DNA of 64,000 nt from Reyranella aquatilis (GTDB lineage: Bacteria > Pseudomonadota > Alphaproteobacteria > Reyranellales > Reyranellaceae), in the NCBI RefSeq assembly GCF_020880995.1, contig NZ_JAJISD010000004.1:62001-126000 (forward strand), given 5' to 3'. Positions 1 to 64,000 of the stretch are shown piece after piece. The position numbers and the translations under genes are program-made. Each line of letters begins with the position of its first letter. Position 1 is the stretch's first letter. The notes below the pieces were generated by a model. It was not told where the DNA came from and ran no database searches. It saw nothing but the letters and a program-made list of their open reading frames with translations.

Positions 1-2294
1 CGCTCGAGGCGCGCGGAGCTGTGCTCGGGGCCCTGCCCCTCGTAGCCGTGCGGCAGCAGCATCACGAGGCCCGACATACGCAGCCACTTGCTCTCGCCCG
101 AGCAGATGAACTGGTCGATGATGACCTGCGCGCCGTTGGCGAAGTCGCCGAACTGGGCTTCCCAGAGGACCAGCGCATTGGGCTCGGCCAGCGAGTAGCC
201 GTACTCGAAGCCCAGCACGCCCGCCTCGTTCAGCGGGCTGTCGATCACCTCGTAGCGGGCCTGGCCCTCGGCCACGTGATTGAGCGGCACGTACTTGGCT
301 TCGGTCACCTGGTCGACCAGCACCGAATGGCGCTGCGAGAAGGTGCCGCGGCCGGAATCCTGGCCGCTCAGGCGCACCGGCGTGCCTTCCGCCAGCAGCG
401 TGCCGAAGGCCAGCGCCTCGCCGGTCGCCCAGTCGATGTTCTCGCCCGTGTCGATCGTCTTGCGCTTCTCCTGGAGCTGGCGCGCGATCTTGCGGTTGAG
501 CTCAAAGTCCTTCGGCGGCTCGCTGATTGCCCGACCGACATTCTTCAGCAGATCGAGATCGACGGCGGTGACGCCCTTGCGGTCCTCCTCGCCCGGCGCG
601 ACCGTGAAGCCCGCCCACTTGCCCTCGAGCCAGTCGGCCTTGTTGGGCTTGTAGTTGCTGGCTGCTTCCAGCGCCTTGTCGAGCTTCTCGCGCAGCGCAT
701 TGTCCATGGCCGCGACCTCGTCGGCCGTGACCACGCCCTCGGCCTCGAGGGCAGCCGCGTAGATCTCCTTCACCGACCGATGCGCGCCGATCTCCTTGTA
801 CATCAGCGGCTGGGTGAACATCGGCTCGTCACCTTCGTTGTGACCGTGCCGGCGGTAGCAGAACATGTCGATGACGATGTCGCGCTTGAAGTGCTGGCGG
901 AACTCGGTCGCAATGCGCGCGACGTGGACCACCGCCTCGGGATCGTCGCCGTTCACGTGCAGGATCGGAGCCTGCACAATCTTGGCGACTTCCGTGCAGT
1001 AGGGGCCGGAGCGCGATTCGGTCGGCAGTGTCGTGAAGCCGATCTGGTTGTTCACGATGAAGTGGATCGTTCCACCGATGCGGTAGCCCGCGAGGTCGGA
1101 GAGATCGAGGCTCTCGGCCACGAGGCCCTGGCCCGCGAAGGCGGCGTCGCCGTGCATCAGGATGCACATGACCTGGCTGCGGTCGGTGTCGCCGCGCTGG
1201 TCTTCCTTGGCGCGCGCCTTGCCCAGGATCACCGGGTTGACCGCCTCGAGATGCGAGGGATTGGGCGACAGCGAGAGATGGATCACGTTGCCGTCGAACT
1301 CGCGGTCGGCCGAGGCGCCCAGGTGATACTTCACGTCGCCCGAGCCGCGCATTTCCTCGGGCTGCGAGGAGCGGCCCTGGAACTCCGAGAACAGCGCCGT
1401 GTAGCTCTTGTGCATCACGTGCACGAGCGTGTTGAGACGGCCGCGGTGCGGCATGCCCAGCATCACTTCCTTCACGCCGAGCTGGCCGCCGCGCTTCAGG
1501 ATCTGCTCGATGCCGGGGATCAGCGATTCGCCACCGTCGAGGCCGAAGCGCTTGGTGCCGACGAACTTCACGTGCAGGTAGCGTTCGAGGCCCTCGGCCT
1601 CGCCGACCCGCTCGAGGATCATCTTGCGGCCGGTGACGGTGAACTCGGTGTGGTTCTCGATATGCTCGATGCGCTCCTGGATCCACGCCTTCTGGTCGGG
1701 ATCGGAGATGTGCATGAATTCGACGCCGATCTTGCCGCAATAGGTCTTGCGCAGGCGCTCCATGATCTGGCGCAGCGTCGCGGATTCGCCCAGCGCCAGC
1801 GAGCCGAAGATCAGGATGGGGCGGTCCCAGTCGGCTTCCGTGAAGCCGTAGGTCGCGGGATCGAGCTCGCGGTGCGGCGCCTGGCGCACGAGGCCCAGCG
1901 GATCGAGGTCGGCCTCGAGATGGCCGCGGATCCGGTAGGCGCGGATCAGCATCAGCGCCCGCGCGGTATCCTGCGCCGCGGCGCGGATCTCGGCGTCGGC
2001 CTTGCCCGCGATCGCCGGCGCGGCCGCGGCGGCTTCCTTGCCGCCCTTGACGTTGCGGTTGGCGGCGGCCGGGACGGCGTCGGGATCGATCGCGCCGATC
2101 ACCCGCGTTCCGTTGGGCGCCCAGGAGGCACCGCGCACCTCGGCGAGCACATCGCCCTTCTGCTCGGCCAGGGCGCCGAAGAAGGTCTGCCACTCGGCAT
2201 CGACCGACGACGGGTCGGCGAGGAACCGCGCGTAGAGTTCCTCGATGAAAGGCGCGTTCGCGCCGAACAGGAACGACGTCTGTTCTGCTCTCAT
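1..2294 (-). CDS. sucA: 2-oxoglutarate dehydrogenase E1 component, 3' end cut by window edge
   Basis: Thiamine-diphosphate E1 subunit of the 2-oxoglutarate dehydrogenase complex, which decarboxylates 2-oxoglutarate and passes the succinyl group to the lipoyl E2. About 764 residues are visible; the family is usually 930-980, so about 200 C-terminal residues lie beyond base 1. The N-terminus carries the SucA-specific FLFGANAPFIEELYARF segment, followed by LGMPHRGRLNTLVHV, GDAAFAGQG and CYRRHGHNEGDEP, all hallmark blocks of this family. The start is the ATG at 2294, 65 bases after sucD stops. It is the last visible gene of the minus-strand set mdh, sucC, sucD, sucA, the usual alphaproteobacterial order. 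Confidence 0.96.
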   Translation of the reverse strand, partial: MRAEQTSFLFGANAPFIEELYARFLADPSSVDAEWQTFFGALAEQKGDVLAEVRGASWAPNGTRVIGAIDPDAVPAAANRNVKGGKEAAAAAPAIAGKADAEIRAAAQDTARALMLIRAYRIRGHLEADLDPLGLVRQAPHRELDPATYGFTEADWDRPILIFGSLALGESATLRQIMERLRKTYCGKIGVEFMHISDPDQKAWIQERIEHIENHTEFTVTGRKMILERVGEAEGLERYLHVKFVGTKRFGLDGGESLIPGIEQILKRGGQLGVKEVMLGMPHRGRLNTLVHVMHKSYTALFSEFQGRSSQPEEMRGSGDVKYHLGASADREFDGNVIHLSLSPNPSHLEAVNPVILGKARAKEDQRGDTDRSQVMCILMHGDAAFAGQGLVAESLDLSDLAGYRIGGTIHFIVNNQIGFTTLPTESRSGPYCTEVAKIVQAPILHVNGDDPEAVVHVARIATEFRQHFKRDIVIDMFCYRRHGHNEGDEPMFTQPLMYKEIGAHRSVKEIYAAALEAEGVVTADEVAAMDNALREKLDKALEAASNYKPNKADWLEGKWAGFTVAPGEEDRKGVTAVDLDLLKNVGRAISEPPKDFELNRKIARQLQEKRKTIDTGENIDWATGEALAFGTLLAEGTPVRLSGQDSGRGTFSQRHSVLVDQVTEAKYVPLNHVAEGQARYEVIDSPLNEAGVLGFEYGYSLAEPNALVLWEAQFGDFANGAQVIIDQFICSGESKWLRMSGLVMLLPHGYEGQGPEHSSARLE

Positions 2295-2359
2295 GGCCCT
2301 TACTCCCTGGCCCGTATCCAATTGCCGCCTGGCAGAGGCTCGGCGGCCCGTATCGCCTG

Positions 2360-3235
2360 TCAGCCCTTCATGGCCTTAAGCATTTCCTCGCCCAAAGCCG
2401 CGGGAGACTCCGCAACCCTGATGCCGGCCGCGCGCATGGCCGCGACCTTGAACTCGGCCGTATCGTTGCCGCCCGAGATGACCGCTCCGGCGTGCCCCAT
2501 GCGGCGGCCCGGAGGCGCCGTGCGACCGGCGATGAAGCCGACCACCGGCTTCTTCGTGCCGGACGCCTTCAGGAACTCGGCGCCCTTGACCTCGGCGTCG
2601 CCGCCGATTTCGCCGATCATCACGATGCCCTCGGTCTCGGGATCGCGGATGAACATGTCGAGGCACTCGATGAAGTTGGTGCCGTTCACCGGGTCGCCAC
2701 CGATGCCGATGCAGGTCGTCTGGCCGAGGCCGGCCGCCGTGGTCTGCGCCACCGCTTCGTAGGTGAGCGTGCCGGAGCGCGAGACGATGCCGATCTTGCC
2801 GCGCTTGTGGATGTGGCCCGGCATGATGCCGATCTTGCACTCGCCAGGCGTGATGACGCCGGGGCAGTTCGGGCCGATCAGCCGCGACTTCGACGCGGTG
2901 AGCGCGCGCTTCACCTTGACCATGTCGACCACCGGGATTCCCTCGGTGATGCAGACGATCAGGGGGATTTCCGCGTCGATCGCCTCGAGGATCGAGTCGG
3001 CGGCGAAGGGCGGCGGAACGTAGATCACCGACGCGTTGCAGCCGGTCTTCTCGACGGCCTCGGCCACGGTGTCGAACACCGGCAGGTCGAGATGCTTGCT
3101 GCCGCCTTTGCCCGGAGTCACGCCGCCCACCATCTTGGTGCCGTAGGCAATCGCCTGCTCGGAATGGAAGGTGCCCTGCGAGCCGGTGATGCCCTGGCAG
3201 ATGACCTTGGTGTTCTTGTCGACCAGGACGGCCAT
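2360..3235 (-). CDS. sucD: Succinyl-CoA synthetase alpha subunit
   Basis: CoA-binding, phosphohistidine-carrying subunit (291 residues, normal length) of the TCA-cycle enzyme that interconverts succinyl-CoA and succinate with NTP formation. The sequence opens with [21 protein letters not shown], the Rossmann CoA-binding site, and has the phosphorylated histidine in [10 protein letters not shown] near the C-terminus. The start ATG shares one base with the sucC stop codon (TGATG), so the two subunits are translationally coupled. An in-frame extension reaching 3625 exists but lies inside sucC and is rejected. Confidence 0.97.
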
Positions 3236-4431
3236 CAGTTGCTCTCCTTCACGGCCTTGACGATCTTTTCGGCGGCGTCCGCGAGGTTCTCCGCCGAAGT
3301 GATCTTGAGGCCCGATTCCTTGAGGATCTTCTTGCCGAGGTCTACGTTCGTGCCTTCCAGCCGGACCACCAGCGGGACGTGCAGGTTGACCTCGCGCGCC
3401 GCGGCCACGACGCCCTCGGCGATCACGTCGCAGCGCATGATGCCGCCGAAGATGTTGACCAGGATGCCCTCGACGTTGGGATCCTTGAGGATGATCTTGA
3501 ACGCGGCCGTGACGCGCTCCTTGGTGGCGCCGCCGCCCACGTCGAGGAAGTTGGCGGGCTCCGAGCCGTAGAGCTTGATGATGTCCATGGTGGCCATCGC
3601 GAGGCCCGCGCCGTTCACCATGCACCCGATCTGGCCGTCGAGCTTGACGTAGTTCAGCGCGTACTTGGCGGCCTCGGTCTCGGCCGGATCCTCTTCATCG
3701 ACGTCGCGCAGTTCCTCGACGTCCTTGTGACGGTAGAGGGCGTTGTCGTCGAAGTTCATCTTGGCATCGAGGGCCACGATGTCGCCCGCGCCGGTCACGA
3801 CCAGCGGGTTGATTTCGATAAGCGAGGCGTCGAGATCGACATAGGCTCGGTAGAGATTGCCCAGCAGCGTCGTGAAGGCGCCGACCTGCTTGCCGCTGAG
3901 GCCGAGCGCGAACGCGATCTTGCGGCCCTGATAGGCCTGGTAGCCGGCCGCCGGATCGATCGCCTGGGTGATGATCTTCTCGGGCGTCTCGTGCGCCACG
4001 GTCTCGATGTCCATGCCGCCCTCGGTCGAGGCGACGACCGCGATGCGGCCGACGGCGCGATCCACCAGCATCGACAGGTACAGCTCGCGTTTGATGTCGC
4101 AGCCGTCCTCGATGTAGAGGCGCTTCACGGTGCGGCCCGCCGGACCCGTCTGCTTGGTGACGAGATCCTGGCCCAGCATCGCCGCGGCCTGCGCGCCGAC
4201 GTCCTCGGCCGACTTGGAGATGCGGACGCCGCCCTTGCCTTGCGGATCGTTCTTGAAGTGGCCCTTGCCGCGTCCGCCGGCATGAATTTGCGCCTTCACG
4301 ACCGTGACCGGTCCACCCAGCTTCCGGGCGACGTCCATCGCCTCGTCTTTGGTGTAGGCGACACCGCCCTTCAGCAGGGGGATGGCGAATTTGGCCAGGA
4401 GCGCCTTGGCCTGATACTCGTGGATATTCAT
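3235..4431 (-). CDS. sucC: Succinyl-CoA synthetase (ADP-forming) beta subunit
   Basis: Nucleotide-binding ATP-grasp subunit, 398 residues, typical size. It begins [15 protein letters not shown], the conserved SucC start, and contains IHAGGRGK and the C-terminal [12 protein letters not shown] ligase region. It works with SucD in the cytoplasmic TCA cycle. A 159-base gap separates it from mdh upstream, where a promoter can be proposed (4506-4534). It overlaps sucD by one base. Confidence 0.97.
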
Positions 4432-4505
4432 GGGGTCCTATCGTTGGGACGGCGTGTGAACCGCGGCCCCTCAGTTTTTAAACGCAACTGACCAAGGGAT
4501 GCGGC

Positions 4506-4534
4506 ACTTTATGAGCGCCACAGGCCCTTGGCAA
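4506..4534 (-). promoter_or_regulatory. Candidate sigma-70 promoter for sucCD(A)
   Basis: Read on the minus strand, TTGCCA (4534-4529) is followed after exactly 17 bases by TAAAGT (4511-4506), about 75 bases upstream of the sucC ATG. The spacing is ideal and both hexamers are close to the vegetative consensus. It lies in the only sizeable gap between mdh and sucC, so it would let sucCD-sucA be transcribed separately from mdh. Prediction by eye only. Confidence 0.35.
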
Positions 4535-4590
4535 CGATGGATCGATGAACGTTCCGGGTCGTTCGACGAAAGTCGAAAGCCCCTACTTTC

Positions 4591-6484
<1,894 letters not shown>

Positions 6485-6491
6485 CGACCGA

Positions 6492-7382
6492 TCAGACACC
6501 GTTGGCTTTGAACCACGCAAGCGCCTTCTTCCACGCATCCTCCGCCTGCTCCTTGCGATAGGACGGGCGATAGTCCGCGTTGAAGGCATGCGGCGTGTCG
6601 GGATAGGTGTCGATCTGCGACTTCTGGGCGGCCGGGCTGCCGGCCTTCAGCGCTGCGCGCATCCGGTCCACGGTGTCGTTCGGGATGCCGGTGTCGGCGC
6701 CGCCGTACAAGCCGAGCACCGGCGCCTTGAGGTCCTTGGCGATATCGACCGGATGCTTCGGCGTGAGCGGGGTCGAATCGCCGACCACGCGGCCGTACCA
6801 GGCCACGCCTGCCTTGAGGGCCGAGCTATGGGCGGCATAGAGCCAGACGATGCGGCCGCCCCAGCAGAAGCCGGTGATGCCGAGCTTGGCGGTGTCCGCC
6901 TTCCCCTCGCCCTTGGCGAACGCGACCGTCGCGTCGATGTCGCCCATGACCTGCTCGTCCGGCACCTTGGCCACGATCTCGCGCAGCAGCGCCTGCACGT
7001 CGGTCAGGGTCTTGGGATCGCCCTGGCGGAAGTAGAGCTCGGGCGCGATGGCATAGTAGCCCACCTTGGCAAAGCGGCGGCAGAGGTCGGCGATGTGCGC
7101 ATGCACGCCGAAGATCTCCTGCACGACAACGATGGTGGCAAAGCCCTGGCCCGTCGCCGGCATGGCGCGATAGGCGTCCATCTCCTTGCCGTCGCCGGTC
7201 TTCACCTTGACCGTGCCCGCGGTGAGGCCGTCGGCGGGAGTCGTGATCATGGTCTGCGCCTGGACCGGCTGGACCGACAGGGCAAAAGTGGTGCCCAGCG
7301 CGGCGCCAGTCGCCGTCGCCTTGAGCGCACCGCGCCGCGACAGACCGCCTTCGGTCAGGGAAATCATGCGATCACCGTCCAT
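6492..7382 (-). CDS. Dienelactone hydrolase family protein, exported
   Basis: 296-residue DLH-family hydrolase. After an N-terminal twin-arginine-like signal ([14 protein letters not shown] then a hydrophobic run ending PVQA) comes the DLH fold: [18 protein letters not shown], the nucleophile GFCWGGR with cysteine, and a late [11 protein letters not shown] with the catalytic histidine. Cys-His-Asp hydrolases of this type open dienelactones or act as carboxymethylenebutenolidase-like esterases; the real substrate is unknown. The start at 7382 has GGAGG eight bases upstream. It forms a pair with the next hydrolase (7-base gap). Confidence 0.88.
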
Positions 7383-7450
7383 GTGTTGCCTCCTGCTTCT
7401 GAAAAACGTCGCAGAGCCTATTCTGCAGGCCGACCGGCCCACAATCACAA

Positions 7451-8611
7451 TTAGGCGATATGCTCCAGGTTGAGATACTCCGGGCTCTGCATTTCCATCA
7501 GCCGCGAGACGGTGCGCTGGAACTCGAACGAGCCGTCGCCCTCGGGATAGAGATTGCCCGGGTTCGCGGCCGCCGAGCAGATGAACTTCACCTTCTTCTC
7601 ATAGAAGGTATCGATCATCGTCACGAAGCGGACCGCCTTGTCTCGACTGTCGGGCCCCATCTTCGGAATCTCGGCCACGATGACCGTATGAAAATTGTCG
7701 GCGATACAGAGGAAGTCAGCGGCGCCCATCGGCTTGGCGCACCAGTCTATGAAATGCGCCATGGCGACGCCCGGCGCGGCGCGCGGCACGTCGACGTCGC
7801 GCCCCTGCGTGCGAAGCACGCGCGGCTCGCCGCTGGAGCCGTTGCTGAGCGCGCGAAACGCCTCGTCGAGCTTCTTCGTGGCCCAAGCGCCAAGCGGCGT
7901 GAGATAGAGATCCAGTTCGCGCAGCCGGCCCATCCGGTAGTCCTGCGAACCGCCGAGTTCCAGCACCTCGAGCCGCTGCTTCACCAGTTCGATGAAGGGC
8001 AGGAAGCGGTCGCGCTGCAGGCCGTTCCGGTAGAGATCGTCGGGCGCGCGGTTGGAGGTGGCGATCACGGTGATGCCCTCCTCGAACAGCGTCTCGAACA
8101 ACCGACCGAGAATCATCGCATCGGCGATGTTGGTGACCTGGAACTCGTCGAAGCAGAGCAGCCGCGTCTCGGCCGCGATCTCCTTCGCGATAGGCACGAT
8201 CGTGTCGGATTCCGGCGGCGCGCCCTTCGCCGCCAGCTCCTCGCGGCGGCGGTGCAGGCGCGCCTGAACCTCGAGCATGAATTCGTGGAAGTGCACGCGG
8301 CGCTTCTTCGCGACCGGAGCGTCGGCAAAGAACAGGTCCATGAGCATGGACTTGCCGCGGCCCACCGAGCCCCAGATGTAGAGGCCATGCGGGCCCTCCG
8401 GCGGCTTCGGCACGTGACCGAGCCCGAGCCGCGCGAGAAAGCCCTTCTTCTCCGGCGGCGCGGCCGCCATCGCGGAAAGCTGATCGTGGATCGCCTGCAG
8501 CCGGGCGACGACCTTTTCCTGCACGGGATCGGCGTGGATTTCGCCGGCGGCACGGCGCGCGGCAAGGTTGGCCATCGGGCCCTTGCCGGTCGAGGGGGTA
8601 CTGCTCTCCAT
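7451..8611 (-). CDS. zapE: Cell division protein ZapE (AFG1-like ATPase)
   Basis: AFG1/ZapE AAA-type ATPase of 386 residues, linked in other bacteria to Z-ring constriction under stress. The P-loop is [17 protein letters not shown], Walker [16 protein letters not shown], and a sensor segment [11 protein letters not shown] follows, all diagnostic of the family. The first ATG (8611) is used; an internal ATG at MANLAARR has a better AAGGG site and is possible. It is transcribed divergently from fmt with a 51-base gap that must hold both promoters. Confidence 0.93.
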
Positions 8612-8662
8612 TGCGGCGGCATACCTAGCTCACCGGCGCCCGGCTGCCTATAAGGTGCGGCG

Positions 8663-9625
8663 ATGAAGATTGCGTTCCTCGGCACTTCCGCCTTCGCCGT
8701 ACCCGCGCTCCGCGCCCTGGTCGAAGCCGGTCACGACGTCGCCTGCGTCTATACGCGAGCCCCGAAACCGGCGGGTCGCGGCCAGCAGGAGCGCAAGACG
8801 CCGGTGCACGAACTCGCCGAGGAGCTCGGCCTGCCGGTTCGCACGCCCCGCACCCTGAAGACGGACGAGGCGGCGGAGGCCTTCAAGGCGCTCGATCTCG
8901 ATGCCGCCGTGGTCGTGTCCTACGGTCACATCCTGCCCAGGAGCTTCCTCGAGGCGCCGGTCCTGGGCTGCCTCAACATCCACGGCTCGCTGCTGCCGCG
9001 CTGGCGCGGCGCGGCGCCAATCCATCGCGCGATCCTGGCCGGCGATGCCGAAACCGGCGTCACCACGATGCGCATGGACGAAGGCCTCGATACCGGCCCG
9101 ATGCTGCTGGCCGAAAGCACGCCGATTTCGGCGGCCGATACCGCGCAGACGGTGCACGACCGGCTGGCCGACCTCGGCGCACAGCTCATCGTCTCGACGC
9201 TCGATGGATTGATGCGACGGAGCATCGAGCCGGTCGACCAGCCGACGGAGGGCGTCACCTACGCCCACAAGCTCGGCAAGGAGGAAGGCGTGCTCGACTG
9301 GCGCCGGCCCGCCGCCGAACTGGAGCGCAAGGTGCGTGGCTTCCATCCCTGGCCTGGCACATCGTTCGATGCGCCGAAAGACGGCGGCGTGGAGCGCATC
9401 AAGCTGCTGGAAGCGGCGCTCACCCTGGCAGGCGGCCCGCCCGGAAGCGTGACGATCGCCCGCGACGGCTTTCCGGTCGTGGCCTGCGGCGTCGGCGGCC
9501 TGAAGCTGCTCAGGCTGCAGCGACCGGGCAAGTCGGCGCAATCGGCGGATGCCTTCCTGCGCGGCTTCGCGCTGGCCAGCGGGACGGTGCTTCCCTCTCC
9601 TGCCGCCCTGTCGCTGCCGACCTGA
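8663..9625 (+). CDS. fmt: Methionyl-tRNA formyltransferase
   Basis: Transfers a formyl group from 10-formyl-THF to initiator Met-tRNA; 320 residues, normal. The catalytic triad residues are visible as N105 and H107 in LNIHGSLLPRWRGAAP and D143 in DEGLDTGP, and the C-terminal OB-like domain contains WRRPAAELERKVRGFHPWPG. A start at 8663 with AAGGTG upstream fits. Peptide deformylase, often next to fmt, is not here; truA follows after 4 bases. Confidence 0.97.
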   Translation: MKIAFLGTSAFAVPALRALVEAGHDVACVYTRAPKPAGRGQQERKTPVHELAEELGLPVRTPRTLKTDEAAEAFKALDLDAAVVVSYGHILPRSFLEAPVLGCLNIHGSLLPRWRGAAPIHRAILAGDAETGVTTMRMDEGLDTGPMLLAESTPISAADTAQTVHDRLADLGAQLIVSTLDGLMRRSIEPVDQPTEGVTYAHKLGKEEGVLDWRRPAAELERKVRGFHPWPGTSFDAPKDGGVERIKLLEAALTLAGGPPGSVTIARDGFPVVACGVGGLKLLRLQRPGKSAQSADAFLRGFALASGTVLPSPAALSLPT

Positions 9626-9629
9626 CGCC

Positions 9630-10418
9630 GTGCCGCGCTACAAGCTCACGATCGAGTATGACGGCGAGCCCTTCGTGGGATGGCAGCGCCAGCCCAACGG
9701 TCCGTCCGTCCAAGCCGCGCTCGAAGAAGCGGTCTTCGCGTTCACCGGTGAACGCCCGCCAGTGCAGGCCGCCGGCCGCACCGATACCGGCGTTCACGCG
9801 CGCGGCCAGGTCGTGCATCTCGACCTCTCCAGCGAGCGGCCGGTCGAAACCATCCGCTCCGCCATCAATTTTCACCTCAAGCCGCTGCCGGTTTCCGTTC
9901 TCGTGGCAGAGCCGGCGCCGCCGGGTTTCCACGCGCGCTTCTCGGCGACGTGGCGGCGCTACCGTTACCGCATCATCAACCGTCGTGCCCCACCCGCCCT
10001 CGACCGCGGCCAGCTCTGGCACGTGCCGGGATCGCTCGACGTCGACCTGATGGCGGACGCCGCGAGCGTGCTGGTGGGACGCCACGACTTCAACAGCTTC
10101 CGCTCGACCTCGTGCCAGTCGCCCTCGGCGCTGAAGACGCTCGACCTGCTGCAGGTGACGCGTCACGGCGAGGAGATTCACGTCGACGTCGGCTCGCGCT
10201 CCTTCCTGCACAACCAGGTGCGCATCATCGTGGGTACATTGCATCTCGTCGGGCGCCAACAGTGGACGCGCGGCGACGTCGAGGCCGCGCTGGCCGCGCG
10301 CGACCGCGCCCGCGCCGGACCGACGGCGCCGCCGCACGGCCTCTGCCTGATGGAAGTGCGCTACGAGCTAGGCGCCGACGGCAAGGCTGACGCCGAGGAA
10401 GCGATCGACGATCAGTGA
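9630..10418 (+). CDS. truA: tRNA pseudouridine(38-40) synthase
   Basis: Modifies U38-U40 in the tRNA anticodon arm. The protein is 262 residues, with MPRYKLTIEYDG at the N-terminus and the catalytic aspartate D52 in AAGRTDTGVHARGQ, plus FLHNQVRIIVGTL late in the chain. The start is GTG at 9630, four bases after fmt stops, because the family motif begins right there; the longer upstream frame is inside fmt. Its last 51 bases overlap the 3' end of a convergent membrane-protein gene. Confidence 0.96.
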   Translation: MPRYKLTIEYDGEPFVGWQRQPNGPSVQAALEEAVFAFTGERPPVQAAGRTDTGVHARGQVVHLDLSSERPVETIRSAINFHLKPLPVSVLVAEPAPPGFHARFSATWRRYRYRIINRRAPPALDRGQLWHVPGSLDVDLMADAASVLVGRHDFNSFRSTSCQSPSALKTLDLLQVTRHGEEIHVDVGSRSFLHNQVRIIVGTLHLVGRQQWTRGDVEAALAARDRARAGPTAPPHGLCLMEVRYELGADGKADAEEAIDDQ

Positions 10419-10952
10419 GAGGAAGAGCGACGGCACCCAGTTGACGATCAGCAGGAGAAAGGCGATCGGCCAGCTCGCGCCCAATGCCGTCCGCGTCGTC
10501 ACCAGGAACCAGTAGAAGAAAAGCCCCTGCAGGCCGAACCGGATCAGTTCTCCCAGCACCGCGGGCAACAGGGTGGCGAGGACCACTCCGAACACCGCCA
10601 CGATCATCGCCGGCAGGTTGACCCAGTTGAGCGCAGAGACGTAGCGGGGAAACAAAGCAAGCCAATTCCGCCGCCGGGCGATCTCGTAGAAGAGGACGGG
10701 GAACAGCAGCCAGTCGACGACGTAGCGCAGCGCCTCGACCAGGACGATTTCGAACTCGTCGGCGGTCGCCGAGACACTGGTGTAGCGGATCAGCATCAAG
10801 GTGATGTGCAGCGGCGCCACCAGGATCATCACCTGGAACGAGCGCACGCAGGCTTCCAGCGTATTGTCGAAGCAGCCGGGCGCCGCGGGGTCGCGCTTCA
10901 GGAGCCCGATCGCACCCTGCATGCCCCGGGCGATTTCAACGGCGTTGAGCAC
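10368..10952 (-). CDS. Conserved hypothetical membrane protein
   Basis: 194 residues with about four hydrophobic segments (around residues 40-55, 75-95, 105-125, 130-150 and a C-terminal stretch near 160-180). No enzymatic motif is recognised. It starts 9 bases after dapE ends and probably forms an operon with it. Its 3' end overlaps truA by 51 bases in convergent orientation, so the C-terminal codons are constrained on both strands. Function unknown. Confidence 0.72.
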   Translation of the reverse strand: MLNAVEIARGMQGAIGLLKRDPAAPGCFDNTLEACVRSFQVMILVAPLHITLMLIRYTSVSATADEFEIVLVEALRYVVDWLLFPVLFYEIARRRNWLALFPRYVSALNWVNLPAMIVAVFGVVLATLLPAVLGELIRFGLQGLFFYWFLVTTRTALGASWPIAFLLLIVNWVPSLFLSLIVDRFLGVSLAVGA

Positions 10953-10961
10953 GCTCGGGCC

Positions 10962-12149
10962 TCAGGCCGCGAAGTAACGGTCGAGCACCGTTTCGTAGAC
11001 GCGTGCCAGTTTCTTGAGGTCCTCGACGGCGCTCTTCTCGTCGACCTTGTGCATGCTTTCCCCGACGAGCCCGAATTCCAGCACCGGGCAGTAGCTGCGG
11101 ATGAAGCGTGCATCCGAGGTTCCACCGGTCGTCGACAGCTCGACCTCCACGCCCGCGACGTCGCGGATCGCCCCCGCGACCAGATCGCTGAGCGGGCCCG
11201 GCGGCGTGTAGAAGGATTCGCCGGAAACCTGGACGTTGTAATCGACGGTGCCGTTGCCGCCGAGCGCTTCGTTCACCCGCTCGATGCGTTCCTGCAGGTG
11301 CGCGAGCAGGGTCTTCGACGTCCAGAGATCGTTGAAGCGGGTATTGAAGCGCGCCTTGGCGACACCGGGCGCGATGTTGGTCGCGGGATTGCCGACGTCG
11401 ACGGTGGTGAACTGCAGCGAGGTCGGCTGGAAGTGCGTGCTGCCCTTGTCGATCGGCTCGCGCACCAGCGCCTCGATCATCGCCGCGAGGCGATGCACGG
11501 CATTGTCGAGTCGCTCGGGATAGGCCACGTGCCCCTGGACGCCGCGAACGACCATGTCGACGTTCATGCTGCCGCGACGGCCGATCTTCATCATGTCGCC
11601 GAAACGCTTCGAGCTGGTCGGCTCGCCGACGACGCAGGCGTCGATCGTCTCGCCGCGCGCGGCGAGACGCTGCAGCATCTTCACCGTGCCGTTGATCGCG
11701 GGACCTTCCTCGTCGCCGGTGATCAGCAGGCTGATCGAGCCGCCGAAGTTGCGGCCTCGCTTCGCGAGGAAACGCGCGGCCGCATCGGTGAAGGCCGCGA
11801 TCGCGCCCTTCATGTCGGCGGCGCCGCGACCGAACAGATAGCCGCCCGACAGTTCGGCGGCGAACGGGCCGATCGTCCACGAGGACAGGTCGCCCACCGG
11901 CACGACGTCGGAATGGCCGGCAAAGCAGAAGTGCTTCCCGCCGGTGCCGATGCGGGCATAGAGGTTGGCCACGTCGTCGGTGCCGGCCTCGGTGAAATCC
12001 ATGCGCTCGCACGTGAAACCGAGCGGTTCCAGGGTGCCCTGGAGCAACTGCAGGGCGCCGGCTTCGCGCGGCGTGACGCTCTCGCAGCGGACGAGCGTGC
12101 GCGTCAGTTCGATGACATCGGTGACGTTGGAGCTGAGCGTGTCGGGCAT
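10962..12149 (-). CDS. dapE: Succinyl-diaminopimelate desuccinylase
   Basis: Zinc metallopeptidase-fold enzyme of lysine/meso-DAP synthesis, 395 residues. Metal and catalytic residues are visible in FAGHSDVVPVGD, GRGAADMKGAIAAF, ITGDEEGPAINGT and the late GESMHKVDE. It releases succinate from N-succinyl-LL-DAP in the cytoplasm. The ribosome binding site is weak but the N-terminus matches the family. The membrane-protein gene follows within 9 bases. Confidence 0.95.
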   Translation of the reverse strand: MPDTLSSNVTDVIELTRTLVRCESVTPREAGALQLLQGTLEPLGFTCERMDFTEAGTDDVANLYARIGTGGKHFCFAGHSDVVPVGDLSSWTIGPFAAELSGGYLFGRGAADMKGAIAAFTDAAARFLAKRGRNFGGSISLLITGDEEGPAINGTVKMLQRLAARGETIDACVVGEPTSSKRFGDMMKIGRRGSMNVDMVVRGVQGHVAYPERLDNAVHRLAAMIEALVREPIDKGSTHFQPTSLQFTTVDVGNPATNIAPGVAKARFNTRFNDLWTSKTLLAHLQERIERVNEALGGNGTVDYNVQVSGESFYTPPGPLSDLVAGAIRDVAGVEVELSTTGGTSDARFIRSYCPVLEFGLVGESMHKVDEKSAVEDLKKLARVYETVLDRYFAA

Positions 12150-12221
12150 GCGCCGGACACTACAGCCCCGCCCCTGTCCTGAGAAGTGCGGTCCTGGGAA
12201 GGACGCCGCAGGAAGGGCGGC

Positions 12222-12257
12222 AAAGAAAAGGGCGCCGGCTCAGGCCCGCCGGCGCCC
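12222..12257 (-). terminator. Rho-independent terminator after smc
   Basis: On the minus strand a perfect 10-bp stem (GGGCGCCGGC paired with GCCGGCGCCC, arms 12257-12248 and 12239-12230) with an 8-base loop is followed immediately by TTTTCTTT (12229-12222). It lies about 57 bases past the smc stop and before dapE, so it separates the two minus-strand units. Confidence 0.85.
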
Positions 12258-12313
12258 AGTCTTTTGAGAGGAAGATAGTCTTGCTTGTTTAGTCTGAACC
12301 CGTCTGGAGGTGG

Positions 12314-15300
12314 CTAGGCCACCATCCGGTCGGCCTCCTGCAGGTTGACCGACACGAGTTGGGAAACGCCGCGTTCGGCCATGGTGACGCCGTAGAGGCG
12401 ATCCATGCGCGCCATCGTGACGCGATGATGGGTAATGATCAGGAAGCGCGTGTCGGTGCGGCCGGCGATGTCGTTCACCAGACCGCAGAAGCGTTCCACG
12501 TTCAGGTCGTCCAGCGGCGCGTCGACCTCGTCCAGCACGCAGATCGGCGCGGGGTTGGTCATGAACACCGCGAACAGCAGCGACAGGGCGGTCAGGGCCT
12601 GCTCGCCGCCCGAGAGCAGCGACATGACCTGCAGCTTCTTGCCCGGCGGGCTGGCGTGGATCTCGAGGCCGGCCTCCAGCGGATCCTCCGACTCGGTGAG
12701 CCGCAGTTCGGCCTTGCCGCCACCGAACAGCTTGGTGAAGAGCTGCTGGAAGTGGCCGCTCACCTGCTCGAAGGCGGCAAGGAAACGCTCGCGGCCCTCG
12801 CGGTTGAGGCTCTGGATGCCCTGGCGCAGGCGGCCGATGGCGGCGACCAGGTCGTCGCGCTCGGTCGTCATGCCGGTGATCTGCTGCTCGAGTTCGTTGG
12901 CCTCTTCCTCGGCCCGCAGGTTCACGGCGCCCATCGTCTCGCGCTCGTGCACCAGCCGCTCGAGCTTGTGCTCGGCCTTGTCGAGTTCCGGCAGTTCCTC
13001 GATCGACTGCACCTCGGCCAGCGCCAGCACCGCGTCGGGCTCGCAGCGCAGCCGCTCGACGATGCGCTCGACGACGGCTTCGCGATCCTTTGTCGCCTGC
13101 TCGACCTGCCCCTCGCGGCGGACGCGGCTCTCGCGCGCGTTGCCCATCTCGGTCTCGGCCTGCCGCAGCGCTCGGTCGGCCTCGGCAAGGCGCGTCTCGC
13201 CGATCGCCAGCCGGTCGGCGGCTTCCTGGCGGTTGGTCTCGGCCTTCTCGATCTCCTCGCCGAGCACGAACCGCTTCTCCTCGATCTCGGCTGGCTTGGC
13301 GGCGAGCTCGGCGATCGTCTCCGCCGTCTGCTCGCGGCGCGCATCGAGTTCGACGATCTGGCCATCGGCCTCGGCGAGGCGCTTGCTCCAGCCTTCATGG
13401 TCCTGCGCGATCTGCGCCAGACGCTCGACCCGCATCTTCGATTCGCGCGCGAGACGGTCGCATTGGCCCTCGGCCTCGACCAGCGCGGCGCGCAACTCGG
13501 CGATGCGCACGCGCAGCGCCCCGGCGGCGGCGCGATCGGCCTGGGTGTCGGAGATCGACGACAGGCGCGCCTCGCGGAAGGTGCGGCGCATCTCGACTTC
13601 GGCGATGTCGCCCATGACTTCGGCGACAACGGTCTCGATGCCGGCCAGGCGCGTGCGCAGCTGGTCGGTGCGGCGGGCGACCTCGACGTGACGGTCGCGT
13701 GCCTGGGTGGCCAGACGCTCGGCGGTACCGATGGCGGCCTGGGCGGCGCGCTCGGCCGCGCGGGTCGCTTCGCCCGCATCCTGGGTCTTGCGGCGCGCGG
13801 CCTCGGCGACGCTGCGCTCGTAGGCGCGGGCCTGGTCGACGCAGGTCTTCTCGGCATCGCGTGCCGCCGCGAGCCAGATCTTCTCGGCATCGACGCGGGC
13901 CTGCTCGATCGTCTGCTCGGCGACGATGCCGTCGATCTGGTAGCGGATCTCGGCCAGGCGGTTGCGCTGGCTCAGGCGCACGGCGGCGGTCGACGGCGCA
14001 CCGGCGCGCATCGTGTAGCCGTCCCAACGCCAGACGGCGCCTTCACGGGTGACGAGCTGCTGCCCGGGCTTCAGGCTCGACTGCAGGGCTACACCGGTCT
14101 CATCGTTGGCCACGATGCCGATGAAAGCCAGCCGACGGGCCAGTTCCGGCAGCGCGCCGACATGCGCGCCGAGCGGCGTCGCGCCCTCGGGCAGCGCGGG
14201 CGTGTCGGCAAGCGCATCGAGCGGCAGCCAGTGCACCGGCGCGCCGCGATCGGACGAGGCCTCGAGTTCGTCGCCGAACGCCGCGCCCAGCGCCTTCTCG
14301 TAGCCCGGCTCGACGGACAGGGCGTCGAGCAGCGGCGGCCACAGCGAATCGGCGGCGGACTTCAGCGCCGCGGCGACGCCCGCCTCCTCGGCGCGCAGCT
14401 TGGTCAGGCGCGCATTGGTCTTCTGCAGCCTCTCGACCGCAGCGGCGTGGCTCGCTTCGGCCGCCTCGCGTTCGGCGGCGCGGGCGCGCTCCATGTCAAG
14501 GCGCTCGGTTTCGGCCTTGGCAACGGCCTGGCGGGCCGCCTCCGATTCGTAGCGCTCGGCTTCGCGCGCGGCTTCGATGGCTTCCTGACTGTTGAGGCGC
14601 GTCTCTTCCAGAGCGACGCGGGCGGCTTCGAGTTCGGCCTCGACGTCCGGCAGCGCCGGCAGGTTCGACAGTTCGGTCTCGAGCTGCCGTTGCTGCGTCA
14701 TGACCTCGTCGCGCCGCGCCGACAGTCGGCGCAGCCGGTCCTGCAGTTCGGCGATCTCGCGCGACACGCTTTGGCGCAGCGCCTCGTCGTCGGCGATCTG
14801 GCGGGTGAGCTGATCGTGCTCGGCCTCGGCGGCATTCGTCTCGCTGCGCGCCTCGTCGCGCGCCTGCTCGGCGGCTTCGGCCCGCTCCTCCTCGCCCACA
14901 CGCTCCTCTTCGAGCCGGCCGCGCTGGGTCTCGAGATCGGCGATGGCGGTCTCGGCGTCGTTCTTCCGGCCCTGCTCGCGAGTGAGATCCTGCACGGTCT
15001 GCTGCAGGCGGGTTTCCGCTTCGAGCTGGGCGGCGGCGACGCGCTCGGCCTCGGCGGTCAACGCATCGTGCGCCACGCGCAGGCGCTGCAGGGCGGCGGC
15101 CGCGGCGGCCTCGTCGTTGCGCAGCGGCGGCAGCGCCGTCGCGGCCTCGGCCTGCGCGGTGGTGGCGAGGCCGACCAGGCGCGTGAGGTCGGCGACCTGC
15201 GCTTCGGCCTCCTTCAGGCGCTCGGCGGACTGGGCCAGTTCGCTCTCGGCGTTGGCCAGCTTCAGCGCCAGCACCGCTGCCTCGGCGCGGCGGATGTGGT

Positions 15301-15970
15301 CGGACAGGTTGCGATAACGGCTGGCCTGGCGGGCCTGGCGCTTCAGTCCCTTGTGCTGCTCTTCGAGCGCGACCAGCACGTCCTGCACGCGGGCGAGGTT
15401 CTGCTCGGCCGCGCGCAGGCGCAGTTCGGCCTCGTGACGCCGGGCATAGAGGCCGGTGATGCCGGCCGCCTCGTCGATCACCGACCGACGATCGGCCGGC
15501 TTGGCGTTGATGAGGGTTCCGATGCGGCCCTGGCTGACCAGCGCCGTTGAGCGGGAGCCGGTCGCGGCGTCGGCGAACAGCGTCTGCACGTCGCGCGCGC
15601 GGATCTCGCGGCCGTTCACCGAGTAGGCCGAGCCGTGGCCGCGCTCGATGCGGCGCACGACATCGAGCTGGTCGGCGTCGTTCACCATGGCGGGCGCGGT
15701 GCGGGTCTTGTTGTCCAGCGACAGCATCACCTCGGCGATGTTGCGCGCCGGCCGCTGGCCGGAACCCGCGAAGATGACGTCCTCCATCTCGCTGCCGCGC
15801 ATCTGCTTGGCCGAGGTCTCGCCCATCACCCACTTCAGGGCCTCGACCAGGTTCGACTTGCCGCAGCCATTGGGCCCCACGATCCCCGTCATGCCGGGCT
15901 CGATCGAGAGCTCGGTCGGATCGACGAAGGACTTGAAGCCGGAGAGCCGGAGCTTGTCGAACTGGACCAT
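12314..15970 (-). CDS. smc: Chromosome segregation protein SMC
   Basis: SMC condensin subunit of 1218 residues. The N-terminal head has Walker A GPNGCGKSN (32-40). Long heptad-rich coiled coils flank a hinge around residues 540-680. The C-terminal head has the ABC signature LLSGGEQAL and Walker B ICVLDEVDAPLDD. Together with ScpA/ScpB (not in this window) it compacts and segregates the chromosome. It starts 34 bases after a DsbA-like gene and ends in a strong terminator at 12222-12257. No recognisable ribosome binding site is seen before the ATG. Confidence 0.97.
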   Translation of the reverse strand: MVQFDKLRLSGFKSFVDPTELSIEPGMTGIVGPNGCGKSNLVEALKWVMGETSAKQMRGSEMEDVIFAGSGQRPARNIAEVMLSLDNKTRTAPAMVNDADQLDVVRRIERGHGSAYSVNGREIRARDVQTLFADAATGSRSTALVSQGRIGTLINAKPADRRSVIDEAAGITGLYARRHEAELRLRAAEQNLARVQDVLVALEEQHKGLKRQARQASRYRNLSDHIRRAEAAVLALKLANAESELAQSAERLKEAEAQVADLTRLVGLATTAQAEAATALPPLRNDEAAAAAALQRLRVAHDALTAEAERVAAAQLEAETRLQQTVQDLTREQGRKNDAETAIADLETQRGRLEEERVGEEERAEAAEQARDEARSETNAAEAEHDQLTRQIADDEALRQSVSREIAELQDRLRRLSARRDEVMTQQRQLETELSNLPALPDVEAELEAARVALEETRLNSQEAIEAAREAERYESEAARQAVAKAETERLDMERARAAEREAAEASHAAAVERLQKTNARLTKLRAEEAGVAAALKSAADSLWPPLLDALSVEPGYEKALGAAFGDELEASSDRGAPVHWLPLDALADTPALPEGATPLGAHVGALPELARRLAFIGIVANDETGVALQSSLKPGQQLVTREGAVWRWDGYTMRAGAPSTAAVRLSQRNRLAEIRYQIDGIVAEQTIEQARVDAEKIWLAAARDAEKTCVDQARAYERSVAEAARRKTQDAGEATRAAERAAQAAIGTAERLATQARDRHVEVARRTDQLRTRLAGIETVVAEVMGDIAEVEMRRTFREARLSSISDTQADRAAAGALRVRIAELRAALVEAEGQCDRLARESKMRVERLAQIAQDHEGWSKRLAEADGQIVELDARREQTAETIAELAAKPAEIEEKRFVLGEEIEKAETNRQEAADRLAIGETRLAEADRALRQAETEMGNARESRVRREGQVEQATKDREAVVERIVERLRCEPDAVLALAEVQSIEELPELDKAEHKLERLVHERETMGAVNLRAEEEANELEQQITGMTTERDDLVAAIGRLRQGIQSLNREGRERFLAAFEQVSGHFQQLFTKLFGGGKAELRLTESEDPLEAGLEIHASPPGKKLQVMSLLSGGEQALTALSLLFAVFMTNPAPICVLDEVDAPLDDLNVERFCGLVNDIAGRTDTRFLIITHHRVTMARMDRLYGVTMAERGVSQLVSVNLQEADRMVA

Positions 15971-16004
15971 TACACCACGCCTGTCTGGTTACGTGCCTGA
16001 GTGC

Positions 16005-16664
16005 CTATTTGGCGAGCTTGGCGAACACGCCGTCGAGTTCGTCGACCGAGCGCGCGCCACGATAGAGCTGACCGTTTATGAACAGGGTCGGCGTCGAGTT
16101 GACGCCCATCGTCTCGCCGCCCTTGTAGTCGTTGATGACCGCGTTGCTCATCGCCTCGTTGGCGAGGCAGGCCTTGATTTCGTTCTCGCCGAGGCCGGCG
16201 ATGCGCAACGGCTTGGCCAGTTCGGTCACCGGGTCGCTGGTCACCGCCCATTGCGGCTGGCTGCGGAAGATGAGGTCGATCACGCCGAAATACTTGTCGT
16301 TGCCGGCGCATTCCGCGATCTGCGCGGCCTTGGCGGCGACCTGGTCCAGCGGGAAGTCGCGATAGACGAGCTTCACCTTCCCGGTGTCGATCCACTTCTT
16401 CTTGATCTCGGGCAGCACCTGGGTGTGGAAATGCGCACAGTGCGAGCAGGTCAGCGAGGCGTATTCGATCACGGTGATCGGCGCCTTCGGATCGCCCAGC
16501 ACATGGTCGCCGGGCTGCACGCTCTCCAGGGCCGCCTTGTTGGGGGCGGACGCCGCAGCCACAGGCGCGGGGCCGGCCGCAGGCGGACGGGTGCCGAAAT
16601 AGACGCCAGCCGCAATCGCAGCCACCGCCACGACTCCGCCGGCGACGATCAAGATATTCCGCAT
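16005..16664 (-). CDS. DsbA-family thiol oxidoreductase, membrane-anchored or periplasmic
   Basis: 219 residues: an N-terminal hydrophobic segment (residues 3-23), a Pro/Ala-rich linker and a thioredoxin-like DsbA domain with the redox pair CSHC (73-76) and the cis-proline loop GVNSTPTLFING. It likely catalyses disulfide exchange in the periplasm. It is clearly a paralogue of the preceding DUF721-DsbA protein: both share PGDHVLG, YAS-TC-HC and WIDTGK-KLV blocks. Gene order mutY / DUF721 / DsbA / smc is common in alphaproteobacteria. Confidence 0.9.
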   Translation of the reverse strand: MRNILIVAGGVVAVAAIAAGVYFGTRPPAAGPAPVAAASAPNKAALESVQPGDHVLGDPKAPITVIEYASLTCSHCAHFHTQVLPEIKKKWIDTGKVKLVYRDFPLDQVAAKAAQIAECAGNDKYFGVIDLIFRSQPQWAVTSDPVTELAKPLRIAGLGENEIKACLANEAMSNAVINDYKGGETMGVNSTPTLFINGQLYRGARSVDELDGVFAKLAK

Positions 16665-16720
16665 TTGCCCTTACCCTCTCCACTACATCTTGGGAATTAC
16701 GCCTGTGGGGAGTCAAACGT

Positions 16721-17794
16721 TTACCGGCCCACCTGGCGTAAAATCGCGACGATTGCATCGATGCCGCCGGGATTGCCGTACGGCTGCTCGTTGATGAACA
16801 GGGTGGGGGTCGAATTGACCCCCAGCGCCTGCCCGGACTGCACGTCGGCGATGACTTTGTCCAAAAGCCGGTCATTGGCGAGGCAAGCCTGCGCTTCGGC
16901 CTCCCCCACCCCCAGCCCGGCCAGCACCGTCATCAGTTCGGCTGCCGGGTCGGGCGCGGTCATCCACTGGACCTGGGTCCGGAAGATGGTGTCGACGGCG
17001 GCGAAGAATTTCTCCGGACCGGCGCACTCGGCCAGCAGGCTCGCCCGCGTGGCGATGGCGTCGGACGGAAAATGGCGGTGGACCAGCTTCAGCTTGCCGG
17101 TGTCGATCCAGTCGCGCTTCAGCGCCGGCATCACCGCGGCGTTGAAAGTCGCGCAGTGCGGGCAGGTGAAGGAGGCATAGTCGATCAGCACGTTGGGCGC
17201 GTCGGGCTTGCCCAGCACGTGATCGCCGGGCAGCGGTTCGAGGAACTGCCGCTGCGCCTGTGCCCGATCGCCGAGACCCAGGGTGGCAACGGCGCCCAGG
17301 GTGCCCAGCAGGAAACCGCGCCGGTCCGTCGCGATGCGGGCGCCCAGCCGCGCCAGCGCCGCGCGCAGGTCGGGATCCTTCACGCTGGCGGCCCGCTGGG
17401 CCATCGCCTGCTCCACGGCCGGATCGGGCCGCGGCACTTTCGGTGCCCGGGGCGGCGCGGAAATCACGCCCTGCACCAGGCGCACGTCGTCGATCACCCT
17501 GTGCCCGAAATAGGCATTCACCCGTTCCACGATCTGACCGCTCCTGTGCTGGACTTCGAGGGCTGCGGCGCCCGAGACCTTCAACCGCAGCGCCTTGCCG
17601 GCGCGCGCGCCGCGTCCCGCCAGGATCGCGTCGGGCCGCGTGGTGCGGGCGAGTTCCGGCCCAACGACCGCCGGCCAGTCGGCCTTCAGTCGCATGAGGG
17701 AAGCGCCACGGCCGGCCTTGCCGCCCTCGCGGGCGATGCCGGAGGTGAGCTTCTGGGCCAGACCGCCGATCGCACGGAAGCCGTTTTCGCGCAT
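16721..17794 (-). CDS. Fusion of DUF721 (DciA-like) domain and DsbA-family thioredoxin domain
   Basis: One 357-residue frame with two parts usually encoded separately. Residues 1-155 look like DUF721, the family that includes the helicase loader DciA (LMRLKADWPAVVGPELA, LRLKVSGAAALEVQH, and a C-terminal LRAALARLG block). Residues 157-180 form a twin-arginine-like signal or anchor (TDRRGFLLGTLGAVA, ending RAQA). Residues 185-357 are a DsbA domain with CPHC (211-214) and cis-Pro NSTPTLFI. No stop or obvious internal ribosome binding site separates the halves; an internal GTG at 17383 is the only weak alternative start for the DsbA part. The ATG at 17794 is preferred over 17848, which would overlap mutY. 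Confidence 0.8.
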   Translation of the reverse strand: MRENGFRAIGGLAQKLTSGIAREGGKAGRGASLMRLKADWPAVVGPELARTTRPDAILAGRGARAGKALRLKVSGAAALEVQHRSGQIVERVNAYFGHRVIDDVRLVQGVISAPPRAPKVPRPDPAVEQAMAQRAASVKDPDLRAALARLGARIATDRRGFLLGTLGAVATLGLGDRAQAQRQFLEPLPGDHVLGKPDAPNVLIDYASFTCPHCATFNAAVMPALKRDWIDTGKLKLVHRHFPSDAIATRASLLAECAGPEKFFAAVDTIFRTQVQWMTAPDPAAELMTVLAGLGVGEAEAQACLANDRLLDKVIADVQSGQALGVNSTPTLFINEQPYGNPGGIDAIVAILRQVGR

Positions 17795-17846
17795 GGACCC
17801 TTTCAAACGCCGCTCCGTATGGTAGGCCACGCCCCCCGACCTGACC

Positions 17847-18896
17847 ATGACTCACGCCGACCGCCTGCTCGCCTGGTATGATCGACATCGTCGCACCCTC
17901 CCCTGGCGCGCAGCCCCGGGGGAACGCACGGCGCCTTACCGTGTCTGGCTGTCGGAGATCATGCTGCAGCAGACCACCGTCGCCACGGTGGGCGAATACT
18001 TCCGCCGCTTCGTCGAGCGTTGGCCGACCGTCGAAGCGCTGGCCGCGGCGCCGCTCGACGACGTGCTCTCGGCCTGGGCGGGCCTGGGCTACTACGCGCG
18101 GGCGCGCAACCTCCATGCCTGTGCGCAGGCCGTATCCGACAGGCACGGCGGCCGCTTTCCCGAAGACGAAGCGAGCCTCCTCGCCCTGCCCGGCATCGGC
18201 CGTTACACGGCCGCGGCCATCCAGGCCATCGCCTTCGACCGGCCGGCCTCGGCCGTCGACGGCAACGTCGAGCGGGTGATCGCCCGGCTCTATGCCATCG
18301 AGACACCGCTGCCCGACGCCAAGCCCGACATCCAGGTCCGCGCCGCACGACTGGTGCCGCAGCAGCGCGCCGGCGACTACGCGCAGGCGATGATGGATCT
18401 CGGCGCCACGGTCTGCATCCCGCGCAATCCGCGCTGCGTCATCTGTCCGCTGATGCAGAACTGCAAGGGCCGCAAGCTCGGCATCGCGGAGGAGTTGCCG
18501 CGCCGCGCGCCCAAGGCGGAGAAGCCGACCCGCCGCGGCCTCGCCTTTGTGCTGCTGCGCAAGGACGGCGCCGTGCTGTTGCGCAAGCGGCCCGCGAAGG
18601 GGCTGCTGGGCGGCATGGACGAGGTGCCCTCGAGCCCGTGGCGCGAGGGCCCGTTCGTCGAATCGTCAGCGATGAGCGAAGCGCCCGTCCCGGCACGGTG
18701 GACGGTGATGACCGGACTGGTGCGTCACACCTTCACGCACTTCCATCTCGAACTCACTGTCGCCCGGGCAATCGCGACGACGGGACGCCTGGCCGGGCTG
18801 GCGCCCGGCACGAGCTGGTGCGAACTCAACAAGCTCGACGAACGCGCCCTGCCCACGGTCATGCGCAAGGTGATCGAGCACGCCGTGAAGGCTTGA
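17847..18896 (+). CDS. mutY: A/G-specific adenine glycosylase
   Basis: Base-excision repair glycosylase that removes adenine opposite 8-oxoguanine; 349 residues. The catalytic glutamate E37 is in SEIMLQQT, the helix-hairpin-helix in LPGIGRYTA (114-122), the catalytic aspartate D138 in AVDGNV, and the 4Fe-4S ligands are C190, C197, C200 and C206. The C-terminal Nudix-like 8-oxoG recognition domain follows from about residue 225. It is transcribed divergently from the DUF721-DsbA gene with a 52-base gap. Confidence 0.96.
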   Translation: MTHADRLLAWYDRHRRTLPWRAAPGERTAPYRVWLSEIMLQQTTVATVGEYFRRFVERWPTVEALAAAPLDDVLSAWAGLGYYARARNLHACAQAVSDRHGGRFPEDEASLLALPGIGRYTAAAIQAIAFDRPASAVDGNVERVIARLYAIETPLPDAKPDIQVRAARLVPQQRAGDYAQAMMDLGATVCIPRNPRCVICPLMQNCKGRKLGIAEELPRRAPKAEKPTRRGLAFVLLRKDGAVLLRKRPAKGLLGGMDEVPSSPWREGPFVESSAMSEAPVPARWTVMTGLVRHTFTHFHLELTVARAIATTGRLAGLAPGTSWCELNKLDERALPTVMRKVIEHAVKA

Positions 18897-18912
18897 GGTA
18901 CCCGTCGAGGTT

Positions 18913-20100
<1,188 letters not shown>

Positions 20101-20138
20101 GCAAAATTCACAGTCGACCACTATAACTGGAGGGAGGC

Positions 20139-21809
20139 ATGCGAGGTGGCATGAGCGGGACACCCTCGATCGGAGACGATGACGGCCAGGGCGGGCTGAA
20201 GCGCCGCGCAGCGATCGGTGCGGCGATGGCCGGCGGTCTCGCGCTTTCGGGTCTTTCGACGCCGGCCAGAGCGACTGTCGGCGTGCGCACGCTGACGTCG
20301 CGCAGCCAACTGCGCGCGGCCTACGACCACGTGATCGTCGGCGCCGGATCGGCGGGCTGCGTGCTCGCGCACCGGCTGGGACGCGCCGGGCGGCGCGTGC
20401 TCGTGATCGAGGCCGGCCTGCGGGCCACCCTGCCGGCCGTCGCAACTCCGCCGGCCTGGCCCAGCCTCCAGGAGAGTGCATTGGACTGGCGGTACGTGAC
20501 GACGCCGCAGCCTGGACTGGGCGGCCGCGCGATCACCTGTCCGCGCGGCAAGGCGGTGGGCGGGTCGAGCATCATCAATGCGCTGGCCTACCAGCGCGGC
20601 CACGCGGCGGCCTACGACCGCTGGCCGGCCGGCTGGCGCCATGCCGATCTGCTGCCCTACTTCAGGCGTGCCGAAACCTTCTCGGGCGGCGCCAGTGACT
20701 GGCGTGGCGGCAATGGCCCGCTGCACATCCTGTCGCTGGCCGACGTCACGGACCGCACGCCGGTTGCCGAGGCCTTCATGGCGGCGGCGCAGCAAGCGGG
20801 CTTCCCGGTCACGCCCGACATCGGCGGGGAACACACGACCGGCGTCGGCTGGAACCAGCTCAGCATCAAGGGGCACACGCGGGACGATGCCGCGACGGCC
20901 TACCTGGACAGTCTCGCGAACGGTCCTGGAGAGGCAGCGGTCGATCTACTGGCCGGCGTGCAGGTGCTCGGCTTCGAGGTCGAGCGCGGCCGATGCCTCG
21001 GCGTGCGTCTGCCCGGCGGCATCGTGCGGCCCGAGGGCGACGTGCTGCTCTGCGCCGGGGCGATCGACTCGCCGCGCCTGCTGATGCTGTCGGGCATCGG
21101 CCCGGCCGAAGAGTTGCACGCGATGGGCATTGCGAGCGCCGTCGACCTGCCCGATGTCGGCCGCCGTCTGGAAGATCATCCGCTGCTGGCCGGCGTGGCG
21201 TACGAGGCGCGTCGCCCGGTTCCGGCTTCGCACTACAATCACTGCGACTCGCTGCTCTACGTGCCGCACGCCACGCCCGGCGAGAGTCCCGACATTCTCG
21301 TGATGTGCCTGTCGGTGCCGTTCGTGCGGCCCACCGTCGGTCCCTTGCCCGCGCCGGCCTATGTCCTCGTGCCCTGCCACCTGCAGCCCCGCAGCCGCGG
21401 CAGCGTCAGGCTCGTCTCCAGCGATCCAAGAGCCGCCGCAATCATCGATCCGAACTATCTGGGCGAGCCCGAGGATCTCGCGGTGCTGGCGAAGGGCGTC
21501 GAGATCGCGCGTGAGATCGGCGCCGCGAAAGCCTTCGACGACTGGCGCGCAAAGGAGGTCTATCCCGGACCGGCGTGGACGAGCGAAGCCGGCCGCACCG
21601 ACTTCATCCGCCGGGCAACCGACTCTTTCCACCATCCCGTCGGCACCTGCCGCATCGGGGCCGTCGTCGACGAGCGCTTGCGCGTGAAGGGGATCGCCGG
21701 ACTGCGCGTCATCGACGCCTCGGTCCTGCCCGGCCTGCCGGCGGCGATGTGCAATGCCGCGGTGACAGCGGTCGCCGAGAAGGCGAGCGACCTGATCCTG
21801 GCAGGTTAG
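20139..21809 (+). CDS. GMC-family flavoprotein oxidoreductase, probably Tat-exported
   Basis: 556-residue choline-dehydrogenase-like enzyme. A twin-arginine-like signal (LKRRAAIGAAMAGG then a hydrophobic run ending ARA) precedes the FAD-binding HVIVGAGSAGCVLAHRL, the GMC signatures CPRGKAVGGSSIINA and GAIDSPRLLMLSGIGP, and the C-terminal active-site FHHPVGTCRIG and LPAAMCNA. It likely oxidises an alcohol in the periplasm; the substrate is unknown. A GGAGGGAGG site lies just before the first ATG; a second ATG 15 bases on also has a purine-rich site. The stop overlaps by 3-4 bases the convergent small membrane gene. Confidence 0.9.
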   Translation: MRGGMSGTPSIGDDDGQGGLKRRAAIGAAMAGGLALSGLSTPARATVGVRTLTSRSQLRAAYDHVIVGAGSAGCVLAHRLGRAGRRVLVIEAGLRATLPAVATPPAWPSLQESALDWRYVTTPQPGLGGRAITCPRGKAVGGSSIINALAYQRGHAAAYDRWPAGWRHADLLPYFRRAETFSGGASDWRGGNGPLHILSLADVTDRTPVAEAFMAAAQQAGFPVTPDIGGEHTTGVGWNQLSIKGHTRDDAATAYLDSLANGPGEAAVDLLAGVQVLGFEVERGRCLGVRLPGGIVRPEGDVLLCAGAIDSPRLLMLSGIGPAEELHAMGIASAVDLPDVGRRLEDHPLLAGVAYEARRPVPASHYNHCDSLLYVPHATPGESPDILVMCLSVPFVRPTVGPLPAPAYVLVPCHLQPRSRGSVRLVSSDPRAAAIIDPNYLGEPEDLAVLAKGVEIAREIGAAKAFDDWRAKEVYPGPAWTSEAGRTDFIRRATDSFHHPVGTCRIGAVVDERLRVKGIAGLRVIDASVLPGLPAAMCNAAVTAVAEKASDLILAG

Positions 21810-22162
21810 GCGCGGTTGCGCCGGAACAGCAGCGCGACGATCACCCCGCCCAGCACCGAGGCCAGCACCATCAGCGCGAAGACGCCAACGGCCGCCCAGA
21901 TCATGTAGGTGTGCGCCTTGGCGCCGGCTTCATCGACCCTCTTGTCGATGAGCGTCCGCACTTCGCTCACCTGCGCCTTCATCTCGTCGCGCAGCGCCTT
22001 CAGCTCCGGCCCCAGCGCGCGGGCCCGCTCCGCAGCGGCCTCCTTGCCCTTCTCGATCGTCTCTCGCGCTGTGGGCGGCGTCTGCTGTTGAGCGACCACT
22101 AAAGCGCTCTCTGCCGCCATGAGGCCGAAAACCAAAATCAGGATCGAAAGATGTCTGGACAT
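21806..22162 (-). CDS. Small exported protein with helical region and C-terminal membrane anchor
   Basis: 118 residues. An N-terminal signal peptide (LSILILVFGLMAAESALVVAQ) is followed by a charged helical stretch (EKGKEAAAERARALG, ELKALRDEMKAQ) and a strong C-terminal transmembrane helix ending in RRNRA. The layout suggests a membrane-tethered coiled coil facing the periplasm. The start at 22162 is chosen because the longer frame overlaps the upstream hypothetical gene. No known family recognised. Confidence 0.62.
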   Translation of the reverse strand: MSRHLSILILVFGLMAAESALVVAQQQTPPTARETIEKGKEAAAERARALGPELKALRDEMKAQVSEVRTLIDKRVDEAGAKAHTYMIWAAVGVFALMVLASVLGGVIVALLFRRNRA

Positions 22163-22251
22163 GGCATGGCCCCATCGAAGCAGTCCTGCATGAATGCAGG
22201 CCGGCGCAACTCTCGTCCGGCGACGCCGCGCAAGCAACGGGGCGAGCGCAA

Positions 22252-23022
22252 TCACTCGTCGGAGAGCGACCTGATCAGGGCACGCTTGTATTGCGCCGTG
22301 TCCATTGGGTTGTCGGGTAGCCAGCTCATCGCCGAGAGCAGACGGCGATGGGCGCGCCAAGCAAGAGTTGGATCGGCGCGATCACCAAATCGGCGATACA
22401 CCTGGGCGGATACGATGCCGACGTAGGACGGCAACAGTGCATCAGCGAGAGCTTCAGCAGGATTACGATAGCAGGCTACGAGATTGGCGCCCAGATCCTT
22501 GAAGTTCGATCCGAACTCGATGAAGCCATCCGCACCGTAGCCAAACTGGAAGGAGCGACTGAAGCGATCCTGATTTCGGGATTGAATCCTTTCGATACTC
22601 TGAAACTGTGCTTCTTCCAACTTGAAGACCGGCAACACTTCCAGCTCCGAAAAGGCGCCATAGAACACATAGGCGTCCAGCGCATCGTTTATCGAGGTTG
22701 GGGTAAGCAACTTCGATTTCGCGTTGATGAACCGCACGTACTCTTCGAACTGTCGCTGCCATTCTTCGGAGCAATCGGTGTTCTGCTTCAAGTTCTCACC
22801 AGCCGCGAATGCCACCCGCAATGGAAATTGCCCCGGCGGCCACCGAAGACTCGCGAACTTGACCGCCTCTATCGCAATCTCGCGGGATATCCGTTCGAGT
22901 TCGTCCTCGGTTAGAGCGCTCTGCGACGCTGCCGGCCCTTGGACGCCTGTTGCCAGAGGAAGAACGACGACGCTTGCCGCGACCATCCGCGAAAGCAAAT
23001 TGCGCCGTCCAGGATCGCTCAA
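22252..23022 (-). CDS. Exported hypothetical protein, lower-GC codon use
   Basis: 256 residues with a signal sequence (NLLSRMVAASVVVLPLATG, preceded by GRR) and no recognised domain. The start overlaps the GST stop by four bases (ATGA), so it is in that operon. The codon use is visibly more AT-rich than neighbouring genes, suggesting recent acquisition or weak selection. The body is mixed alpha/beta with two cysteines (in TDCSEEW and LVACYRN) that might form a disulfide in the periplasm. Confidence 0.68.
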   Translation of the reverse strand: MSDPGRRNLLSRMVAASVVVLPLATGVQGPAASQSALTEDELERISREIAIEAVKFASLRWPPGQFPLRVAFAAGENLKQNTDCSEEWQRQFEEYVRFINAKSKLLTPTSINDALDAYVFYGAFSELEVLPVFKLEEAQFQSIERIQSRNQDRFSRSFQFGYGADGFIEFGSNFKDLGANLVACYRNPAEALADALLPSYVGIVSAQVYRRFGDRADPTLAWRAHRRLLSAMSWLPDNPMDTAQYKRALIRSLSDE

Positions 23023-23645
23023 GCGGTTTCCTCCGCAATCGCCTTCTTCACGCTCTTACGCTCATACATGCGGCGGCGGTGATCGACCACCCGCGGTATC
23101 CGCGCGAGGTCGACGCCGTCCTTCTCCAGCCACTGGGCGAGCGTGAAGAGATAGGGGTCGCAGATCGTGTACTGGTCGCCCATCACCCAAGGCCCCTTCA
23201 GCATGTCGCGCTCGATCAGTTCGAAGGCGCCGCCGACGGTCTCCGGCACCTTGCGCCGCATGGCGGCGATCGAATGGGCGTCGTCGGCATCGACCCAGCG
23301 ATGACCACGCATGCGATGGGCGTGCGCCACGTGCACGTGCGAACAAAGATAGGAATTGAACGACTGCACCTGCGCGAAGGCGAAGGGATCGTCGGTCGGC
23401 GCCAGGCGCGACGCCGGAAAACTCTGCGCGACGTAGACCAGCATCGCCGGCGTCTCGGTGAGAATGCCTTTGTCCGTCACCAGCGCCGGCACGCGCCCCT
23501 TCGGATTGATCTTCAGGAACTCCGGCGACTTCTGCTGTTCCTTTGCAAAGTCGATGCGCGCCGTCGAGTAGTCCGCGCCGGCTTCCTCGAGCACGATGTG
23601 GGTGGCGAGCGCACAGGAGCCCGCGGCGTAGTAGAGCTTGAGCAT
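23019..23645 (-). CDS. Glutathione S-transferase family protein
   Basis: 208-residue GST. The N-terminal thioredoxin-fold domain has LKLYYAAGSCALATHIVLEEAG (a beta-class-like SCALA motif with a cysteine at the active position), the cis-Pro segment NPKGRVPALVTDKG and LTETPAMLVYVA. The C-terminal helical domain follows from residue 90. It probably conjugates or reduces electrophiles with glutathione. It sits between a VOC protein (16 bases upstream) and an exported protein (4-base overlap). Confidence 0.92.
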   Translation of the reverse strand: MLKLYYAAGSCALATHIVLEEAGADYSTARIDFAKEQQKSPEFLKINPKGRVPALVTDKGILTETPAMLVYVAQSFPASRLAPTDDPFAFAQVQSFNSYLCSHVHVAHAHRMRGHRWVDADDAHSIAAMRRKVPETVGGAFELIERDMLKGPWVMGDQYTICDPYLFTLAQWLEKDGVDLARIPRVVDHRRRMYERKSVKKAIAEETA

Positions 23646-23661
23646 TGCGTTCCTCCGGCCG

Positions 23662-24057
23662 TCAGACTTCGGCGTAGATTTCGATCACGTTGCCTTCGGG
23701 GTCGCGGAAGAAGAGCGCGCGATGGCCCCAGGCCGGGATATCGCGCGGCGGGCCCATCAGGTCGATTCCCGCGGCCGCCAGCTCGGCCTGGATCTCGTCG
23801 ATCTCCGGCGGCGCGACCCGGAAGGCGAGCTGCACCGACGCCGATCCCGCCGGAGCGCCGGGCCCGTCCTGGAAGATGCCGTCGAGACTGCGCGGTCGCA
23901 GGCAGAGCAGGCCCGAGCCTACATGGAAGCTGATCCATCGCGGCGTCTCCCGCTCGATGCGAAACTTCATCATGTCGAGATAGAAGCGCTTCGCGCGTTC
24001 CATGTCCTCGCAGAGCAGCACCACGTAGTCGATATTGCGGATCGACGCCAATCCCAT
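23662..24057 (-). CDS. VOC (glyoxalase/bleomycin-resistance) family protein
   Basis: 131-residue vicinal-oxygen-chelate protein with paired beta-alpha-beta-beta-beta modules: YVVLLCEDMERAKRFYLDMM near the N-terminus and HRALFFRDPEGNVIEIYAEV at the C-terminus, where the terminal glutamate is a metal ligand in the family. It may act on a glutathione or hydroxy-acid adduct, given the GST next door. The start ATG at 24057 gives MGLASIRNIDYV; longer frames enter the flavocytochrome gene. Confidence 0.88.
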   Translation of the reverse strand: MGLASIRNIDYVVLLCEDMERAKRFYLDMMKFRIERETPRWISFHVGSGLLCLRPRSLDGIFQDGPGAPAGSASVQLAFRVAPPEIDEIQAELAAAGIDLMGPPRDIPAWGHRALFFRDPEGNVIEIYAEV

Positions 24058-24086
24058 CGCATCGTCTCCCGTTGCCGGATCCCGCC

Positions 24087-25460
24087 TTACCGAAAGGCGA
24101 AGCCTTCCGAAAAGATGCTCGACCAAGGCACACCGCTTTCGCGCAGCTGCCTGGAAAGCTCCTCGGCGAAGCTCGCCGAACCACAGATCATGAAGGCGGT
24201 CTTGTTCAGGTCGCCGATGCCATCCAGGAGGTCGCGCGCGGAGAGGCGGCCCGATTCGGCCGTGGCCCAAAGCCGGTAGGAGATCCGCTCGACGTCGCGC
24301 GCAACGTCTTCCAGCTCTCCGTGATAGGCCGCGTGCGCACGATCGTGCACGACGTAGGTCACCGCGATCGGACGCTGGTCGTTGTCGGTGCGCTCGAACT
24401 GCAGCATGCCGAGGAACGGCGCAATCCCTATGCCGGCGCCGATGCAGACGATTCGCTCGAAACCGACGGTCGCGAGCAGCGTGAAGCCGCCGTAGGGACC
24501 GTAGAGTTGCACCGGATGGCCGGGCTCGAGCCGACGCAGCCGGCTGGTGAAGCCGCCGACTTCGCGGATCGACAGGCGGGCCTCGCGCGTGACCGGCGTC
24601 GAGGACAGCGAGAAGGGATGCATCTCGCGCGACCAGCGGTTTCCCTCGGCGATGGTGAGGAAGACGAACTTGCCGGGCGCATACGACATGCGCTCGCTGG
24701 CGGGCAGCATCTCGAGATCGAAGCCGTGCGGTCCGCGCGGCACGACACGCGAGACGCGATAGACGAACTTCGGACCGACGCGGCGGAACATCACCACATG
24801 ATGGAAGTAGCTGCCGACGCCGACGAACGTCAGCACCGCCAGCCAGAGGCGCAGCGGCTCGAAGGCCGCGGCCGATCCCTGGATCAGCGAAACTCCCATC
24901 GCAACGGCGAACAGCACGCCGTTCAGGACGTGCAACGCACGCCACCATTCATAGGAAAGGCGCGCCGCATAGGCGGCGAGGCCGAGGGCGAAGAAGCCGT
25001 AGGTCGCCAGGATCGCCACCGTGAACAGAAGCGGCGATCCCTCCCGAAAGGGCTGGAAGATCGCCGCCACCGGCTGCTGTTCGGCGATGAAAAGTGGAAC
25101 GAGGAACGCGAGGTGCAGGACGAGCAGGCCGAGCGCCAGCGGCCCGGTCACGCGGTGCAGCTTGATGGCCCGGTCGAGCCCGCCGAACATCACCTCGATC
25201 GCCGGATGGCGCGACCCCGCAAAGATCGTGAACGCCATGAGCGTGACCGACCAGAGCGCCGTGAGCTGGACCGGCGCGCGCCACGGCCACAACGGACCTT
25301 CGCCGGTCATCTCCATCTTGGCGCCGATCCACAAGGCGGTCGTGATGAGCAGTACGGCGCCGATGAGGTGAAGACCCGGATAGTGCAGAACGAGGCGCTC
25401 GGTGAAATCCCGTGCCGGTACCGGCATTCCCTTCTCGGCAGGCGAATGCGCAGCGGTCAT
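24087..25460 (-). CDS. Ferric-reductase-like transmembrane flavocytochrome (NOX/FRE type)
   Basis: 457 residues: about six transmembrane helices, then a cytoplasmic FAD/NAD(P)H reductase. H102 and H116 (x13 spacing) are plausible heme ligands in one helix; the partner helix has H177 but no histidine at the expected second position. The flavin site is HPFSLSSTP, the nucleotide site GAGIGIAPFLGML, and the C-terminus has MICGSASFAEEL. It would pass electrons from NAD(P)H across the membrane to iron, oxygen or a quinone. The start ATG at 25460 overlaps the stop of a 10-codon leader reading frame. Confidence 0.86.
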   Translation of the reverse strand: MTAAHSPAEKGMPVPARDFTERLVLHYPGLHLIGAVLLITTALWIGAKMEMTGEGPLWPWRAPVQLTALWSVTLMAFTIFAGSRHPAIEVMFGGLDRAIKLHRVTGPLALGLLVLHLAFLVPLFIAEQQPVAAIFQPFREGSPLLFTVAILATYGFFALGLAAYAARLSYEWWRALHVLNGVLFAVAMGVSLIQGSAAAFEPLRLWLAVLTFVGVGSYFHHVVMFRRVGPKFVYRVSRVVPRGPHGFDLEMLPASERMSYAPGKFVFLTIAEGNRWSREMHPFSLSSTPVTREARLSIREVGGFTSRLRRLEPGHPVQLYGPYGGFTLLATVGFERIVCIGAGIGIAPFLGMLQFERTDNDQRPIAVTYVVHDRAHAAYHGELEDVARDVERISYRLWATAESGRLSARDLLDGIGDLNKTAFMICGSASFAEELSRQLRESGVPWSSIFSEGFAFR

Positions 25461-25489
25461 TGGCAATTGACTCGTGCCGGGACGGCCAT
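25457..25489 (-). CDS. Possible 10-codon leader peptide before the flavocytochrome gene
   Basis: An ATG at 25489 has an ideal GGAGG site (25499-25495, five bases away) and encodes MAVPARVNCQ before a TGA that overlaps the ATG of the flavocytochrome gene (ATGA). The main gene itself has no good ribosome binding site, so translation may depend on coupling from this leader. Small enough to be chance; confidence is modest. Confidence 0.4.
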   Translation of the reverse strand: MAVPARVNCQ

Positions 25490-25538
25490 GGTTGCCTCCA
25501 AGTCGATGCGGGGGCGTATCGGTCGCGGTCCCATCACC

Positions 25539-26147
25539 TCAGACCAGCCGGGTCACGGGGGCGAAGCTGCGCCGGTGATGCGGCGTGGGGCCCAGCAGCG
25601 ACAGCGCCTCGAGATGCTCCTGACTGCCGTAGCCGCGATTGGTTTCCCAGCCATAGCCCGGATAGGTGCGGGCGAGCGCGTGCATGTAGCGGTCGCGGGT
25701 CACCTTGGCGAAGATCGACGCGGCGGCGATCGAATAGGAATGGGCGTCGCCGCCGACGATGGTCTCGGCACGGCAGCCCAGTTGCGGCGGCACGCGGTTG
25801 CCGTCGATCAGGACGACCTCCGGCTGCTCGGCCAGCGCCTGCACGGCCCGGCGCATGGCGAGATAGGTCGCCTGCAGGATGTTGATGCGGTCGATTTCCT
25901 CGACGCTCGCCTCGGCCACGGCATACTGCACCACGCCGGACGCGATCATGGCCTCGTAGGCCTCCTCGCGCTGCTCCAGCGTCAGCTTCTTGGAATCGTC
26001 GATCATGCGCAGCAGCTTGCGCGCCGCCCGCGCGCGATCGATCACCGCGACGGCGGCGACCACCGGTCCGGCCAGCGGTCCGCGCCCGACTTCATCGACC
26101 CCGGCCACACGGCCCTCGCAGCGCAATTCGTATCGAAAGCTCGGCAT
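25539..26147 (-). CDS. rnhB: Ribonuclease HII
   Basis: Removes ribonucleotides misincorporated into DNA and RNA primers; 202 residues. The catalytic acidic cluster is seen in AGVDEVGRGPLAGPV (Asp-Glu), EVVLIDGNRVP (Asp) and the later AHSYSIAAASIFAKVTRD region. Length and motifs are normal. It is transcribed away from the nucleotidyltransferase gene at 26178. Confidence 0.96.
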   Translation of the reverse strand: MPSFRYELRCEGRVAGVDEVGRGPLAGPVVAAVAVIDRARAARKLLRMIDDSKKLTLEQREEAYEAMIASGVVQYAVAEASVEEIDRINILQATYLAMRRAVQALAEQPEVVLIDGNRVPPQLGCRAETIVGGDAHSYSIAAASIFAKVTRDRYMHALARTYPGYGWETNRGYGSQEHLEALSLLGPTPHHRRSFAPVTRLV

Positions 26148-26177
26148 ATCCCCTGCGGCCGCGTCTAGACTGCGGCC

Positions 26178-26729
26178 ATGTCCCCCAGTTCAGCAATCGC
26201 CGACATCATCGCGCAAGACCCCGTAGCTGTGAAACAGTTACGTGCGGTCCGCGAACTCGGCCTGCCGGACTGGTGCATTGCCGCAGGATTCGTGCGCAAC
26301 CGCGTGTGGGACCATCTGCACGGCATCTTCCCGCCGCGGGCGCCTGTGGATATCGACGTCCTCTACTTCGACGCAGGCGACGTTTCGCCGGAACGCGAGG
26401 CTGCGTTCGAGCGACGCCTCGACGGGCTGCTGCCCGGCTTGCCTTGGCAGGTGCGCAACCAGGCCCGGATGCATGTCTGGAAGAACGTGCCGCCGCATCG
26501 CGACACGGCGGACTCGATGACCTACTGGCTGGAGACGGTGACCGGTATCGGCGTGCGCCTGGAGGCCGACGACACGCTCACCGTCGTCGCACCGCTCGGC
26601 ACCGACGATCTCCTGAACCTCCGCTGCCGCCCGACCGCGTACGGGCGCACACGGCGCCACGAATACGACGCCCGGGTCGAAGCCAAGCGCTGGCGCGAAC
26701 TGTGGCCCCGGGTGAATTTCATCGACTAG
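26178..26729 (+). CDS. Nucleotidyltransferase family protein (DUF925-like)
   Basis: 183 residues. WCIAAGFVRNRVWDHLHG and PVDIDVLYFD give the G-phi-R and D-x-D pattern of the nucleotidyltransferase superfamily, and LLNLRCRPTAYGR is typical of the DUF925 branch. The target is not known. It starts 30 bases from divergent rnhB and is 12 bases upstream of the AEC transporter gene. Confidence 0.82.
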   Translation: MSPSSAIADIIAQDPVAVKQLRAVRELGLPDWCIAAGFVRNRVWDHLHGIFPPRAPVDIDVLYFDAGDVSPEREAAFERRLDGLLPGLPWQVRNQARMHVWKNVPPHRDTADSMTYWLETVTGIGVRLEADDTLTVVAPLGTDDLLNLRCRPTAYGRTRRHEYDARVEAKRWRELWPRVNFID

Positions 26730-26741
26730 ACTTGGCGAACG

Positions 26742-27659
26742 ATGATCGCCGCTTTCCTGCCCCTCGCCGCCATTGCCCTTCTGGGCGCCCTGCTCCGCCA
26801 CTTCATTCCCGGCATGGAGCAGACGCGCCAGTCGATGAACAAGCTGGTGCTCTACGTCTTCCTGCCCGCCCTCGTGTTCCGGACGGTGATGGACGGCACG
26901 ATCAGCCGGCTGTTCCTCGAGATCCCCGCGCTGGCCGCGACGGGCACGCTGGCCTGCCTCGCGGTGGGCTTCCTGGTCTTCCACTTCCTGCCGATCCCCG
27001 GGCCGACCAAGGGGGCGATGATGCTGGGCGCCGCCTTCGGCAACGTCACCTATCTCGGACTGCCGGTGCTGCTCGGCATCTTTCCCGGCCAGGCCGACCA
27101 GGTCTCCGAGGTTTCGGTCCTGTTCGAGGTCACCAAGTCGTCGCTCAACCTCACGCTGGGCGCGATGATCGCCATCGCCTATGGCAGCCAGGAGCCCATC
27201 ACCTTCCGGCGCACGGCGTACGAGGCGCTGAAACTGCCGCCGCTGTGGGCGCTGCTGGTCGCGATCCTGTGGAAACTCTCGGGCATCCCCTGCCCCGCCA
27301 TGGTCATGGACACCGCCTCGATCCTCGCCGTGGCGGTGAGCGGCATCATGATGCTGTCGCTCGGCATGGCGCTGCGCTTCTCGGCGACGAAGCTCATGGC
27401 GCTGGCGATCCCGGTGTCGGCGATCAAGCTCGCCTTCGCACCGTTCGTCGTCTCCCTCGCCGTGGGACCGTTCGGCGTGAGCGGCGTCTACAGCAACGCC
27501 GCCATCCTCGAAGCCGCGATGCCCAGCCAGCTCCTGTCCTTCATCATCGCCGGCAAATTCAAGCTCGACGAGGAGACGCTGGCCTTCGTCATCATGGTCG
27601 ACACGATCCTCGCCTTCGTCACCCTGCCGCTGGTCCGGACGCTGCTGCTCGCGACCTGA
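26742..27659 (+). CDS. AEC (auxin efflux carrier) family transporter
   Basis: 305 residues with about ten hydrophobic helices and the AEC-type inverted-repeat pattern (FIPGMEQTRQSMNKLVLYVFLP in the first half; IMMLSLGMALRF, AAMPSQLLSFIIA in the second). Members export or import small carboxylates such as malate or malonate; the substrate here is unknown. It is closely linked to the nucleotidyltransferase gene and convergent with the GST gene at 27675. Confidence 0.88.
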   Translation: MIAAFLPLAAIALLGALLRHFIPGMEQTRQSMNKLVLYVFLPALVFRTVMDGTISRLFLEIPALAATGTLACLAVGFLVFHFLPIPGPTKGAMMLGAAFGNVTYLGLPVLLGIFPGQADQVSEVSVLFEVTKSSLNLTLGAMIAIAYGSQEPITFRRTAYEALKLPPLWALLVAILWKLSGIPCPAMVMDTASILAVAVSGIMMLSLGMALRFSATKLMALAIPVSAIKLAFAPFVVSLAVGPFGVSGVYSNAAILEAAMPSQLLSFIIAGKFKLDEETLAFVIMVDTILAFVTLPLVRTLLLAT

Positions 27660-27674
27660 TCGGCCCACACGCCC

Positions 27675-28307
27675 TCAACCCGGCTGGGTCGGCGCGGCCA
27701 TGAGCTTCGCCGCCTGTTCCTGTGCGCGCCGGGCCGCCGGGCGTCCGACATGGCGCTGGGCATAGGCCTCGAACACTGGCCGCTTCTCGATGCCGCCGAA
27801 CATCATGCCCCAGTGCAGGAACGACGCCATGTAGAGATCGGCCGCGGTGAAATGGTCGGCGGCGATGGTCTGCCGGCCCGCAACCAGTTGGGCCACGGTC
27901 TCCATTGTGCGCTCGAAGGAGCCGTAGCCGAGTTGCACCTGCAGTCGGGGCGTATCGGGCGTCCAGCCGGCCGCCTTGTTGCCCAGCGCCGGCTCGCAGC
28001 AGCCGGCGACGAAAAACAGCCAGCGATAGTAGGCGCCGCGCCCGGAGGGCGGCGGCGCGAGCTTCGCTTCGGGAAAGAGGTCGGCCAGGTAGCACAGGAT
28101 GGCACCGGTTTCCGTGACGACCGTGTCGCCATGGCGGATCGCCGGCACCTTGCCCATCGGATTGATGGCGAGATACTCGGGCGACTGCATGTCGGGCCCG
28201 AACTGCTTCACCTCGATCCGGTAGGGACAGCCGATCTCCTCCAGCATCCAGTGGATCATCGCGCCGCGAGACTGCGGGTTGGTGAACAGGATCAGGTCGT
28301 CGGCCAT
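27675..28307 (-). CDS. Glutathione S-transferase family protein
   Basis: 210 residues. LILFTNPQSRGAMIHWMLEEIG gives an SRG-type active-site region, followed by the cis-Pro segment NPMGKVPAIRHGDTVVTETGAI. This differs from the SCALA-type GST at 23019, so the two are distant paralogues. The start at 28307 has GGAGTGAAG upstream. It lies 12 bases after the radical SAM gene and may share its transcript, which would place it under the same SOS-type promoter. Confidence 0.9.
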   Translation of the reverse strand: MADDLILFTNPQSRGAMIHWMLEEIGCPYRIEVKQFGPDMQSPEYLAINPMGKVPAIRHGDTVVTETGAILCYLADLFPEAKLAPPPSGRGAYYRWLFFVAGCCEPALGNKAAGWTPDTPRLQVQLGYGSFERTMETVAQLVAGRQTIAADHFTAADLYMASFLHWGMMFGGIEKRPVFEAYAQRHVGRPAARRAQEQAAKLMAAPTQPG

Positions 28308-28319
28308 GACTTCACTCCT

Positions 28320-29453
28320 CTACAACAATCTCATCTGCCGCCCGTCGCGCCTGGCATCGACCAGGGCGGTGCGGGCGGCGGCGGGAACGGCGAAGCGCTG
28401 CGTGTCGAGGCGATAGCGCACACGGTTGAGATCGAGGCGTTTGACCGACGCCGCGAAACGCTGGCTCAGAAGCTGCGCGATCGGCCCCTCGCCCTTCATG
28501 CGCGTGCCGAACTCCGCCTTGTAGAGCGCGCCGCCGCGCATCTGGCGCACCAGCGAAAGCACACGCTCGGCGCGGTCGGGCCGATTGGCGCGCAGCCATT
28601 CCTCGAACAGGTCCTTGATCTCGAGCGGCAGGCGCAGCGCCGTGTAGCCCGCGCGCGTGGCGCCGGCCGCCGCCGCGGCATCCAGGATCGCTTCCATCTC
28701 GTGATCGTTGAGGCCCGGGATCATGGGCGCCGTCATCACCCCGACGGGAATGCCGGCCGCCGCGAGTTCGCGGATGGCGGCAATCCTGCGATGCGGCGCC
28801 GAGGCGCGCGGCTCCATCGTGCGCGCGAGGTCGCGGTCGAGCGTCGTCACCGACAGGAACACTTCGGCGAGGTTGCGCTTGGCCATGTCGCCCAGGATGT
28901 CGATGTCGCGGGTGATCAGGTGGTTCTTGGTGACGATACCGACGGGATTGTTGAAGTCGCTGAGCACGCGCAGGATCTGGCGTGTGATCTTGAGGTCGCG
29001 CTCGACCGGCTGATAGGGATCGGTGTTGGTGCCCATCGCCACCACGTCGCAGCGATACTTGGGCGACGCCAACTCGGCCGTGAGCAGGGCTGCGGCCTCG
29101 GGCTTGAACAGGATCCTGGTCTCGAAATCGAGGCCCGGCGACAGGCCGAGATAGGCATGGGTCGGGCGCGCGAAGCAGTAGATGCAGCCATGCTCGCAGC
29201 CGCGATAGGGATTGATCGACCGGTCGAACGGAACGTCGGGCGAGGCGTTGCGCGCGATGATGGTGCGCGTCGCATCCTTCGTCAGTGTCGTGCGCAGCGG
29301 CGGCAGCTCGTCCTCGATGTCCCAGCCGTCGTTGGTGCGGATGCGCTTCTCGTCGTCGTAGCGGCTGGTCGCGTTGCTGAGCGCCCCGCGCCCGTTGTGC
29401 TGCGGCTCGGCGATCTGGTCGTCCGGATAGAGCGGCGGGCTGGGCTCTTTCAT
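28320..29453 (-). CDS. PA0069-family radical SAM protein (SplB-related)
   Basis: 377 residues. The 4Fe-4S cluster that cleaves SAM is bound by C86, C90 and C93 in NPYRGCEHGCIYCFARPTH. TNTDPYQPVERDLKITR and VSVTTLDRDLARTMEPRAS follow the family pattern. The family is related to spore photoproduct lyase but its reaction is not established. The promoter just upstream contains a perfect alphaproteobacterial SOS box between its -35 and -10 elements, pointing to a DNA-damage role. The start has no ribosome binding site, so the mRNA may be leaderless. Confidence 0.88.
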   Translation of the reverse strand: MKEPSPPLYPDDQIAEPQHNGRGALSNATSRYDDEKRIRTNDGWDIEDELPPLRTTLTKDATRTIIARNASPDVPFDRSINPYRGCEHGCIYCFARPTHAYLGLSPGLDFETRILFKPEAAALLTAELASPKYRCDVVAMGTNTDPYQPVERDLKITRQILRVLSDFNNPVGIVTKNHLITRDIDILGDMAKRNLAEVFLSVTTLDRDLARTMEPRASAPHRRIAAIRELAAAGIPVGVMTAPMIPGLNDHEMEAILDAAAAAGATRAGYTALRLPLEIKDLFEEWLRANRPDRAERVLSLVRQMRGGALYKAEFGTRMKGEGPIAQLLSQRFAASVKRLDLNRVRYRLDTQRFAVPAAARTALVDARRDGRQMRLL

Positions 29454-29460
29454 GGCGCGA

Positions 29461-29488
29461 CTCTTAGAACAAATCGAGAACGAGTCAA
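29461..29488 (-). promoter_or_regulatory. Promoter with perfect GTTC-N7-GTTC SOS (LexA) box
   Basis: Minus strand: TTGACT (29488-29483), a 16-base spacer holding GTTC-TCGATTT-GTTC (29481-29467), then TAAGAG (29466-29461). The direct repeat GTTCN7GTTC is the known LexA box of many alphaproteobacteria. Only seven bases separate the -10 element from the ATG of the radical SAM gene, so the transcript should be nearly leaderless. Confidence 0.6.
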
Positions 29489-29544
29489 GCCACTGCCGCT
29501 AGCGGTTCATTGTCTCCCCGCTATGCCATCCGTAGAGAGAGGCC

Positions 29545-30012
29545 ATGCATGCCATTGAGTTACGCCCCGCCCGTCCCGAGGACCACGACTTCCTGATCAG
29601 CCTCTCGCCCCGCCTGTCCGGCGTGCCGGGTCCCGCCTGGCACGACTTGGCGGCCATGGAAGGGTTCCAGGACCGGTACATGGCCTCGACCTTCGCCAAC
29701 GTCGATCCAGCGGCCCGGACGCTCGTCGCCTGGTCGGCCGACGGTAAGCGACTGGGCTACATTCACGTGCGCCCGTTCAAGGACGGCGTGACCGACGAGC
29801 CCTGCGGCTACGTCTCGCTGCTGGCGCTCGTCGAGGAAGCCGAAGGCCGTGGTATCGCCCGCCTGATGATGCAGGAGGCCGAAGCCTGGGCACGCGCCCA
29901 GGGTTACCGCTTCCTCTGCCTCGACGTCTTCGCCGACAACCGCCACGCCGTGGAGTTCTACGAGCGGCGCGGCTTCCAGACCGAGACTCTGCGCATGGTG
30001 AAGCCGCTATAG
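29545..30012 (+). CDS. GNAT family N-acetyltransferase
   Basis: 155 residues, full GNAT fold. The acetyl-CoA loop is EEAEGRGIARLMMQEAE, and the C-terminal DNRHAVEFYERRGFQ is the usual beta6-beta7 signature. GAGAGAGG precedes the ATG. The substrate is unknown. A shorter, degenerate paralogue follows at 30103, and the 3' ends of the two genes are nearly identical for about 20 bases. Confidence 0.88.
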   Translation: MHAIELRPARPEDHDFLISLSPRLSGVPGPAWHDLAAMEGFQDRYMASTFANVDPAARTLVAWSADGKRLGYIHVRPFKDGVTDEPCGYVSLLALVEEAEGRGIARLMMQEAEAWARAQGYRFLCLDVFADNRHAVEFYERRGFQTETLRMVKPL

Positions 30013-30021
30013 CCACTCGGC
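30009..30021. repeat. Direct repeat, copy 1 (13 bp) flanking the second GNAT gene
   Basis: The 13-mer ATAGCCACTCGGC at the stop codon of the first GNAT gene recurs exactly at 30510-30522 at the stop of the second one. Outside the repeat, six of the eight bases before it also match. It marks the boundary of a duplicated or inserted block. Confidence 0.6.
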
Positions 30022-30102
30022 AAATTTATACCATCGGTTGTATCACTAGTATTTAATACACTCTAATATGAGGGCTTAGCCTATCCATTTGAGAGACAGC
30101 AG

Positions 30103-30513
30103 ATGGCAGATATTGAGGTCAGGACTGCGAGTCACGATGACATCGATTTCATCACCAGGCTCTCGCCGCCGGGCGATGAGCGGCTCGCCTCGCAAGCCCG
30201 TCTCACCGTTGAACGGGCCTCGACGGCCGGAAATTCGGCGATCCTCATAGCCGTCAACGGAGATGGACGGCGCCGGGGCTACGCACATCTATACCCGGAG
30301 ACAGACGACTCAGGAGAAGAGCCTCGTCATTATGTTGTTCAAATTGCCATGGCATATCAGGCAGAGCGCTCCGTCTCGAGCGTTCTCCTCGAGGAGGCGA
30401 GCGCTTGGCTGAATAAGCACCGCCATCGGTTGGCGACCATCGAAGTCCTAACCGAGGACGAAAGTGGCGCTGTGATCGAAGCCGGAACCATCAACCCTCC
30501 GAGGCCGTCATAG
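30103..30513 (+). CDS. Degenerate GNAT-like paralogue
   Basis: 136 residues, similar to the preceding GNAT at the N-terminus (IEVRTASHDDIDFITRLSP versus IELRPARPEDHDFLISLSP), but the acetyl-CoA loop has decayed to YQAERSVSSVLLEEA with no glycines, and the C-terminal YERRGF block is missing. It is probably not an active acetyltransferase. The gene and its 90-base upstream region are clearly more AT-rich than the neighbours. Its stop overlaps the convergent kinase gene by 6 bases. Confidence 0.6.
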   Translation: MADIEVRTASHDDIDFITRLSPPGDERLASQARLTVERASTAGNSAILIAVNGDGRRRGYAHLYPETDDSGEEPRHYVVQIAMAYQAERSVSSVLLEEASAWLNKHRHRLATIEVLTEDESGAVIEAGTINPPRPS

Positions 30514-31497
30514 CCACTCGGCGCGAAGGGCGCGGATGGAGTCGCGGTCGAAGCACTGGCCGATGCGTGCCCGCAGATGGACCTTCATGGCAGGTTCCAG
30601 ACCCGCGTCGCTCCATTGCGAGGGATCGGACGGATCGCGCGGCGATTCCGTCTGCACTTTCCAGCGCGCCATGAACATAATCGTGCGCAGCCACGTGAGC
30701 CGTCGCATCGGCTGCAGCCAAGGCCGCAGCTCGGCGGCGCGCGTCTCGCCGATCTGCGCCAGATAAGTTTCGTAGAAGTGCGCGACCTGGGCGAGGGAGA
30801 GAACCTTGCCGACATCGGGATGCCACACCGTCGAGGTCGGCAGGGTCGCGTGCGCGAGGTCGATCGCCGCCGATCCAACATGGACCTTCTCCAGGTCGAC
30901 GAACCAGGCGAGGCCGCCGTGATCGACGATGAAGTTGCCGGGATGCGTGTCGGCCAACGCGATCGACAGCGCCTGCGGGCGCTCCGCAAACGTCTTCGCC
31001 ATTACGCGCATGAGCTCGAGTTCTTCGACGATCTCGGCACGGGCGCCGGGATCCGCCACGCCCTTGTCGAGAAAGCGACGGGCGCCCTCCTCCACGACAT
31101 TGAGCGTCGTACGGAACGGATTGTCCTGATACGGGATCGGCGAGCCTGGTGCAGGCAGCGGCAGCACATGGAGGCGCGCCAGCGTGTCGGCCATCGCGTC
31201 GAGTTCGCCCGGCAGCTGTGGCGCCCGGCCCTCGATGAAATCGACGATCAGCGCACCGCCGGGCAGGCCGGGCCGTGGCTCGATTACCTCGTCAAGTCGC
31301 GGCGTGCGCCCCGCCGGTGCGAGGTGACGGAACGCTTCGGCCTGCAGATGAAGCCGCGCCGCCGCCGTCGGATCATCTTCGTAGGCGTAAGCGATCCGCG
31401 CGAGCCGTCCGTCCTTCAGCCTTACATGCCCATGTGCCGTGCCGGTCGCCGGCAACGGCTCGCCTTTGTCGATAGCCGCCAAAACGTCATCGTTCAT
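30508..31497 (-). CDS. Aminoglycoside-phosphotransferase/choline-kinase-like protein
   Basis: 329 residues, kinase-like fold. The catalytic and metal-binding motifs are ALADTHPGNFIVD (HPGN type) and FVDLEKVHVGSAAIDLAH (DxE type). It would phosphorylate a small hydroxylated substrate in the cytoplasm; resistance to aminoglycosides cannot be claimed from this. The start MNDDVLAAIDKGEPLP at 31497 is preferred, since the longer frame to 31605 enters AT-rich non-coding sequence. Confidence 0.78.
   Translation of the reverse strand: MNDDVLAAIDKGEPLPATGTAHGHVRLKDGRLARIAYAYEDDPTAAARLHLQAEAFRHLAPAGRTPRLDEVIEPRPGLPGGALIVDFIEGRAPQLPGELDAMADTLARLHVLPLPAPGSPIPYQDNPFRTTLNVVEEGARRFLDKGVADPGARAEIVEELELMRVMAKTFAERPQALSIALADTHPGNFIVDHGGLAWFVDLEKVHVGSAAIDLAHATLPTSTVWHPDVGKVLSLAQVAHFYETYLAQIGETRAAELRPWLQPMRRLTWLRTIMFMARWKVQTESPRDPSDPSQWSDAGLEPAMKVHLRARIGQCFDRDSIRALRAEWL
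30510..30522. repeat. Direct repeat, copy 2 (13 bp)
   Basis: Second exact copy of ATAGCCACTCGGC, 501 bases after the first. This copy also encodes, on the minus strand, the C-terminal codons of the phosphotransferase gene, so the first copy downstream of GNAT 1 looks like a remnant of that same gene end. Confidence 0.6.
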
Positions 31498-31558
31498 CGC
31501 GCCAGCACTGCATGAGAGCGTTTCACGAGATTGGATTATATCTGCGTTCCCGCGCCGT

Positions 31559-31837
31559 CTATTTGGTAAACGTTCGCTCGATGATCTGGCCGCTCGCCCA
31601 ATCAATCACATCGTCGTAGCCAGCAAAATTGTAAGCGTGCAGCCGTCCGTGATCATCAACACACAAGTTGGTCCATACGGCTTCGAGTGCATGCTTGGGC
31701 GTCGCCTTCCAAAGAATTTTCCCCTCAGCATTCACCCTGTGCAAATTGCAGAATGCTGAAGTTTGGTCGGCCCAATCGAGGATCACGATTCGGTCTCCGT
31801 TCCCAAGAGTGATCGAAGCAATGTCTCTCAAAGGCAT
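31559..31837 (-). CDS. Small hypothetical protein, atypical base composition
   Basis: 92 residues, no signal peptide, no recognised domain. Short beta-rich segments such as NAEGKILWKATPKHA and LHAYNFAGYDDVIDW resemble a fragment of a beta-propeller-like fold (WxAxP spacing), but this is weak. Codon use is markedly more AT-rich than that of moaB, which ends 12 bases upstream. It may be an acquired orphan. Confidence 0.55.
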   Translation of the reverse strand: MPLRDIASITLGNGDRIVILDWADQTSAFCNLHRVNAEGKILWKATPKHALEAVWTNLCVDDHGRLHAYNFAGYDDVIDWASGQIIERTFTK

Positions 31838-31849
31838 TCCCGCTCTCGC

Positions 31850-32398
31850 TCAGCCACTGCGTGGCATCTTGCCTTCGTTGAGGCGCGGCATCAGCTCGGC
31901 GAAGTTGCAGGGGCGGAAACGGATGTCGAGCTGCTGGCGCAGGATGTCGTCCCAGCCGTCCTTGCAGGCGCCGGTCGAGCCGGGCAGCGCGAAGATGTAG
32001 GTCGCGTTGGCGACGCCCGCGGTGGCGCGGCTCTGCATCGTAGAGGTGCCGATCTTCTGGAAGCTGATCCAGCGGAAGGTCTCGCCGAACCCCTCGATCT
32101 TCTTCTCGAACAGCGCCTCCAGCGCCTCCGGCGTGACGTCGCGGCCGGTGACGCCGGTGCCGCCGGTCGAGATCACGACCTCGATGCGCGGATCGTCGAT
32201 CCACTTCTGCACCTGCGCGCGAATCAGCGCGACGTCGTCGGTGACGATGGCGCGGTCGGCCAGGACATGGCCGTCGCGCGCGATGCGCTCGACCAGCGTG
32301 TCGCCCGACTTGTCGGTCTCAAGCGTGCGCGTGTCGGAAACCGTGAGAACGGCGATGTTCACCGGCTTGAATTGCTTGGTTTCGTCGATGCGGTTCAT
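31850..32398 (-). CDS. moaB: Molybdenum cofactor biosynthesis protein B
   Basis: 182 residues, MogA/MoaB fold that binds molybdopterin and adenylates it or supports that step. Seen are IAVLTVSDTRTLETDKSGD, the STGGTGVTGRDVTPEAL pterin-binding loop, and FALPGSTGACKDGWDDIL. The start at 32398 (MNRIDETKQFKP) is typical of MoaB; AGGAG lies a little far upstream (about 12 bases). No other moa genes are in the window. Confidence 0.93.
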   Translation of the reverse strand: MNRIDETKQFKPVNIAVLTVSDTRTLETDKSGDTLVERIARDGHVLADRAIVTDDVALIRAQVQKWIDDPRIEVVISTGGTGVTGRDVTPEALEALFEKKIEGFGETFRWISFQKIGTSTMQSRATAGVANATYIFALPGSTGACKDGWDDILRQQLDIRFRPCNFAELMPRLNEGKMPRSG

Positions 32399-32579
32399 GC
32401 GTCCACTATACTCCTGGGCCCGGCCTCGTTCGATGTCTGCCGCGAAATCCGTTCGCGCCGCCAAAGGATTTTTCCCGAGAACGCAGGGAAAGCATCACGA
32501 CTTTCCATTGACTCCCCCGGGCGGGGTTCTAGTGATCTCCCAACCCAACGAATCAGACAGTTAACAGCCTGGAGACACC

Positions 32580-33053
32580 ATGACTGGCCCCACCGATTGG
32601 AAGCATGACGGCGTGCGGGTCATCCCCGCCGGATCGCTCGACACCAACACCGCGCAGACCCCGGGCATGAACCGGGCCGCGGCCATCAATTTCGCCCGCG
32701 TCGGCGCCCAGAAGCTGTGGGCCGGCACGGTGACCATCCACGCCCACGCCAAGACCGGCGCCCATCATCACGGGCACCTAGAAAGCGTGATCTACGTCGT
32801 TAAGGGTCGCGCCCGCATGCGCTGGGGCGACCAGCTCCAGTTCGTGGCCGAAGCAGGCCCCGGCGACTTCATCTACGTGCCCCCCTACGTGCCGCACCAG
32901 GAGATCAACGCCTCGGACACCGAGCCGCTGGAATGCGTGCTGGTCCGTTCCGACAACGAGGCGGTCGCGATCAACATCGACATCACCCCGGCCGAGAAGG
33001 TCGAAGAAGTCTACTGGGTCGACCCGACGCATCCCCATCCGCACAAACACTGA
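32580..33053 (+). CDS. Cupin-domain protein with His-rich C-terminus
   Basis: 157-residue single-domain cupin. The metal site is suggested by AKTGAHHHGHLESVIYVVKG, then GDFIYVPPYVPHQEINA with the late histidine. The C-terminus DPTHPHPHKH is histidine-rich and could bind metal. The biochemical role is unknown. The gene ends inside a long hairpin and is followed by a strong terminator at 33145-33175. Confidence 0.85.
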   Translation: MTGPTDWKHDGVRVIPAGSLDTNTAQTPGMNRAAAINFARVGAQKLWAGTVTIHAHAKTGAHHHGHLESVIYVVKGRARMRWGDQLQFVAEAGPGDFIYVPPYVPHQEINASDTEPLECVLVRSDNEAVAINIDITPAEKVEEVYWVDPTHPHPHKH

Positions 33054-33080
33054 CGCTGCGCGTCAGAGTTTGTGCGGATG
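33036..33080. repeat. 20-bp hairpin spanning the cupin stop codon
   Basis: Arms 33036-33055 and 33061-33080 pair over 20 bp with one mismatch and a 5-base loop (CTGCG). The TGA of the cupin gene is inside the left arm. No T-tract follows on either strand, so this alone is not a standard terminator; it could protect the mRNA 3' end or work with the terminator downstream. Confidence 0.65.
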
Positions 33081-33144
33081 CGCGGGCGGCAGCGCATTCA
33101 TATGCGCGAGAGCCCGCACGGTGCAGAATAGATATGAATTCGAA

Positions 33145-33175
33145 GGCGGCCCTACCCGGCCGCCTTCTTCTTTTT
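33145..33175 (+). terminator. Rho-independent terminator after the cupin gene
   Basis: GGCGGCC (33145-33151), 6-base loop, GGCCGCC (33158-33164), then TTCTTCTTTTT (33165-33175) on the plus strand. It overlaps the last codons of the convergent tctA gene, whose lysine-rich C-terminus (KKKKAAG) is encoded by the same bases. Confidence 0.75.
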
Positions 33176-34636
33176 CGGCCACAGCCCAGCCAGAAGCAGC
33201 AGCACCGCCACGATCGCAAAACCGGTCGAGATCGTGCTGTGCAGGAAGATCGTCGGATCGCCGTCGGAGATCGCCAGCGCCTGGCGCACCGAACGCTCGA
33301 AGATCGGGCCCAGCACGTAGGCCAGGATGACGATGCCGAGGTCGAAGCCGTGGCGGCGCAGGAAGTATCCCACGAAGCCGAAGATCACCGAGATGACCAC
33401 GTCGGCGGGATTGCCGTTCGAGGAATAGACACCGATGAGGCAGACCGCGAGGATCATCGGCGTGAGATAGGCGCGCGGGATGTCGAGGATGCGCACGAAC
33501 AGGCCGATCAGCGGCAGGTTCAGGATCAGCAGCATGACGTTGCCGATGTACATGCTGGCCACGACGCCCCAGAAGATCTCGGGCTGGCGCTCCAGGATGG
33601 TCGGCCCCGGCGTGACGCCGTGGATGATGAAGGCGCCGAGCAGCAAGGCCGTCACCGCGTTGGCGGGGATGCCCATGCAGAGCAGCGGGACGAAGGCGCC
33701 GGCGGTGCCGGCATTGTTGGCCGATTCCGGCCCGGCCAGTCCCTCGACGGCGCCCTTGCCGAACTCCTCGGGGTGCTTCGAGAGCTTGCGCTCCATGCCG
33801 TAGGACAGGAACGAGGCCAGCACCGCGCCGCCGCCGGGCAGAAGGCCCACCAGGAAGCCCATGAATGTGCCGCGCACGACCGGACCGACGGATCGCCTGG
33901 CCTCTTCGCGCGAGGGCATGAAGCCCAGCAGGTGCGAGGGCGGCGGCAGGACCTTCATGTCGTCGGGCTTCTGGCGCGCCATGAACAGCACTTCGGACAG
34001 GCCGAACAGGCCGATTGCCAGCGGGACGAGATTGACGCCGTCGCCCAGCGCCAGGATGCCGAAGGTGAGACGCGGCGTCATGTTGAGCGGGTCGCTGCCG
34101 ATCGTGCCCAGCAGCAGGCCGAACGCCGCCATCAGCAGCGCGCGCGGCAGCGAGCCGCTCGACATGTAGGTGACCATGGTGAGGCCCGCGAGCATCAGCA
34201 TCGCATACTCGGCGGGGCCGAACTTGATGACCAGCTCGGCGAGCGGCGGTGACAGGAAAGAGATCCCGATGACGCCCACCGTGCCGGCGAAGAACGAGCC
34301 CAGTCCGGCGATGCCCAGCGCGGCGCCGGCACGGCCCTTGCGCGCCATCTCGTAACCGTCGAGGCAGGTCACGACCGACGAGGCCTCGCCCGGGATGCGC
34401 ATCAGCACCGAGGTCACGGTGCCGCCATAGGCCACGCCGTAGTAGATGCCCGACAGCATGATGATGGCCGAGGTCACGTCCATCTTGAACGTGATCGGCA
34501 GCAGAATGGCGATGGTGGTGAGCGGCCCCAGCCCCGGCAGGATGCCGACGACGGTGCCGAGGAACGCGCCGACGAAGCAGTAGAACAGGTTGTCGAGGGT
34601 CAGCGTGGTGGCGAAGCCGCCCAGCAGCGCTTCCAT
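33152..34636 (-). CDS. tctA: Tripartite tricarboxylate transporter, large membrane subunit
   Basis: 494 residues, about 11-12 transmembrane helices. TctA signatures are VVGILPGLGPLTTIAILLP near the N-terminus, GTVTSVLMRIPGEASSV and its repeat GPESANNAGTAGAFVPLL / LCMGIPANAVTALLLG. It forms the channel-like subunit of the sodium- or proton-coupled TTT uptake system with TctB and the periplasmic TctC. Lies 10 bases after tctB. Confidence 0.95.
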   Translation of the reverse strand: MEALLGGFATTLTLDNLFYCFVGAFLGTVVGILPGLGPLTTIAILLPITFKMDVTSAIIMLSGIYYGVAYGGTVTSVLMRIPGEASSVVTCLDGYEMARKGRAGAALGIAGLGSFFAGTVGVIGISFLSPPLAELVIKFGPAEYAMLMLAGLTMVTYMSSGSLPRALLMAAFGLLLGTIGSDPLNMTPRLTFGILALGDGVNLVPLAIGLFGLSEVLFMARQKPDDMKVLPPPSHLLGFMPSREEARRSVGPVVRGTFMGFLVGLLPGGGAVLASFLSYGMERKLSKHPEEFGKGAVEGLAGPESANNAGTAGAFVPLLCMGIPANAVTALLLGAFIIHGVTPGPTILERQPEIFWGVVASMYIGNVMLLILNLPLIGLFVRILDIPRAYLTPMILAVCLIGVYSSNGNPADVVISVIFGFVGYFLRRHGFDLGIVILAYVLGPIFERSVRQALAISDGDPTIFLHSTISTGFAIVAVLLLLAGLWPKKKKAAG

Positions 34637-34646
34637 GCGTCAAACC

Positions 34647-35138
34647 TCAGCGAACGTAGGTGTAGAATTTGCGCTCGATCGGGCCTTCCGGCAGATCGAC
34701 GCGCAGCAGCCAGCCGAAGCAGACCAGGCCGGCGGCGGCACAGGCGATGCCGTAGCCGATCGAGGCGAACCAGGACCGACGTTCGGCGAAGCGCATGATC
34801 ACGATCGTCACGGCCATGGTGGTGACGACGAAGCCGGCATACATCGCGCCCAGCGCGAACACCGCGAAGGTGGCGATGTAGATCGCGAAGGTCCGGTTCG
34901 ACTCCTTCGTCGCCTCGACGTCGTCGGTGTCGCCACCCTCGGTCTCGCCGGCCTGGCCCGGAAAGACCAGGACGACCAGGGCGAGCGTCACGCAGATGCC
35001 GGCCATGAGCTGCGGGAAGAAGCCGGGGCCGGGACCGTCGAAGCCCCAGCTTTCCAGCTCCAATGCCTTCCACAGGCCGATGAGCGCGGCGCCCAGAAGG
35101 CCGAGCGTCGCGATCCGCGTGCCGCCCAGCTTCATCAT
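34647..35138 (-). CDS. tctB: Tripartite tricarboxylate transporter, small membrane subunit
   Basis: 163 residues with four transmembrane helices, the TctB layout: FDGPGPGFFPQLMAGICVTLALVVL is the typical first signature, and VLRVDLPEGPIERKFYTYVR-like C-terminal charged tail follows the last helix. The ATG at 35138 overlaps the tctC stop (ATGA). A long in-frame extension to 36020 lies inside tctC and is an artefact. Confidence 0.9.
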   Translation of the reverse strand: MMKLGGTRIATLGLLGAALIGLWKALELESWGFDGPGPGFFPQLMAGICVTLALVVLVFPGQAGETEGGDTDDVEATKESNRTFAIYIATFAVFALGAMYAGFVVTTMAVTIVIMRFAERRSWFASIGYGIACAAAGLVCFGWLLRVDLPEGPIERKFYTYVR

Positions 35139-36103
35139 GCCGGCTTCTTGGCCATGCCGGTTTCCTTGAGGATCGGCACCAGCTCCTCCTCGATCTTCTT
35201 GAGCAGCGCGCCGTATTCCTTGCCGTCGCGATAGATCGCCTGGATGCCGAGCTTGGTGATCTGGCTGGTCACGGACTCGTCCTTCATGACGTCGGCCAGT
35301 GCCTTGTCCATGCGCTCCTTGATCGCCGGATCGACTCCGGTCGGGAAGGCGTAACCGAAGGGTCCGTTGCTGACGGCGTTGTAGCCCAGCTCGCGCAGCG
35401 TCTTGACGTCCGGATAGTCGGGCCAGCGCGCCTCGGCGGCCGAGGCGAGGAAGCGCAGCTTGCCGGCCTCGATCTGCGGCCGCATCTCGGTGACCGTCTG
35501 GATGACCGCATCGACATGGCCGCCGATCGCAGCCGTCACCGATTCGACGCCGCCCGGGAACACGACCCAGCGCAGCTTGGCGCCGCTGAGTTTGGCGAGC
35601 TGGAACATCGCCACCACGTTGGTGACGTTGTTGGAGCTGTAGGTGAGCTGCTTCTGCTTGCCCTGGTTGACAAGGTCCTCGATCGACTTGATCGGGCCGT
35701 CGGCCTTCGCGCCGATTCCGTATCGCAGGGCCGCGACCTGGCCGATGATGTCGAACGCCTTCCACGGCTCGTAGGCGACGTTCATCATGTTCGGCACGGC
35801 GATATGGCTGGAGATCGCCACCAATCCCATCGTGTGGCCGTCCGGCGCCGACTGCGCCAGCGTCGTCGGCCCGAGTGCGCCCGCGCCGCCCACGACGTTC
35901 TTGACGATGACCGTCGCGTTCAGCCGCTTTTCGAGCGCCTGAGCGATGATGCGCGCGGTGAGGTCGGTCGAGGCACCCGGCGCGTTCGGATTGATCAGCG
36001 AGATCTCGCGCGCCGGCCACTTGCTGGACTGGGCGATCGCCGGCGCGGCCACGGTCATGGCGGCGAGCGCGGTCCCACCCTTCAATACGCTTCTGCGGTT
36101 CAT
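35135..36103 (-). CDS. tctC: TctC-type periplasmic solute-binding protein
   Basis: 322 residues. A signal peptide with NRRSVLKGGTALAAM is followed by the Bug/TctC fold: NPNAPGASTDLTARIIAQAL, VVGGAGALGPTTLAQS and DGHTMGL, which coordinate a carboxylate ligand. The start at 36103 has GGAGG eight bases upstream; the longer 36127 start would place the signal internally. The ligand is unknown; its neighbours point to a thiol- or sulfinate-bearing carboxylate. Confidence 0.92.
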   Translation of the reverse strand: MNRRSVLKGGTALAAMTVAAPAIAQSSKWPAREISLINPNAPGASTDLTARIIAQALEKRLNATVIVKNVVGGAGALGPTTLAQSAPDGHTMGLVAISSHIAVPNMMNVAYEPWKAFDIIGQVAALRYGIGAKADGPIKSIEDLVNQGKQKQLTYSSNNVTNVVAMFQLAKLSGAKLRWVVFPGGVESVTAAIGGHVDAVIQTVTEMRPQIEAGKLRFLASAAEARWPDYPDVKTLRELGYNAVSNGPFGYAFPTGVDPAIKERMDKALADVMKDESVTSQITKLGIQAIYRDGKEYGALLKKIEEELVPILKETGMAKKPA

Positions 36104-36190
36104 GCTGTTTTCCTCCCTTGATTTCATATCGGGTGACAGTGCTTGTCGTGCCCGCGATCGGTCAAGGGAGGCGTGCCGGTACGCGAACCT

Positions 36191-36814
36191 CTACGGGGCC
36201 GCGCGCACCTCGGCCGAACGATCCCAGATGTTGGGCTGCTCGCGGTTGGTGTAGCCCGACACGAAGAGGTTCGGCTGGCCGGTCGTCACGTCGTAGGTGT
36301 GCCGACGCACAGCACCGATGTTACCGCCGTAGACATGGATGCTGATCGAGCCGCGATCGTCCAGTGCGTTGGTCACCTGGTGAATGTCGCCCACGGGATT
36401 GCGCGGCGCCGGGACGAGGACCTCGACGTCGCCGGGCTCGAGCTTGCTGAGCGCGCCCGGCACCAGCACGCCGGTCTCGGGATGACGCGTGAAGCTGAGC
36501 GAGGTTTCCGAACCGCGCAGCATGCCGACCAGACCCCACATCTCGTGATCGTGCACCGGCGTGTTGGCCCTGGGCGCCCACACGAAACTCACGACGCAGA
36601 AGCGCTCGAACGGGTCGCACCACAGCAGGTTCTGCGCATAGCCATGCGGCGGCACCTTCGCCGCCTGCTCGGGCAGCCAGTCGTCGTGCTTCACCAGCTC
36701 GCCGAGAAGCTTGGCGCCGACCTCGACGACGGCGTTCTCGTCCTTGTCCTGCCAGGCACCACCGGTGAGAGAGGTCATGTCGCCGATGAAACGGCGCAGG
36801 CGATCGATGCTCAT
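36191..36814 (-). CDS. Gln-type thiol dioxygenase (3-mercaptopropionate dioxygenase group)
   Basis: 207-residue cupin of the cysteine-dioxygenase superfamily. The iron ligands are H88 and H90 in TPVHDHEMWG and H145 in GDIHQV. The Ser-His-Tyr triad is S158-H160-Y162, with arginines R170/R171 in GAVRR placed to bind a substrate carboxylate. Q61 takes the place of the arginine found in true cysteine dioxygenases, the pattern of enzymes that oxidise 3-mercaptopropionate to 3-sulfinopropionate. From memory it closely resembles the Pseudomonas aeruginosa member. It overlaps the CoA-transferase stop by 4 bases and sits 87 bases before tctC. Confidence 0.88.
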   Translation of the reverse strand: MSIDRLRRFIGDMTSLTGGAWQDKDENAVVEVGAKLLGELVKHDDWLPEQAAKVPPHGYAQNLLWCDPFERFCVVSFVWAPRANTPVHDHEMWGLVGMLRGSETSLSFTRHPETGVLVPGALSKLEPGDVEVLVPAPRNPVGDIHQVTNALDDRGSISIHVYGGNIGAVRRHTYDVTTGQPNLFVSGYTNREQPNIWDRSAEVRAAP

Positions 36815-37974
36815 TCCGCAGCCTTTCGCTGGAAGGTGTTTCCGAAGATCGCCTCGGTGTCGGCACCGAGGGCCGGCGGATCCCGCCGCTTGGAGATGTC
36901 CGTGGCCGAAATCCGGACCGGGCTCCCGAAGGTTTTCGTCTTCACGCCGGAAGGAAGCTCCATTTCCTCGACCCAGCCCATGTGCGCGACCTGCGGGTCG
37001 GCCAGGATCTGGCTGTAGGTGTTGATGCGGCCCTGCGGCACGCCGGCCTTCTCGAAGGCGGCCAGCCAGTGATCCACGCCGTGCTTCGCGAACTCGACCT
37101 CGAGCAGGTCCTTCAAGGCGACCTGGTTGGCGGCGCGCGACTGCGTCGTGGCAAAGCGCGCATCGGCGAAGAGGTCGGGACGCCCGACCACCTGGGTCAC
37201 GGCTTCCCACAGCTTGTTGTTGCCGGCGGCGATGACGAAATGGCCGTCGGCCGCCTTGAAGGCCTGGTAGGGCGCGTTGCGCGGATGGGCAGAGCCGAGC
37301 TTCCTGGGATCGTTGCCGGTGCCGAAGAACTCGCTGGTCTGGAGCGCGGCCATCCCCAGGCTGCAGCCCAGCATCGACGCATCGACATGCGCGCCGGGTC
37401 CGCCACCCGCCACGCGGCGCAGGATGGACACGATCGTCAGGGCCGCATAGAGCCCGGTGCCGACATCGGAGACCGGCACGCCGCACTTGACCGGCGCGCC
37501 GTCGGGCTCGCCGGTCACGCTCATGATGCCGCTCATCGCCTGAACGGTGACGTCGAAGCCGCCCTCGCCCGAGCGTGGGCCGCTCTGGCCGAAGGCCGAA
37601 ATGGAGCAATAGACGAGGCCGGGCTTCTCGGCACGGAAGGATTCGTAGCCGAGGCCGAGCCGATCCATCACGCCCGGCCGGTTATTCTCCAGCACCACAT
37701 CGGCGGTGAGGATCAGCTGGCGCGCCGCCGCCTTCTGCGCCGGGTCCTTGAGATCGAGCACGACCGAGCGCTTGTTGCGGTTGATCGAGGCGAAGTTCTC
37801 GCTGTAGCCCCCCTCGGAGCCTTCTGTGATCGGCGGCCACTGGCGCATCATGTCGCCCTCGGGCGGCTCGACCTTGATCACCTCGGCGCCGAGATCAGCC
37901 AGCAGCATTCCACAATAGGGACCTGCCAGGACCTGGCAGAACTCGACGACGCGTACACCAGCCAGCGGCAACAT
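36811..37974 (-). CDS. Class III (CaiB/BaiF) CoA-transferase
   Basis: 387 residues. The family start LAGVRVVEFCQVLAGPYCGMLLADLGAEVIKVE, the catalytic aspartate D170 in PVSDVGTG and NRNKRSVVLDLKDP are present. It moves CoA between carboxylic acids. Its place between slt and a thiol dioxygenase, and with a TTT transporter downstream, recalls succinyl-CoA:3-sulfinopropionate CoA-transferases of dithiodipropionate degraders, which also belong to class III. Specificity cannot be read from sequence alone. Confidence 0.9.
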   Translation of the reverse strand: MLPLAGVRVVEFCQVLAGPYCGMLLADLGAEVIKVEPPEGDMMRQWPPITEGSEGGYSENFASINRNKRSVVLDLKDPAQKAAARQLILTADVVLENNRPGVMDRLGLGYESFRAEKPGLVYCSISAFGQSGPRSGEGGFDVTVQAMSGIMSVTGEPDGAPVKCGVPVSDVGTGLYAALTIVSILRRVAGGGPGAHVDASMLGCSLGMAALQTSEFFGTGNDPRKLGSAHPRNAPYQAFKAADGHFVIAAGNNKLWEAVTQVVGRPDLFADARFATTQSRAANQVALKDLLEVEFAKHGVDHWLAAFEKAGVPQGRINTYSQILADPQVAHMGWVEEMELPSGVKTKTFGSPVRISATDISKRRDPPALGADTEAIFGNTFQRKAAE

Positions 37975-37976
37975 GA

Positions 37977-39827
37977 TCAGCGGGTTCCGTCCTGCGCGAT
38001 GTAGCGGGGCCAGTCATGCGAGGCGATCTGGTCGAGCGACGGCGTCGGCTGGCCGAGTCGAAGCTGGTAGATCCAGTAGTTGGTGAGCACGCGCTGCACG
38101 AAGTCGCGCGTCTCGTGGAGCGGGATCAGCTGGATATAGAGGAGCGGATCCTGCGAGGCGTTCAGCGAATTGTCCCAGCGCATCACGTTGCCCGGCCCGC
38201 CATTGTAGCCCGCCGTCGTGCGCACGAGATTGCCGTCGGTCTCGTTGAGCAGCATCGAGATGTAGGCCTGGCCCAGCGACATGTTTACCGACGGATCCCA
38301 GGGATTGGCCCCCGCGGTCTCCGGCGCATAGCGCGCGGAGACCGCGCGCGCCGTGGCCGGCATCAGCTGCATCAGGCCCATCGCACCCACGACCGAGCGC
38401 GCCTTGGGATTGAACGCCGATTCCTGGCGCATGAAGGCATAGACCAGTGCACGGTCGACACTCTGGCCGCTCGAGGGTTGCCACGGCGGGACCGGATACA
38501 TGCCGCCGTCGTAGCCCTTGATGTTGTGACGCTGATCCCAGTTGGCGTTGCCGACGCGCACCGACAAGGCGGGCAGTTGTGCCTTCTGCGCCAGCGCCAT
38601 CACCGCCTCGACGTAGCGCGGATCGGCGTCGATCGAGGCGGCGAAGAGTTCGCGCTCCGCCGCCGTCGTGGCGCCGAGCTGCAGCAGCGCCAGCGCGCGA
38701 CGGGCGGCACGGTCGTCGCGCAGCATGTCGGTGCGCTTGCGGTCGAGCGCCGGCACCTCGAAGTCGGGCTGGATCTGCATGCCCAGCGCCTTCTGCGCGA
38801 CGAGCCCGTAGAAGGTGCGGCCATGCAACGCCGCGCGCTTGAGGTAGGGCGCGTATTTCTGCGGGTTGCCGGCCAGCAGGTTGGCGCGTGCCGCCCAGAA
38901 CGAGCCCGCCGCCAGGGTCCACGACGAGGCACGGTCGGGCGAGGCATCGGCCACCAGCTCGAAGCGGCGGGCCGCCTCGGCCATGTTGCCGCGCGTGAAT
39001 GCCGTCATGGCGGCGTTCCAGTTGGCGTCGGGCGGCATGCTGGCCTCGACGGGAATCTGGACGCCCCGCTGCGGGTCGGCTTCGAGCTGGCGCGTGCGCA
39101 GGCGGCCGCGCCACAGCTCGACCTCCTGCGGTCCGAGGATTTCGGTCGAAGACTTGCGGTCGAGCAGGACGAAGGCGGCATTGAAGCCGCCGTCGTCGGC
39201 CATGCTCTGCAGCCGCGATCGCAGTTCCGCGGCGCGGCCGGCATCGGCGCCGTTCACGGTGCGGGCGGCGGCGAAGTTGGGCGAGCCCGGCGTGGAGCCG
39301 ACGAAGGTTGCCGGCGTGAGTTCCGGGCCGCCGGGCGTGCGCCGCGCCAGGGCGAGACGGTAGATCGCGGGTGCGTCGGGATGGTCGTTGTATTCCTGGA
39401 GCCAGGCCGCCAGCTGGTCGTAGCGTGCCTGGTTGTTCGGACTGAGCAGTCGCTGCGCGCCGACATAGCCCATCAGCGTCTTGTCCTGGAGCTGACGGAT
39501 GTCTTCGTCCGCCTGCGCCCAGTTTCCCGACTGCTGCGCCTGGAAGATGCGGCGGTAACGGTCGCGGGTTTCGTTGTCGAGGACGGTCGGCAGCCCGGCG
39601 ACGACCGCGTTCTCGTCGAGTTCGACGACGGGCGGCGGCGGCACATAGACCGCGGCGCGCGGCGCGGGACGGGCCGCGGGTCGCGCTGCCGGCCGGGTCA
39701 CGGCGGCCTTGGTGGTCGCGGGGTTGGTCGCCTGCGTCTGGACCGGCTTCTTGGCGGTCTGCGCCGAAGCCTGGGCCGCCATCAGGGCGGCCGCCCCGAT
39801 CAGGACGGCGGATAGGGTGGTTCGCAT
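37977..39827 (-). CDS. slt: Soluble lytic murein transglycosylase
   Basis: 616-residue exported Slt70-like enzyme. A signal peptide (AVLIGAAALMAAQASAQ) and Ala/Pro-rich linker precede a long superhelical TPR-like region, and the C-terminal catalytic domain has the glutamate in RQESAFNPKARSVVGAMGL and MQLMPATARAV. It cleaves peptidoglycan with 1,6-anhydro formation. The start MRTTLSAV at 39827 is chosen so that the signal peptide is N-terminal. Only 2 bases separate it from the CoA-transferase gene, an odd partner for a housekeeping enzyme. Confidence 0.92.
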   Translation of the reverse strand: MRTTLSAVLIGAAALMAAQASAQTAKKPVQTQATNPATTKAAVTRPAARPAARPAPRAAVYVPPPPVVELDENAVVAGLPTVLDNETRDRYRRIFQAQQSGNWAQADEDIRQLQDKTLMGYVGAQRLLSPNNQARYDQLAAWLQEYNDHPDAPAIYRLALARRTPGGPELTPATFVGSTPGSPNFAAARTVNGADAGRAAELRSRLQSMADDGGFNAAFVLLDRKSSTEILGPQEVELWRGRLRTRQLEADPQRGVQIPVEASMPPDANWNAAMTAFTRGNMAEAARRFELVADASPDRASSWTLAAGSFWAARANLLAGNPQKYAPYLKRAALHGRTFYGLVAQKALGMQIQPDFEVPALDRKRTDMLRDDRAARRALALLQLGATTAAERELFAASIDADPRYVEAVMALAQKAQLPALSVRVGNANWDQRHNIKGYDGGMYPVPPWQPSSGQSVDRALVYAFMRQESAFNPKARSVVGAMGLMQLMPATARAVSARYAPETAGANPWDPSVNMSLGQAYISMLLNETDGNLVRTTAGYNGGPGNVMRWDNSLNASQDPLLYIQLIPLHETRDFVQRVLTNYWIYQLRLGQPTPSLDQIASHDWPRYIAQDGTR

Positions 39828-39915
39828 GGCGCACCGTAGTTTGACTCTGGCCCACACGACAAGAGTGGGGCGACAAGGGCCGGTGGGCCTATACTGCGCG
39901 CAACGGAGGACCTGA

Positions 39916-42105
39916 ATGAACCTGCATCAAGAGCGTGCCGCGGCCGTGCGGCGCCTGATCGACGAAGCCCGCACCATCGAGAAGTCGGGCGTGACATACG
40001 CCAATCTCGAGAAGATCGGTGGACTTCTCTCGTCGCTGGCCCGCCGCGCCGAGCTCTTTCCGCAGGAGGAGTTTCCGCTGGGCGCCGACGGCGGCATCTA
40101 TCGCCTGAGCGAGGATCCCGACCATCGCTTCGCGCTCTATGCCTCGGCCGGTGGCGCCGGCAAGAAGGTGCCGCCGCACAACCACACGACCTGGGCGATC
40201 ATCGCCGGCGTCCACGGCGCCGAGCGCAACGTCGTCTACGACCGGCTCGACAACGGCGCGCAGGAAAACGTCGTGCAGTTGCGCGAGGCGCCGGCCAAGG
40301 AGAAGACGCTGAAGCGCGGCGACGTGATCACCTTCCTTCCCGACGACTTCCATCATATCGAGACACCGGTCGATTCGGGCAATGCGCTGCACCTTCACTT
40401 TTATGGCCTCAGCCTCGAGCACCTGCCCAACCGGCTGACCGTCGACATGAAGACCGGCGCGGCCAAGCGCTTCATGGCGAAGCCGAAGATCCTGACGCCG
40501 CTGCTCAGCGTGCAGCAGGTCAAGGAGATGCTGAAGGGCGGCGAGGTCTTCGCGTTCTTCGACGTGCGCGAGGAAGGCGAGTTCTCGACCCAGGGCCATC
40601 CGCTGTTCGCCACCCCGCTCCCCCTCTCCCGCCTCGAGCCGCGGGCGCTCGCCCTGCTGCCCGATCCGCACATCCGCATCGTGTTGATGGACGGCGGCGA
40701 GGAAGGGCAGACGGGGCGCGCCAACCGCGCCGCCGCGGCCCTCAGCCGCCTCGGCTACACCAATCTCGCGGTGATGGCCGGCGGCCTTAAAGGATGGCGC
40801 GACGCGGGCTACGAGGTCTTCACCGGCGTCAACGTGCCCAGCAAGGCGTTCGGCGAGGTCGTCGAGCACGGCAACGACACGCCGCGCATCGACGCCGCCG
40901 ACGTGCAGAAGCTGATCGACAGCAAGGCCGACATGGTGATCCTCGATTCGCGGCCGCTGCCGGAATTCACCAACATGTCGATCCCCGGCGGTGTCGACTG
41001 CCCCGGCGCCGAGCTGGTCTATCGCGTGAAGGACTTCGTGACCCGGCCGGAGACGCTGGTCGTCGTCAACTGCGCCGGCCGCACGCGCTCGATCATCGGC
41101 GCCCAGTCGCTGATCAATGCCGGCCTGCCCAACAAGGTGATGGCGCTGAAGAACGGCACCATGGGCTGGCACCTGGCCGGCCTCAAGGTTGCCCGCGGCG
41201 AGACGAGGAGTTTCGGCCCGCAGGGTGCCGAAGCCGCGAGGTTCGCTCAGGCCGCCGCCGCGAATATCGCGGCCAGGATGGGCATCCGGAAGATCGACAA
41301 GGCCGGCCTCGACGCCCTGGTGAAGAAGGGCGGACCGCTCTATCGCCTCGACGTGCGCGATCCCGCCGAATATGCGCAGGGCCATCTCGCGGGCTTCCGC
41401 CATGCCGCGGGCGGCCAGCTCGTGCAGGCGACCGACCAGTATGTCGGCGCCCGCAACGCCACCATCGTGCTGCACGACAATGACGGCGTGCGCGCCACCA
41501 TGACGGCGCACTGGCTGCTGCAGATGGGCTGGAACGAGACCTACGTGCTCGATCACAAGCCGGCAGCATCCGAACTCACGACCGCGGCCGAGCCACGATA
41601 TCCCGCCGGTTTCATCGTGCCGCAGGTCCCGACGGTAACGGCGGCCGAACTCGAAAAGTCGCTGGCGACGAGCCTCGTGATCGATCTCGACACCAGCCTG
41701 AAGTATCGCGACGGACACATCCCCGGCGCCTGGTTCGCGGTCCGCGCCAATCTTGCGCGCACCCTGCCGGAAATGCTGGGAAAACAGCCCGGCAGCACCC
41801 GGATCGTCCTCGTGGCCCCTGATGCCGAGATCGCTGCCTTGGCCGCATTCGAAATTGCCGAACAAGCCGGCGTGACCCCGGTCCATATTCTGTCAGGCGG
41901 AATGAAGGCGTGGCGGGAGGGTGGTTTCGACCTCGAAACCGGGCATGTCCGAATGGCAGATCCGCCGACCGACGTCTGGTACCGCCCCTACGACTTCAAG
42001 GAGGACGTGGAAGCAGCCATGCGACAGTACCTCGACTGGGAGGTAGACCTCGTCCCGCAGGTCGAGCGCGACGGTGATGCCCGGTTCACTGTCCTCAAGC
42101 GGTAG
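39916..42105 (+). CDS. Cupin (thiol-dioxygenase-like) fused to four rhodanese domains
   Basis: 729 residues. Residues 1-175 are a cysteine-dioxygenase-like cupin: H88 and H90 in PPHNHTTWAIIAG, H146/H147 in DDFHHIET, and HLHFYG. Four rhodanese folds follow: about 195-305, 322-430, 460-555 and 572-690. Only the second has a catalytic cysteine (C386 in NCAGRTRS); the equivalent positions in the others are Asp or non-polar (D259, D521, A634). Only two cysteines (C362, C386) exist in the whole chain. No signal peptide. It may oxidise a thiol or persulfide and transfer sulfane sulfur. It is divergent from slt. Confidence 0.87.
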   Translation: MNLHQERAAAVRRLIDEARTIEKSGVTYANLEKIGGLLSSLARRAELFPQEEFPLGADGGIYRLSEDPDHRFALYASAGGAGKKVPPHNHTTWAIIAGVHGAERNVVYDRLDNGAQENVVQLREAPAKEKTLKRGDVITFLPDDFHHIETPVDSGNALHLHFYGLSLEHLPNRLTVDMKTGAAKRFMAKPKILTPLLSVQQVKEMLKGGEVFAFFDVREEGEFSTQGHPLFATPLPLSRLEPRALALLPDPHIRIVLMDGGEEGQTGRANRAAAALSRLGYTNLAVMAGGLKGWRDAGYEVFTGVNVPSKAFGEVVEHGNDTPRIDAADVQKLIDSKADMVILDSRPLPEFTNMSIPGGVDCPGAELVYRVKDFVTRPETLVVVNCAGRTRSIIGAQSLINAGLPNKVMALKNGTMGWHLAGLKVARGETRSFGPQGAEAARFAQAAAANIAARMGIRKIDKAGLDALVKKGGPLYRLDVRDPAEYAQGHLAGFRHAAGGQLVQATDQYVGARNATIVLHDNDGVRATMTAHWLLQMGWNETYVLDHKPAASELTTAAEPRYPAGFIVPQVPTVTAAELEKSLATSLVIDLDTSLKYRDGHIPGAWFAVRANLARTLPEMLGKQPGSTRIVLVAPDAEIAALAAFEIAEQAGVTPVHILSGGMKAWREGGFDLETGHVRMADPPTDVWYRPYDFKEDVEAAMRQYLDWEVDLVPQVERDGDARFTVLKR

Positions 42106-42155
42106 AAGGGCGCAACGCCTTGTATTTGAAGGCCTTGTCACATCGTCGCGTCCGC

Positions 42156-42184
42156 TTGACTCCCTCCGGGCCTGCCAATAGGTT
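42156..42184 (+). promoter_or_regulatory. Candidate promoter of the F0 ATP synthase operon
   Basis: TTGACT (42156-42161), 17-base spacer, TAGGTT (42179-42184), about 75 bases before atpI. A 7-bp hairpin (42207-42223, CGCATCG paired with CGATGCG) follows in the presumed leader. Spacing is ideal; prediction by eye. Confidence 0.4.
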
Positions 42185-42258
42185 CCGGCGCGTTTTTCAT
42201 TGTGACCGCATCGCGTCGATGCGATGGCGATGGAAAGCCCGGAGCGGAGCATCCGGTT

Positions 42259-42603
42259 ATGGCTGAGGACGATCGGAAATCGACCCCTGATGAGCTGGAT
42301 CGGCGCCTGAAAGGTGTCCGGCAGGCCTACCAGGCGGGAACAGGACGGTCGTCGGGACCCGCAACGCGTGGCGCCGGAGGCGAAAAGCTGGGCGTCGGCA
42401 TGCGGATCGCGGTCGAACTGGTGGCGGGCGTCGTTGCGGGGGCCTTTCTCGGCCTGATGGCTGATCAGTGGTTGGGAACCAAGCCCTGGCTGCTGATCGT
42501 GGGGTTCGTACTGGGGTGCTGTGCGGCGTTCTTGAACGTCTACCGGGTTGCGCAGGCTGAAGAGCGGCGCAGCAAGGCGGCCCAGGATGAAAAGAAGAGC
42601 TGA
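42259..42603 (+). CDS. atpI: ATP synthase protein I (AtpI/AtpZ-like)
   Basis: 114 residues: a charged N-terminal part, then two transmembrane helices (IAVELVAGVVAGAFLGLMAD, WLLIVGFVLGCCAAFLNVYR) joined by a short loop, the AtpI pattern. It assists c-ring assembly or magnesium uptake. The start MAEDDRKSTPDELDRRL at 42259 is preferred to the longer frame at 42202, which adds non-conserved residues. First gene of the F0 operon. Confidence 0.88.
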   Translation: MAEDDRKSTPDELDRRLKGVRQAYQAGTGRSSGPATRGAGGEKLGVGMRIAVELVAGVVAGAFLGLMADQWLGTKPWLLIVGFVLGCCAAFLNVYRVAQAEERRSKAAQDEKKS

Positions 42604-42620
42604 TTTGGGGATAGAGTAAC

Positions 42621-43349
42621 GTGGCCAGCCCGCTCGAGCAGTTTGCTATCCAGGACTACACCGCCCCGCTGTTCACCATCGGCGGCCATCACATCGCCGT
42701 CACCAATTCCGCCGTCTTCATGATGGGCGCCGTGGTGCTCTCCTCGGGTCTGCTGATGGCGGGCGCGGGCAAGGGAGCGATGATCCCGGGCCGTATCCAG
42801 GCGATGGCCGAACTCTTCTACGAGTTCATCGCCAACATGATCCGCGACAATGTCGGCAGCGGCGGCAAGAAATTCTTCCCGTTCATCTTCTCGCTCTTCA
42901 TCTTCACGCTGTTCGGCAACATCCTCGGGATGCTCCCCTACGGCTACACCTTCACGTCCCAGATCGCCGTCACCTTCTTCATGGCGATGGTGGTGTTCCT
43001 CGGCGTGACGCTGATCGGCCTGTTCAAGCACGGCCTCCACTTCTTCTCCCTGTTCTTCCCGCACGGCGCGCCGCTGTTCACTGCGCCGATCCTGATCCCG
43101 ATCGAGCTGGTCTCCTATCTCAGCCGCCCGATCAGCCTGTCGGTCCGCCTGTTCGCCAACATGACCGTCGGCCACGTGCTGCTGAAGGTGCTGGCGGGCT
43201 TCGTCGTGGCGCTCGGCATCTTCGGTGTCGTGCCGCTGGTGGTCCTGATCGCGATCACGGCGCTGGAGCTGCTGGTCGCGCTGCTGCAGGCCTACATCTT
43301 CACGATCCTCTGCTGCATTTACCTGAACGACGCGCTGCATCTGCACTGA
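42621..43349 (+). CDS. atpB: ATP synthase F0 subunit a
   Basis: 242 residues, five to six transmembrane helices. The essential arginine is in SLSVRLFANMTVGH and the C-terminal helix is AYIFTILCCIYLNDALHLH. It forms the proton half-channels facing the c-ring. The start codon is GTG at 42621. F1 genes are not in the window, so the F0 and F1 operons are separate, as in most alphaproteobacteria. Confidence 0.96.
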   Translation: MASPLEQFAIQDYTAPLFTIGGHHIAVTNSAVFMMGAVVLSSGLLMAGAGKGAMIPGRIQAMAELFYEFIANMIRDNVGSGGKKFFPFIFSLFIFTLFGNILGMLPYGYTFTSQIAVTFFMAMVVFLGVTLIGLFKHGLHFFSLFFPHGAPLFTAPILIPIELVSYLSRPISLSVRLFANMTVGHVLLKVLAGFVVALGIFGVVPLVVLIAITALELLVALLQAYIFTILCCIYLNDALHLH

Positions 43350-43409
43350 TCGCCGCGCCCGTACCCATCGATCCATCACGTCAAAGCCAAGAGAAAACAG
43401 GAGATAGAA

Positions 43410-43634
43410 ATGGACGCTTCAGCCGCCAAGTTCATCGGTGCAGGCCTCGCCGCCATCGGCATGATCGGCGCCGGCATCGGCGTGGGCAACGTCTGGGCGA
43501 GCTACATCACGGCCCTGTCGCGCAACCCGGCCTCGAAGGCCGAAATCGGCGCCAACATCTGGATCGGCTTCGCCGTCACCGAGGCCATCGCGCTGTTCGC
43601 GCTGATCGTCGCGCTGATCGCCCTCTTCGCCTGA
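43410..43634 (+). CDS. atpE: ATP synthase F0 subunit c
   Basis: 74-residue hairpin of two transmembrane helices. The glycine-rich first helix is AIGMIGAGIGVGNVWASY, the polar loop is RNPASKAE, and the proton-binding glutamate is in AVTEAIALFAL. A glutamate site with this context implies proton rather than sodium coupling. AGGAG lies seven bases before the ATG. Confidence 0.97.
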   Translation: MDASAAKFIGAGLAAIGMIGAGIGVGNVWASYITALSRNPASKAEIGANIWIGFAVTEAIALFALIVALIALFA

Positions 43635-43642
43635 GTTCGATC

Positions 43643-44212
43643 GTGCCCGTTCAGGCACTCCGGACTCTGGTCACCGCGGCAGCCCTGATCGGGCTGCCGT
43701 TTGCCGCGCAGGCGGCCGGCATGCCGCAGTTCGACCTCAAGAGGTTCCCCACCCAGATCTTCTGGTTGGTGGTGTGCTTTGCCGTTCTGTACTTCCTCAT
43801 GGCCAAGGCCGTCCTGCCGAAGATCGGCAAGACGATCGAAAGCCGCGAGCACAAGATCCAGGCGGACCTCGACGCGGCCCAGAAGGCCAACGACGCCGCT
43901 CGCGCGGCGGCGGTCGAGCAGGACAAGGCGCTTGCCGAGGCGCGCGGACAGGCTTCCGGCCTGATCCGGGCCGCATCGGAAGCCGCTGCGGCCGCGACCT
44001 CGGCAAAGATGCACGAAGTCAGCGACCGGTTGGGCGCCGACATTGTCGCCGCCGAGAAGCGAATCGGCGAGCAGCGTACGCAGGCTCTGGCGGGCCTCGG
44101 CGCCATGTCGAGCGAGATCGCCACCGCGGTGATGGGCAAGCTGGTGGGATCGGCAGATCCTGCGCAGGTCGCCCGTGCCGTGGATGAAGCAGCAAAGGCA
44201 GGCAAGCCATGA
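43643..44212 (+). CDS. atpG: ATP synthase F0 subunit b'
   Basis: 189 residues, the longer of two b-type stator subunits. It has an N-terminal hydrophobic, signal-like stretch, a transmembrane helix (FWLVVCFAVLYFLMA) and a long charged coiled coil. A b/b' heterodimer is typical of alphaproteobacteria and photosynthetic lineages. The start is GTG at 43643, 8 bases after atpE. It overlaps atpF by 4 bases. Symbol follows alphaproteobacterial usage (atpG or atpF2). Confidence 0.92.
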   Translation: MPVQALRTLVTAAALIGLPFAAQAAGMPQFDLKRFPTQIFWLVVCFAVLYFLMAKAVLPKIGKTIESREHKIQADLDAAQKANDAARAAAVEQDKALAEARGQASGLIRAASEAAAAATSAKMHEVSDRLGADIVAAEKRIGEQRTQALAGLGAMSSEIATAVMGKLVGSADPAQVARAVDEAAKAGKP

Positions 44213-44739
44213 TCGGTACCGCATGGGCTGCCGACGCACACGGCGGCGGCGGAGGCTTGTTCTCCGACCCGACGTTCTGGGTCGCCGTTGCCTTCTTTCT
44301 GTTCCTGGCGATCGCCGGCAAGCAGATCGTCAAGGGGCTGACCAAGCTCCTCGACGACCGCACCGCCCTGATCGCCCGCACGCTCGGCGAAGCCGAGAAG
44401 CTGCGCAACGAGGCACAGAAGGCGCGCGACGATGCCCAGAAGAGCCTGGCCGATTCGGCCAAGCTCGCCCAGGAGATCGTCGAACAGGCCAGGCGGGAGG
44501 CCGAGCGCCTCACGCAGCACGCCGCCGAGGAGCGCGAAGCGCTCATCGCCCGCCGCGAGCAGCAGGCCAAGGACCGCATCGCCCAGGCCGAGGCCCAGGC
44601 GTCGCGCGAAGTGCGCAACATGGCCGTCGACGTGGCGCTCGCCGCCACCCGCACCCTGCTCAAGGAGCAGGTTGGCGGCGGCCGCACGCAGGCGATGATC
44701 GACGAGGCCATCACCGAACTGCCGCGCCGTCTGCACTGA
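44209..44739 (+). CDS. atpF: ATP synthase F0 subunit b
   Basis: 176 residues: transmembrane helix FWVAVAFFLFLAIAG near residues 23-37, then a charged helical stalk (EAEKLRNEAQKARDDAQ, REAERLTQHAAEEREAL) ending in a delta-binding C-terminus. It is the last gene of the F0 operon and is followed by a strong terminator at 44790. Confidence 0.95.
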   Translation: MIGTAWAADAHGGGGGLFSDPTFWVAVAFFLFLAIAGKQIVKGLTKLLDDRTALIARTLGEAEKLRNEAQKARDDAQKSLADSAKLAQEIVEQARREAERLTQHAAEEREALIARREQQAKDRIAQAEAQASREVRNMAVDVALAATRTLLKEQVGGGRTQAMIDEAITELPRRLH

Positions 44740-44789
44740 TCTTCAGAAAATAGGGATCGCCCGCAAAACAAAAGAGCGGGCAACCTGGT

Positions 44790-44822
44790 GCCCCTCGCCG
44801 CAAGGCGGGGGGCTTTTTCTTT
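44790..44822 (+). terminator. Rho-independent terminator of the F0 operon
   Basis: GCCCCTCGCC (44790-44799), GCAA tetraloop (44800-44803), GGCGGGGGGC (44804-44813; one G-T pair), then TTTTTCTTT (44814-44822). About 50 bases after the atpF stop. Confidence 0.88.
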
Positions 44823-44965
44823 GGCTGGTCGCCAAGTCCAAAAGTCGAGCGAGCTTGCGCAAGCGCAACGCTCACCAGCTCTTCTCCTCCTGCGTCTTAC
44901 GGGGGAGGCCGGCAACGTGATGATTGCTGGCCGGGAAGAGTTCAGACCTTTGGCCTTCCCCCTCC

Positions 44966-45003
44966 GGCCCTTTCGGGCCGCCTCCCCCGTCTGGCGGGGG
45001 AGG
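44966..45003. repeat. Double hairpin between convergent atpF and gcvPB
   Basis: GGCCC-TTTC-GGGCC (44966-44979) is followed at once by CCTCCCCCG-TCTGG-CGGGGGAGG (44981-45003). Related pieces (CGGGGGAGG near 44901, CCCCCTCC near 44958) lie in the same 200-base gap, which looks like a non-coding repeat-type element. It could end gcvPB transcription although no T-tract follows on the minus strand. Apart from the atp terminator I see no gene in 44823-45028. Confidence 0.5.
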
Positions 45004-45028
45004 AAATCATGATTGCGCTATGCGCCTA

Positions 45029-46627
45029 CTACTCCGCCGCCTGCTTCAGCGGATCAATGCCCGGCGGATTGTTCGAGGGCTTCCAGCGCAGGACCGGCTT
45101 GCGGGCGGCCAGCGTCTCGTCGAGGCGGCGGCGCGGGGCGTAGAGCGGCGCGGCCTTGAAGTCCTCGGCCGCGGTGCCGGTCTTGGCCTTCGCGGTGAGC
45201 GAGCGCAGCGCGCCGATGAACTGGTCGAGGTCCTCCTTGGCCACGGTTTCGGTCGGCTCGATCAGCATCGCGCCATGCACCACCAGCGGGAAGTACATGG
45301 TCATCGGATGGTAGCCCTCGTCGATCATCGCCTTGGCGAAGTCGAGCGTGCTGACGCCCGTATCCTTGAGGAAGCTGTCGTCGAACAGCGCCTCGTGCAT
45401 GCACGGCCCCTCGAAGGCCGGGCTCATCACATCCTTTAGGGCCGCCATCACGTAGTTGGCGTTCAGCACCGCGTCCTCGGCGACCTGCTTCAGCCCATCG
45501 GCGCCGTGACTCATGATGTAGGCCAGCGCGCGCGTGAACATGCCCATCTGGCCGTGGAAGGCCTTGAGCCGTCCCAGCGGCGCGCCCTCGACCTTGGCTC
45601 CGTCCTCGGCGACGCGCCACGTGTCGCCGTCCTTCACGATCCACGGATAGGGCGCATAGGGCGCCAGCGGCGCCGACAGCACCACCGGACCGGCGCCCGG
45701 ACCGCCACCGCCATGCGGCGTCGAGAAGGTCTTGTGCAGGTTGATGTGCATGCAGTCGATGCCGAGGTCGCCCGGCCGCACGCGGCCGACGATGGCGTTG
45801 AAGTTGGCGCCGTCGCAGTAGAAGTAGGCGCCCGCCTCGTGCACGGCCTTCGAGATCTCGACGATGTCGCTCTCGAACAGGCCGCAGGTGTTGGGATTGG
45901 TCAGCATGATGGCCGCCACGTCGGGGCCCAGCGCCGCCTTCAGCGCGGCGAGATCGACACGGCCGCGGTCGTTGGCCGGGATCGGCTTCACGACGAAGCC
46001 CAGTGCCGCCGCCGTCGCGGGGTTGGTGCCGTGCGCCGATTCGGGCGCCAGTACCGTCTTGCGCTTGGCGCGCTCGCCCTTGGCCTCGAGGGCTGCGGCG
46101 ATCGCCATCATGCCGCACATCTCGCCGTGTGCGCCGGCGGCCGGCGACATCGCCACGGCCGGCATGCCGGTGAGGGTCTTCAGCCAGTGCGCCAGGCTGT
46201 CGATCAGCTCGAGCGCGCCCTGCACGGTCGAGACCGGCTGCAGCGGATGGAGATCGCCGATGCCGGGCAGGCGCGCGACCTTCTCGTTGATGCGGGGGTT
46301 GTGCTTCATGGTGCACGAGCCCAACGGGTAGACGCCCATGTCGATGGCGTAATTCTTCTGGCTGAGCCGCGTGTAGTGCTGCACCACCTGCGGCTCCGCG
46401 AGCCCCGGCAGACCGATCGTGCCCTTGCGGCGCAGGCCGTTCAGCCGCTCCTTGACCTTGGGCGGTTCGGGCAGGTCGACGCCGCAGCGTCCGGTCTGGC
46501 CCATCTCGAAGATCAGCGGTTCCTCGATCTGGAGCGCGCGGTTGCCGGTGTAGGTGCCGTGATTGTTGGCGGAGCCGGTGGCGACGCCGCCGGCGCGTCC
46601 CTGGCTGCGGTCGAGCGACTGTACCAT
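45029..46627 (-). CDS. gcvPB: Glycine dehydrogenase (decarboxylating) subunit 2
   Basis: 532 residues, the PLP-carrying half of a two-subunit P protein. The PLP lysine is in MHINLHKTFSTPHGGGGPG. With GcvPA it decarboxylates glycine and loads the aminomethyl group on lipoyl-GcvH. The ATG at 46627 shares one base with the gcvPA stop (TGATG), so the two halves are translationally coupled. The frame is open further upstream but that is inside gcvPA. Confidence 0.96.
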   Translation of the reverse strand: MVQSLDRSQGRAGGVATGSANNHGTYTGNRALQIEEPLIFEMGQTGRCGVDLPEPPKVKERLNGLRRKGTIGLPGLAEPQVVQHYTRLSQKNYAIDMGVYPLGSCTMKHNPRINEKVARLPGIGDLHPLQPVSTVQGALELIDSLAHWLKTLTGMPAVAMSPAAGAHGEMCGMMAIAAALEAKGERAKRKTVLAPESAHGTNPATAAALGFVVKPIPANDRGRVDLAALKAALGPDVAAIMLTNPNTCGLFESDIVEISKAVHEAGAYFYCDGANFNAIVGRVRPGDLGIDCMHINLHKTFSTPHGGGGPGAGPVVLSAPLAPYAPYPWIVKDGDTWRVAEDGAKVEGAPLGRLKAFHGQMGMFTRALAYIMSHGADGLKQVAEDAVLNANYVMAALKDVMSPAFEGPCMHEALFDDSFLKDTGVSTLDFAKAMIDEGYHPMTMYFPLVVHGAMLIEPTETVAKEDLDQFIGALRSLTAKAKTGTAAEDFKAAPLYAPRRRLDETLAARKPVLRWKPSNNPPGIDPLKQAAE

Positions 46628-47973
46628 CACAGCACCTCCTTCAGGGCGGCGACCAGCGGGTCCATGCCCGCGTCGGTGGCCGTTTCGGTCGCCGCCAGCA
46701 GCAGCAGGTTCTCGACCGAGGGATCGTTGGGAATCAGGCGCGACACAGGAAGCCCGCCCAGGATGCGCTTGGCCGCCAGCGCCTCGACGACCTCGGCCGC
46801 GGGCTTCGGCAGCTTCACGGTGAACTCGTTGAAGAAGCTGTCGTTCAGCAGCTTCACGCCCGGCACGGCGGCGAGCTTGTCGGCGAGCTGCGAGGCCTTG
46901 GCGTGGTTCAGTTCGGCCAGGCGCGCGAAGCCGGCTTCGCCCAGCAGGGTGAGATGCACGGTGAAGGCCAGGGCGCAGAGCCCGGCGTTGGTGCAGATGT
47001 TGGACGTCGCCTTCTCGCGGCGGATGTGCTGCTCGCGCGTGGAGAGGGTGAGCACGAAGCCGCGCTTGCCGTCGGCATCGACGGTCTCGCCGACGAGGCG
47101 GCCCGGCATCTGGCGCATGTACTTGTCGCGGGTCGCGAACAGGCCGACGTAAGGACCGCCGAAGCCCAGCCCGTTGCCGATCGACTGGCCCTCGCAGACC
47201 ACGATGTCGGCGCCCATCTCGCCCGGCGGCATCAGCAGGCCCAGCGAAACCACTTCCGTCACCACCACGATCAGCAGCGCACCGGCGGCGTGGCAGGCCG
47301 CGGCGAGCTTGGTGAAGTCGCGGATATGACCGAAGAAGCTCGGATTCTGCACGACCACGCAGGACGTGTCGCGATCGACCGCGGCGATCAGGTCCTCGAG
47401 GCCCTCGGCATCGGTCTTCGACAGGGCGGCGGTGAAGCCTTCCCACTTGGCCGTCGTTTCGATGACGCTGCGATACTGCGGATGCAGGCCGCCCGAGATC
47501 AGCGCCTTGTGCCGGCGGGTGATGCGGTTGGCCATCAGCACCGCCTCGGCGGTGCCGGTCGAGCCGTCGTACATCGAGGCGTTCGCGACATCCATGCCGG
47601 TGAGCAGGGTCACCTGGGTCTGGAACTCGAACAGGTACTGCAGAGTCCCTTGCGTGATTTCCGGCTGATACGGCGTGTACGAGGTCAGGAATTCGCCGCG
47701 CTGGATCATGTAGTCGACGGTCGCCGGCACATGATGGCGGTAGGCGCCGGCGCCGATGAAGAATGGCGTCGAGGCGGGCGACAGGTTCTTGGCGGCGAAG
47801 CCCTGGAAGGCACGCTCGACTTCGAGTTCGCCCTGGTGATCGGGCAGGCCGCCGACCTTGGCCGCCAGCCGCGCCGAGGCCGGCACGTCCCGGAACAGCT
47901 CGTCGACCGACTTGGCGCCGATCACGCTCAGCATCTCGCGGCGGTCGGCGTCGGTGAGGGGGAGATAACGCAT
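46627..47973 (-). CDS. gcvPA: Glycine dehydrogenase (decarboxylating) subunit 1
   Basis: 448 residues, the non-PLP half. It begins [15 protein letters not shown], then [16 protein letters not shown] and the [15 protein letters not shown] block typical of GcvPA. AAGGAGC stands upstream of the ATG at 47973. A 144-base gap with two palindromic repeats separates it from gcvH. Confidence 0.95.
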
Positions 47974-48001
47974 CAGGCTCTTGCTCCTTGAGTAGTGTCC
48001 C

Positions 48002-48042
48002 CATCCTGAGGAGCATCGTGGCGCGATGCGTCTCGCAGGATG
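48002..48042. repeat. REP-like palindromic element, copy 1
   Basis: CATCCTGAGGAGCATCG... to ...CTCGCAGGATG: imperfect palindrome with outer arms CATCCTG/CAGGATG. It belongs to the class of short intergenic palindromes containing CATCCT(T/G)...CTCAGGATG seen widely in alphaproteobacterial genomes. Confidence 0.6.
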
Positions 48043-48066
48043 GGAACGAGCACCTTGTCCCTTGCC

Positions 48067-48105
48067 CATCCTTCGAGACGTGCCCTGCAGGCACTCCTCA
48101 GGATG
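48067..48105. repeat. REP-like palindromic element, copy 2, inverted
   Basis: CATCCTTCGAGACGTGCC...to...CTCCTCAGGATG, related to the copy at 48002 but in the opposite orientation (the GAGGAGC side now on the right). The two form a pair inside the gcv operon, between gcvH and gcvPA. Confidence 0.6.
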
Positions 48106-48117
48106 AGGTTTGACTGG

Positions 48118-48495
48118 CTAGCCGAGGCTCTTCACGAAGGCGTCGTAGGCCGCCTCGTCCATCAGGCCGTCGAGTTCGCCCTTGTCGGCGAGCTTCAGCT
48201 TGAAGAACCAGCCCTTGCCCGTCGGCTCGGCGTTCACGTCGCCCGGCGTTTCGGCCAGCGCGGCATTGCTCTCGACGACCTCGCCGCTGGCGGGCGCGTA
48301 GATGTCGGACGCGGCCTTCACCGATTCGACGACGGCGCAGGCCTCGCCCTTGGCGACGGTGCGGCCGGCGGCCGGCACGTCGACGAACACGACGTCGCCC
48401 AGCTGCTCCTGCGCGTACTGCGTGATGCCGATCGTGCCGACATCGCCCTCTACGCGGATCCATTCATGTTCTTCGGTGTACTTGGTCTCGGCCAT
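48118..48495 (-). CDS. gcvH: Glycine cleavage system H protein
   Basis: 125-residue lipoyl carrier. Lipoylated lysine is in [19 protein letters not shown]; the start [12 protein letters not shown] is the family signature. It shuttles the aminomethyl group between GcvP and GcvT. It begins 9 bases after gcvT stops, with an ATG at 48495. Confidence 0.96.
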
Positions 48496-48504
48496 CTTGA
48501 TCTC

Positions 48505-49641
48505 CTATCCGCGGTAGTAGGCGTGCTTGACGAAAGGCATGGGCACGATCTCGGCCGCCACGGGCTTGCCGCGCACCATGAGATCGACCTTGGTTCCGTT
48601 GGCTGACTGGCTGCGCTCGACGTAGCCCATGGCAATGGCGCGGCCCATGGTCGGCGAGAAGCCGCCCGACGTGACGGTCCCGACGGTCTTGCCGCCGATC
48701 ACGATCTCCGCGCCCTCGCGCGCGATCGCCTTGCCTTCGGGCAGCAGGCCGACCCGCTTTCGCGACGAGCCTTCGGCGATCTGCTTCTGCACGACAGCAG
48801 CGCCGGGGAACCCGCCCTGCACACGTCGCTCCTTGCCGACGCTCCAGAGCAGCACCGCCTCGACCGGCGTCGTCGTGGTGTCGATGTCATGACCGTAGAG
48901 GCAGAGCCCGGCCTCAAGGCGCAGCGAATCGCGCGCGCCCAGGCCGATCGGCTTGACCTCGGGATGGCCGAGCAGCTTGCGCGCGATGGCGTCGGTCTGG
49001 TCGGCCGGCGTCGAGATCTCGTAGCCGTCGCCGCCGGTGTAGCCCGAGCGCGTGACGTAGCAGCGCGCGCCGTCGATCACGACATAAGCGCCGGTCATGA
49101 ACTTCATGGTCGCGACCTGCGGTACCAGCCGCGACAGCACGGCCGACGCCTGCGGCCCTTGAAGCGCCAGCAACCCGCGCGAAAACATCGGCTCGATCTC
49201 GCACGTTGCCGAGAGATGCTTCTGCATGTGCGCGAGATCGGCGTCCTTGCAGGCCGCGTTCACGACCACGAGCAGGTGATCGCCCGTGCTGGTCACCATC
49301 AGGTCGTCGAGGATGCCGCCGGCATCGTTGGTGAACTGCGTGTAGCGCTGCTGGCCCGGCTGGAGCCCGGCGATATCGCCCGGCACCAGCGTCTCGAGCG
49401 CCTTCGCCGCGTTCTGGCCGGGCTTCGCGGTGAGCCGCACCTGGCCCATGTGCGAGACGTCGAACAGGCCGCAGGCGGTACGGGTATGGTTGTGCTCGAC
49501 CAGGATGCCGGTCGGGTACTGGACCGGCATCTCGTAGCCGGCGAACGGCACCAGGCGCGCACCCAGCTCGCGATGAAGGTCGTAAAGCGGCGTGCGCTTC
49601 AGGGGGCCGGCGGATGATTCGGTCAATACAGTCTCCGTCAC
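48505..49641 (-). CDS. gcvT: Glycine cleavage system aminomethyltransferase (T protein)
   Basis: 378 residues from the GTG at 49641. It transfers the methylene group from aminomethyl-GcvH to THF. Visible blocks are LKRTPLYDLHRELGARLVPFAGYEMP, GLFDVSHMGQ, GYTGGDGYEI and ARDSLRLEAGLCLYG with the catalytic aspartate. A TTG at 49626 has GGAG six bases upstream and may be the true start, shortening the protein by 5 residues. It is preceded by a tandem glycine riboswitch. Confidence 0.95.
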   Translation of the reverse strand: MTETVLTESSAGPLKRTPLYDLHRELGARLVPFAGYEMPVQYPTGILVEHNHTRTACGLFDVSHMGQVRLTAKPGQNAAKALETLVPGDIAGLQPGQQRYTQFTNDAGGILDDLMVTSTGDHLLVVVNAACKDADLAHMQKHLSATCEIEPMFSRGLLALQGPQASAVLSRLVPQVATMKFMTGAYVVIDGARCYVTRSGYTGGDGYEISTPADQTDAIARKLLGHPEVKPIGLGARDSLRLEAGLCLYGHDIDTTTTPVEAVLLWSVGKERRVQGGFPGAAVVQKQIAEGSSRKRVGLLPEGKAIAREGAEIVIGGKTVGTVTSGGFSPTMGRAIAMGYVERSQSANGTKVDLMVRGKPVAAEIVPMPFVKHAYYRG

Positions 49642-49702
49642 AGGTCGCGTTCGACGCGACCGGAGTCGCGCTGTCCCGACGCACGAAATGCGCCGTTCGC
49701 GA

Positions 49703-49885
49703 CCCCCTCTGTCCGGAGACCTGAAAGATTCGCCGGCGCACGAGCCGGCTTACTTCGTCGGTGGGCGTGCGCCGAATGAGGCGCCCGCCGCTTTCCAGAG
49801 ACCCATCCCCCTGCGGTCCATTTGCCTGAGAGTTTCCGGGGCCGGTTGCTCCTTCGGCGCCATCCTCGCGGATGGGCTCTCCCAC
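49703..49885 (-). promoter_or_regulatory. Tandem glycine riboswitch
   Basis: Read on the minus strand, aptamer 1 runs from GGGAGAGCCC (near 49883) through GCCGAAGGAGCAACC and GGAAACTCTCAGGCAAA to GGACCG. Aptamer 2 runs from TCTGGAAAGCGG through CACCGACGAAGTAAGCC and ATCTTTCAGGTCTCCGGACAG to AGGGGG near 49703. The two-aptamer order and these conserved blocks are diagnostic. Between it and gcvT lies a 7-bp hairpin (49643-49661) next to the start region that could be the expression platform. In this family glycine binding turns the gcv genes on. Confidence 0.95.
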
Positions 49886-49985
49886 AGGTTCGACTGGGCA
49901 CGCGGACCATAGGCAGGGGCCCTCTTCCCGTCCACGCACAAAGCCTTCCCGAGCGCCAAATCACGGGGAAAATCCAACTTCCCCC

Positions 49986-50031
49986 TTGAAATTAAGTGAT
50001 TACTCACTTATTTTGCGAGTGTCTGCTCACT
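49986..50031 (+). promoter_or_regulatory. TetR-gene promoter with two operator sites
   Basis: A TTGAAA (49986-49991) and TATTTT (50009-50014) pair with a 17-base spacer. An 18-bp near-palindrome TAAGTGA-TTAC-TCACTTA (49993-50010) fills the spacer. The core AGTG-N6-CACTTA occurs at 49995-50010 and again at 50018-50033, 23 bases apart. Related half-sites (CACT-N6-AGTG, 50164-50177) lie just before the TetR start. This arrangement fits autorepression by the TetR protein. Confidence 0.6.
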
Positions 50032-50044
50032 TATGGAGGCTGAC

Positions 50045-50236
50045 ATGTTCATTCGTCGCTCGTTCAGTGAATTCCTCGTACTCCAGAGCGAGGCTCCGTC
50101 GCCCCCGCCGTCCGACTGGGTAATCGACTGGCGCTGGCTTTCCGACGCCGACACAGAGCGTTCCACTTTCGCGAGTGAGCGCTCCCTCATAGACTGCCCG
50201 GTATGGGAAAAGCCGAAGAGACCAAGGCCCGCGTAG
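50045..50236 (+). CDS. Small ORF between TetR promoter and TetR gene
   Basis: 63 codons starting with an ATG that has an ideal GGAGG (50036-50040), immediately downstream of the predicted promoter. The product begins MFIRRSFSEFLVLQSE and contains APSPPPSDWVIDWRW; no family is recognised. It overlaps the start of the TetR gene by 34 bases in another frame. The TetR gene has no ribosome binding site of its own, so this ORF may act as a translated leader. Confidence 0.4.
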   Translation: MFIRRSFSEFLVLQSEAPSPPPSDWVIDWRWLSDADTERSTFASERSLIDCPVWEKPKRPRPA

Positions 50237-50778
50237 AGCGCGCCGCACTCACGCTGTTCGTGGCGCGCGGCGTGGCGGAGACCACGACCCGGGAGATCGC
50301 CATGGCGGCCTCGATCGCCGAGGGCACGATCTACCGCTACTTCCCCAGCAAGGAGCAGCTCGCCCTCGACATTTTCCTCGGCCACCACCGCGCGCTGGCC
50401 GAGGCGCTGGCCGAGGCACAGCGGCCCGTCACGGGCCTGCGGGACAAGATCGAAGCGATCGTCCGCTGCTACTGCGAATGGGCGGACCGCGACTGGTCGC
50501 TGTTCGCCTATCACCTGCTGACCCAGCACCTGTTCCTGGCGATGGTCCCGGACGGCACGCCCAATCCGGTCGACGTGGTGCGGGAAGTCATCGTGAACGC
50601 CATGGCATCCGGCGAGATCCCGTCACGGGATCCCGACCTTGCGGCGGCCTCCGCCATCGGCACCGTCATGCAGCCCGCAACCTACAAGGTCTACGGCCGC
50701 TTCGAGGGGCCCCTCTCCGACCATGTGGCGTTCTTTGCCGATGCCGCGTGGGCGGTGCTGGCTGTGCCTCCGCGGTAA
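50203..50778 (+). CDS. TetR/AcrR family transcriptional regulator
   Basis: 191 residues. The N-terminal helix-turn-helix is TTREIAMAASIAEGTIYRYFPSKEQL (starting near residue 28), and the C-terminal helical part binds an unknown ligand. Two AGTG-N6-CACT sites on its own promoter suggest autorepression. It is divergent from the glycine riboswitch/gcv operon and convergent with the GGCT-like gene; the effector target is not obvious. Confidence 0.9.
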   Translation: MGKAEETKARVERAALTLFVARGVAETTTREIAMAASIAEGTIYRYFPSKEQLALDIFLGHHRALAEALAEAQRPVTGLRDKIEAIVRCYCEWADRDWSLFAYHLLTQHLFLAMVPDGTPNPVDVVREVIVNAMASGEIPSRDPDLAAASAIGTVMQPATYKVYGRFEGPLSDHVAFFADAAWAVLAVPPR

Positions 50779-50829
50779 CAAGCCCGGCGCCCGGAAGAGC
50801 GCGGCTCCCTTCAAGGGCTACGAGGCAGA

Positions 50830-51174
50830 TCAGGCAGCGACGTAGACAAAGGCCTCGAGCCCGGACTTCAGGCGCACCGCGATTCGCTTGTAGTCCGCGA
50901 CCTCGTAGGTGTCGGCGGCCGCCAACTCGGCCTCCGTGATCTTCAGGACGACGCCGGCTACTTCGTCGCCCACAAGGTCGGACGGGCGCGCGATCAGATG
51001 ATGGGTCTTGCCACTGGTCCTCACGACCTCCGCATCCGTGATCTCCAGCAGCGACGTCGCGTAGCCAGGCAAGGCATCGGCGCGACCTTCGAGTCGACGG
51101 CCGAAGGTCGCAAGCTGCACGTCTTCCTGCTGCAGCGTGCCGTAGGAGAAGAGCCAGACCTCGGCTGTCGTCAC
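50830..51174 (-). CDS. Gamma-glutamylcyclotransferase-like (AIG2) protein
   Basis: 114 residues with the GGCT-fold start VWLFSYGTLQQ (the YGTL substrate loop) and the conserved glutamate region AAADTYEVADYKRIAV. Members cleave gamma-glutamyl amides to 5-oxoproline, so it may act on glutathione-derived compounds. The start is GTG at 51174, 7 bases after the iron-sulfur protein gene; last gene of a four-gene operon. Confidence 0.85.
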   Translation of the reverse strand: MTTAEVWLFSYGTLQQEDVQLATFGRRLEGRADALPGYATSLLEITDAEVVRTSGKTHHLIARPSDLVGDEVAGVVLKITEAELAAADTYEVADYKRIAVRLKSGLEAFVYVAA

Positions 51175-51181
51175 GCCGGTG

Positions 51182-52528
51182 TCAGCCCTCGCGGGCGAGC
51201 GCCGTGAAGGCTTCGGCGAAGGCTTCGCGCGGGCCTCCGACGCCGGTTTCGTTGAAGATGTCGGCGGTGAGCGACTTCACGGCGTTCTCGTCGATGCGCA
51301 CGCCGTTGTTCTCGAGGAAGCCGCGCGCGGCCGTCACGGCCTCGTCCATCGCGCCGCCGCGCTTGTAGAGCCGGTAGTAGTCGGGATGGCCGCCGCGGCC
51401 CAGCGCCTCGGCCAGCACGTCGGTGAAGTTCACGACCCTGAGCGACGGATAGATCGCCTCGGCGCCGGAGAGCGCGCGATGGCAGGAATGGTACATGGTG
51501 ACGATCGTGTCGGCGCCGCCATCGAGCGCGCCTCTCACCAGGTCACGATGGATCGCCTGCTCGCGGTCCTTGAACTTCGCGGCCTGGCCGCCGCAGGCAT
51601 AGGAGAAGCCGGAATCCTGAGGCAGGTCGACCAGTTCCAGGTTGGGCACGGCGCGCAGCAGGTTGCGGATGCTCTCCACCGTGGCGCCGATGCCGAGATG
51701 CTCGTGGATCACGACGCGACGCCTGGGCTGGTCGGCCTTGAAGCGCGCCTTCAGCGCGTCGAGGTTGGCCGCGAGGAATTCGCTCACATGGCCGAGGTCG
51801 AACGACGGCGCCTCGACGTCCTTCTCCAACTCGTCGAAGTTCTTGGTGCAGGTCGGGCACCAGGTCAGCACCTTCGAGGCGCCGGACTGGCCGAAGCGCT
51901 GGAAGGTGCGATGGCCCATCCGCTCGTAGGTCGGCAGATCGGCTTCCTGGAACTGATAGACGCCGCAGCAATGGGCGGTGCCGCCGACCACGTCGAAGTC
52001 GAGCTCCAGCGCGTCGAGAATGTCCATGACGTTCAGCACGATGTGCGGCGTGCGCAGCACGTTGCAGCCCGTGTAGAACAGCACGTCGGCGCTGCGCCGT
52101 TCGGCCGGCGCCAGGATCTTCTTCAGCGTCTCGGAGGGAAGCTGCATGCTGGCCAGCAGCCGCACCGCCTGCGCCATGTGGCGGAAACGGCCGGCGGCGT
52201 TCGCTGCGCCCTCCTGCACCGGCCGGGTCGCCTGCAGCGACTTCATCTTGGCGATGGTCACCCACTGGCGGACGTTGATCTCCTCGGGACAGGCGGCGGT
52301 GCAACGCGCACTGCCGTCGCAGGCACCCAGCCACTTGTCGAGCAGCGGCGCCGCGGCGCCGCCGTCCCGCGTCAGCGCAACGAGTTCACCGACGCGCTCG
52401 ACGCCCTCGCCCATGTCGAGCCCGCTCTCGCGCGCCGTGGGACAGGCCTCGAAGCACTTGCCGCAGGTCGTACAGCGATCGGCCGCCTCGGCGACCAACG
52501 CTTCGAGTCTGTCGGCATAGGCGCTCAT
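51182..52528 (-). CDS. 4Fe-4S and CCG-domain protein (HdrD/GlcF-like)
   Basis: 448 residues. N-terminal ferredoxin ligands are C19, C22, C25, C29; the second set (C70, C76, C80) has only three obvious cysteines. A CCG (cysteine-rich) domain follows with FYTGCNVLRTPH, GGTAHCCGVYQF and TWCPTCTKNF, and a second degenerate copy with YACGGQAAKF. Such proteins pass electrons in heterodisulfide, glycolate or lactate oxidation. No flavoprotein partner is adjacent. The start overlaps the lipoprotein gene stop by one base. Confidence 0.85.
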   Translation of the reverse strand: MSAYADRLEALVAEAADRCTTCGKCFEACPTARESGLDMGEGVERVGELVALTRDGGAAAPLLDKWLGACDGSARCTAACPEEINVRQWVTIAKMKSLQATRPVQEGAANAAGRFRHMAQAVRLLASMQLPSETLKKILAPAERRSADVLFYTGCNVLRTPHIVLNVMDILDALELDFDVVGGTAHCCGVYQFQEADLPTYERMGHRTFQRFGQSGASKVLTWCPTCTKNFDELEKDVEAPSFDLGHVSEFLAANLDALKARFKADQPRRRVVIHEHLGIGATVESIRNLLRAVPNLELVDLPQDSGFSYACGGQAAKFKDREQAIHRDLVRGALDGGADTIVTMYHSCHRALSGAEAIYPSLRVVNFTDVLAEALGRGGHPDYYRLYKRGGAMDEAVTAARGFLENNGVRIDENAVKSLTADIFNETGVGGPREAFAEAFTALAREG

Positions 52529-53064
52529 CAGCGTCCCATCTGCCGATTGTATTCGAGCTCCTCGCGCGACGGCTTGAGGCCGACGGCGATGCGGTAGCCA
52601 CCGAGTTCGGAGAGCTGGCTGAACGGCAGGTTGAGCACGAGGTCTTCCTGCGACTGGCCGCGCGGGTTGGAGCCCGACAGCTTGAAGTCGGCGGTGAAGT
52701 CCTGCCCCTGGACGACCTGGCCGGAGGGGCCGAGCACGCGCACGAAATACGGCACGCGGGTCTGGCCTGGGACGATCGACGGACCGGCGCTCACGACCAC
52801 CCGCATGATCACGTTCACTTCCAGCTGATTGCGCCGCAGCGTGCACTTGGAGCCGACGCCGTTCAGCGCGGCCTCGTACTCGACGTCGCGCGGATCGCGG
52901 CCCGGTCCGTCCTTGAAGTGGGTCAGACGGCCGGCATCCTGGACGGTGAACGGCACCGGGCAATAGATGCTCGACGGGTCGTCGTCCTTGCTGCCGCCGC
53001 AGCCGGCGAGGAGAAGGGTGGCCAGCGCAACGGGTGCAATACGCAGATACATCTTCAGGGTCAT
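52528..53064 (-). CDS. Putative lipoprotein
   Basis: 178 residues. The signal APVALATLLLAGC ends in a lipobox, so the mature protein should be lipid-anchored at Cys. The rest is beta-rich (SKCTLRRNQLEVNVIMRVVV, YFVRVLGPSGQVV) with no recognised domain, and two further cysteines (IYCPVPF, SKCTL) could form a disulfide. ATGA overlap with the CDGSH gene and one-base overlap with the next gene show an operon. Function unknown. Confidence 0.8.
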   Translation of the reverse strand: MTLKMYLRIAPVALATLLLAGCGGSKDDDPSSIYCPVPFTVQDAGRLTHFKDGPGRDPRDVEYEAALNGVGSKCTLRRNQLEVNVIMRVVVSAGPSIVPGQTRVPYFVRVLGPSGQVVQGQDFTADFKLSGSNPRGQSQEDLVLNLPFSQLSELGGYRIAVGLKPSREELEYNRQMGR

Positions 53065-53303
53065 GCCAGTGTCTTGTGGGCGCCGTCGCACAACGGCTTC
53101 TTGGAGGAGTGCTTGCAGGCGCAGAGCCAGTAGTCGCCGCTCTTTTCAACGTTGTATTTCATCGGCGCGAGGCCGCTGCCCTTGTGGCTGCCGTCACAGA
53201 AGGGCTGGGCCTTGCTCAGCCCGCAGGAGCACCACCAATAGTCCTTGCCCGCCTCCAGAGAGACCTTCGCAGGCGCCTTGGCCGCGACAACCGGCTCGGT
53301 CAT
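53061..53303 (-). CDS. Double CDGSH-type iron-sulfur protein
   Basis: 80 residues holding two mitoNEET-like 2Fe-2S sites: C25, C27, C36, H40 (CSCGLSKAQPFCDGSH) and C61, C63, C72, H76 (CACKHSSKKPLCDGAH). This three-Cys-one-His coordination is the mark of the family. It likely acts in electron or cluster transfer in the cytoplasm. First gene of the operon with the lipoprotein, CCG protein and GGCT-like protein; divergent from ispH. Confidence 0.93.
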   Translation of the reverse strand: MTEPVVAAKAPAKVSLEAGKDYWWCSCGLSKAQPFCDGSHKGSGLAPMKYNVEKSGDYWLCACKHSSKKPLCDGAHKTLA

Positions 53304-53424
53304 GTTGCTTTCCCCGTTGCGGCGGCTTTGTTACGGTGCCGCGCCAAATCCGTACTGCACGGACTCTAGGCAATGGTCCGCAGGCCCGCAAGCGAGCGGG
53401 TCGTCCTCCCGTTGAACGATTTTC

Positions 53425-54375
53425 ATGATTGCCCAGAAGAAGCCGCTCACGATCCTGCTCGCCAGCCCGCGCGGCTTCTGCGCCGGCGTCGATCGCGCCA
53501 TCCAGATCGTCGAGCGCGCGCTCGAACGCTACGGGCGGCCGGTCTATGTACGCCACGAGATCGTTCACAACCGCTTCGTGGTCGAGAACCTCGAGGCCCA
53601 GGGTGCGATCTTCGTCGACGAGCTCGACGAGGTGCCGGACGACAGGCCCGTCGTATTTTCCGCGCATGGCGTGCCGAAATCCGTGCCCGCCGAAGCCGCC
53701 CGTCGCAACCTGCTCTATGTCGACGCGACCTGCCCGCTGGTTTCGAAGGTCCATCGCGAGGCCGAACGCCACGCCCAGTCGGGCCGCACGGTCATCCTGA
53801 TCGGCCATGCCGGCCATCCCGAGGTGATCGGCACGATGGGTCAGCTGCCGCCGGGCAAGGTGGTGCTGGTCGAGGACGTGGCGCAGGCCGAGCGGCTCAC
53901 CGTGCCCGATCCGGAGAATCTCGCCTACGCCACACAGACGACCCTGTCGGTCGACGACACGACCGGCATCGTGGCTGCATTGCGCCGCCGGTTCCCCTCG
54001 ATCCAGGGTCCGAAGATGGAAGACATCTGCTACGCCACCACCAACCGGCAGGCGGCGGTCAAGGCGATCGCCGAGCGCTGCGACGCGATGGTGGTGATCG
54101 GCGCGCCCAACTCGTCGAACTCGATGCGGCTGGTCGAGGTCGCCGCCAACTACGGCTGCGCGAAGTCGCGGCTGGTGCAGCGCGCCGCCGACATGGACTG
54201 GGACTGGCTGGGCTCCTCGCGGCGCCTCGGAATCACCGCCGGCGCCTCGGCGCCCGAGCTGCTGGTCGACGAGCTGATCGAGGCCTGCCGCGCGCGCTAC
54301 GACGTCACCGTCGAGGAAGTGCGCACCACCGAGGAAAGCGTCGTGTTCAAGCTGCCGCGCGCGCTGGTGGCCTGA
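53425..54375 (+). CDS. ispH: 4-hydroxy-3-methylbut-2-enyl diphosphate reductase
   Basis: Last step of the MEP isoprenoid pathway, 316 residues. The three cluster cysteines are in [22 protein letters not shown] and ICYATTNRQ, and the substrate region [15 protein letters not shown] is present. Start at 53425 ([19 protein letters not shown]). One base separates it from thrB; the ispH-thrB-rnhA order is common in alphaproteobacteria. Confidence 0.97.
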
Positions 54376-54376
54376 C

Positions 54377-55327
54377 GTGGCGGTTTACACGGAAGTCGGC
54401 GACACCGAGCTCGAAGCCTTTCTCGCCGAATACGACATCGGCCAGGCCGATTCCTTCAAGGGGATCGCCGAGGGCGTCGAGAACACCAACTTCCTCCTGA
54501 CTACGACGAAGGGCCAGTACATCGTCACGCTCTACGAGAAGCGCGTCGATCCGCGGGATCTCCCCTTCTTCCTCGGCCTGATGGATCATCTCGCCGCGCG
54601 CGGCATCACCTGCCCGCAGCCGATCCACGGCCGCGACGGCAATGCGCTGCGGACGCTCGCCGGCAAGCCGGCGGCGATCACCAGCTTTCTCCACGGCATG
54701 TGGCCGCGCCGCACGACGGTCGCGCACTGCGCACCCGTCGGCGAGGCGCTCGCCGGCCTGCATCTCGCGGGCCAGGACTTTCCGCTCAGGCGGCCCAATG
54801 CCCTGTCGGTCGCCGGCTGGCGCCCGCTCTGGGAGGGTTCGCGCCGGCACATCGATGCCGCGCTGGACCGCGAGCTGGGCGCCGAGATCGAATTCTTCGA
54901 AGCCAACTGGCCAAGCGGCCTGCCGGCCGGCGTGATCCATGCCGACCTGTTCAACGATAACGTCTTCTTCCTGCAGGACAGGCTGTCGGGCCTGATCGAC
55001 TTCTACTTCGCCTGCAACGACCTCTTGGCCTACGACGTCGCGATCTGCCTCAACGCCTGGTGCTTCGAGGCCGACAGTTCCTTCAACGCGACCAAGGCGC
55101 GCGCGCTGCTGCAGGGCTACGAGCGCGTGCGCAGGCTCTCCGACGAGGAGAAGCAGGCGCTGCCGCTGCTCGCCCGCGGCTCGGCGCTGCGGTTCGCACT
55201 GACGCGGCTCTACGACTGGGTGCACACACCGCCCGACGCGCTGGTCAAGCGCAAGGACCCGCAGGAGTATCTGGCCCGGCTGCGTTTCCATCGCGCCGTT
55301 TCGTCCCTGTCGGACTATGGATTGTAA
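54377..55327 (+). CDS. thrB: Homoserine kinase (type II, ThrB)
   Basis: 316-residue kinase of the APH-like type used for threonine synthesis in alphaproteobacteria. It begins [20 protein letters not shown], which is family-specific, and has [14 protein letters not shown] and [10 protein letters not shown] as catalytic and metal-binding motifs. The start codon is GTG, one base after the ispH stop. Confidence 0.94.
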
Positions 55328-55336
55328 GAGGGACGC

Positions 55337-55789
55337 GTGAGCGAAGCGGCAAAGGTCGAGATCTTCACCGACGGCGCGTGCAGCGGAAACCCTGGCCCGG
55401 GCGGCTGGGGCACCATCCTGCGCATGGGAGACAAGGAGCGCGAGCTATCCGGCGGCGACCGCGCGACCACCAACAACCGTATGGAGCTGATGGCCGCGAT
55501 CCAGGGCCTCGAAGCACTGAAGCGGCCCTGTCATGTCCGGCTTTTCACCGACAGCACCTACGTGAAGGACGGCGTGACCAAGTGGATCCACGGCTGGAAG
55601 AAGAACGGCTGGAAGACGTCCGACAAGAAGCCCGTGAAGAACGCCGAACTCTGGCAGCGCCTCGATGCCGCCCGCGCCGTGCATCAGGTCGAATGGCACT
55701 GGGTGAAGGGCCATAGCGGCCATCCCGAGAACGAACGCGCCGACGCTCTGGCCCGCGCGGCGATCCTGTCGTTGAGGACGACGCGCTGA
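55337..55789 (+). CDS. rnhA: Ribonuclease HI
   Basis: 150 residues with the full acidic active site: [36 protein letters not shown] and [11 protein letters not shown], plus a basic handle region ([15 protein letters not shown]). It degrades RNA in RNA-DNA hybrids. The start codon is GTG at 55337 with AGAGGG upstream. The second RNase H (rnhB) is also in this window. Confidence 0.97.
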
Positions 55790-55818
55790 GTTCGCCGCGC
55801 TGATTTCCGGGAGCCCGC

Positions 55819-56469
55819 TCAGTTCCGCTTGGGCTGTGCCGGCACCGGCTTCTTTTCGACCTGCTTTTCCATCACGAGATCGAAGCCCTCGCGCGTGCCG
55901 TCGCAGGGATTGTCGCCCTCGGCGAGACGCCAGACCTGCGACTTGCCCGAGCGACGGAAGTTGAGCAGGCCGGCGACCTTGCAGGGCGTGCCCTTCTCGA
56001 CCTTGGCGACACGGAACGCCACTTCGCCACGGATCTGCACGAGGTTTGGCGCGATGCGCTCGACCACACCGTCGATCGAGGTCCAGTCGCCTTCGGTGCC
56101 CGGCGCGACGCTGTCGAGGCGGCCCTTGACCACCCAGACCGCGCCCTGGCGCGTGACCGAAAGCTCGCCCGGCTTGGCGCCCTTGATCTTGGCGTAGCGG
56201 CCCCAGGAGATCTTGCGCGCGTCGGCGAACATCTGCGCCTCGGCGTCGGAATCGATGATCGTCCGCTCGACCGCATGGGGTGCCTTCGGCAACGGCGAGG
56301 ACAGGTTTGAAACGGGAGCGCCCTTCTCGACCACGGGCGCGCGATCGGGGGGCGGCGCCGGATAATAGGAAGAAGGCGGCTGCGTCTGGCCCGCGGGAGC
56401 CTGCGCGAAAGCCGGCGCGGCAAGGGCCGCAACACCGGCGAGGGCGATCGACGAGAGGGTTTTGTTCAT
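55819..56469 (-). CDS. Exported hypothetical protein
   Basis: 216 residues: signal peptide (TLSSIALAGVAALAAPAFA), a Pro-rich linker (PPSSYYPAPPPDRAP), then a beta-rich domain with two cysteines (GTPCKVAGLLNF and GDNPCDGTREGF) likely paired in the periplasm. No family recognised. It follows a TPR protein by 34 bases and may work with it. The longer frame to 56892 lies within that gene and is rejected. Confidence 0.75.
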   Translation of the reverse strand: MNKTLSSIALAGVAALAAPAFAQAPAGQTQPPSSYYPAPPPDRAPVVEKGAPVSNLSSPLPKAPHAVERTIIDSDAEAQMFADARKISWGRYAKIKGAKPGELSVTRQGAVWVVKGRLDSVAPGTEGDWTSIDGVVERIAPNLVQIRGEVAFRVAKVEKGTPCKVAGLLNFRRSGKSQVWRLAEGDNPCDGTREGFDLVMEKQVEKKPVPAQPKRN

Positions 56470-56503
56470 TTGCGGGGATTTTACCCGAGCGCCCTGCGGT
56501 GCG

Positions 56504-57370
56504 CTATCGCTTCCCGCCGAGACCCGGTGGCGGTGCGGCGGGTTGGGCCGGGGCCGCGGGCGCGTTGGCGGGGCCCGCAGCGGAAAGACCTGCCTCGGCG
56601 CGGCGCGCGGCCGCCGAGCCCGAGGGTACCAGGCGCAGCACACGGTTGAAGTCGCTGTTGGCCGCATCCCGCGAGCCGCGCGCCAGATTGGCATAGCCGC
56701 GTTCCAGCAGCGCTTCCGAATGGTCGGGCGCGATCGACAGGGCGCGGTTCGCATCGACCAGCGCGCGGCCCGGGTCGCGGGCGTTGCGCCAGGCGGCGGC
56801 GCGCAGGACCAGCACCTCGACATCGTCCTGGCGGAGCCGGATGGCGCGGTCGAAGTCGGAGATGGCGCGCGGCCAGGCCTGCATGGCCGCATAGGAAAGA
56901 CCGCGATCGACCCAGAGATCGGGATCGTCGGGCTTCAGTTCGAGCGCCTTGCTCTGGGCGGCCGCGGCCTTCTCGGCCGCGCCGGTCTCCATCCACGACT
57001 GCCCGGCCTGCGCCCACAGTTCGGCCCGCAGGCCGGGCCGGTCGTTGCCCATGTCGCGGGCGATGGCCTCGAACTGTGCCGCCGCCTGGGCATGCTTGCC
57101 GGACTGGAACATCGCGACGGCAACGCAATGGCGGGCGCCGAGGCCGCCGCCTTCGACGATCCACTTCTCGGCTGCCGGCAACGCCTTCAGCGGCTCCATC
57201 CGCGCGAGCCGCATGCAGTCGGTGTAGCGCTTGAGATGATCGGGACTGGATTCCAGCCCGGGCGGTCCCGGCAGGGGCCGGGCGGGGACCACGGGAATGG
57301 GCTGGGCCAGGGACGGCGATGCGACGAGGAGACCGAGCAGCGGCCACAGCGGATTGCGACGAAACAACAT
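56504..57370 (-). CDS. Exported tetratricopeptide-repeat protein
   Basis: 288 residues with a signal peptide (PLLGLLVASPSLAQ) and five or so TPR motifs between residues 60 and 250 (GKHAQAAAQFEAIARD, AAQSKALELKPDDPDLWVD, AISDFDRAIRLRQDD, ALVDANRALSIAPDH). The C-terminus is Ala/Pro-rich. Presumed periplasmic scaffold; partners unknown. Confidence 0.82.
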   Translation of the reverse strand: MLFRRNPLWPLLGLLVASPSLAQPIPVVPARPLPGPPGLESSPDHLKRYTDCMRLARMEPLKALPAAEKWIVEGGGLGARHCVAVAMFQSGKHAQAAAQFEAIARDMGNDRPGLRAELWAQAGQSWMETGAAEKAAAAQSKALELKPDDPDLWVDRGLSYAAMQAWPRAISDFDRAIRLRQDDVEVLVLRAAAWRNARDPGRALVDANRALSIAPDHSEALLERGYANLARGSRDAANSDFNRVLRLVPSGSAAARRAEAGLSAAGPANAPAAPAQPAAPPPGLGGKR

Positions 57371-57406
57371 GGTTGAAAAGAACAGCGCCTGAGCGTTTCT
57401 GACAAG

Positions 57407-58270
57407 ATGACAAGACGCCTTTTCATTTTCGGACTGGGCTACAGCGGCCTTGAAATCGCCAGGCTTGCCAGGGCGCAGGGCTGGTCGGTGGCCGGCACCT
57501 GCACCACGGAAGAAAAAGCGCGCAGACTATGCGCGGAAGGCATCGAGGCGCATGTCTTCGACGGCTCCGCGCCGCTGCCGGAGCCTTCTTTCGGCGCGGC
57601 CACCCATGTCGTCTGCACGGTGGCACCCGGAACAGCCGGCGATCCGGCGCTGCGCAGCTGCCGGGCGCTGCTCGGCCGCACACGATGGCTGGGCTACCTC
57701 TCCACAACGGGCGTGTACGGCGATCACGAGGGTGCCTGGGTCGACGAGACGACACCGACCCTGGCAACGCAGCCGCGCAGCCTGCAGCGGCTCGCCGCCG
57801 AGCAGGGCTGGCGCGACGTCGCGAGGGAAAGTGGCGCGGCTCTGCACATCTTCCGGCTGCCGGGCATCTACGGCCCCGGCCGCAGCACCCTCGACCGGGT
57901 GATCGACGGCACGGCGCAGCGGATCGCAAAGCCCGGCCAGTTCTTCTCGCGCATCCATGTCGCCGATCTTGCCGCCAGCGTCGTCAAGGCGATGGAACGC
58001 GAACGCGGGATCGAGATCTGGAACGTGGCCGACGATCTGCCGGCCGCCAACGCGGATGTCATCGCGCACGCCTGCGAACTGCTGGGACGGCCGGTGCCGC
58101 CGGCTGTATCGTGGGAGGAAGCCGCACCGTCCATGTCGGCGATGGCGCGCTCCTTCTATGCGGAAAGCCGCAAGGTGAGGAACGAGAAGCTGAAGCGCGA
58201 ACTGGGCGTCGTGCTGCGCTATCCGACGTATCGCGAAGGGCTGAAGGCGATCGCGGCGGCGGAAGGATAA
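57407..58270 (+). CDS. NAD-dependent epimerase/SDR family protein (YeeZ-like)
   Basis: 287 residues. N-terminal dinucleotide site LFIFGLGYSGLEIARLA, active-site-like GYLSTTGVYGDHEG (serine and tyrosine of the extended SDR), and FSRIHVADLAA. The GLGYSG pattern and length match the YeeZ subgroup. Substrate unknown. Convergent with the esterase gene across an inverted repeat. Confidence 0.85.
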   Translation: MTRRLFIFGLGYSGLEIARLARAQGWSVAGTCTTEEKARRLCAEGIEAHVFDGSAPLPEPSFGAATHVVCTVAPGTAGDPALRSCRALLGRTRWLGYLSTTGVYGDHEGAWVDETTPTLATQPRSLQRLAAEQGWRDVARESGAALHIFRLPGIYGPGRSTLDRVIDGTAQRIAKPGQFFSRIHVADLAASVVKAMERERGIEIWNVADDLPAANADVIAHACELLGRPVPPAVSWEEAAPSMSAMARSFYAESRKVRNEKLKRELGVVLRYPTYREGLKAIAAAEG

Positions 58271-58285
58271 CGAGGAAGGATCAAT

Positions 58286-58356
58286 GGAGCGCGCCACTCC
58301 AGTGGTGCTCATATCCTCAACGACGAAGCTTGAGCGCCACTGGAGTGGCGCGCTCC
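58286..58356. repeat. 25-bp inverted repeat between convergent genes
   Basis: Arms 58286-58310 and 58332-58356 match over 25 bp with one mismatch (core GCGCGCCACTCCAGTGG type); the loop is 21 bases. It fills the gap between the SDR and esterase stops and could form a long hairpin in either transcript. The size and shape suggest a mobile palindromic unit. No coding sequence here. Confidence 0.75.
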
Positions 58357-58373
58357 GATGAAGCGGCTCGAAC

Positions 58374-59120
58374 TTAGCTCACCAGCTCCTCGACGGTCGC
58401 GATCAGGCGGGCGATGTCGGCGGGCGTGCTGAGGCGGTGGTCGCCGCCCTTGATGAACGTCGTGATCACTTCCGGCGCGTCGAGATGCTTCGCGATCTGC
58501 AGCGAATACTCCCACGGCACGTCCGGATCGCTCTGGCCATGCAGCAGCCGCACCGGACAGGGCAGCGCGAGCGGCTTGTCGAGCAGCAGGTGATCGCGCC
58601 CCTCCTCGATCAGCTTCCAGGTGAAGACCGACGGTTCGGGCGAATACTGCGACGGGCGTTCGAGCCTTCCGTCGCGCTCCAGCGTCACGCGGTCTTCGGG
58701 CGAGAGGCCCTTGAGCAACATGCGCTCGGTGAAGTCGGGCGCGGCAGCGATCAGCACCAGGCCGGCGAGCCGCTCCGGACGTGCGCGCGCCGCCAGCAGC
58801 GAGAGCCAGCCGCCCATGCTCGATCCGACCAGCACCAGCCTGCCGGACGTCAGCCGGTCGAGGACGGCGAGCGAGTCGTCGAGCCATCGGCCGATCGTTC
58901 CATCCTCGAAGCGACCCGAGGACTGGCCGTGACCGAGATAGTCGAAGCGCAGGAAGGCGCGCCCGGTCTTTTCGGCCCAGGCTTCGAGCGCCACGGCCTT
59001 CGTGCCCGTCATGTCGGAACGGAACCCGCCGAGGAAGACGACGGTCGGGGTCCGACCCTCTGTCGTTGCATAGGCGATGGTGTTGCCGTCGTCGCGCTGC
59101 AGCCGCTCGACCCTACCCAC
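58374..59120 (-). CDS. Alpha/beta hydrolase (ABHD10-like serine esterase)
   Basis: 248 residues. Oxyanion region FLGGFRSDMTGTKA (typical of the ABHD10 group), nucleophile GSSMGGW, acid in LHGQSDPDVPW and histidine in GGDHRLSTP. Probably a thioesterase or deacylase. The start codon is GTG at 59120, with GGGAGG six bases upstream. Confidence 0.86.
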   Translation of the reverse strand: MGRVERLQRDDGNTIAYATTEGRTPTVVFLGGFRSDMTGTKAVALEAWAEKTGRAFLRFDYLGHGQSSGRFEDGTIGRWLDDSLAVLDRLTSGRLVLVGSSMGGWLSLLAARARPERLAGLVLIAAAPDFTERMLLKGLSPEDRVTLERDGRLERPSQYSPEPSVFTWKLIEEGRDHLLLDKPLALPCPVRLLHGQSDPDVPWEYSLQIAKHLDAPEVITTFIKGGDHRLSTPADIARLIATVEELVS

Positions 59121-59179
59121 GTTCTTCCTCCCGTGTTACCTGCTGCCTCCCCTTGATCGTGTAACCAAAAGCAAAGCCC

Positions 59180-60316
59180 GTGTCCGCGCCGACCCTGCTG
59201 CAAATCGTTCCGACCCTGGCCGGCGGCGGCCTCGCGCGCGCCACGCTGGAAGCAGCGCAGGCCGTCATCGCCGCGGGCGGCTCCGCCATCGTGGCCTCGC
59301 CCGGCGGCAGCATGGTGCCGGACCTGCTGAGGCTGCGCGCCAGCCATATCGAGATTCCGCAAACAAATCATGCGATGTGGGGCCGTCTGACGCTGCCCGG
59401 CAGGCTGGCGGCAGGCCTGCGAGAGGCGAAGGTCGACCTCGTGCAGGCGCGGTCGCCCGCCACCGGCTGGGTGGCCCGTGCGCTCGCGCGTCGCCTCGGG
59501 GTCAAGTGGATCGCGACCCTGCACCGGCCGTTCCTCGCGTCGGATTTCACCGGCCGCTTCGTCGAAGGACGCCAGTCGCGCGCCGACGCCGTGATCGCCG
59601 TCTCCCAACATGTCGCGCACGATGCGCTGCAACGCTTCCCGACCCTGCAGGACCGGCTGGAGATCATCACCCCGGGAATCAACTTCGACCGGTTCGACCC
59701 CGCGCTCGTGCGCGCCGACCGGCTGATCCGCCTGGCCGGCGAGCTGCGCGTGCCGGACGGCAGCCACCTCATCCTCTGCCCGGCGCGGTTCGGCGAGGAC
59801 AATGGCCAGAAGCTCCTGGTCGAGGCGATCGGGCGGCTGGGCCGCGAAGACGTGTTCTGCCTGCTGCTGGGCTCGACCGGCGTGCCCACGCCGTTCGAAA
59901 AGGAACTGGAGCGCAGCATCGAGGCGGCGCAACTGAACGGCCGCGTGCAGATCGGTCCCTATGTCGACGACATGCCGGCTGCCTACATGCTGGCCGACGT
60001 GGTCGTCTCCACCGGCGGCGCGCGCCAGGGCTTCAGCCGCTCGCTCGTGGAAGCACAGGCGATGGGCCGGCCGGTCGTCGCCGAGGATGGCGGCGGTGCG
60101 GCCGAGACGCTGCGGCCGGACGGCGTCACCGGCTGGATCTCGCCGGCCGGCGATGCGGCGGCGCTCGCGGAGGCGCTGCAGGCAGCCCTGTCGCTGTCCG
60201 GCGAACGCCGGGCGGAGCTCGCAAGGGCAGCCCAGGAACACGCCCGCAGCACCTACAGTCTGGCGCAGACCAACCAGCAGGTGCTGGCGCTGTACCATCG
60301 GCTGGCCGGGCGCTGA
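59180..60316 (+). CDS. Glycosyltransferase family 4 protein
   Basis: 378 residues, GT-B fold. VPTLAGGGLARATLEAA is the acceptor-side loop, and the C-terminal donor-binding domain has GFSRSLVEAQAMGRPVVAEDGGG (the E-x7-E region). It transfers a nucleotide-sugar residue to a lipid or polysaccharide precursor; no other envelope sugar genes are beside it. The start is GTG at 59180. Confidence 0.9.
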   Translation: MSAPTLLQIVPTLAGGGLARATLEAAQAVIAAGGSAIVASPGGSMVPDLLRLRASHIEIPQTNHAMWGRLTLPGRLAAGLREAKVDLVQARSPATGWVARALARRLGVKWIATLHRPFLASDFTGRFVEGRQSRADAVIAVSQHVAHDALQRFPTLQDRLEIITPGINFDRFDPALVRADRLIRLAGELRVPDGSHLILCPARFGEDNGQKLLVEAIGRLGREDVFCLLLGSTGVPTPFEKELERSIEAAQLNGRVQIGPYVDDMPAAYMLADVVVSTGGARQGFSRSLVEAQAMGRPVVAEDGGGAAETLRPDGVTGWISPAGDAAALAEALQAALSLSGERRAELARAAQEHARSTYSLAQTNQQVLALYHRLAGR

Positions 60317-60318
60317 CC

Positions 60319-60347
60319 TTGACTCGCGGGGGGCCGGCAACTATGTC
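60319..60347 (+). promoter_or_regulatory. Candidate promoter for thrS
   Basis: TTGACT (60319-60324), 17-base spacer, TATGTC (60342-60347), giving a leader of about 155 bases before thrS. The leader has GC-rich inverted segments around 60415-60450 (GGCCGGGCTCGCACGCGTGC and GGCTTCCCGGCC) that could fold; I cannot assign a T-box or ThrS operator. Confidence 0.35.
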
Positions 60348-60510
60348 CGAGCCCATGGAACGCCGGTTTTTCACCGCTCCTGCCGTTATCACCACCGTCC
60401 GAACTTGAATCGGCCGGGCTCGCACGCGTGCGGCTTCCCGGCCTGCTTTCGCCTGACCGTTCGGGTCGGCGGATGAACTGCGTTCGGAATTTCGTCAGTC
60501 GGTGAACAAA

Positions 60511-62454
60511 ATGATCAACATCTCCCTGCCGGACGGCTCGGTCCGGTCCTTCGACAAACCTGTCAGCGGCGCCGAGATCGCGGCCTCGATCGGGCCCGGC
60601 CTCGCCAAGGCCGCGCTGGCGCTGCGCGTCGACGGCAAGATGGTCGACCTCGCCCATGTGGTCGATCGCGATGCCAAGATCGGCATCGTGACGTCGCGCG
60701 ACCCCGATGCGCTCGAACTGCTGCGCCACGACGCGGCGCACGTGCTCGCCCAGGCGGTCCAGGAACTCTATCCCGGCACGCAGATCACGTTCGGCCCCTC
60801 GACGGAGGACGGCTTCTATTACGACTTCGTGCGCGACCAGCCCTTCTCGCCCGAGGACTTCGCGAAGATCGAGCAGCGGATGGCCGAGATCGTCGATCGC
60901 GACCTGCCGATCGAGCGCTCGGTGTGGGACCGCGCGCGCATCAAGCAGTACTTCATCGAGCACGGCGAGAAGTTCAAAGCCGAATGGGCCGACGAACTGC
61001 CGCAGGACGAGGAGATCTCTGTCTACAGGCAGGGCGACTGGCTCGACATGTGCCTCGGCCCGCACCTCCCCTCGACGGGCAAGCTCGGCAAGGCGTTCAA
61101 GCTCACGAAGGTGTCGGGCGCCTACTGGCGCGGCGACAGGAACAACGCCCAGCTGCAGCGCGTCTACGGCACGGTCTTTTTCTCCGACAAGGACCTGAAG
61201 GCGTACCTGCACCGCATCGAGGAGGCCGAGAAGCGCGACCATCGCCGCCTCGGCCGCGAGATGGGCCTCTTCCACCAGCAGGAAGAAGCCGCGGGCATGG
61301 TGTTCTGGCACCCCAAGGGCTGGACGTTCTGGCGCACGCTGGAGAGCTACCTGCGACGGAAGCTCGACGCCGCCGGCTATCAGGAAGTGAAGACGCCGCA
61401 GCTCGTCGATCGCAAGCTGTGGGAGGCGTCGGGCCACTGGGAGAAGTTCCGCCAGAACATGTATCTGAGCGAGAACGAGGAAGGCCTGCGCGAATTCCTC
61501 GAAGACGACGAGAAGCGCATCTTCGCGCTGAAGCCGATGAACTGCCCCTGCCACGTGCAGATCTTCAACCAGGGGCTTCGCAGCTACCGCGAGCTGCCGC
61601 TGCGCATGGCCGAGTTCGGCTCGTGCCACCGATTCGAGCCATCGGGCGCGCTGCACGGCATCATGCGCGTGCGCAACTTCACGCAGGACGATGCCCACAT
61701 CTTCTGCACCGAGGAGCAGATCGAGAGCGAGACGATCCGCTTCTGCGAACTGCTGGGCTCGATCTACCGCGACCTGGGCTTCCCGGACTACTTCGTGAAG
61801 TTCTCGGACCGGCCGCCGGTGCGGGCCGGCTCGGATGCGGTGTGGGACCAGGCCGAGGGCGCCCTCAAGTCGGCGTCAAAGGCGGCCGGCCTCGAGCTGC
61901 AGCTCAATCCCGGCGAGGGGGCGTTCTACGGGCCCAAGCTGGAATTCGTGCTGCGCGACGCCATCGGCCGCGACTGGCAGTGCGGCACCCTGCAGGTCGA
62001 CTTCGTGCTGCCCGAACGGCTGGACGCGACCTATGTGGCCGAGGACGGCTCGCGCAAGCGGCCCGTCATGCTGCACCGCGCCATCTTCGGCAGTTTCGAG
62101 CGCATCATCGGCATCCTGATCGAGAACTATGCCGGGCGCTTCCCGCTCTGGCTGGCGCCGACGCAAGCGGTGGTGGTCACGGTCGTGAACGATGCCGACG
62201 GCTATGCCGAGGAGGTCGCCGCCGCCCTGCGGCAGGCCGGCATGCGGGTCGACACCGACCTGCGCAACGAGAAGATCAACTACAAGGTCCGGGAGCACTC
62301 TCTCGCCCACGTGCCGCTGATCATCGCGGTCGGCCGGCGCGACATGGAGAACCGCACGGTCGCGATCCGCCGGCTGGGCTCGGAAAAGCAGGAGGTCCTT
62401 GAACTCGGGGCCGCCGTCACTACACTTTCTAATGAGGCCAGGCCGCCCTTCTAG
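60511..62454 (+). CDS. thrS: Threonyl-tRNA synthetase
   Basis: 647 residues. N-terminal TGS domain ([17 protein letters not shown]), editing domain with [12 protein letters not shown], then the class II core with the zinc cysteine in [29 protein letters not shown], and the C-terminal anticodon domain ([12 protein letters not shown]). The ATG at 60511 is chosen because it gives the family N-terminus and has GGTGA six bases upstream; a GTG at 60502 is the alternative. Confidence 0.97.
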
Positions 62455-62510
62455 GGCGGTCCGGTCTCGATCCCCGCCCCGTTTCCGGGGCTTCAGCACA
62501 GGAGAACGAC

Positions 62511-63047
62511 ATAGCACGACCTGCACAACAGACTGCGCCCACCCGTGAGGGTCCGCGCGTCAACGGCGAGATCCGGGCGGCCCAGGTCCGTCTGATCGAC
62601 GAGAACGGCGAAATGGTCGGCGTGCTGAGCACGCGCGAAGCCATCGAGATGGCCGAAGAAGCGAACCTCGACCTGATCGAGATCTCGCCCAACGCCGTTC
62701 CGCCGGTCGCCAAGATCTCCGACTACGGCAAGTACAAGTACGAGGCCCAGAAGAAGGCCCACGAGGCGCGCAAGCACCAGAAGGTCATCGAGGTCAAAGA
62801 GATCAAGATGCGCCCGAACATCGACGACCACGATTACGAAGTGAAGATGCGCGCGATGAAGCGGTTCATCGAGGAAGGCGACAAGGTCAAGGTCACCCTG
62901 CGCTTCCGCGGCCGCGAGATGGTTCACGCCAACCTCGGCATGGAGGTGTTGAACCGCGTCCGCAGCGAGATGGACGAGCAGACCAAGATCGAGTCGATGC
63001 CGCGCATGGAAGGCCGGCAGATGATCATGGTGCTGGCGCCCAAGTGA
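62511..63047 (+). CDS. infC: Translation initiation factor IF-3, apparently starting with ATA
   Basis: 178 residues if initiated at the ATA codon at 62511, which has AGGAG six bases upstream. Translation from there gives [20 protein letters not shown], the expected IF-3 N-terminus, with the [17 protein letters not shown] domain, linker [19 protein letters not shown] and the C-terminal ribosome-binding domain. The first ATG (62613) would remove about half the N-domain. E. coli infC uses ATT, the basis of its autoregulation, so a rare start here is expected. rpmI-rplT do not follow. Confidence 0.93.
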
Positions 63048-63054
63048 TGTGCCC

Positions 63055-63077
63055 GGCGTGACCCAGGTCGTCACGCC
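63055..63077 (+). terminator. Possible terminator hairpin after infC
   Basis: GGCGTGAC (63055-63062), 7-base loop, GTCACGCC (63070-63077), eight bases after the infC stop. There is no T-tract, so it is a weak terminator call; it may instead stabilise the mRNA end. Confidence 0.35.
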
Positions 63078-63105
63078 ACTGCGACAAGCGTAGAGCGGGC
63101 GGCCC

Positions 63106-64000
63106 CTACTTCTTCTGGGGCCGCTGCCGTAGCGTCACCGTACCCACGCCGCGCATCTCGTCCGGGTTGAAGCGTCCCGTGGTCACGACATTTTCCGGCC
63201 AGTTCACGCTGTAGACGGTCTCGCCGGCGAACGACATGGGTGCGTCGGCCTTCGCGGACTTCCAGTAGTCGCAGCGCACCGCATCGGCGGGATCGAGCTG
63301 CTGCGCCAGGCAGAACTGGTGCAGCACGTAGGGAATGAAGCGCGGCCGGCCACCCTCCGGGGCGGTGGCCACGTTCAGCGCGAACGACGCCGGCTGCTGG
63401 TTGCAGCGCGGTCGTGCCACTATCTCCGAGGAGCCCGGCGTGCGCCGCTGCAGCGCCTCGAGTTCGACCCGCAGCGCCTCGAGCGCCCGCGTCCGCGCGG
63501 CGTCGGTGAAGGCGGCGGCGACCAGGGCCGCCTCGTAGCGGCCGATCGCTTCGGCGACCGGTGCTTCGGGATATCCGGCCCGCCCGAGATCGCGCGACCA
63601 GGACAAGGTTTCGAGCGCGCGCACCGTCATCTCTCCGACGAGGCCGGAACTGTCGCCCCACTCGCCCAGCACGTTGTAGGGCGTCCAGCAATATTTCAGC
63701 AGATTGTAGCCCCCGGCTTCGACCGGCAGGGCGCGCGTCTTCAGAACGCCGATCGACTTGGCGACCACGGTCTTCATCAGCAGGTATTGCACGGCGGGGT
63801 TCTCGCGAGCCTTCTCCGAACTCGGGAGCGCTGTGAGGGGCGTGACCGCCGCGATGGCATTGGCCGGCGGCGCCAGGGGCGGGTCGAGCCGGATGGCGGA
63901 CGGGCTGGCAGGCACCGGCGCGAGGGACTGGGAGGGGGACAGCGGCTGGGTTTGCGCCTGCGCCGAAGAAACCGCCAGCGCGGCGAGCATAACGAACCCC
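63106..64000 (-). CDS. Exported hypothetical protein, N-terminus beyond window
   Basis: At least 294 residues, open to the right edge. The visible N-terminus is the second half of a signal peptide (LAALAVSSAQA), lacking positive residues, so the start codon is probably past 64000 even though an ATG exists at 63990. A Pro/Ser-rich linker is followed by a mostly helical domain with cysteines in KYCWTPYN, RPRCNQQP and HQFCLAQQ. No family recognised. Confidence 0.65.
   Translation of the reverse strand, partial: GFVMLAALAVSSAQAQTQPLSPSQSLAPVPASPSAIRLDPPLAPPANAIAAVTPLTALPSSEKARENPAVQYLLMKTVVAKSIGVLKTRALPVEAGGYNLLKYCWTPYNVLGEWGDSSGLVGEMTVRALETLSWSRDLGRAGYPEAPVAEAIGRYEAALVAAAFTDAARTRALEALRVELEALQRRTPGSSEIVARPRCNQQPASFALNVATAPEGGRPRFIPYVLHQFCLAQQLDPADAVRCDYWKSAKADAPMSFAGETVYSVNWPENVVTTGRFNPDEMRGVGTVTLRQRPQKK

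Follow-up and report, generated by a model that had tools for sequence, protein, structure and literature searches.

What is the function of a protein that joins, on one chain, a cupin resembling thiol dioxygenases to four rhodanese domains, a single one of which carries a loop cysteine? Such a protein is encoded in the window, meaning the whole stretch of 64,000 nucleotides that was analysed. The initial annotation had proposed that sulfur is handed from C386, the cysteine of the second rhodanese, to an iron site in the cupin by way of a scaffold or channel. The features placed on the gene were as follows.

39916..42105, + strand: fusion gene, a single ORF of 729 aa, predicted MSDO-like thiol dioxygenase plus four rhodanese domains
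39905..39909, + strand: likely ribosome-binding site GGAGG, with the ATG six bases further on
39916..40482, + strand: cupin domain, residues 1-189, assigned from 8vni by sequence and fold
40177..40185, + strand: codons of H88-N89-H90, giving two iron ligands by homology (His conservation)
40351..40353, + strand: codon of H146, third iron ligand by homology (His conservation)
40501..40824, + strand: rhodanese 1, residues ~196-303, Asp at the loop-cysteine position (Pfam, AlphaFold model, alignment)
40879..41190, + strand: rhodanese 2, residues ~322-425, with the sole loop cysteine of the four (AlphaFold model, alignment)
40999..41001, + strand: codon of C362, the second cysteine, conserved in the clade of the window protein (alignment of fused proteins)
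41071..41073, + strand: codon of C386, the expected persulfide cysteine, in the loop C-A-G-R-T-R (conservation)
41281..41556, + strand: rhodanese 3, residues ~456-547, Asp at the loop-cysteine position (Pfam, AlphaFold model, alignment)
41629..41931, + strand: rhodanese 4, residues ~572-672, Ala at the loop-cysteine position (Pfam, AlphaFold model, alignment)

Structure prediction with AlphaFold, using the window protein and 37 relatives as input, gave a model of the 729-residue protein with a mean pLDDT of 91.5 and a pTM of 0.90, and recovered the cupin fold and four rhodanese folds that had been anticipated. Foldseek with this model returned 1yt8 as the top match (TM 0.93 by target), followed by 8vni (0.89). 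A search for the domain architecture found 72 fused relatives with 49-91% identity to the window protein (best segment), which excludes a chance origin of the fusion. The nearest relatives of the window protein belong to Reyranella and other Alphaproteobacteria. The chain contained just the two cysteines previously counted, C362 and C386, and both were present in 73/73 fused proteins (the window protein and its 72 relatives). An NCBIfam scan of the window protein gave zero families above cut-off, and neither Rfam over 32000-46000 nor promoter and terminator scans around the fusion gene returned anything informative. A long ORF (39889-41886) overlaps the fusion gene on the opposite strand. Antisense frames at the fusion gene recurred across many loci, as is expected of G+C-rich genes, and were given no weight.

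The Pfam scan of the 729-residue protein did not detect a cupin family. In a sequence search of the PDB, residues 8-182 matched 8vni, a mercaptosuccinate dioxygenase (MSDO), with an E-value of 3.7e-26, and a second sequence comparison of the cupin with 8vni gave 3.2e-27. VIA-align superposed the cupin on 8vni over 188 residues (Z 27.4, rmsd 1.6), compared with Z values of ~22 for 3-mercaptopropionate dioxygenases (3MDO) and ~18 for mammalian cysteine dioxygenase. Among solved structures, the cupin was closest to 8vni in both sequence and fold, which upholds its description as thiol-dioxygenase-like, and sequence and model assign it to the CDO/3MDO/MSDO superfamily with a predicted three-histidine iron site on a cupin fold. 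H88, H90, H146, Y163, and R173 were invariant in the 73 fused proteins and H161 was found in 72 of them; all six were invariant across a larger sample of 98 cupins that took in fused, adjacent and other ones, with near-copies and weak matches excluded. The metal site had been proposed at H88, H90, and H146/147. The three residues H88, H90, and H146 stood, while H147 was rejected as an iron ligand, the residue being variable (H 49, T 21, S 2, A 1).

The second-sphere triad is Ser-His-Tyr in 3MDO; in the window cupin H161 and Y163 were present, with H159 in place of the serine. In 3MDO, Arg168 holds the substrate carboxylate (PMC8050391, available text). R173 probably corresponds to this residue, and an arginine at the same column was also seen in 3MDO-like cupins (11/11 adjacent ones). 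With 8vni the window cupin has in common the cupin fold, the three-histidine site, H161, Y163, and R173, as well as N105, Y75, E168, and H159, which are absent from the 3MDO sequence. It differs from 8vni, a separate polypeptide with 33-34% identity, in the position of R71 (43/47 fused cupins), which is a serine in 8vni. In the midpoint-rooted cupin tree, window-type fusions fell in a different group from 8vni (separating branches 0.948 and 0.83), and the substrate may therefore not be mercaptosuccinate. The 8vni segment clustered with the cupin of locus L128 (support 0.995). The sequence suggests that the predicted cupin dioxygenase converts a thiol to a sulfinate, with a carboxylate-bearing thiol as its substrate.

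The rhodanese half matched 1yt8, a P. aeruginosa 'thiosulfate sulfurtransferase' that we take to be PA2603, over residues 205-727 in the PDB sequence search (E 6e-120) and over 516 residues in VIA-align (Z 55.4). Window residues 194-728 aligned to it at 45% identity and an rmsd of 1.9. This end-to-end match, together with four Pfam rhodanese stretches (PF00581, 3.8e-44), confirms the four folds. The 1yt8 protein carries the CAGRTR loop in rhodanese 2, as does the window protein, but has no cupin and has a cysteine in the rhodanese 4 loop, where the window protein has Ala. The main text of PMC9765439 does not mention PA2603, and no functional study of the 1yt8 protein was found in the literature searched, the nearest being a tst deletion in the available text of PMC12947264.

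At the loop-cysteine position, rhodaneses 1 to 4 of the window protein have D, C386, D, and A, respectively, in agreement with the earlier reading of Asp or a non-polar residue in all copies except the second. C386 and the loop-end R391 were found in all 114 aligned four-rhodanese rows, the window included, and the placement of the chain's sole loop cysteine in the second rhodanese held. Rhodanese 1 had D in 110 of these rows and G in 4, rhodanese 3 had D in 108 and C in 6, and rhodanese 4 mostly had S or A. The loop CAGRTR is of the six-residue active-rhodanese type, with Cys first and Arg, Thr or Ser last; the active loop of RDL2 is CAKGVR (PMC8533005, available text). Rhodanese 2 is the only active-looking copy of the four, with a predicted sulfurtransferase activity. 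By sequence, one active and three degenerate copies are the conserved plan of the widespread 1yt8 family, including the solved 1yt8, and so the three inactive copies are not the unusual feature that they had been taken for.

The fourth rhodanese had a cysteine at the loop position in 11/11 genes adjoining a 3MDO-like gene, in 1/25 adjoining an MSDO-like gene and in 0/46 fused rows; in the 3MDO-type fusion of locus L182 the residue is S. In the proteins adjoining 3MDO-like genes, this cysteine is perhaps a second sulfur site. C362, which sits 24 residues before C386, was C in 43/46 fused rows (V or L in the remaining three) and in 30/68 unfused rows, and was rejected as a hallmark of the fusion on these grounds. 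Many relatives outside the window clade have V, L, M or A instead, and C362 might partner C386. Shorter relatives were also seen (L099-L104, L118, and L129), with frames of 379-442 aa and a match that stops after rhodanese 3; L129, the same gene as L099, retains the C-terminal tail as well.

Persulfide dioxygenase-rhodanese fusions have fewer rhodanese domains than the window protein. Like it, these fusions (5ve4; CstB) join a non-heme iron dioxygenase to a rhodanese, and their existence, with a metallo-beta-lactamase dioxygenase partner (PMC6060420, available text), lends some plausibility to a scheme close to that of the initial annotation, in which persulfide sulfur made or carried by the rhodanese would reach the cupin iron on a small thiol and be oxidised there to sulfite. 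A thiol-dioxygenase site might, moreover, accept persulfides. We nevertheless regard this scheme as distinctly improbable. The BpPRF/CstB-type dioxygenase has a metallo-beta-lactamase fold in which two His and one Asp bind the iron (PMC6060420, available text), whereas the N-terminal domain of the window protein is a cupin, and 5ve4 matched the window model structurally in the rhodanese domain only. The cupin lies near MSDO and 3MDO, whose published substrates are thiols (PMC5373536 and PMC8050391, available text), and it has no cysteine. The lack of a cupin cysteine, together with the frequent occurrence of four-rhodanese proteins as separate polypeptides, likewise leaves the proposed channel from C386 to the iron without support.

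The coupling of the two halves was investigated across genomes. A search of 337 genomes of the class with a profile of the fusion gave a match at E 1e-30 in 63. Separate MSDO-like cupins numbered 24, and in 18 cases the next gene downstream on that strand encoded a four-rhodanese protein, at a distance of -25 to 62 nt; for the remaining six, there was no four-rhodanese gene on the contig in five cases and one 1 Mb off in the other. Fused genes occurred in 19 places in 18 genomes: 17 were MSDO-type (two of these, G407:C54 and G566, being partial matches), one was 3MDO-type (G543:C6, which is L182), and one was a split pair (G299) with an in-frame stop between the cupin and rhodanese parts, which was counted as an adjacent pair. 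Pairs with a 3MDO-like cupin are missing from this count because the fusion profile misses distant cupins.

Over 156 scanned loci, 158 four-rhodanese genes were found, of which 89 were fused to an MSDO-like cupin, 25 adjoined an MSDO-like cupin, 11 adjoined a 3MDO-like cupin, and one (L182) was fused to a 3MDO-like cupin; these are counts of loci rather than species, since some loci are duplicates (zero-length pairs in the tree). A profile of 3MDO, run over 33 genes classed as without an adjoining cupin and 11 adjoining a cupin of another kind, changed the class of L182 alone, whose cupin the MSDO-like profile does not detect; it also found an extra cupin 3.7 kb upstream in L121 and six more on the other strand, 2-3.2 kb off. 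In a phylum-wide draw of 299 genomes, 22 matched the four-rhodanese part, with 6 of the 22 stopping after the third domain. Among plasmids there were 103 matching records, and 14, including a fused Variovorax paradoxus protein, covered >=80% of the fusion in one place.

The same four-rhodanese protein is thus coupled to both MSDO-like and 3MDO-like dioxygenases, members of two subfamilies, and the two proteins very probably work together in organosulfur breakdown. This repeated genetic coupling bears out the link that had been drawn between the cupin and rhodanese halves. Both halves were known already, and clustering of their genes has been published for a few strains (PMC5373536 and PMC12947264, available text). 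Genes for a rhodanese and for a cystathionine beta-lyase cluster with msdo in Advenella and Variovorax (PMC5373536, available text). In Pseudomonas (PA2602-PA2603), a dioxygenase gene stands directly before an annotated thiosulfate sulfurtransferase gene, and 3mdo and tst form an apparent transcription unit in P. protegens (PMC12947264, available text); this system differs from that of the window in having a 3MDO-subfamily dioxygenase and two proteins, as opposed to an MSDO-like cupin on one chain. No paper on the fused form was found in a literature search that reached few subscription journals. The novelty lies in the pairing of the four-rhodanese protein with members of two dioxygenase subfamilies, and in a lyase as a third partner.

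The history of the fusion was more complex than a single joining. FastTree placed the MSDO-type fusions in three groups among 114 four-rhodanese regions, and the AU test in IQ-TREE (46 rows) ruled out one clade of all MSDO-type fusions (p-AU 1.4e-4). Groups 1 and 3 together were rejected (1.05e-5), as were groups 2 and 3 (0.0073), while groups 1 and 2 as one clade were not (p 0.70). These rejections imply either repeated fusion or a fusion that was subsequently split; were the ancestor fused, the separate genes would have to derive by splitting. In eight loci of the window clade (L051-L055, L058, L061, and L062), the cupin was absent and C362 was kept, which is likely a secondary loss of the cupin. 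Parallel to the window gene, L182:1817-3970 encodes a 3MDO-branch cupin (PF05995; the three 3MDO-like relatives that score best are 64-70% identical to it) fused to four rhodaneses. As this cupin is of the other subfamily, the fusion is most simply a separate event. A four-rhodanese protein was also found fused to a Cys/Met PLP enzyme (PF01053; 535 bits against the cystathionine beta-lyase profile) at L125:7100-9856, with an MSDO-like cupin gene just upstream; three of its rhodanese stretches pass Pfam unaided.

Pairing and fusion with two dioxygenase subfamilies imply that one partner handles what the other makes or needs. The reading that we tentatively favour, at somewhat under an even chance, is that the window protein is a bifunctional organosulfur-catabolic enzyme, in which the cupin makes sulfinate or sulfite and C386 moves sulfane sulfur. 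The fusion would have joined two proteins elsewhere encoded side by side, an MSDO-branch thiol dioxygenase and a 1yt8-family sulfurtransferase. The cupin would oxidise a small carboxylate-bearing thiol with O2 to a sulfinate, and the sulfinate would break down to sulfite; for MSDO, the product sulfinosuccinate is published to decay to succinate and sulfite (PMC5373536, available text). A persulfide or another donor would load C386 with sulfane sulfur, which C386 would pass on, most likely to the cupin-derived sulfite, giving thiosulfate. The three degenerate rhodaneses may provide a structural frame for the active one, like the inactive half of two-domain rhodaneses. Rhodaneses can pass persulfide sulfur to sulfite, and the fusion would couple the release of sulfite to its capture. 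The parts, the conserved sites, and the repeated genetic coupling are established at the level of sequence and predicted structure; the direction of sulfur flow is suggested by gene context. Such coupling would make the purpose of the 1yt8 protein directly testable on a single chain and tie it to organosulfur breakdown.

The association could also be looser, with the rhodanese serving a general task (thiosulfate or cyanide handling, or sulfur supply for assimilation) and the fusion providing co-regulation only. No cupin gene adjoined 32 of the 158 four-rhodanese genes within the flank seen, which was 1.5 kb around many of the 156 loci, and the window's own genome encodes a lone four-rhodanese paralogue with 49% identity (G000:C8:66314-67906; L002, L111) that adjoins a TctC receptor and a LysR regulator. 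In P. protegens, tst deletion did not significantly change extracellular 3-MPA (PMC12947264, available text), and the dioxygenase step was therefore not seen to need the rhodanese in that organism. Against these observations, members of two dioxygenase subfamilies are found fused to the four-rhodanese protein, and gene order was constant among the pairs that were seen; we consider a merely co-regulated rhodanese quite unlikely.

Genes surrounding the coupled dioxygenase and rhodanese genes were also compared. All five lyases tested belonged to the cystathionine beta-lyase family (TIGR01324 above cut-off). A lyase was found in the stretch surrounding 10/25 MSDO-like pairs, 8/89 MSDO-type fusions, 0/11 3MDO-like pairs, and 1/33 genes without a neighbour (L182 being counted there), as read with a profile built from six of the scanned loci, six of the hits being its own members, and with flanks of unequal length. 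The lyase-bearing fused loci include near-copies and one duplicate, and the hit in L137 is 3.4 kb distant and adjoins an unfused MSDO-like cupin. Directly after the fusion, a lyase gene was seen in L066 and L071 (Stella) and in L072. In L128, one strand carries the cupin, the four-rhodanese gene, a TctC-like ORF, and a cystathionine beta-lyase gene, in that order. A Caballeronia cluster contains, in this order, amino-acid ABC transporter genes, cysteine dioxygenase, metC, and two four-rhodanese genes, and a TauE/SafE sulfite exporter gene ends beside it on the opposite strand, the only annotated cluster to show one. Three annotated 3MDO-like pairs were accompanied by flavin-dependent oxidoreductase and ABC transporter genes (3/3) and an acyl-CoA dehydrogenase gene (2/3). 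Neither a lyase nor an exporter gene lies beside the window fusion gene, whose direct neighbours are a divergent ORF (by eye a lytic transglycosylase) and ORFs that by eye are ATP synthase genes. The linked lyase and exporter genes fit a cupin acting on a small thiol and a rhodanese acting on sulfane sulfur or sulfite; they are compatible also with the C386-to-iron direction, for which a small carrier or path would be needed.

Cystathionine-beta-lyase-type enzymes act on cystine. A lyase could accordingly set a different order of events, splitting a cysteine mixed disulfide to R-SSH, from which C386 would strip the sulfane sulfur before the cupin oxidises the remaining R-SH, so that the rhodanese step would precede the dioxygenase step on the same carbon skeleton. 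The lyase genes around the MSDO-like pairs and fusions counted above, and the L125 lyase fused to a four-rhodanese protein, speak for such an order. The 81 of 89 fusions, the window's included, with no lyase in the stretch seen speak against it, as does the opposite strand of the lyase in three of the ten lyase-bearing MSDO-like pairs (L158, L160, and L162). We regard this order as unlikely.

A further reading, which we put forward as a faint possibility, is that the dioxygenase, the four-rhodanese protein, and the beta-lyase form a salvage module for cysteine S-conjugates, e.g., S-(2-succino)cysteine. Fumarate-derived S-(2-succino)cysteine would be converted by the lyase to mercaptosuccinate, an MSDO-type cupin would generate succinate and sulfite from this, the latter being captured as thiosulfate by the fused rhodanese. 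If true, this would supply a natural substrate for MSDO and an additional pathway for degrading S-(2-succino)cysteine, with the last two steps on one chain in Reyranella-like bacteria. No paper joining S-(2-succino)cysteine with mercaptosuccinate was found in the literature searched, and the main text of PMC9706529, on S-(2-succino)cysteine, contains neither 'mercaptosuccin' nor 'cystathionine'.

A second thiol-dioxygenase-like cupin is encoded in the window at 36191-36814 on the - strand, with CDO_I below the Pfam cut-off and close relatives that fall in the 3MDO branch. It overlaps a CoA-transferase family III gene (36811-37974, - strand) and is followed by genes that by eye encode a tripartite tricarboxylate transporter (33152-36127, - strand). 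This cluster resembles the 3-mercaptopropionate cluster of Advenella (PMC5373536, available text).
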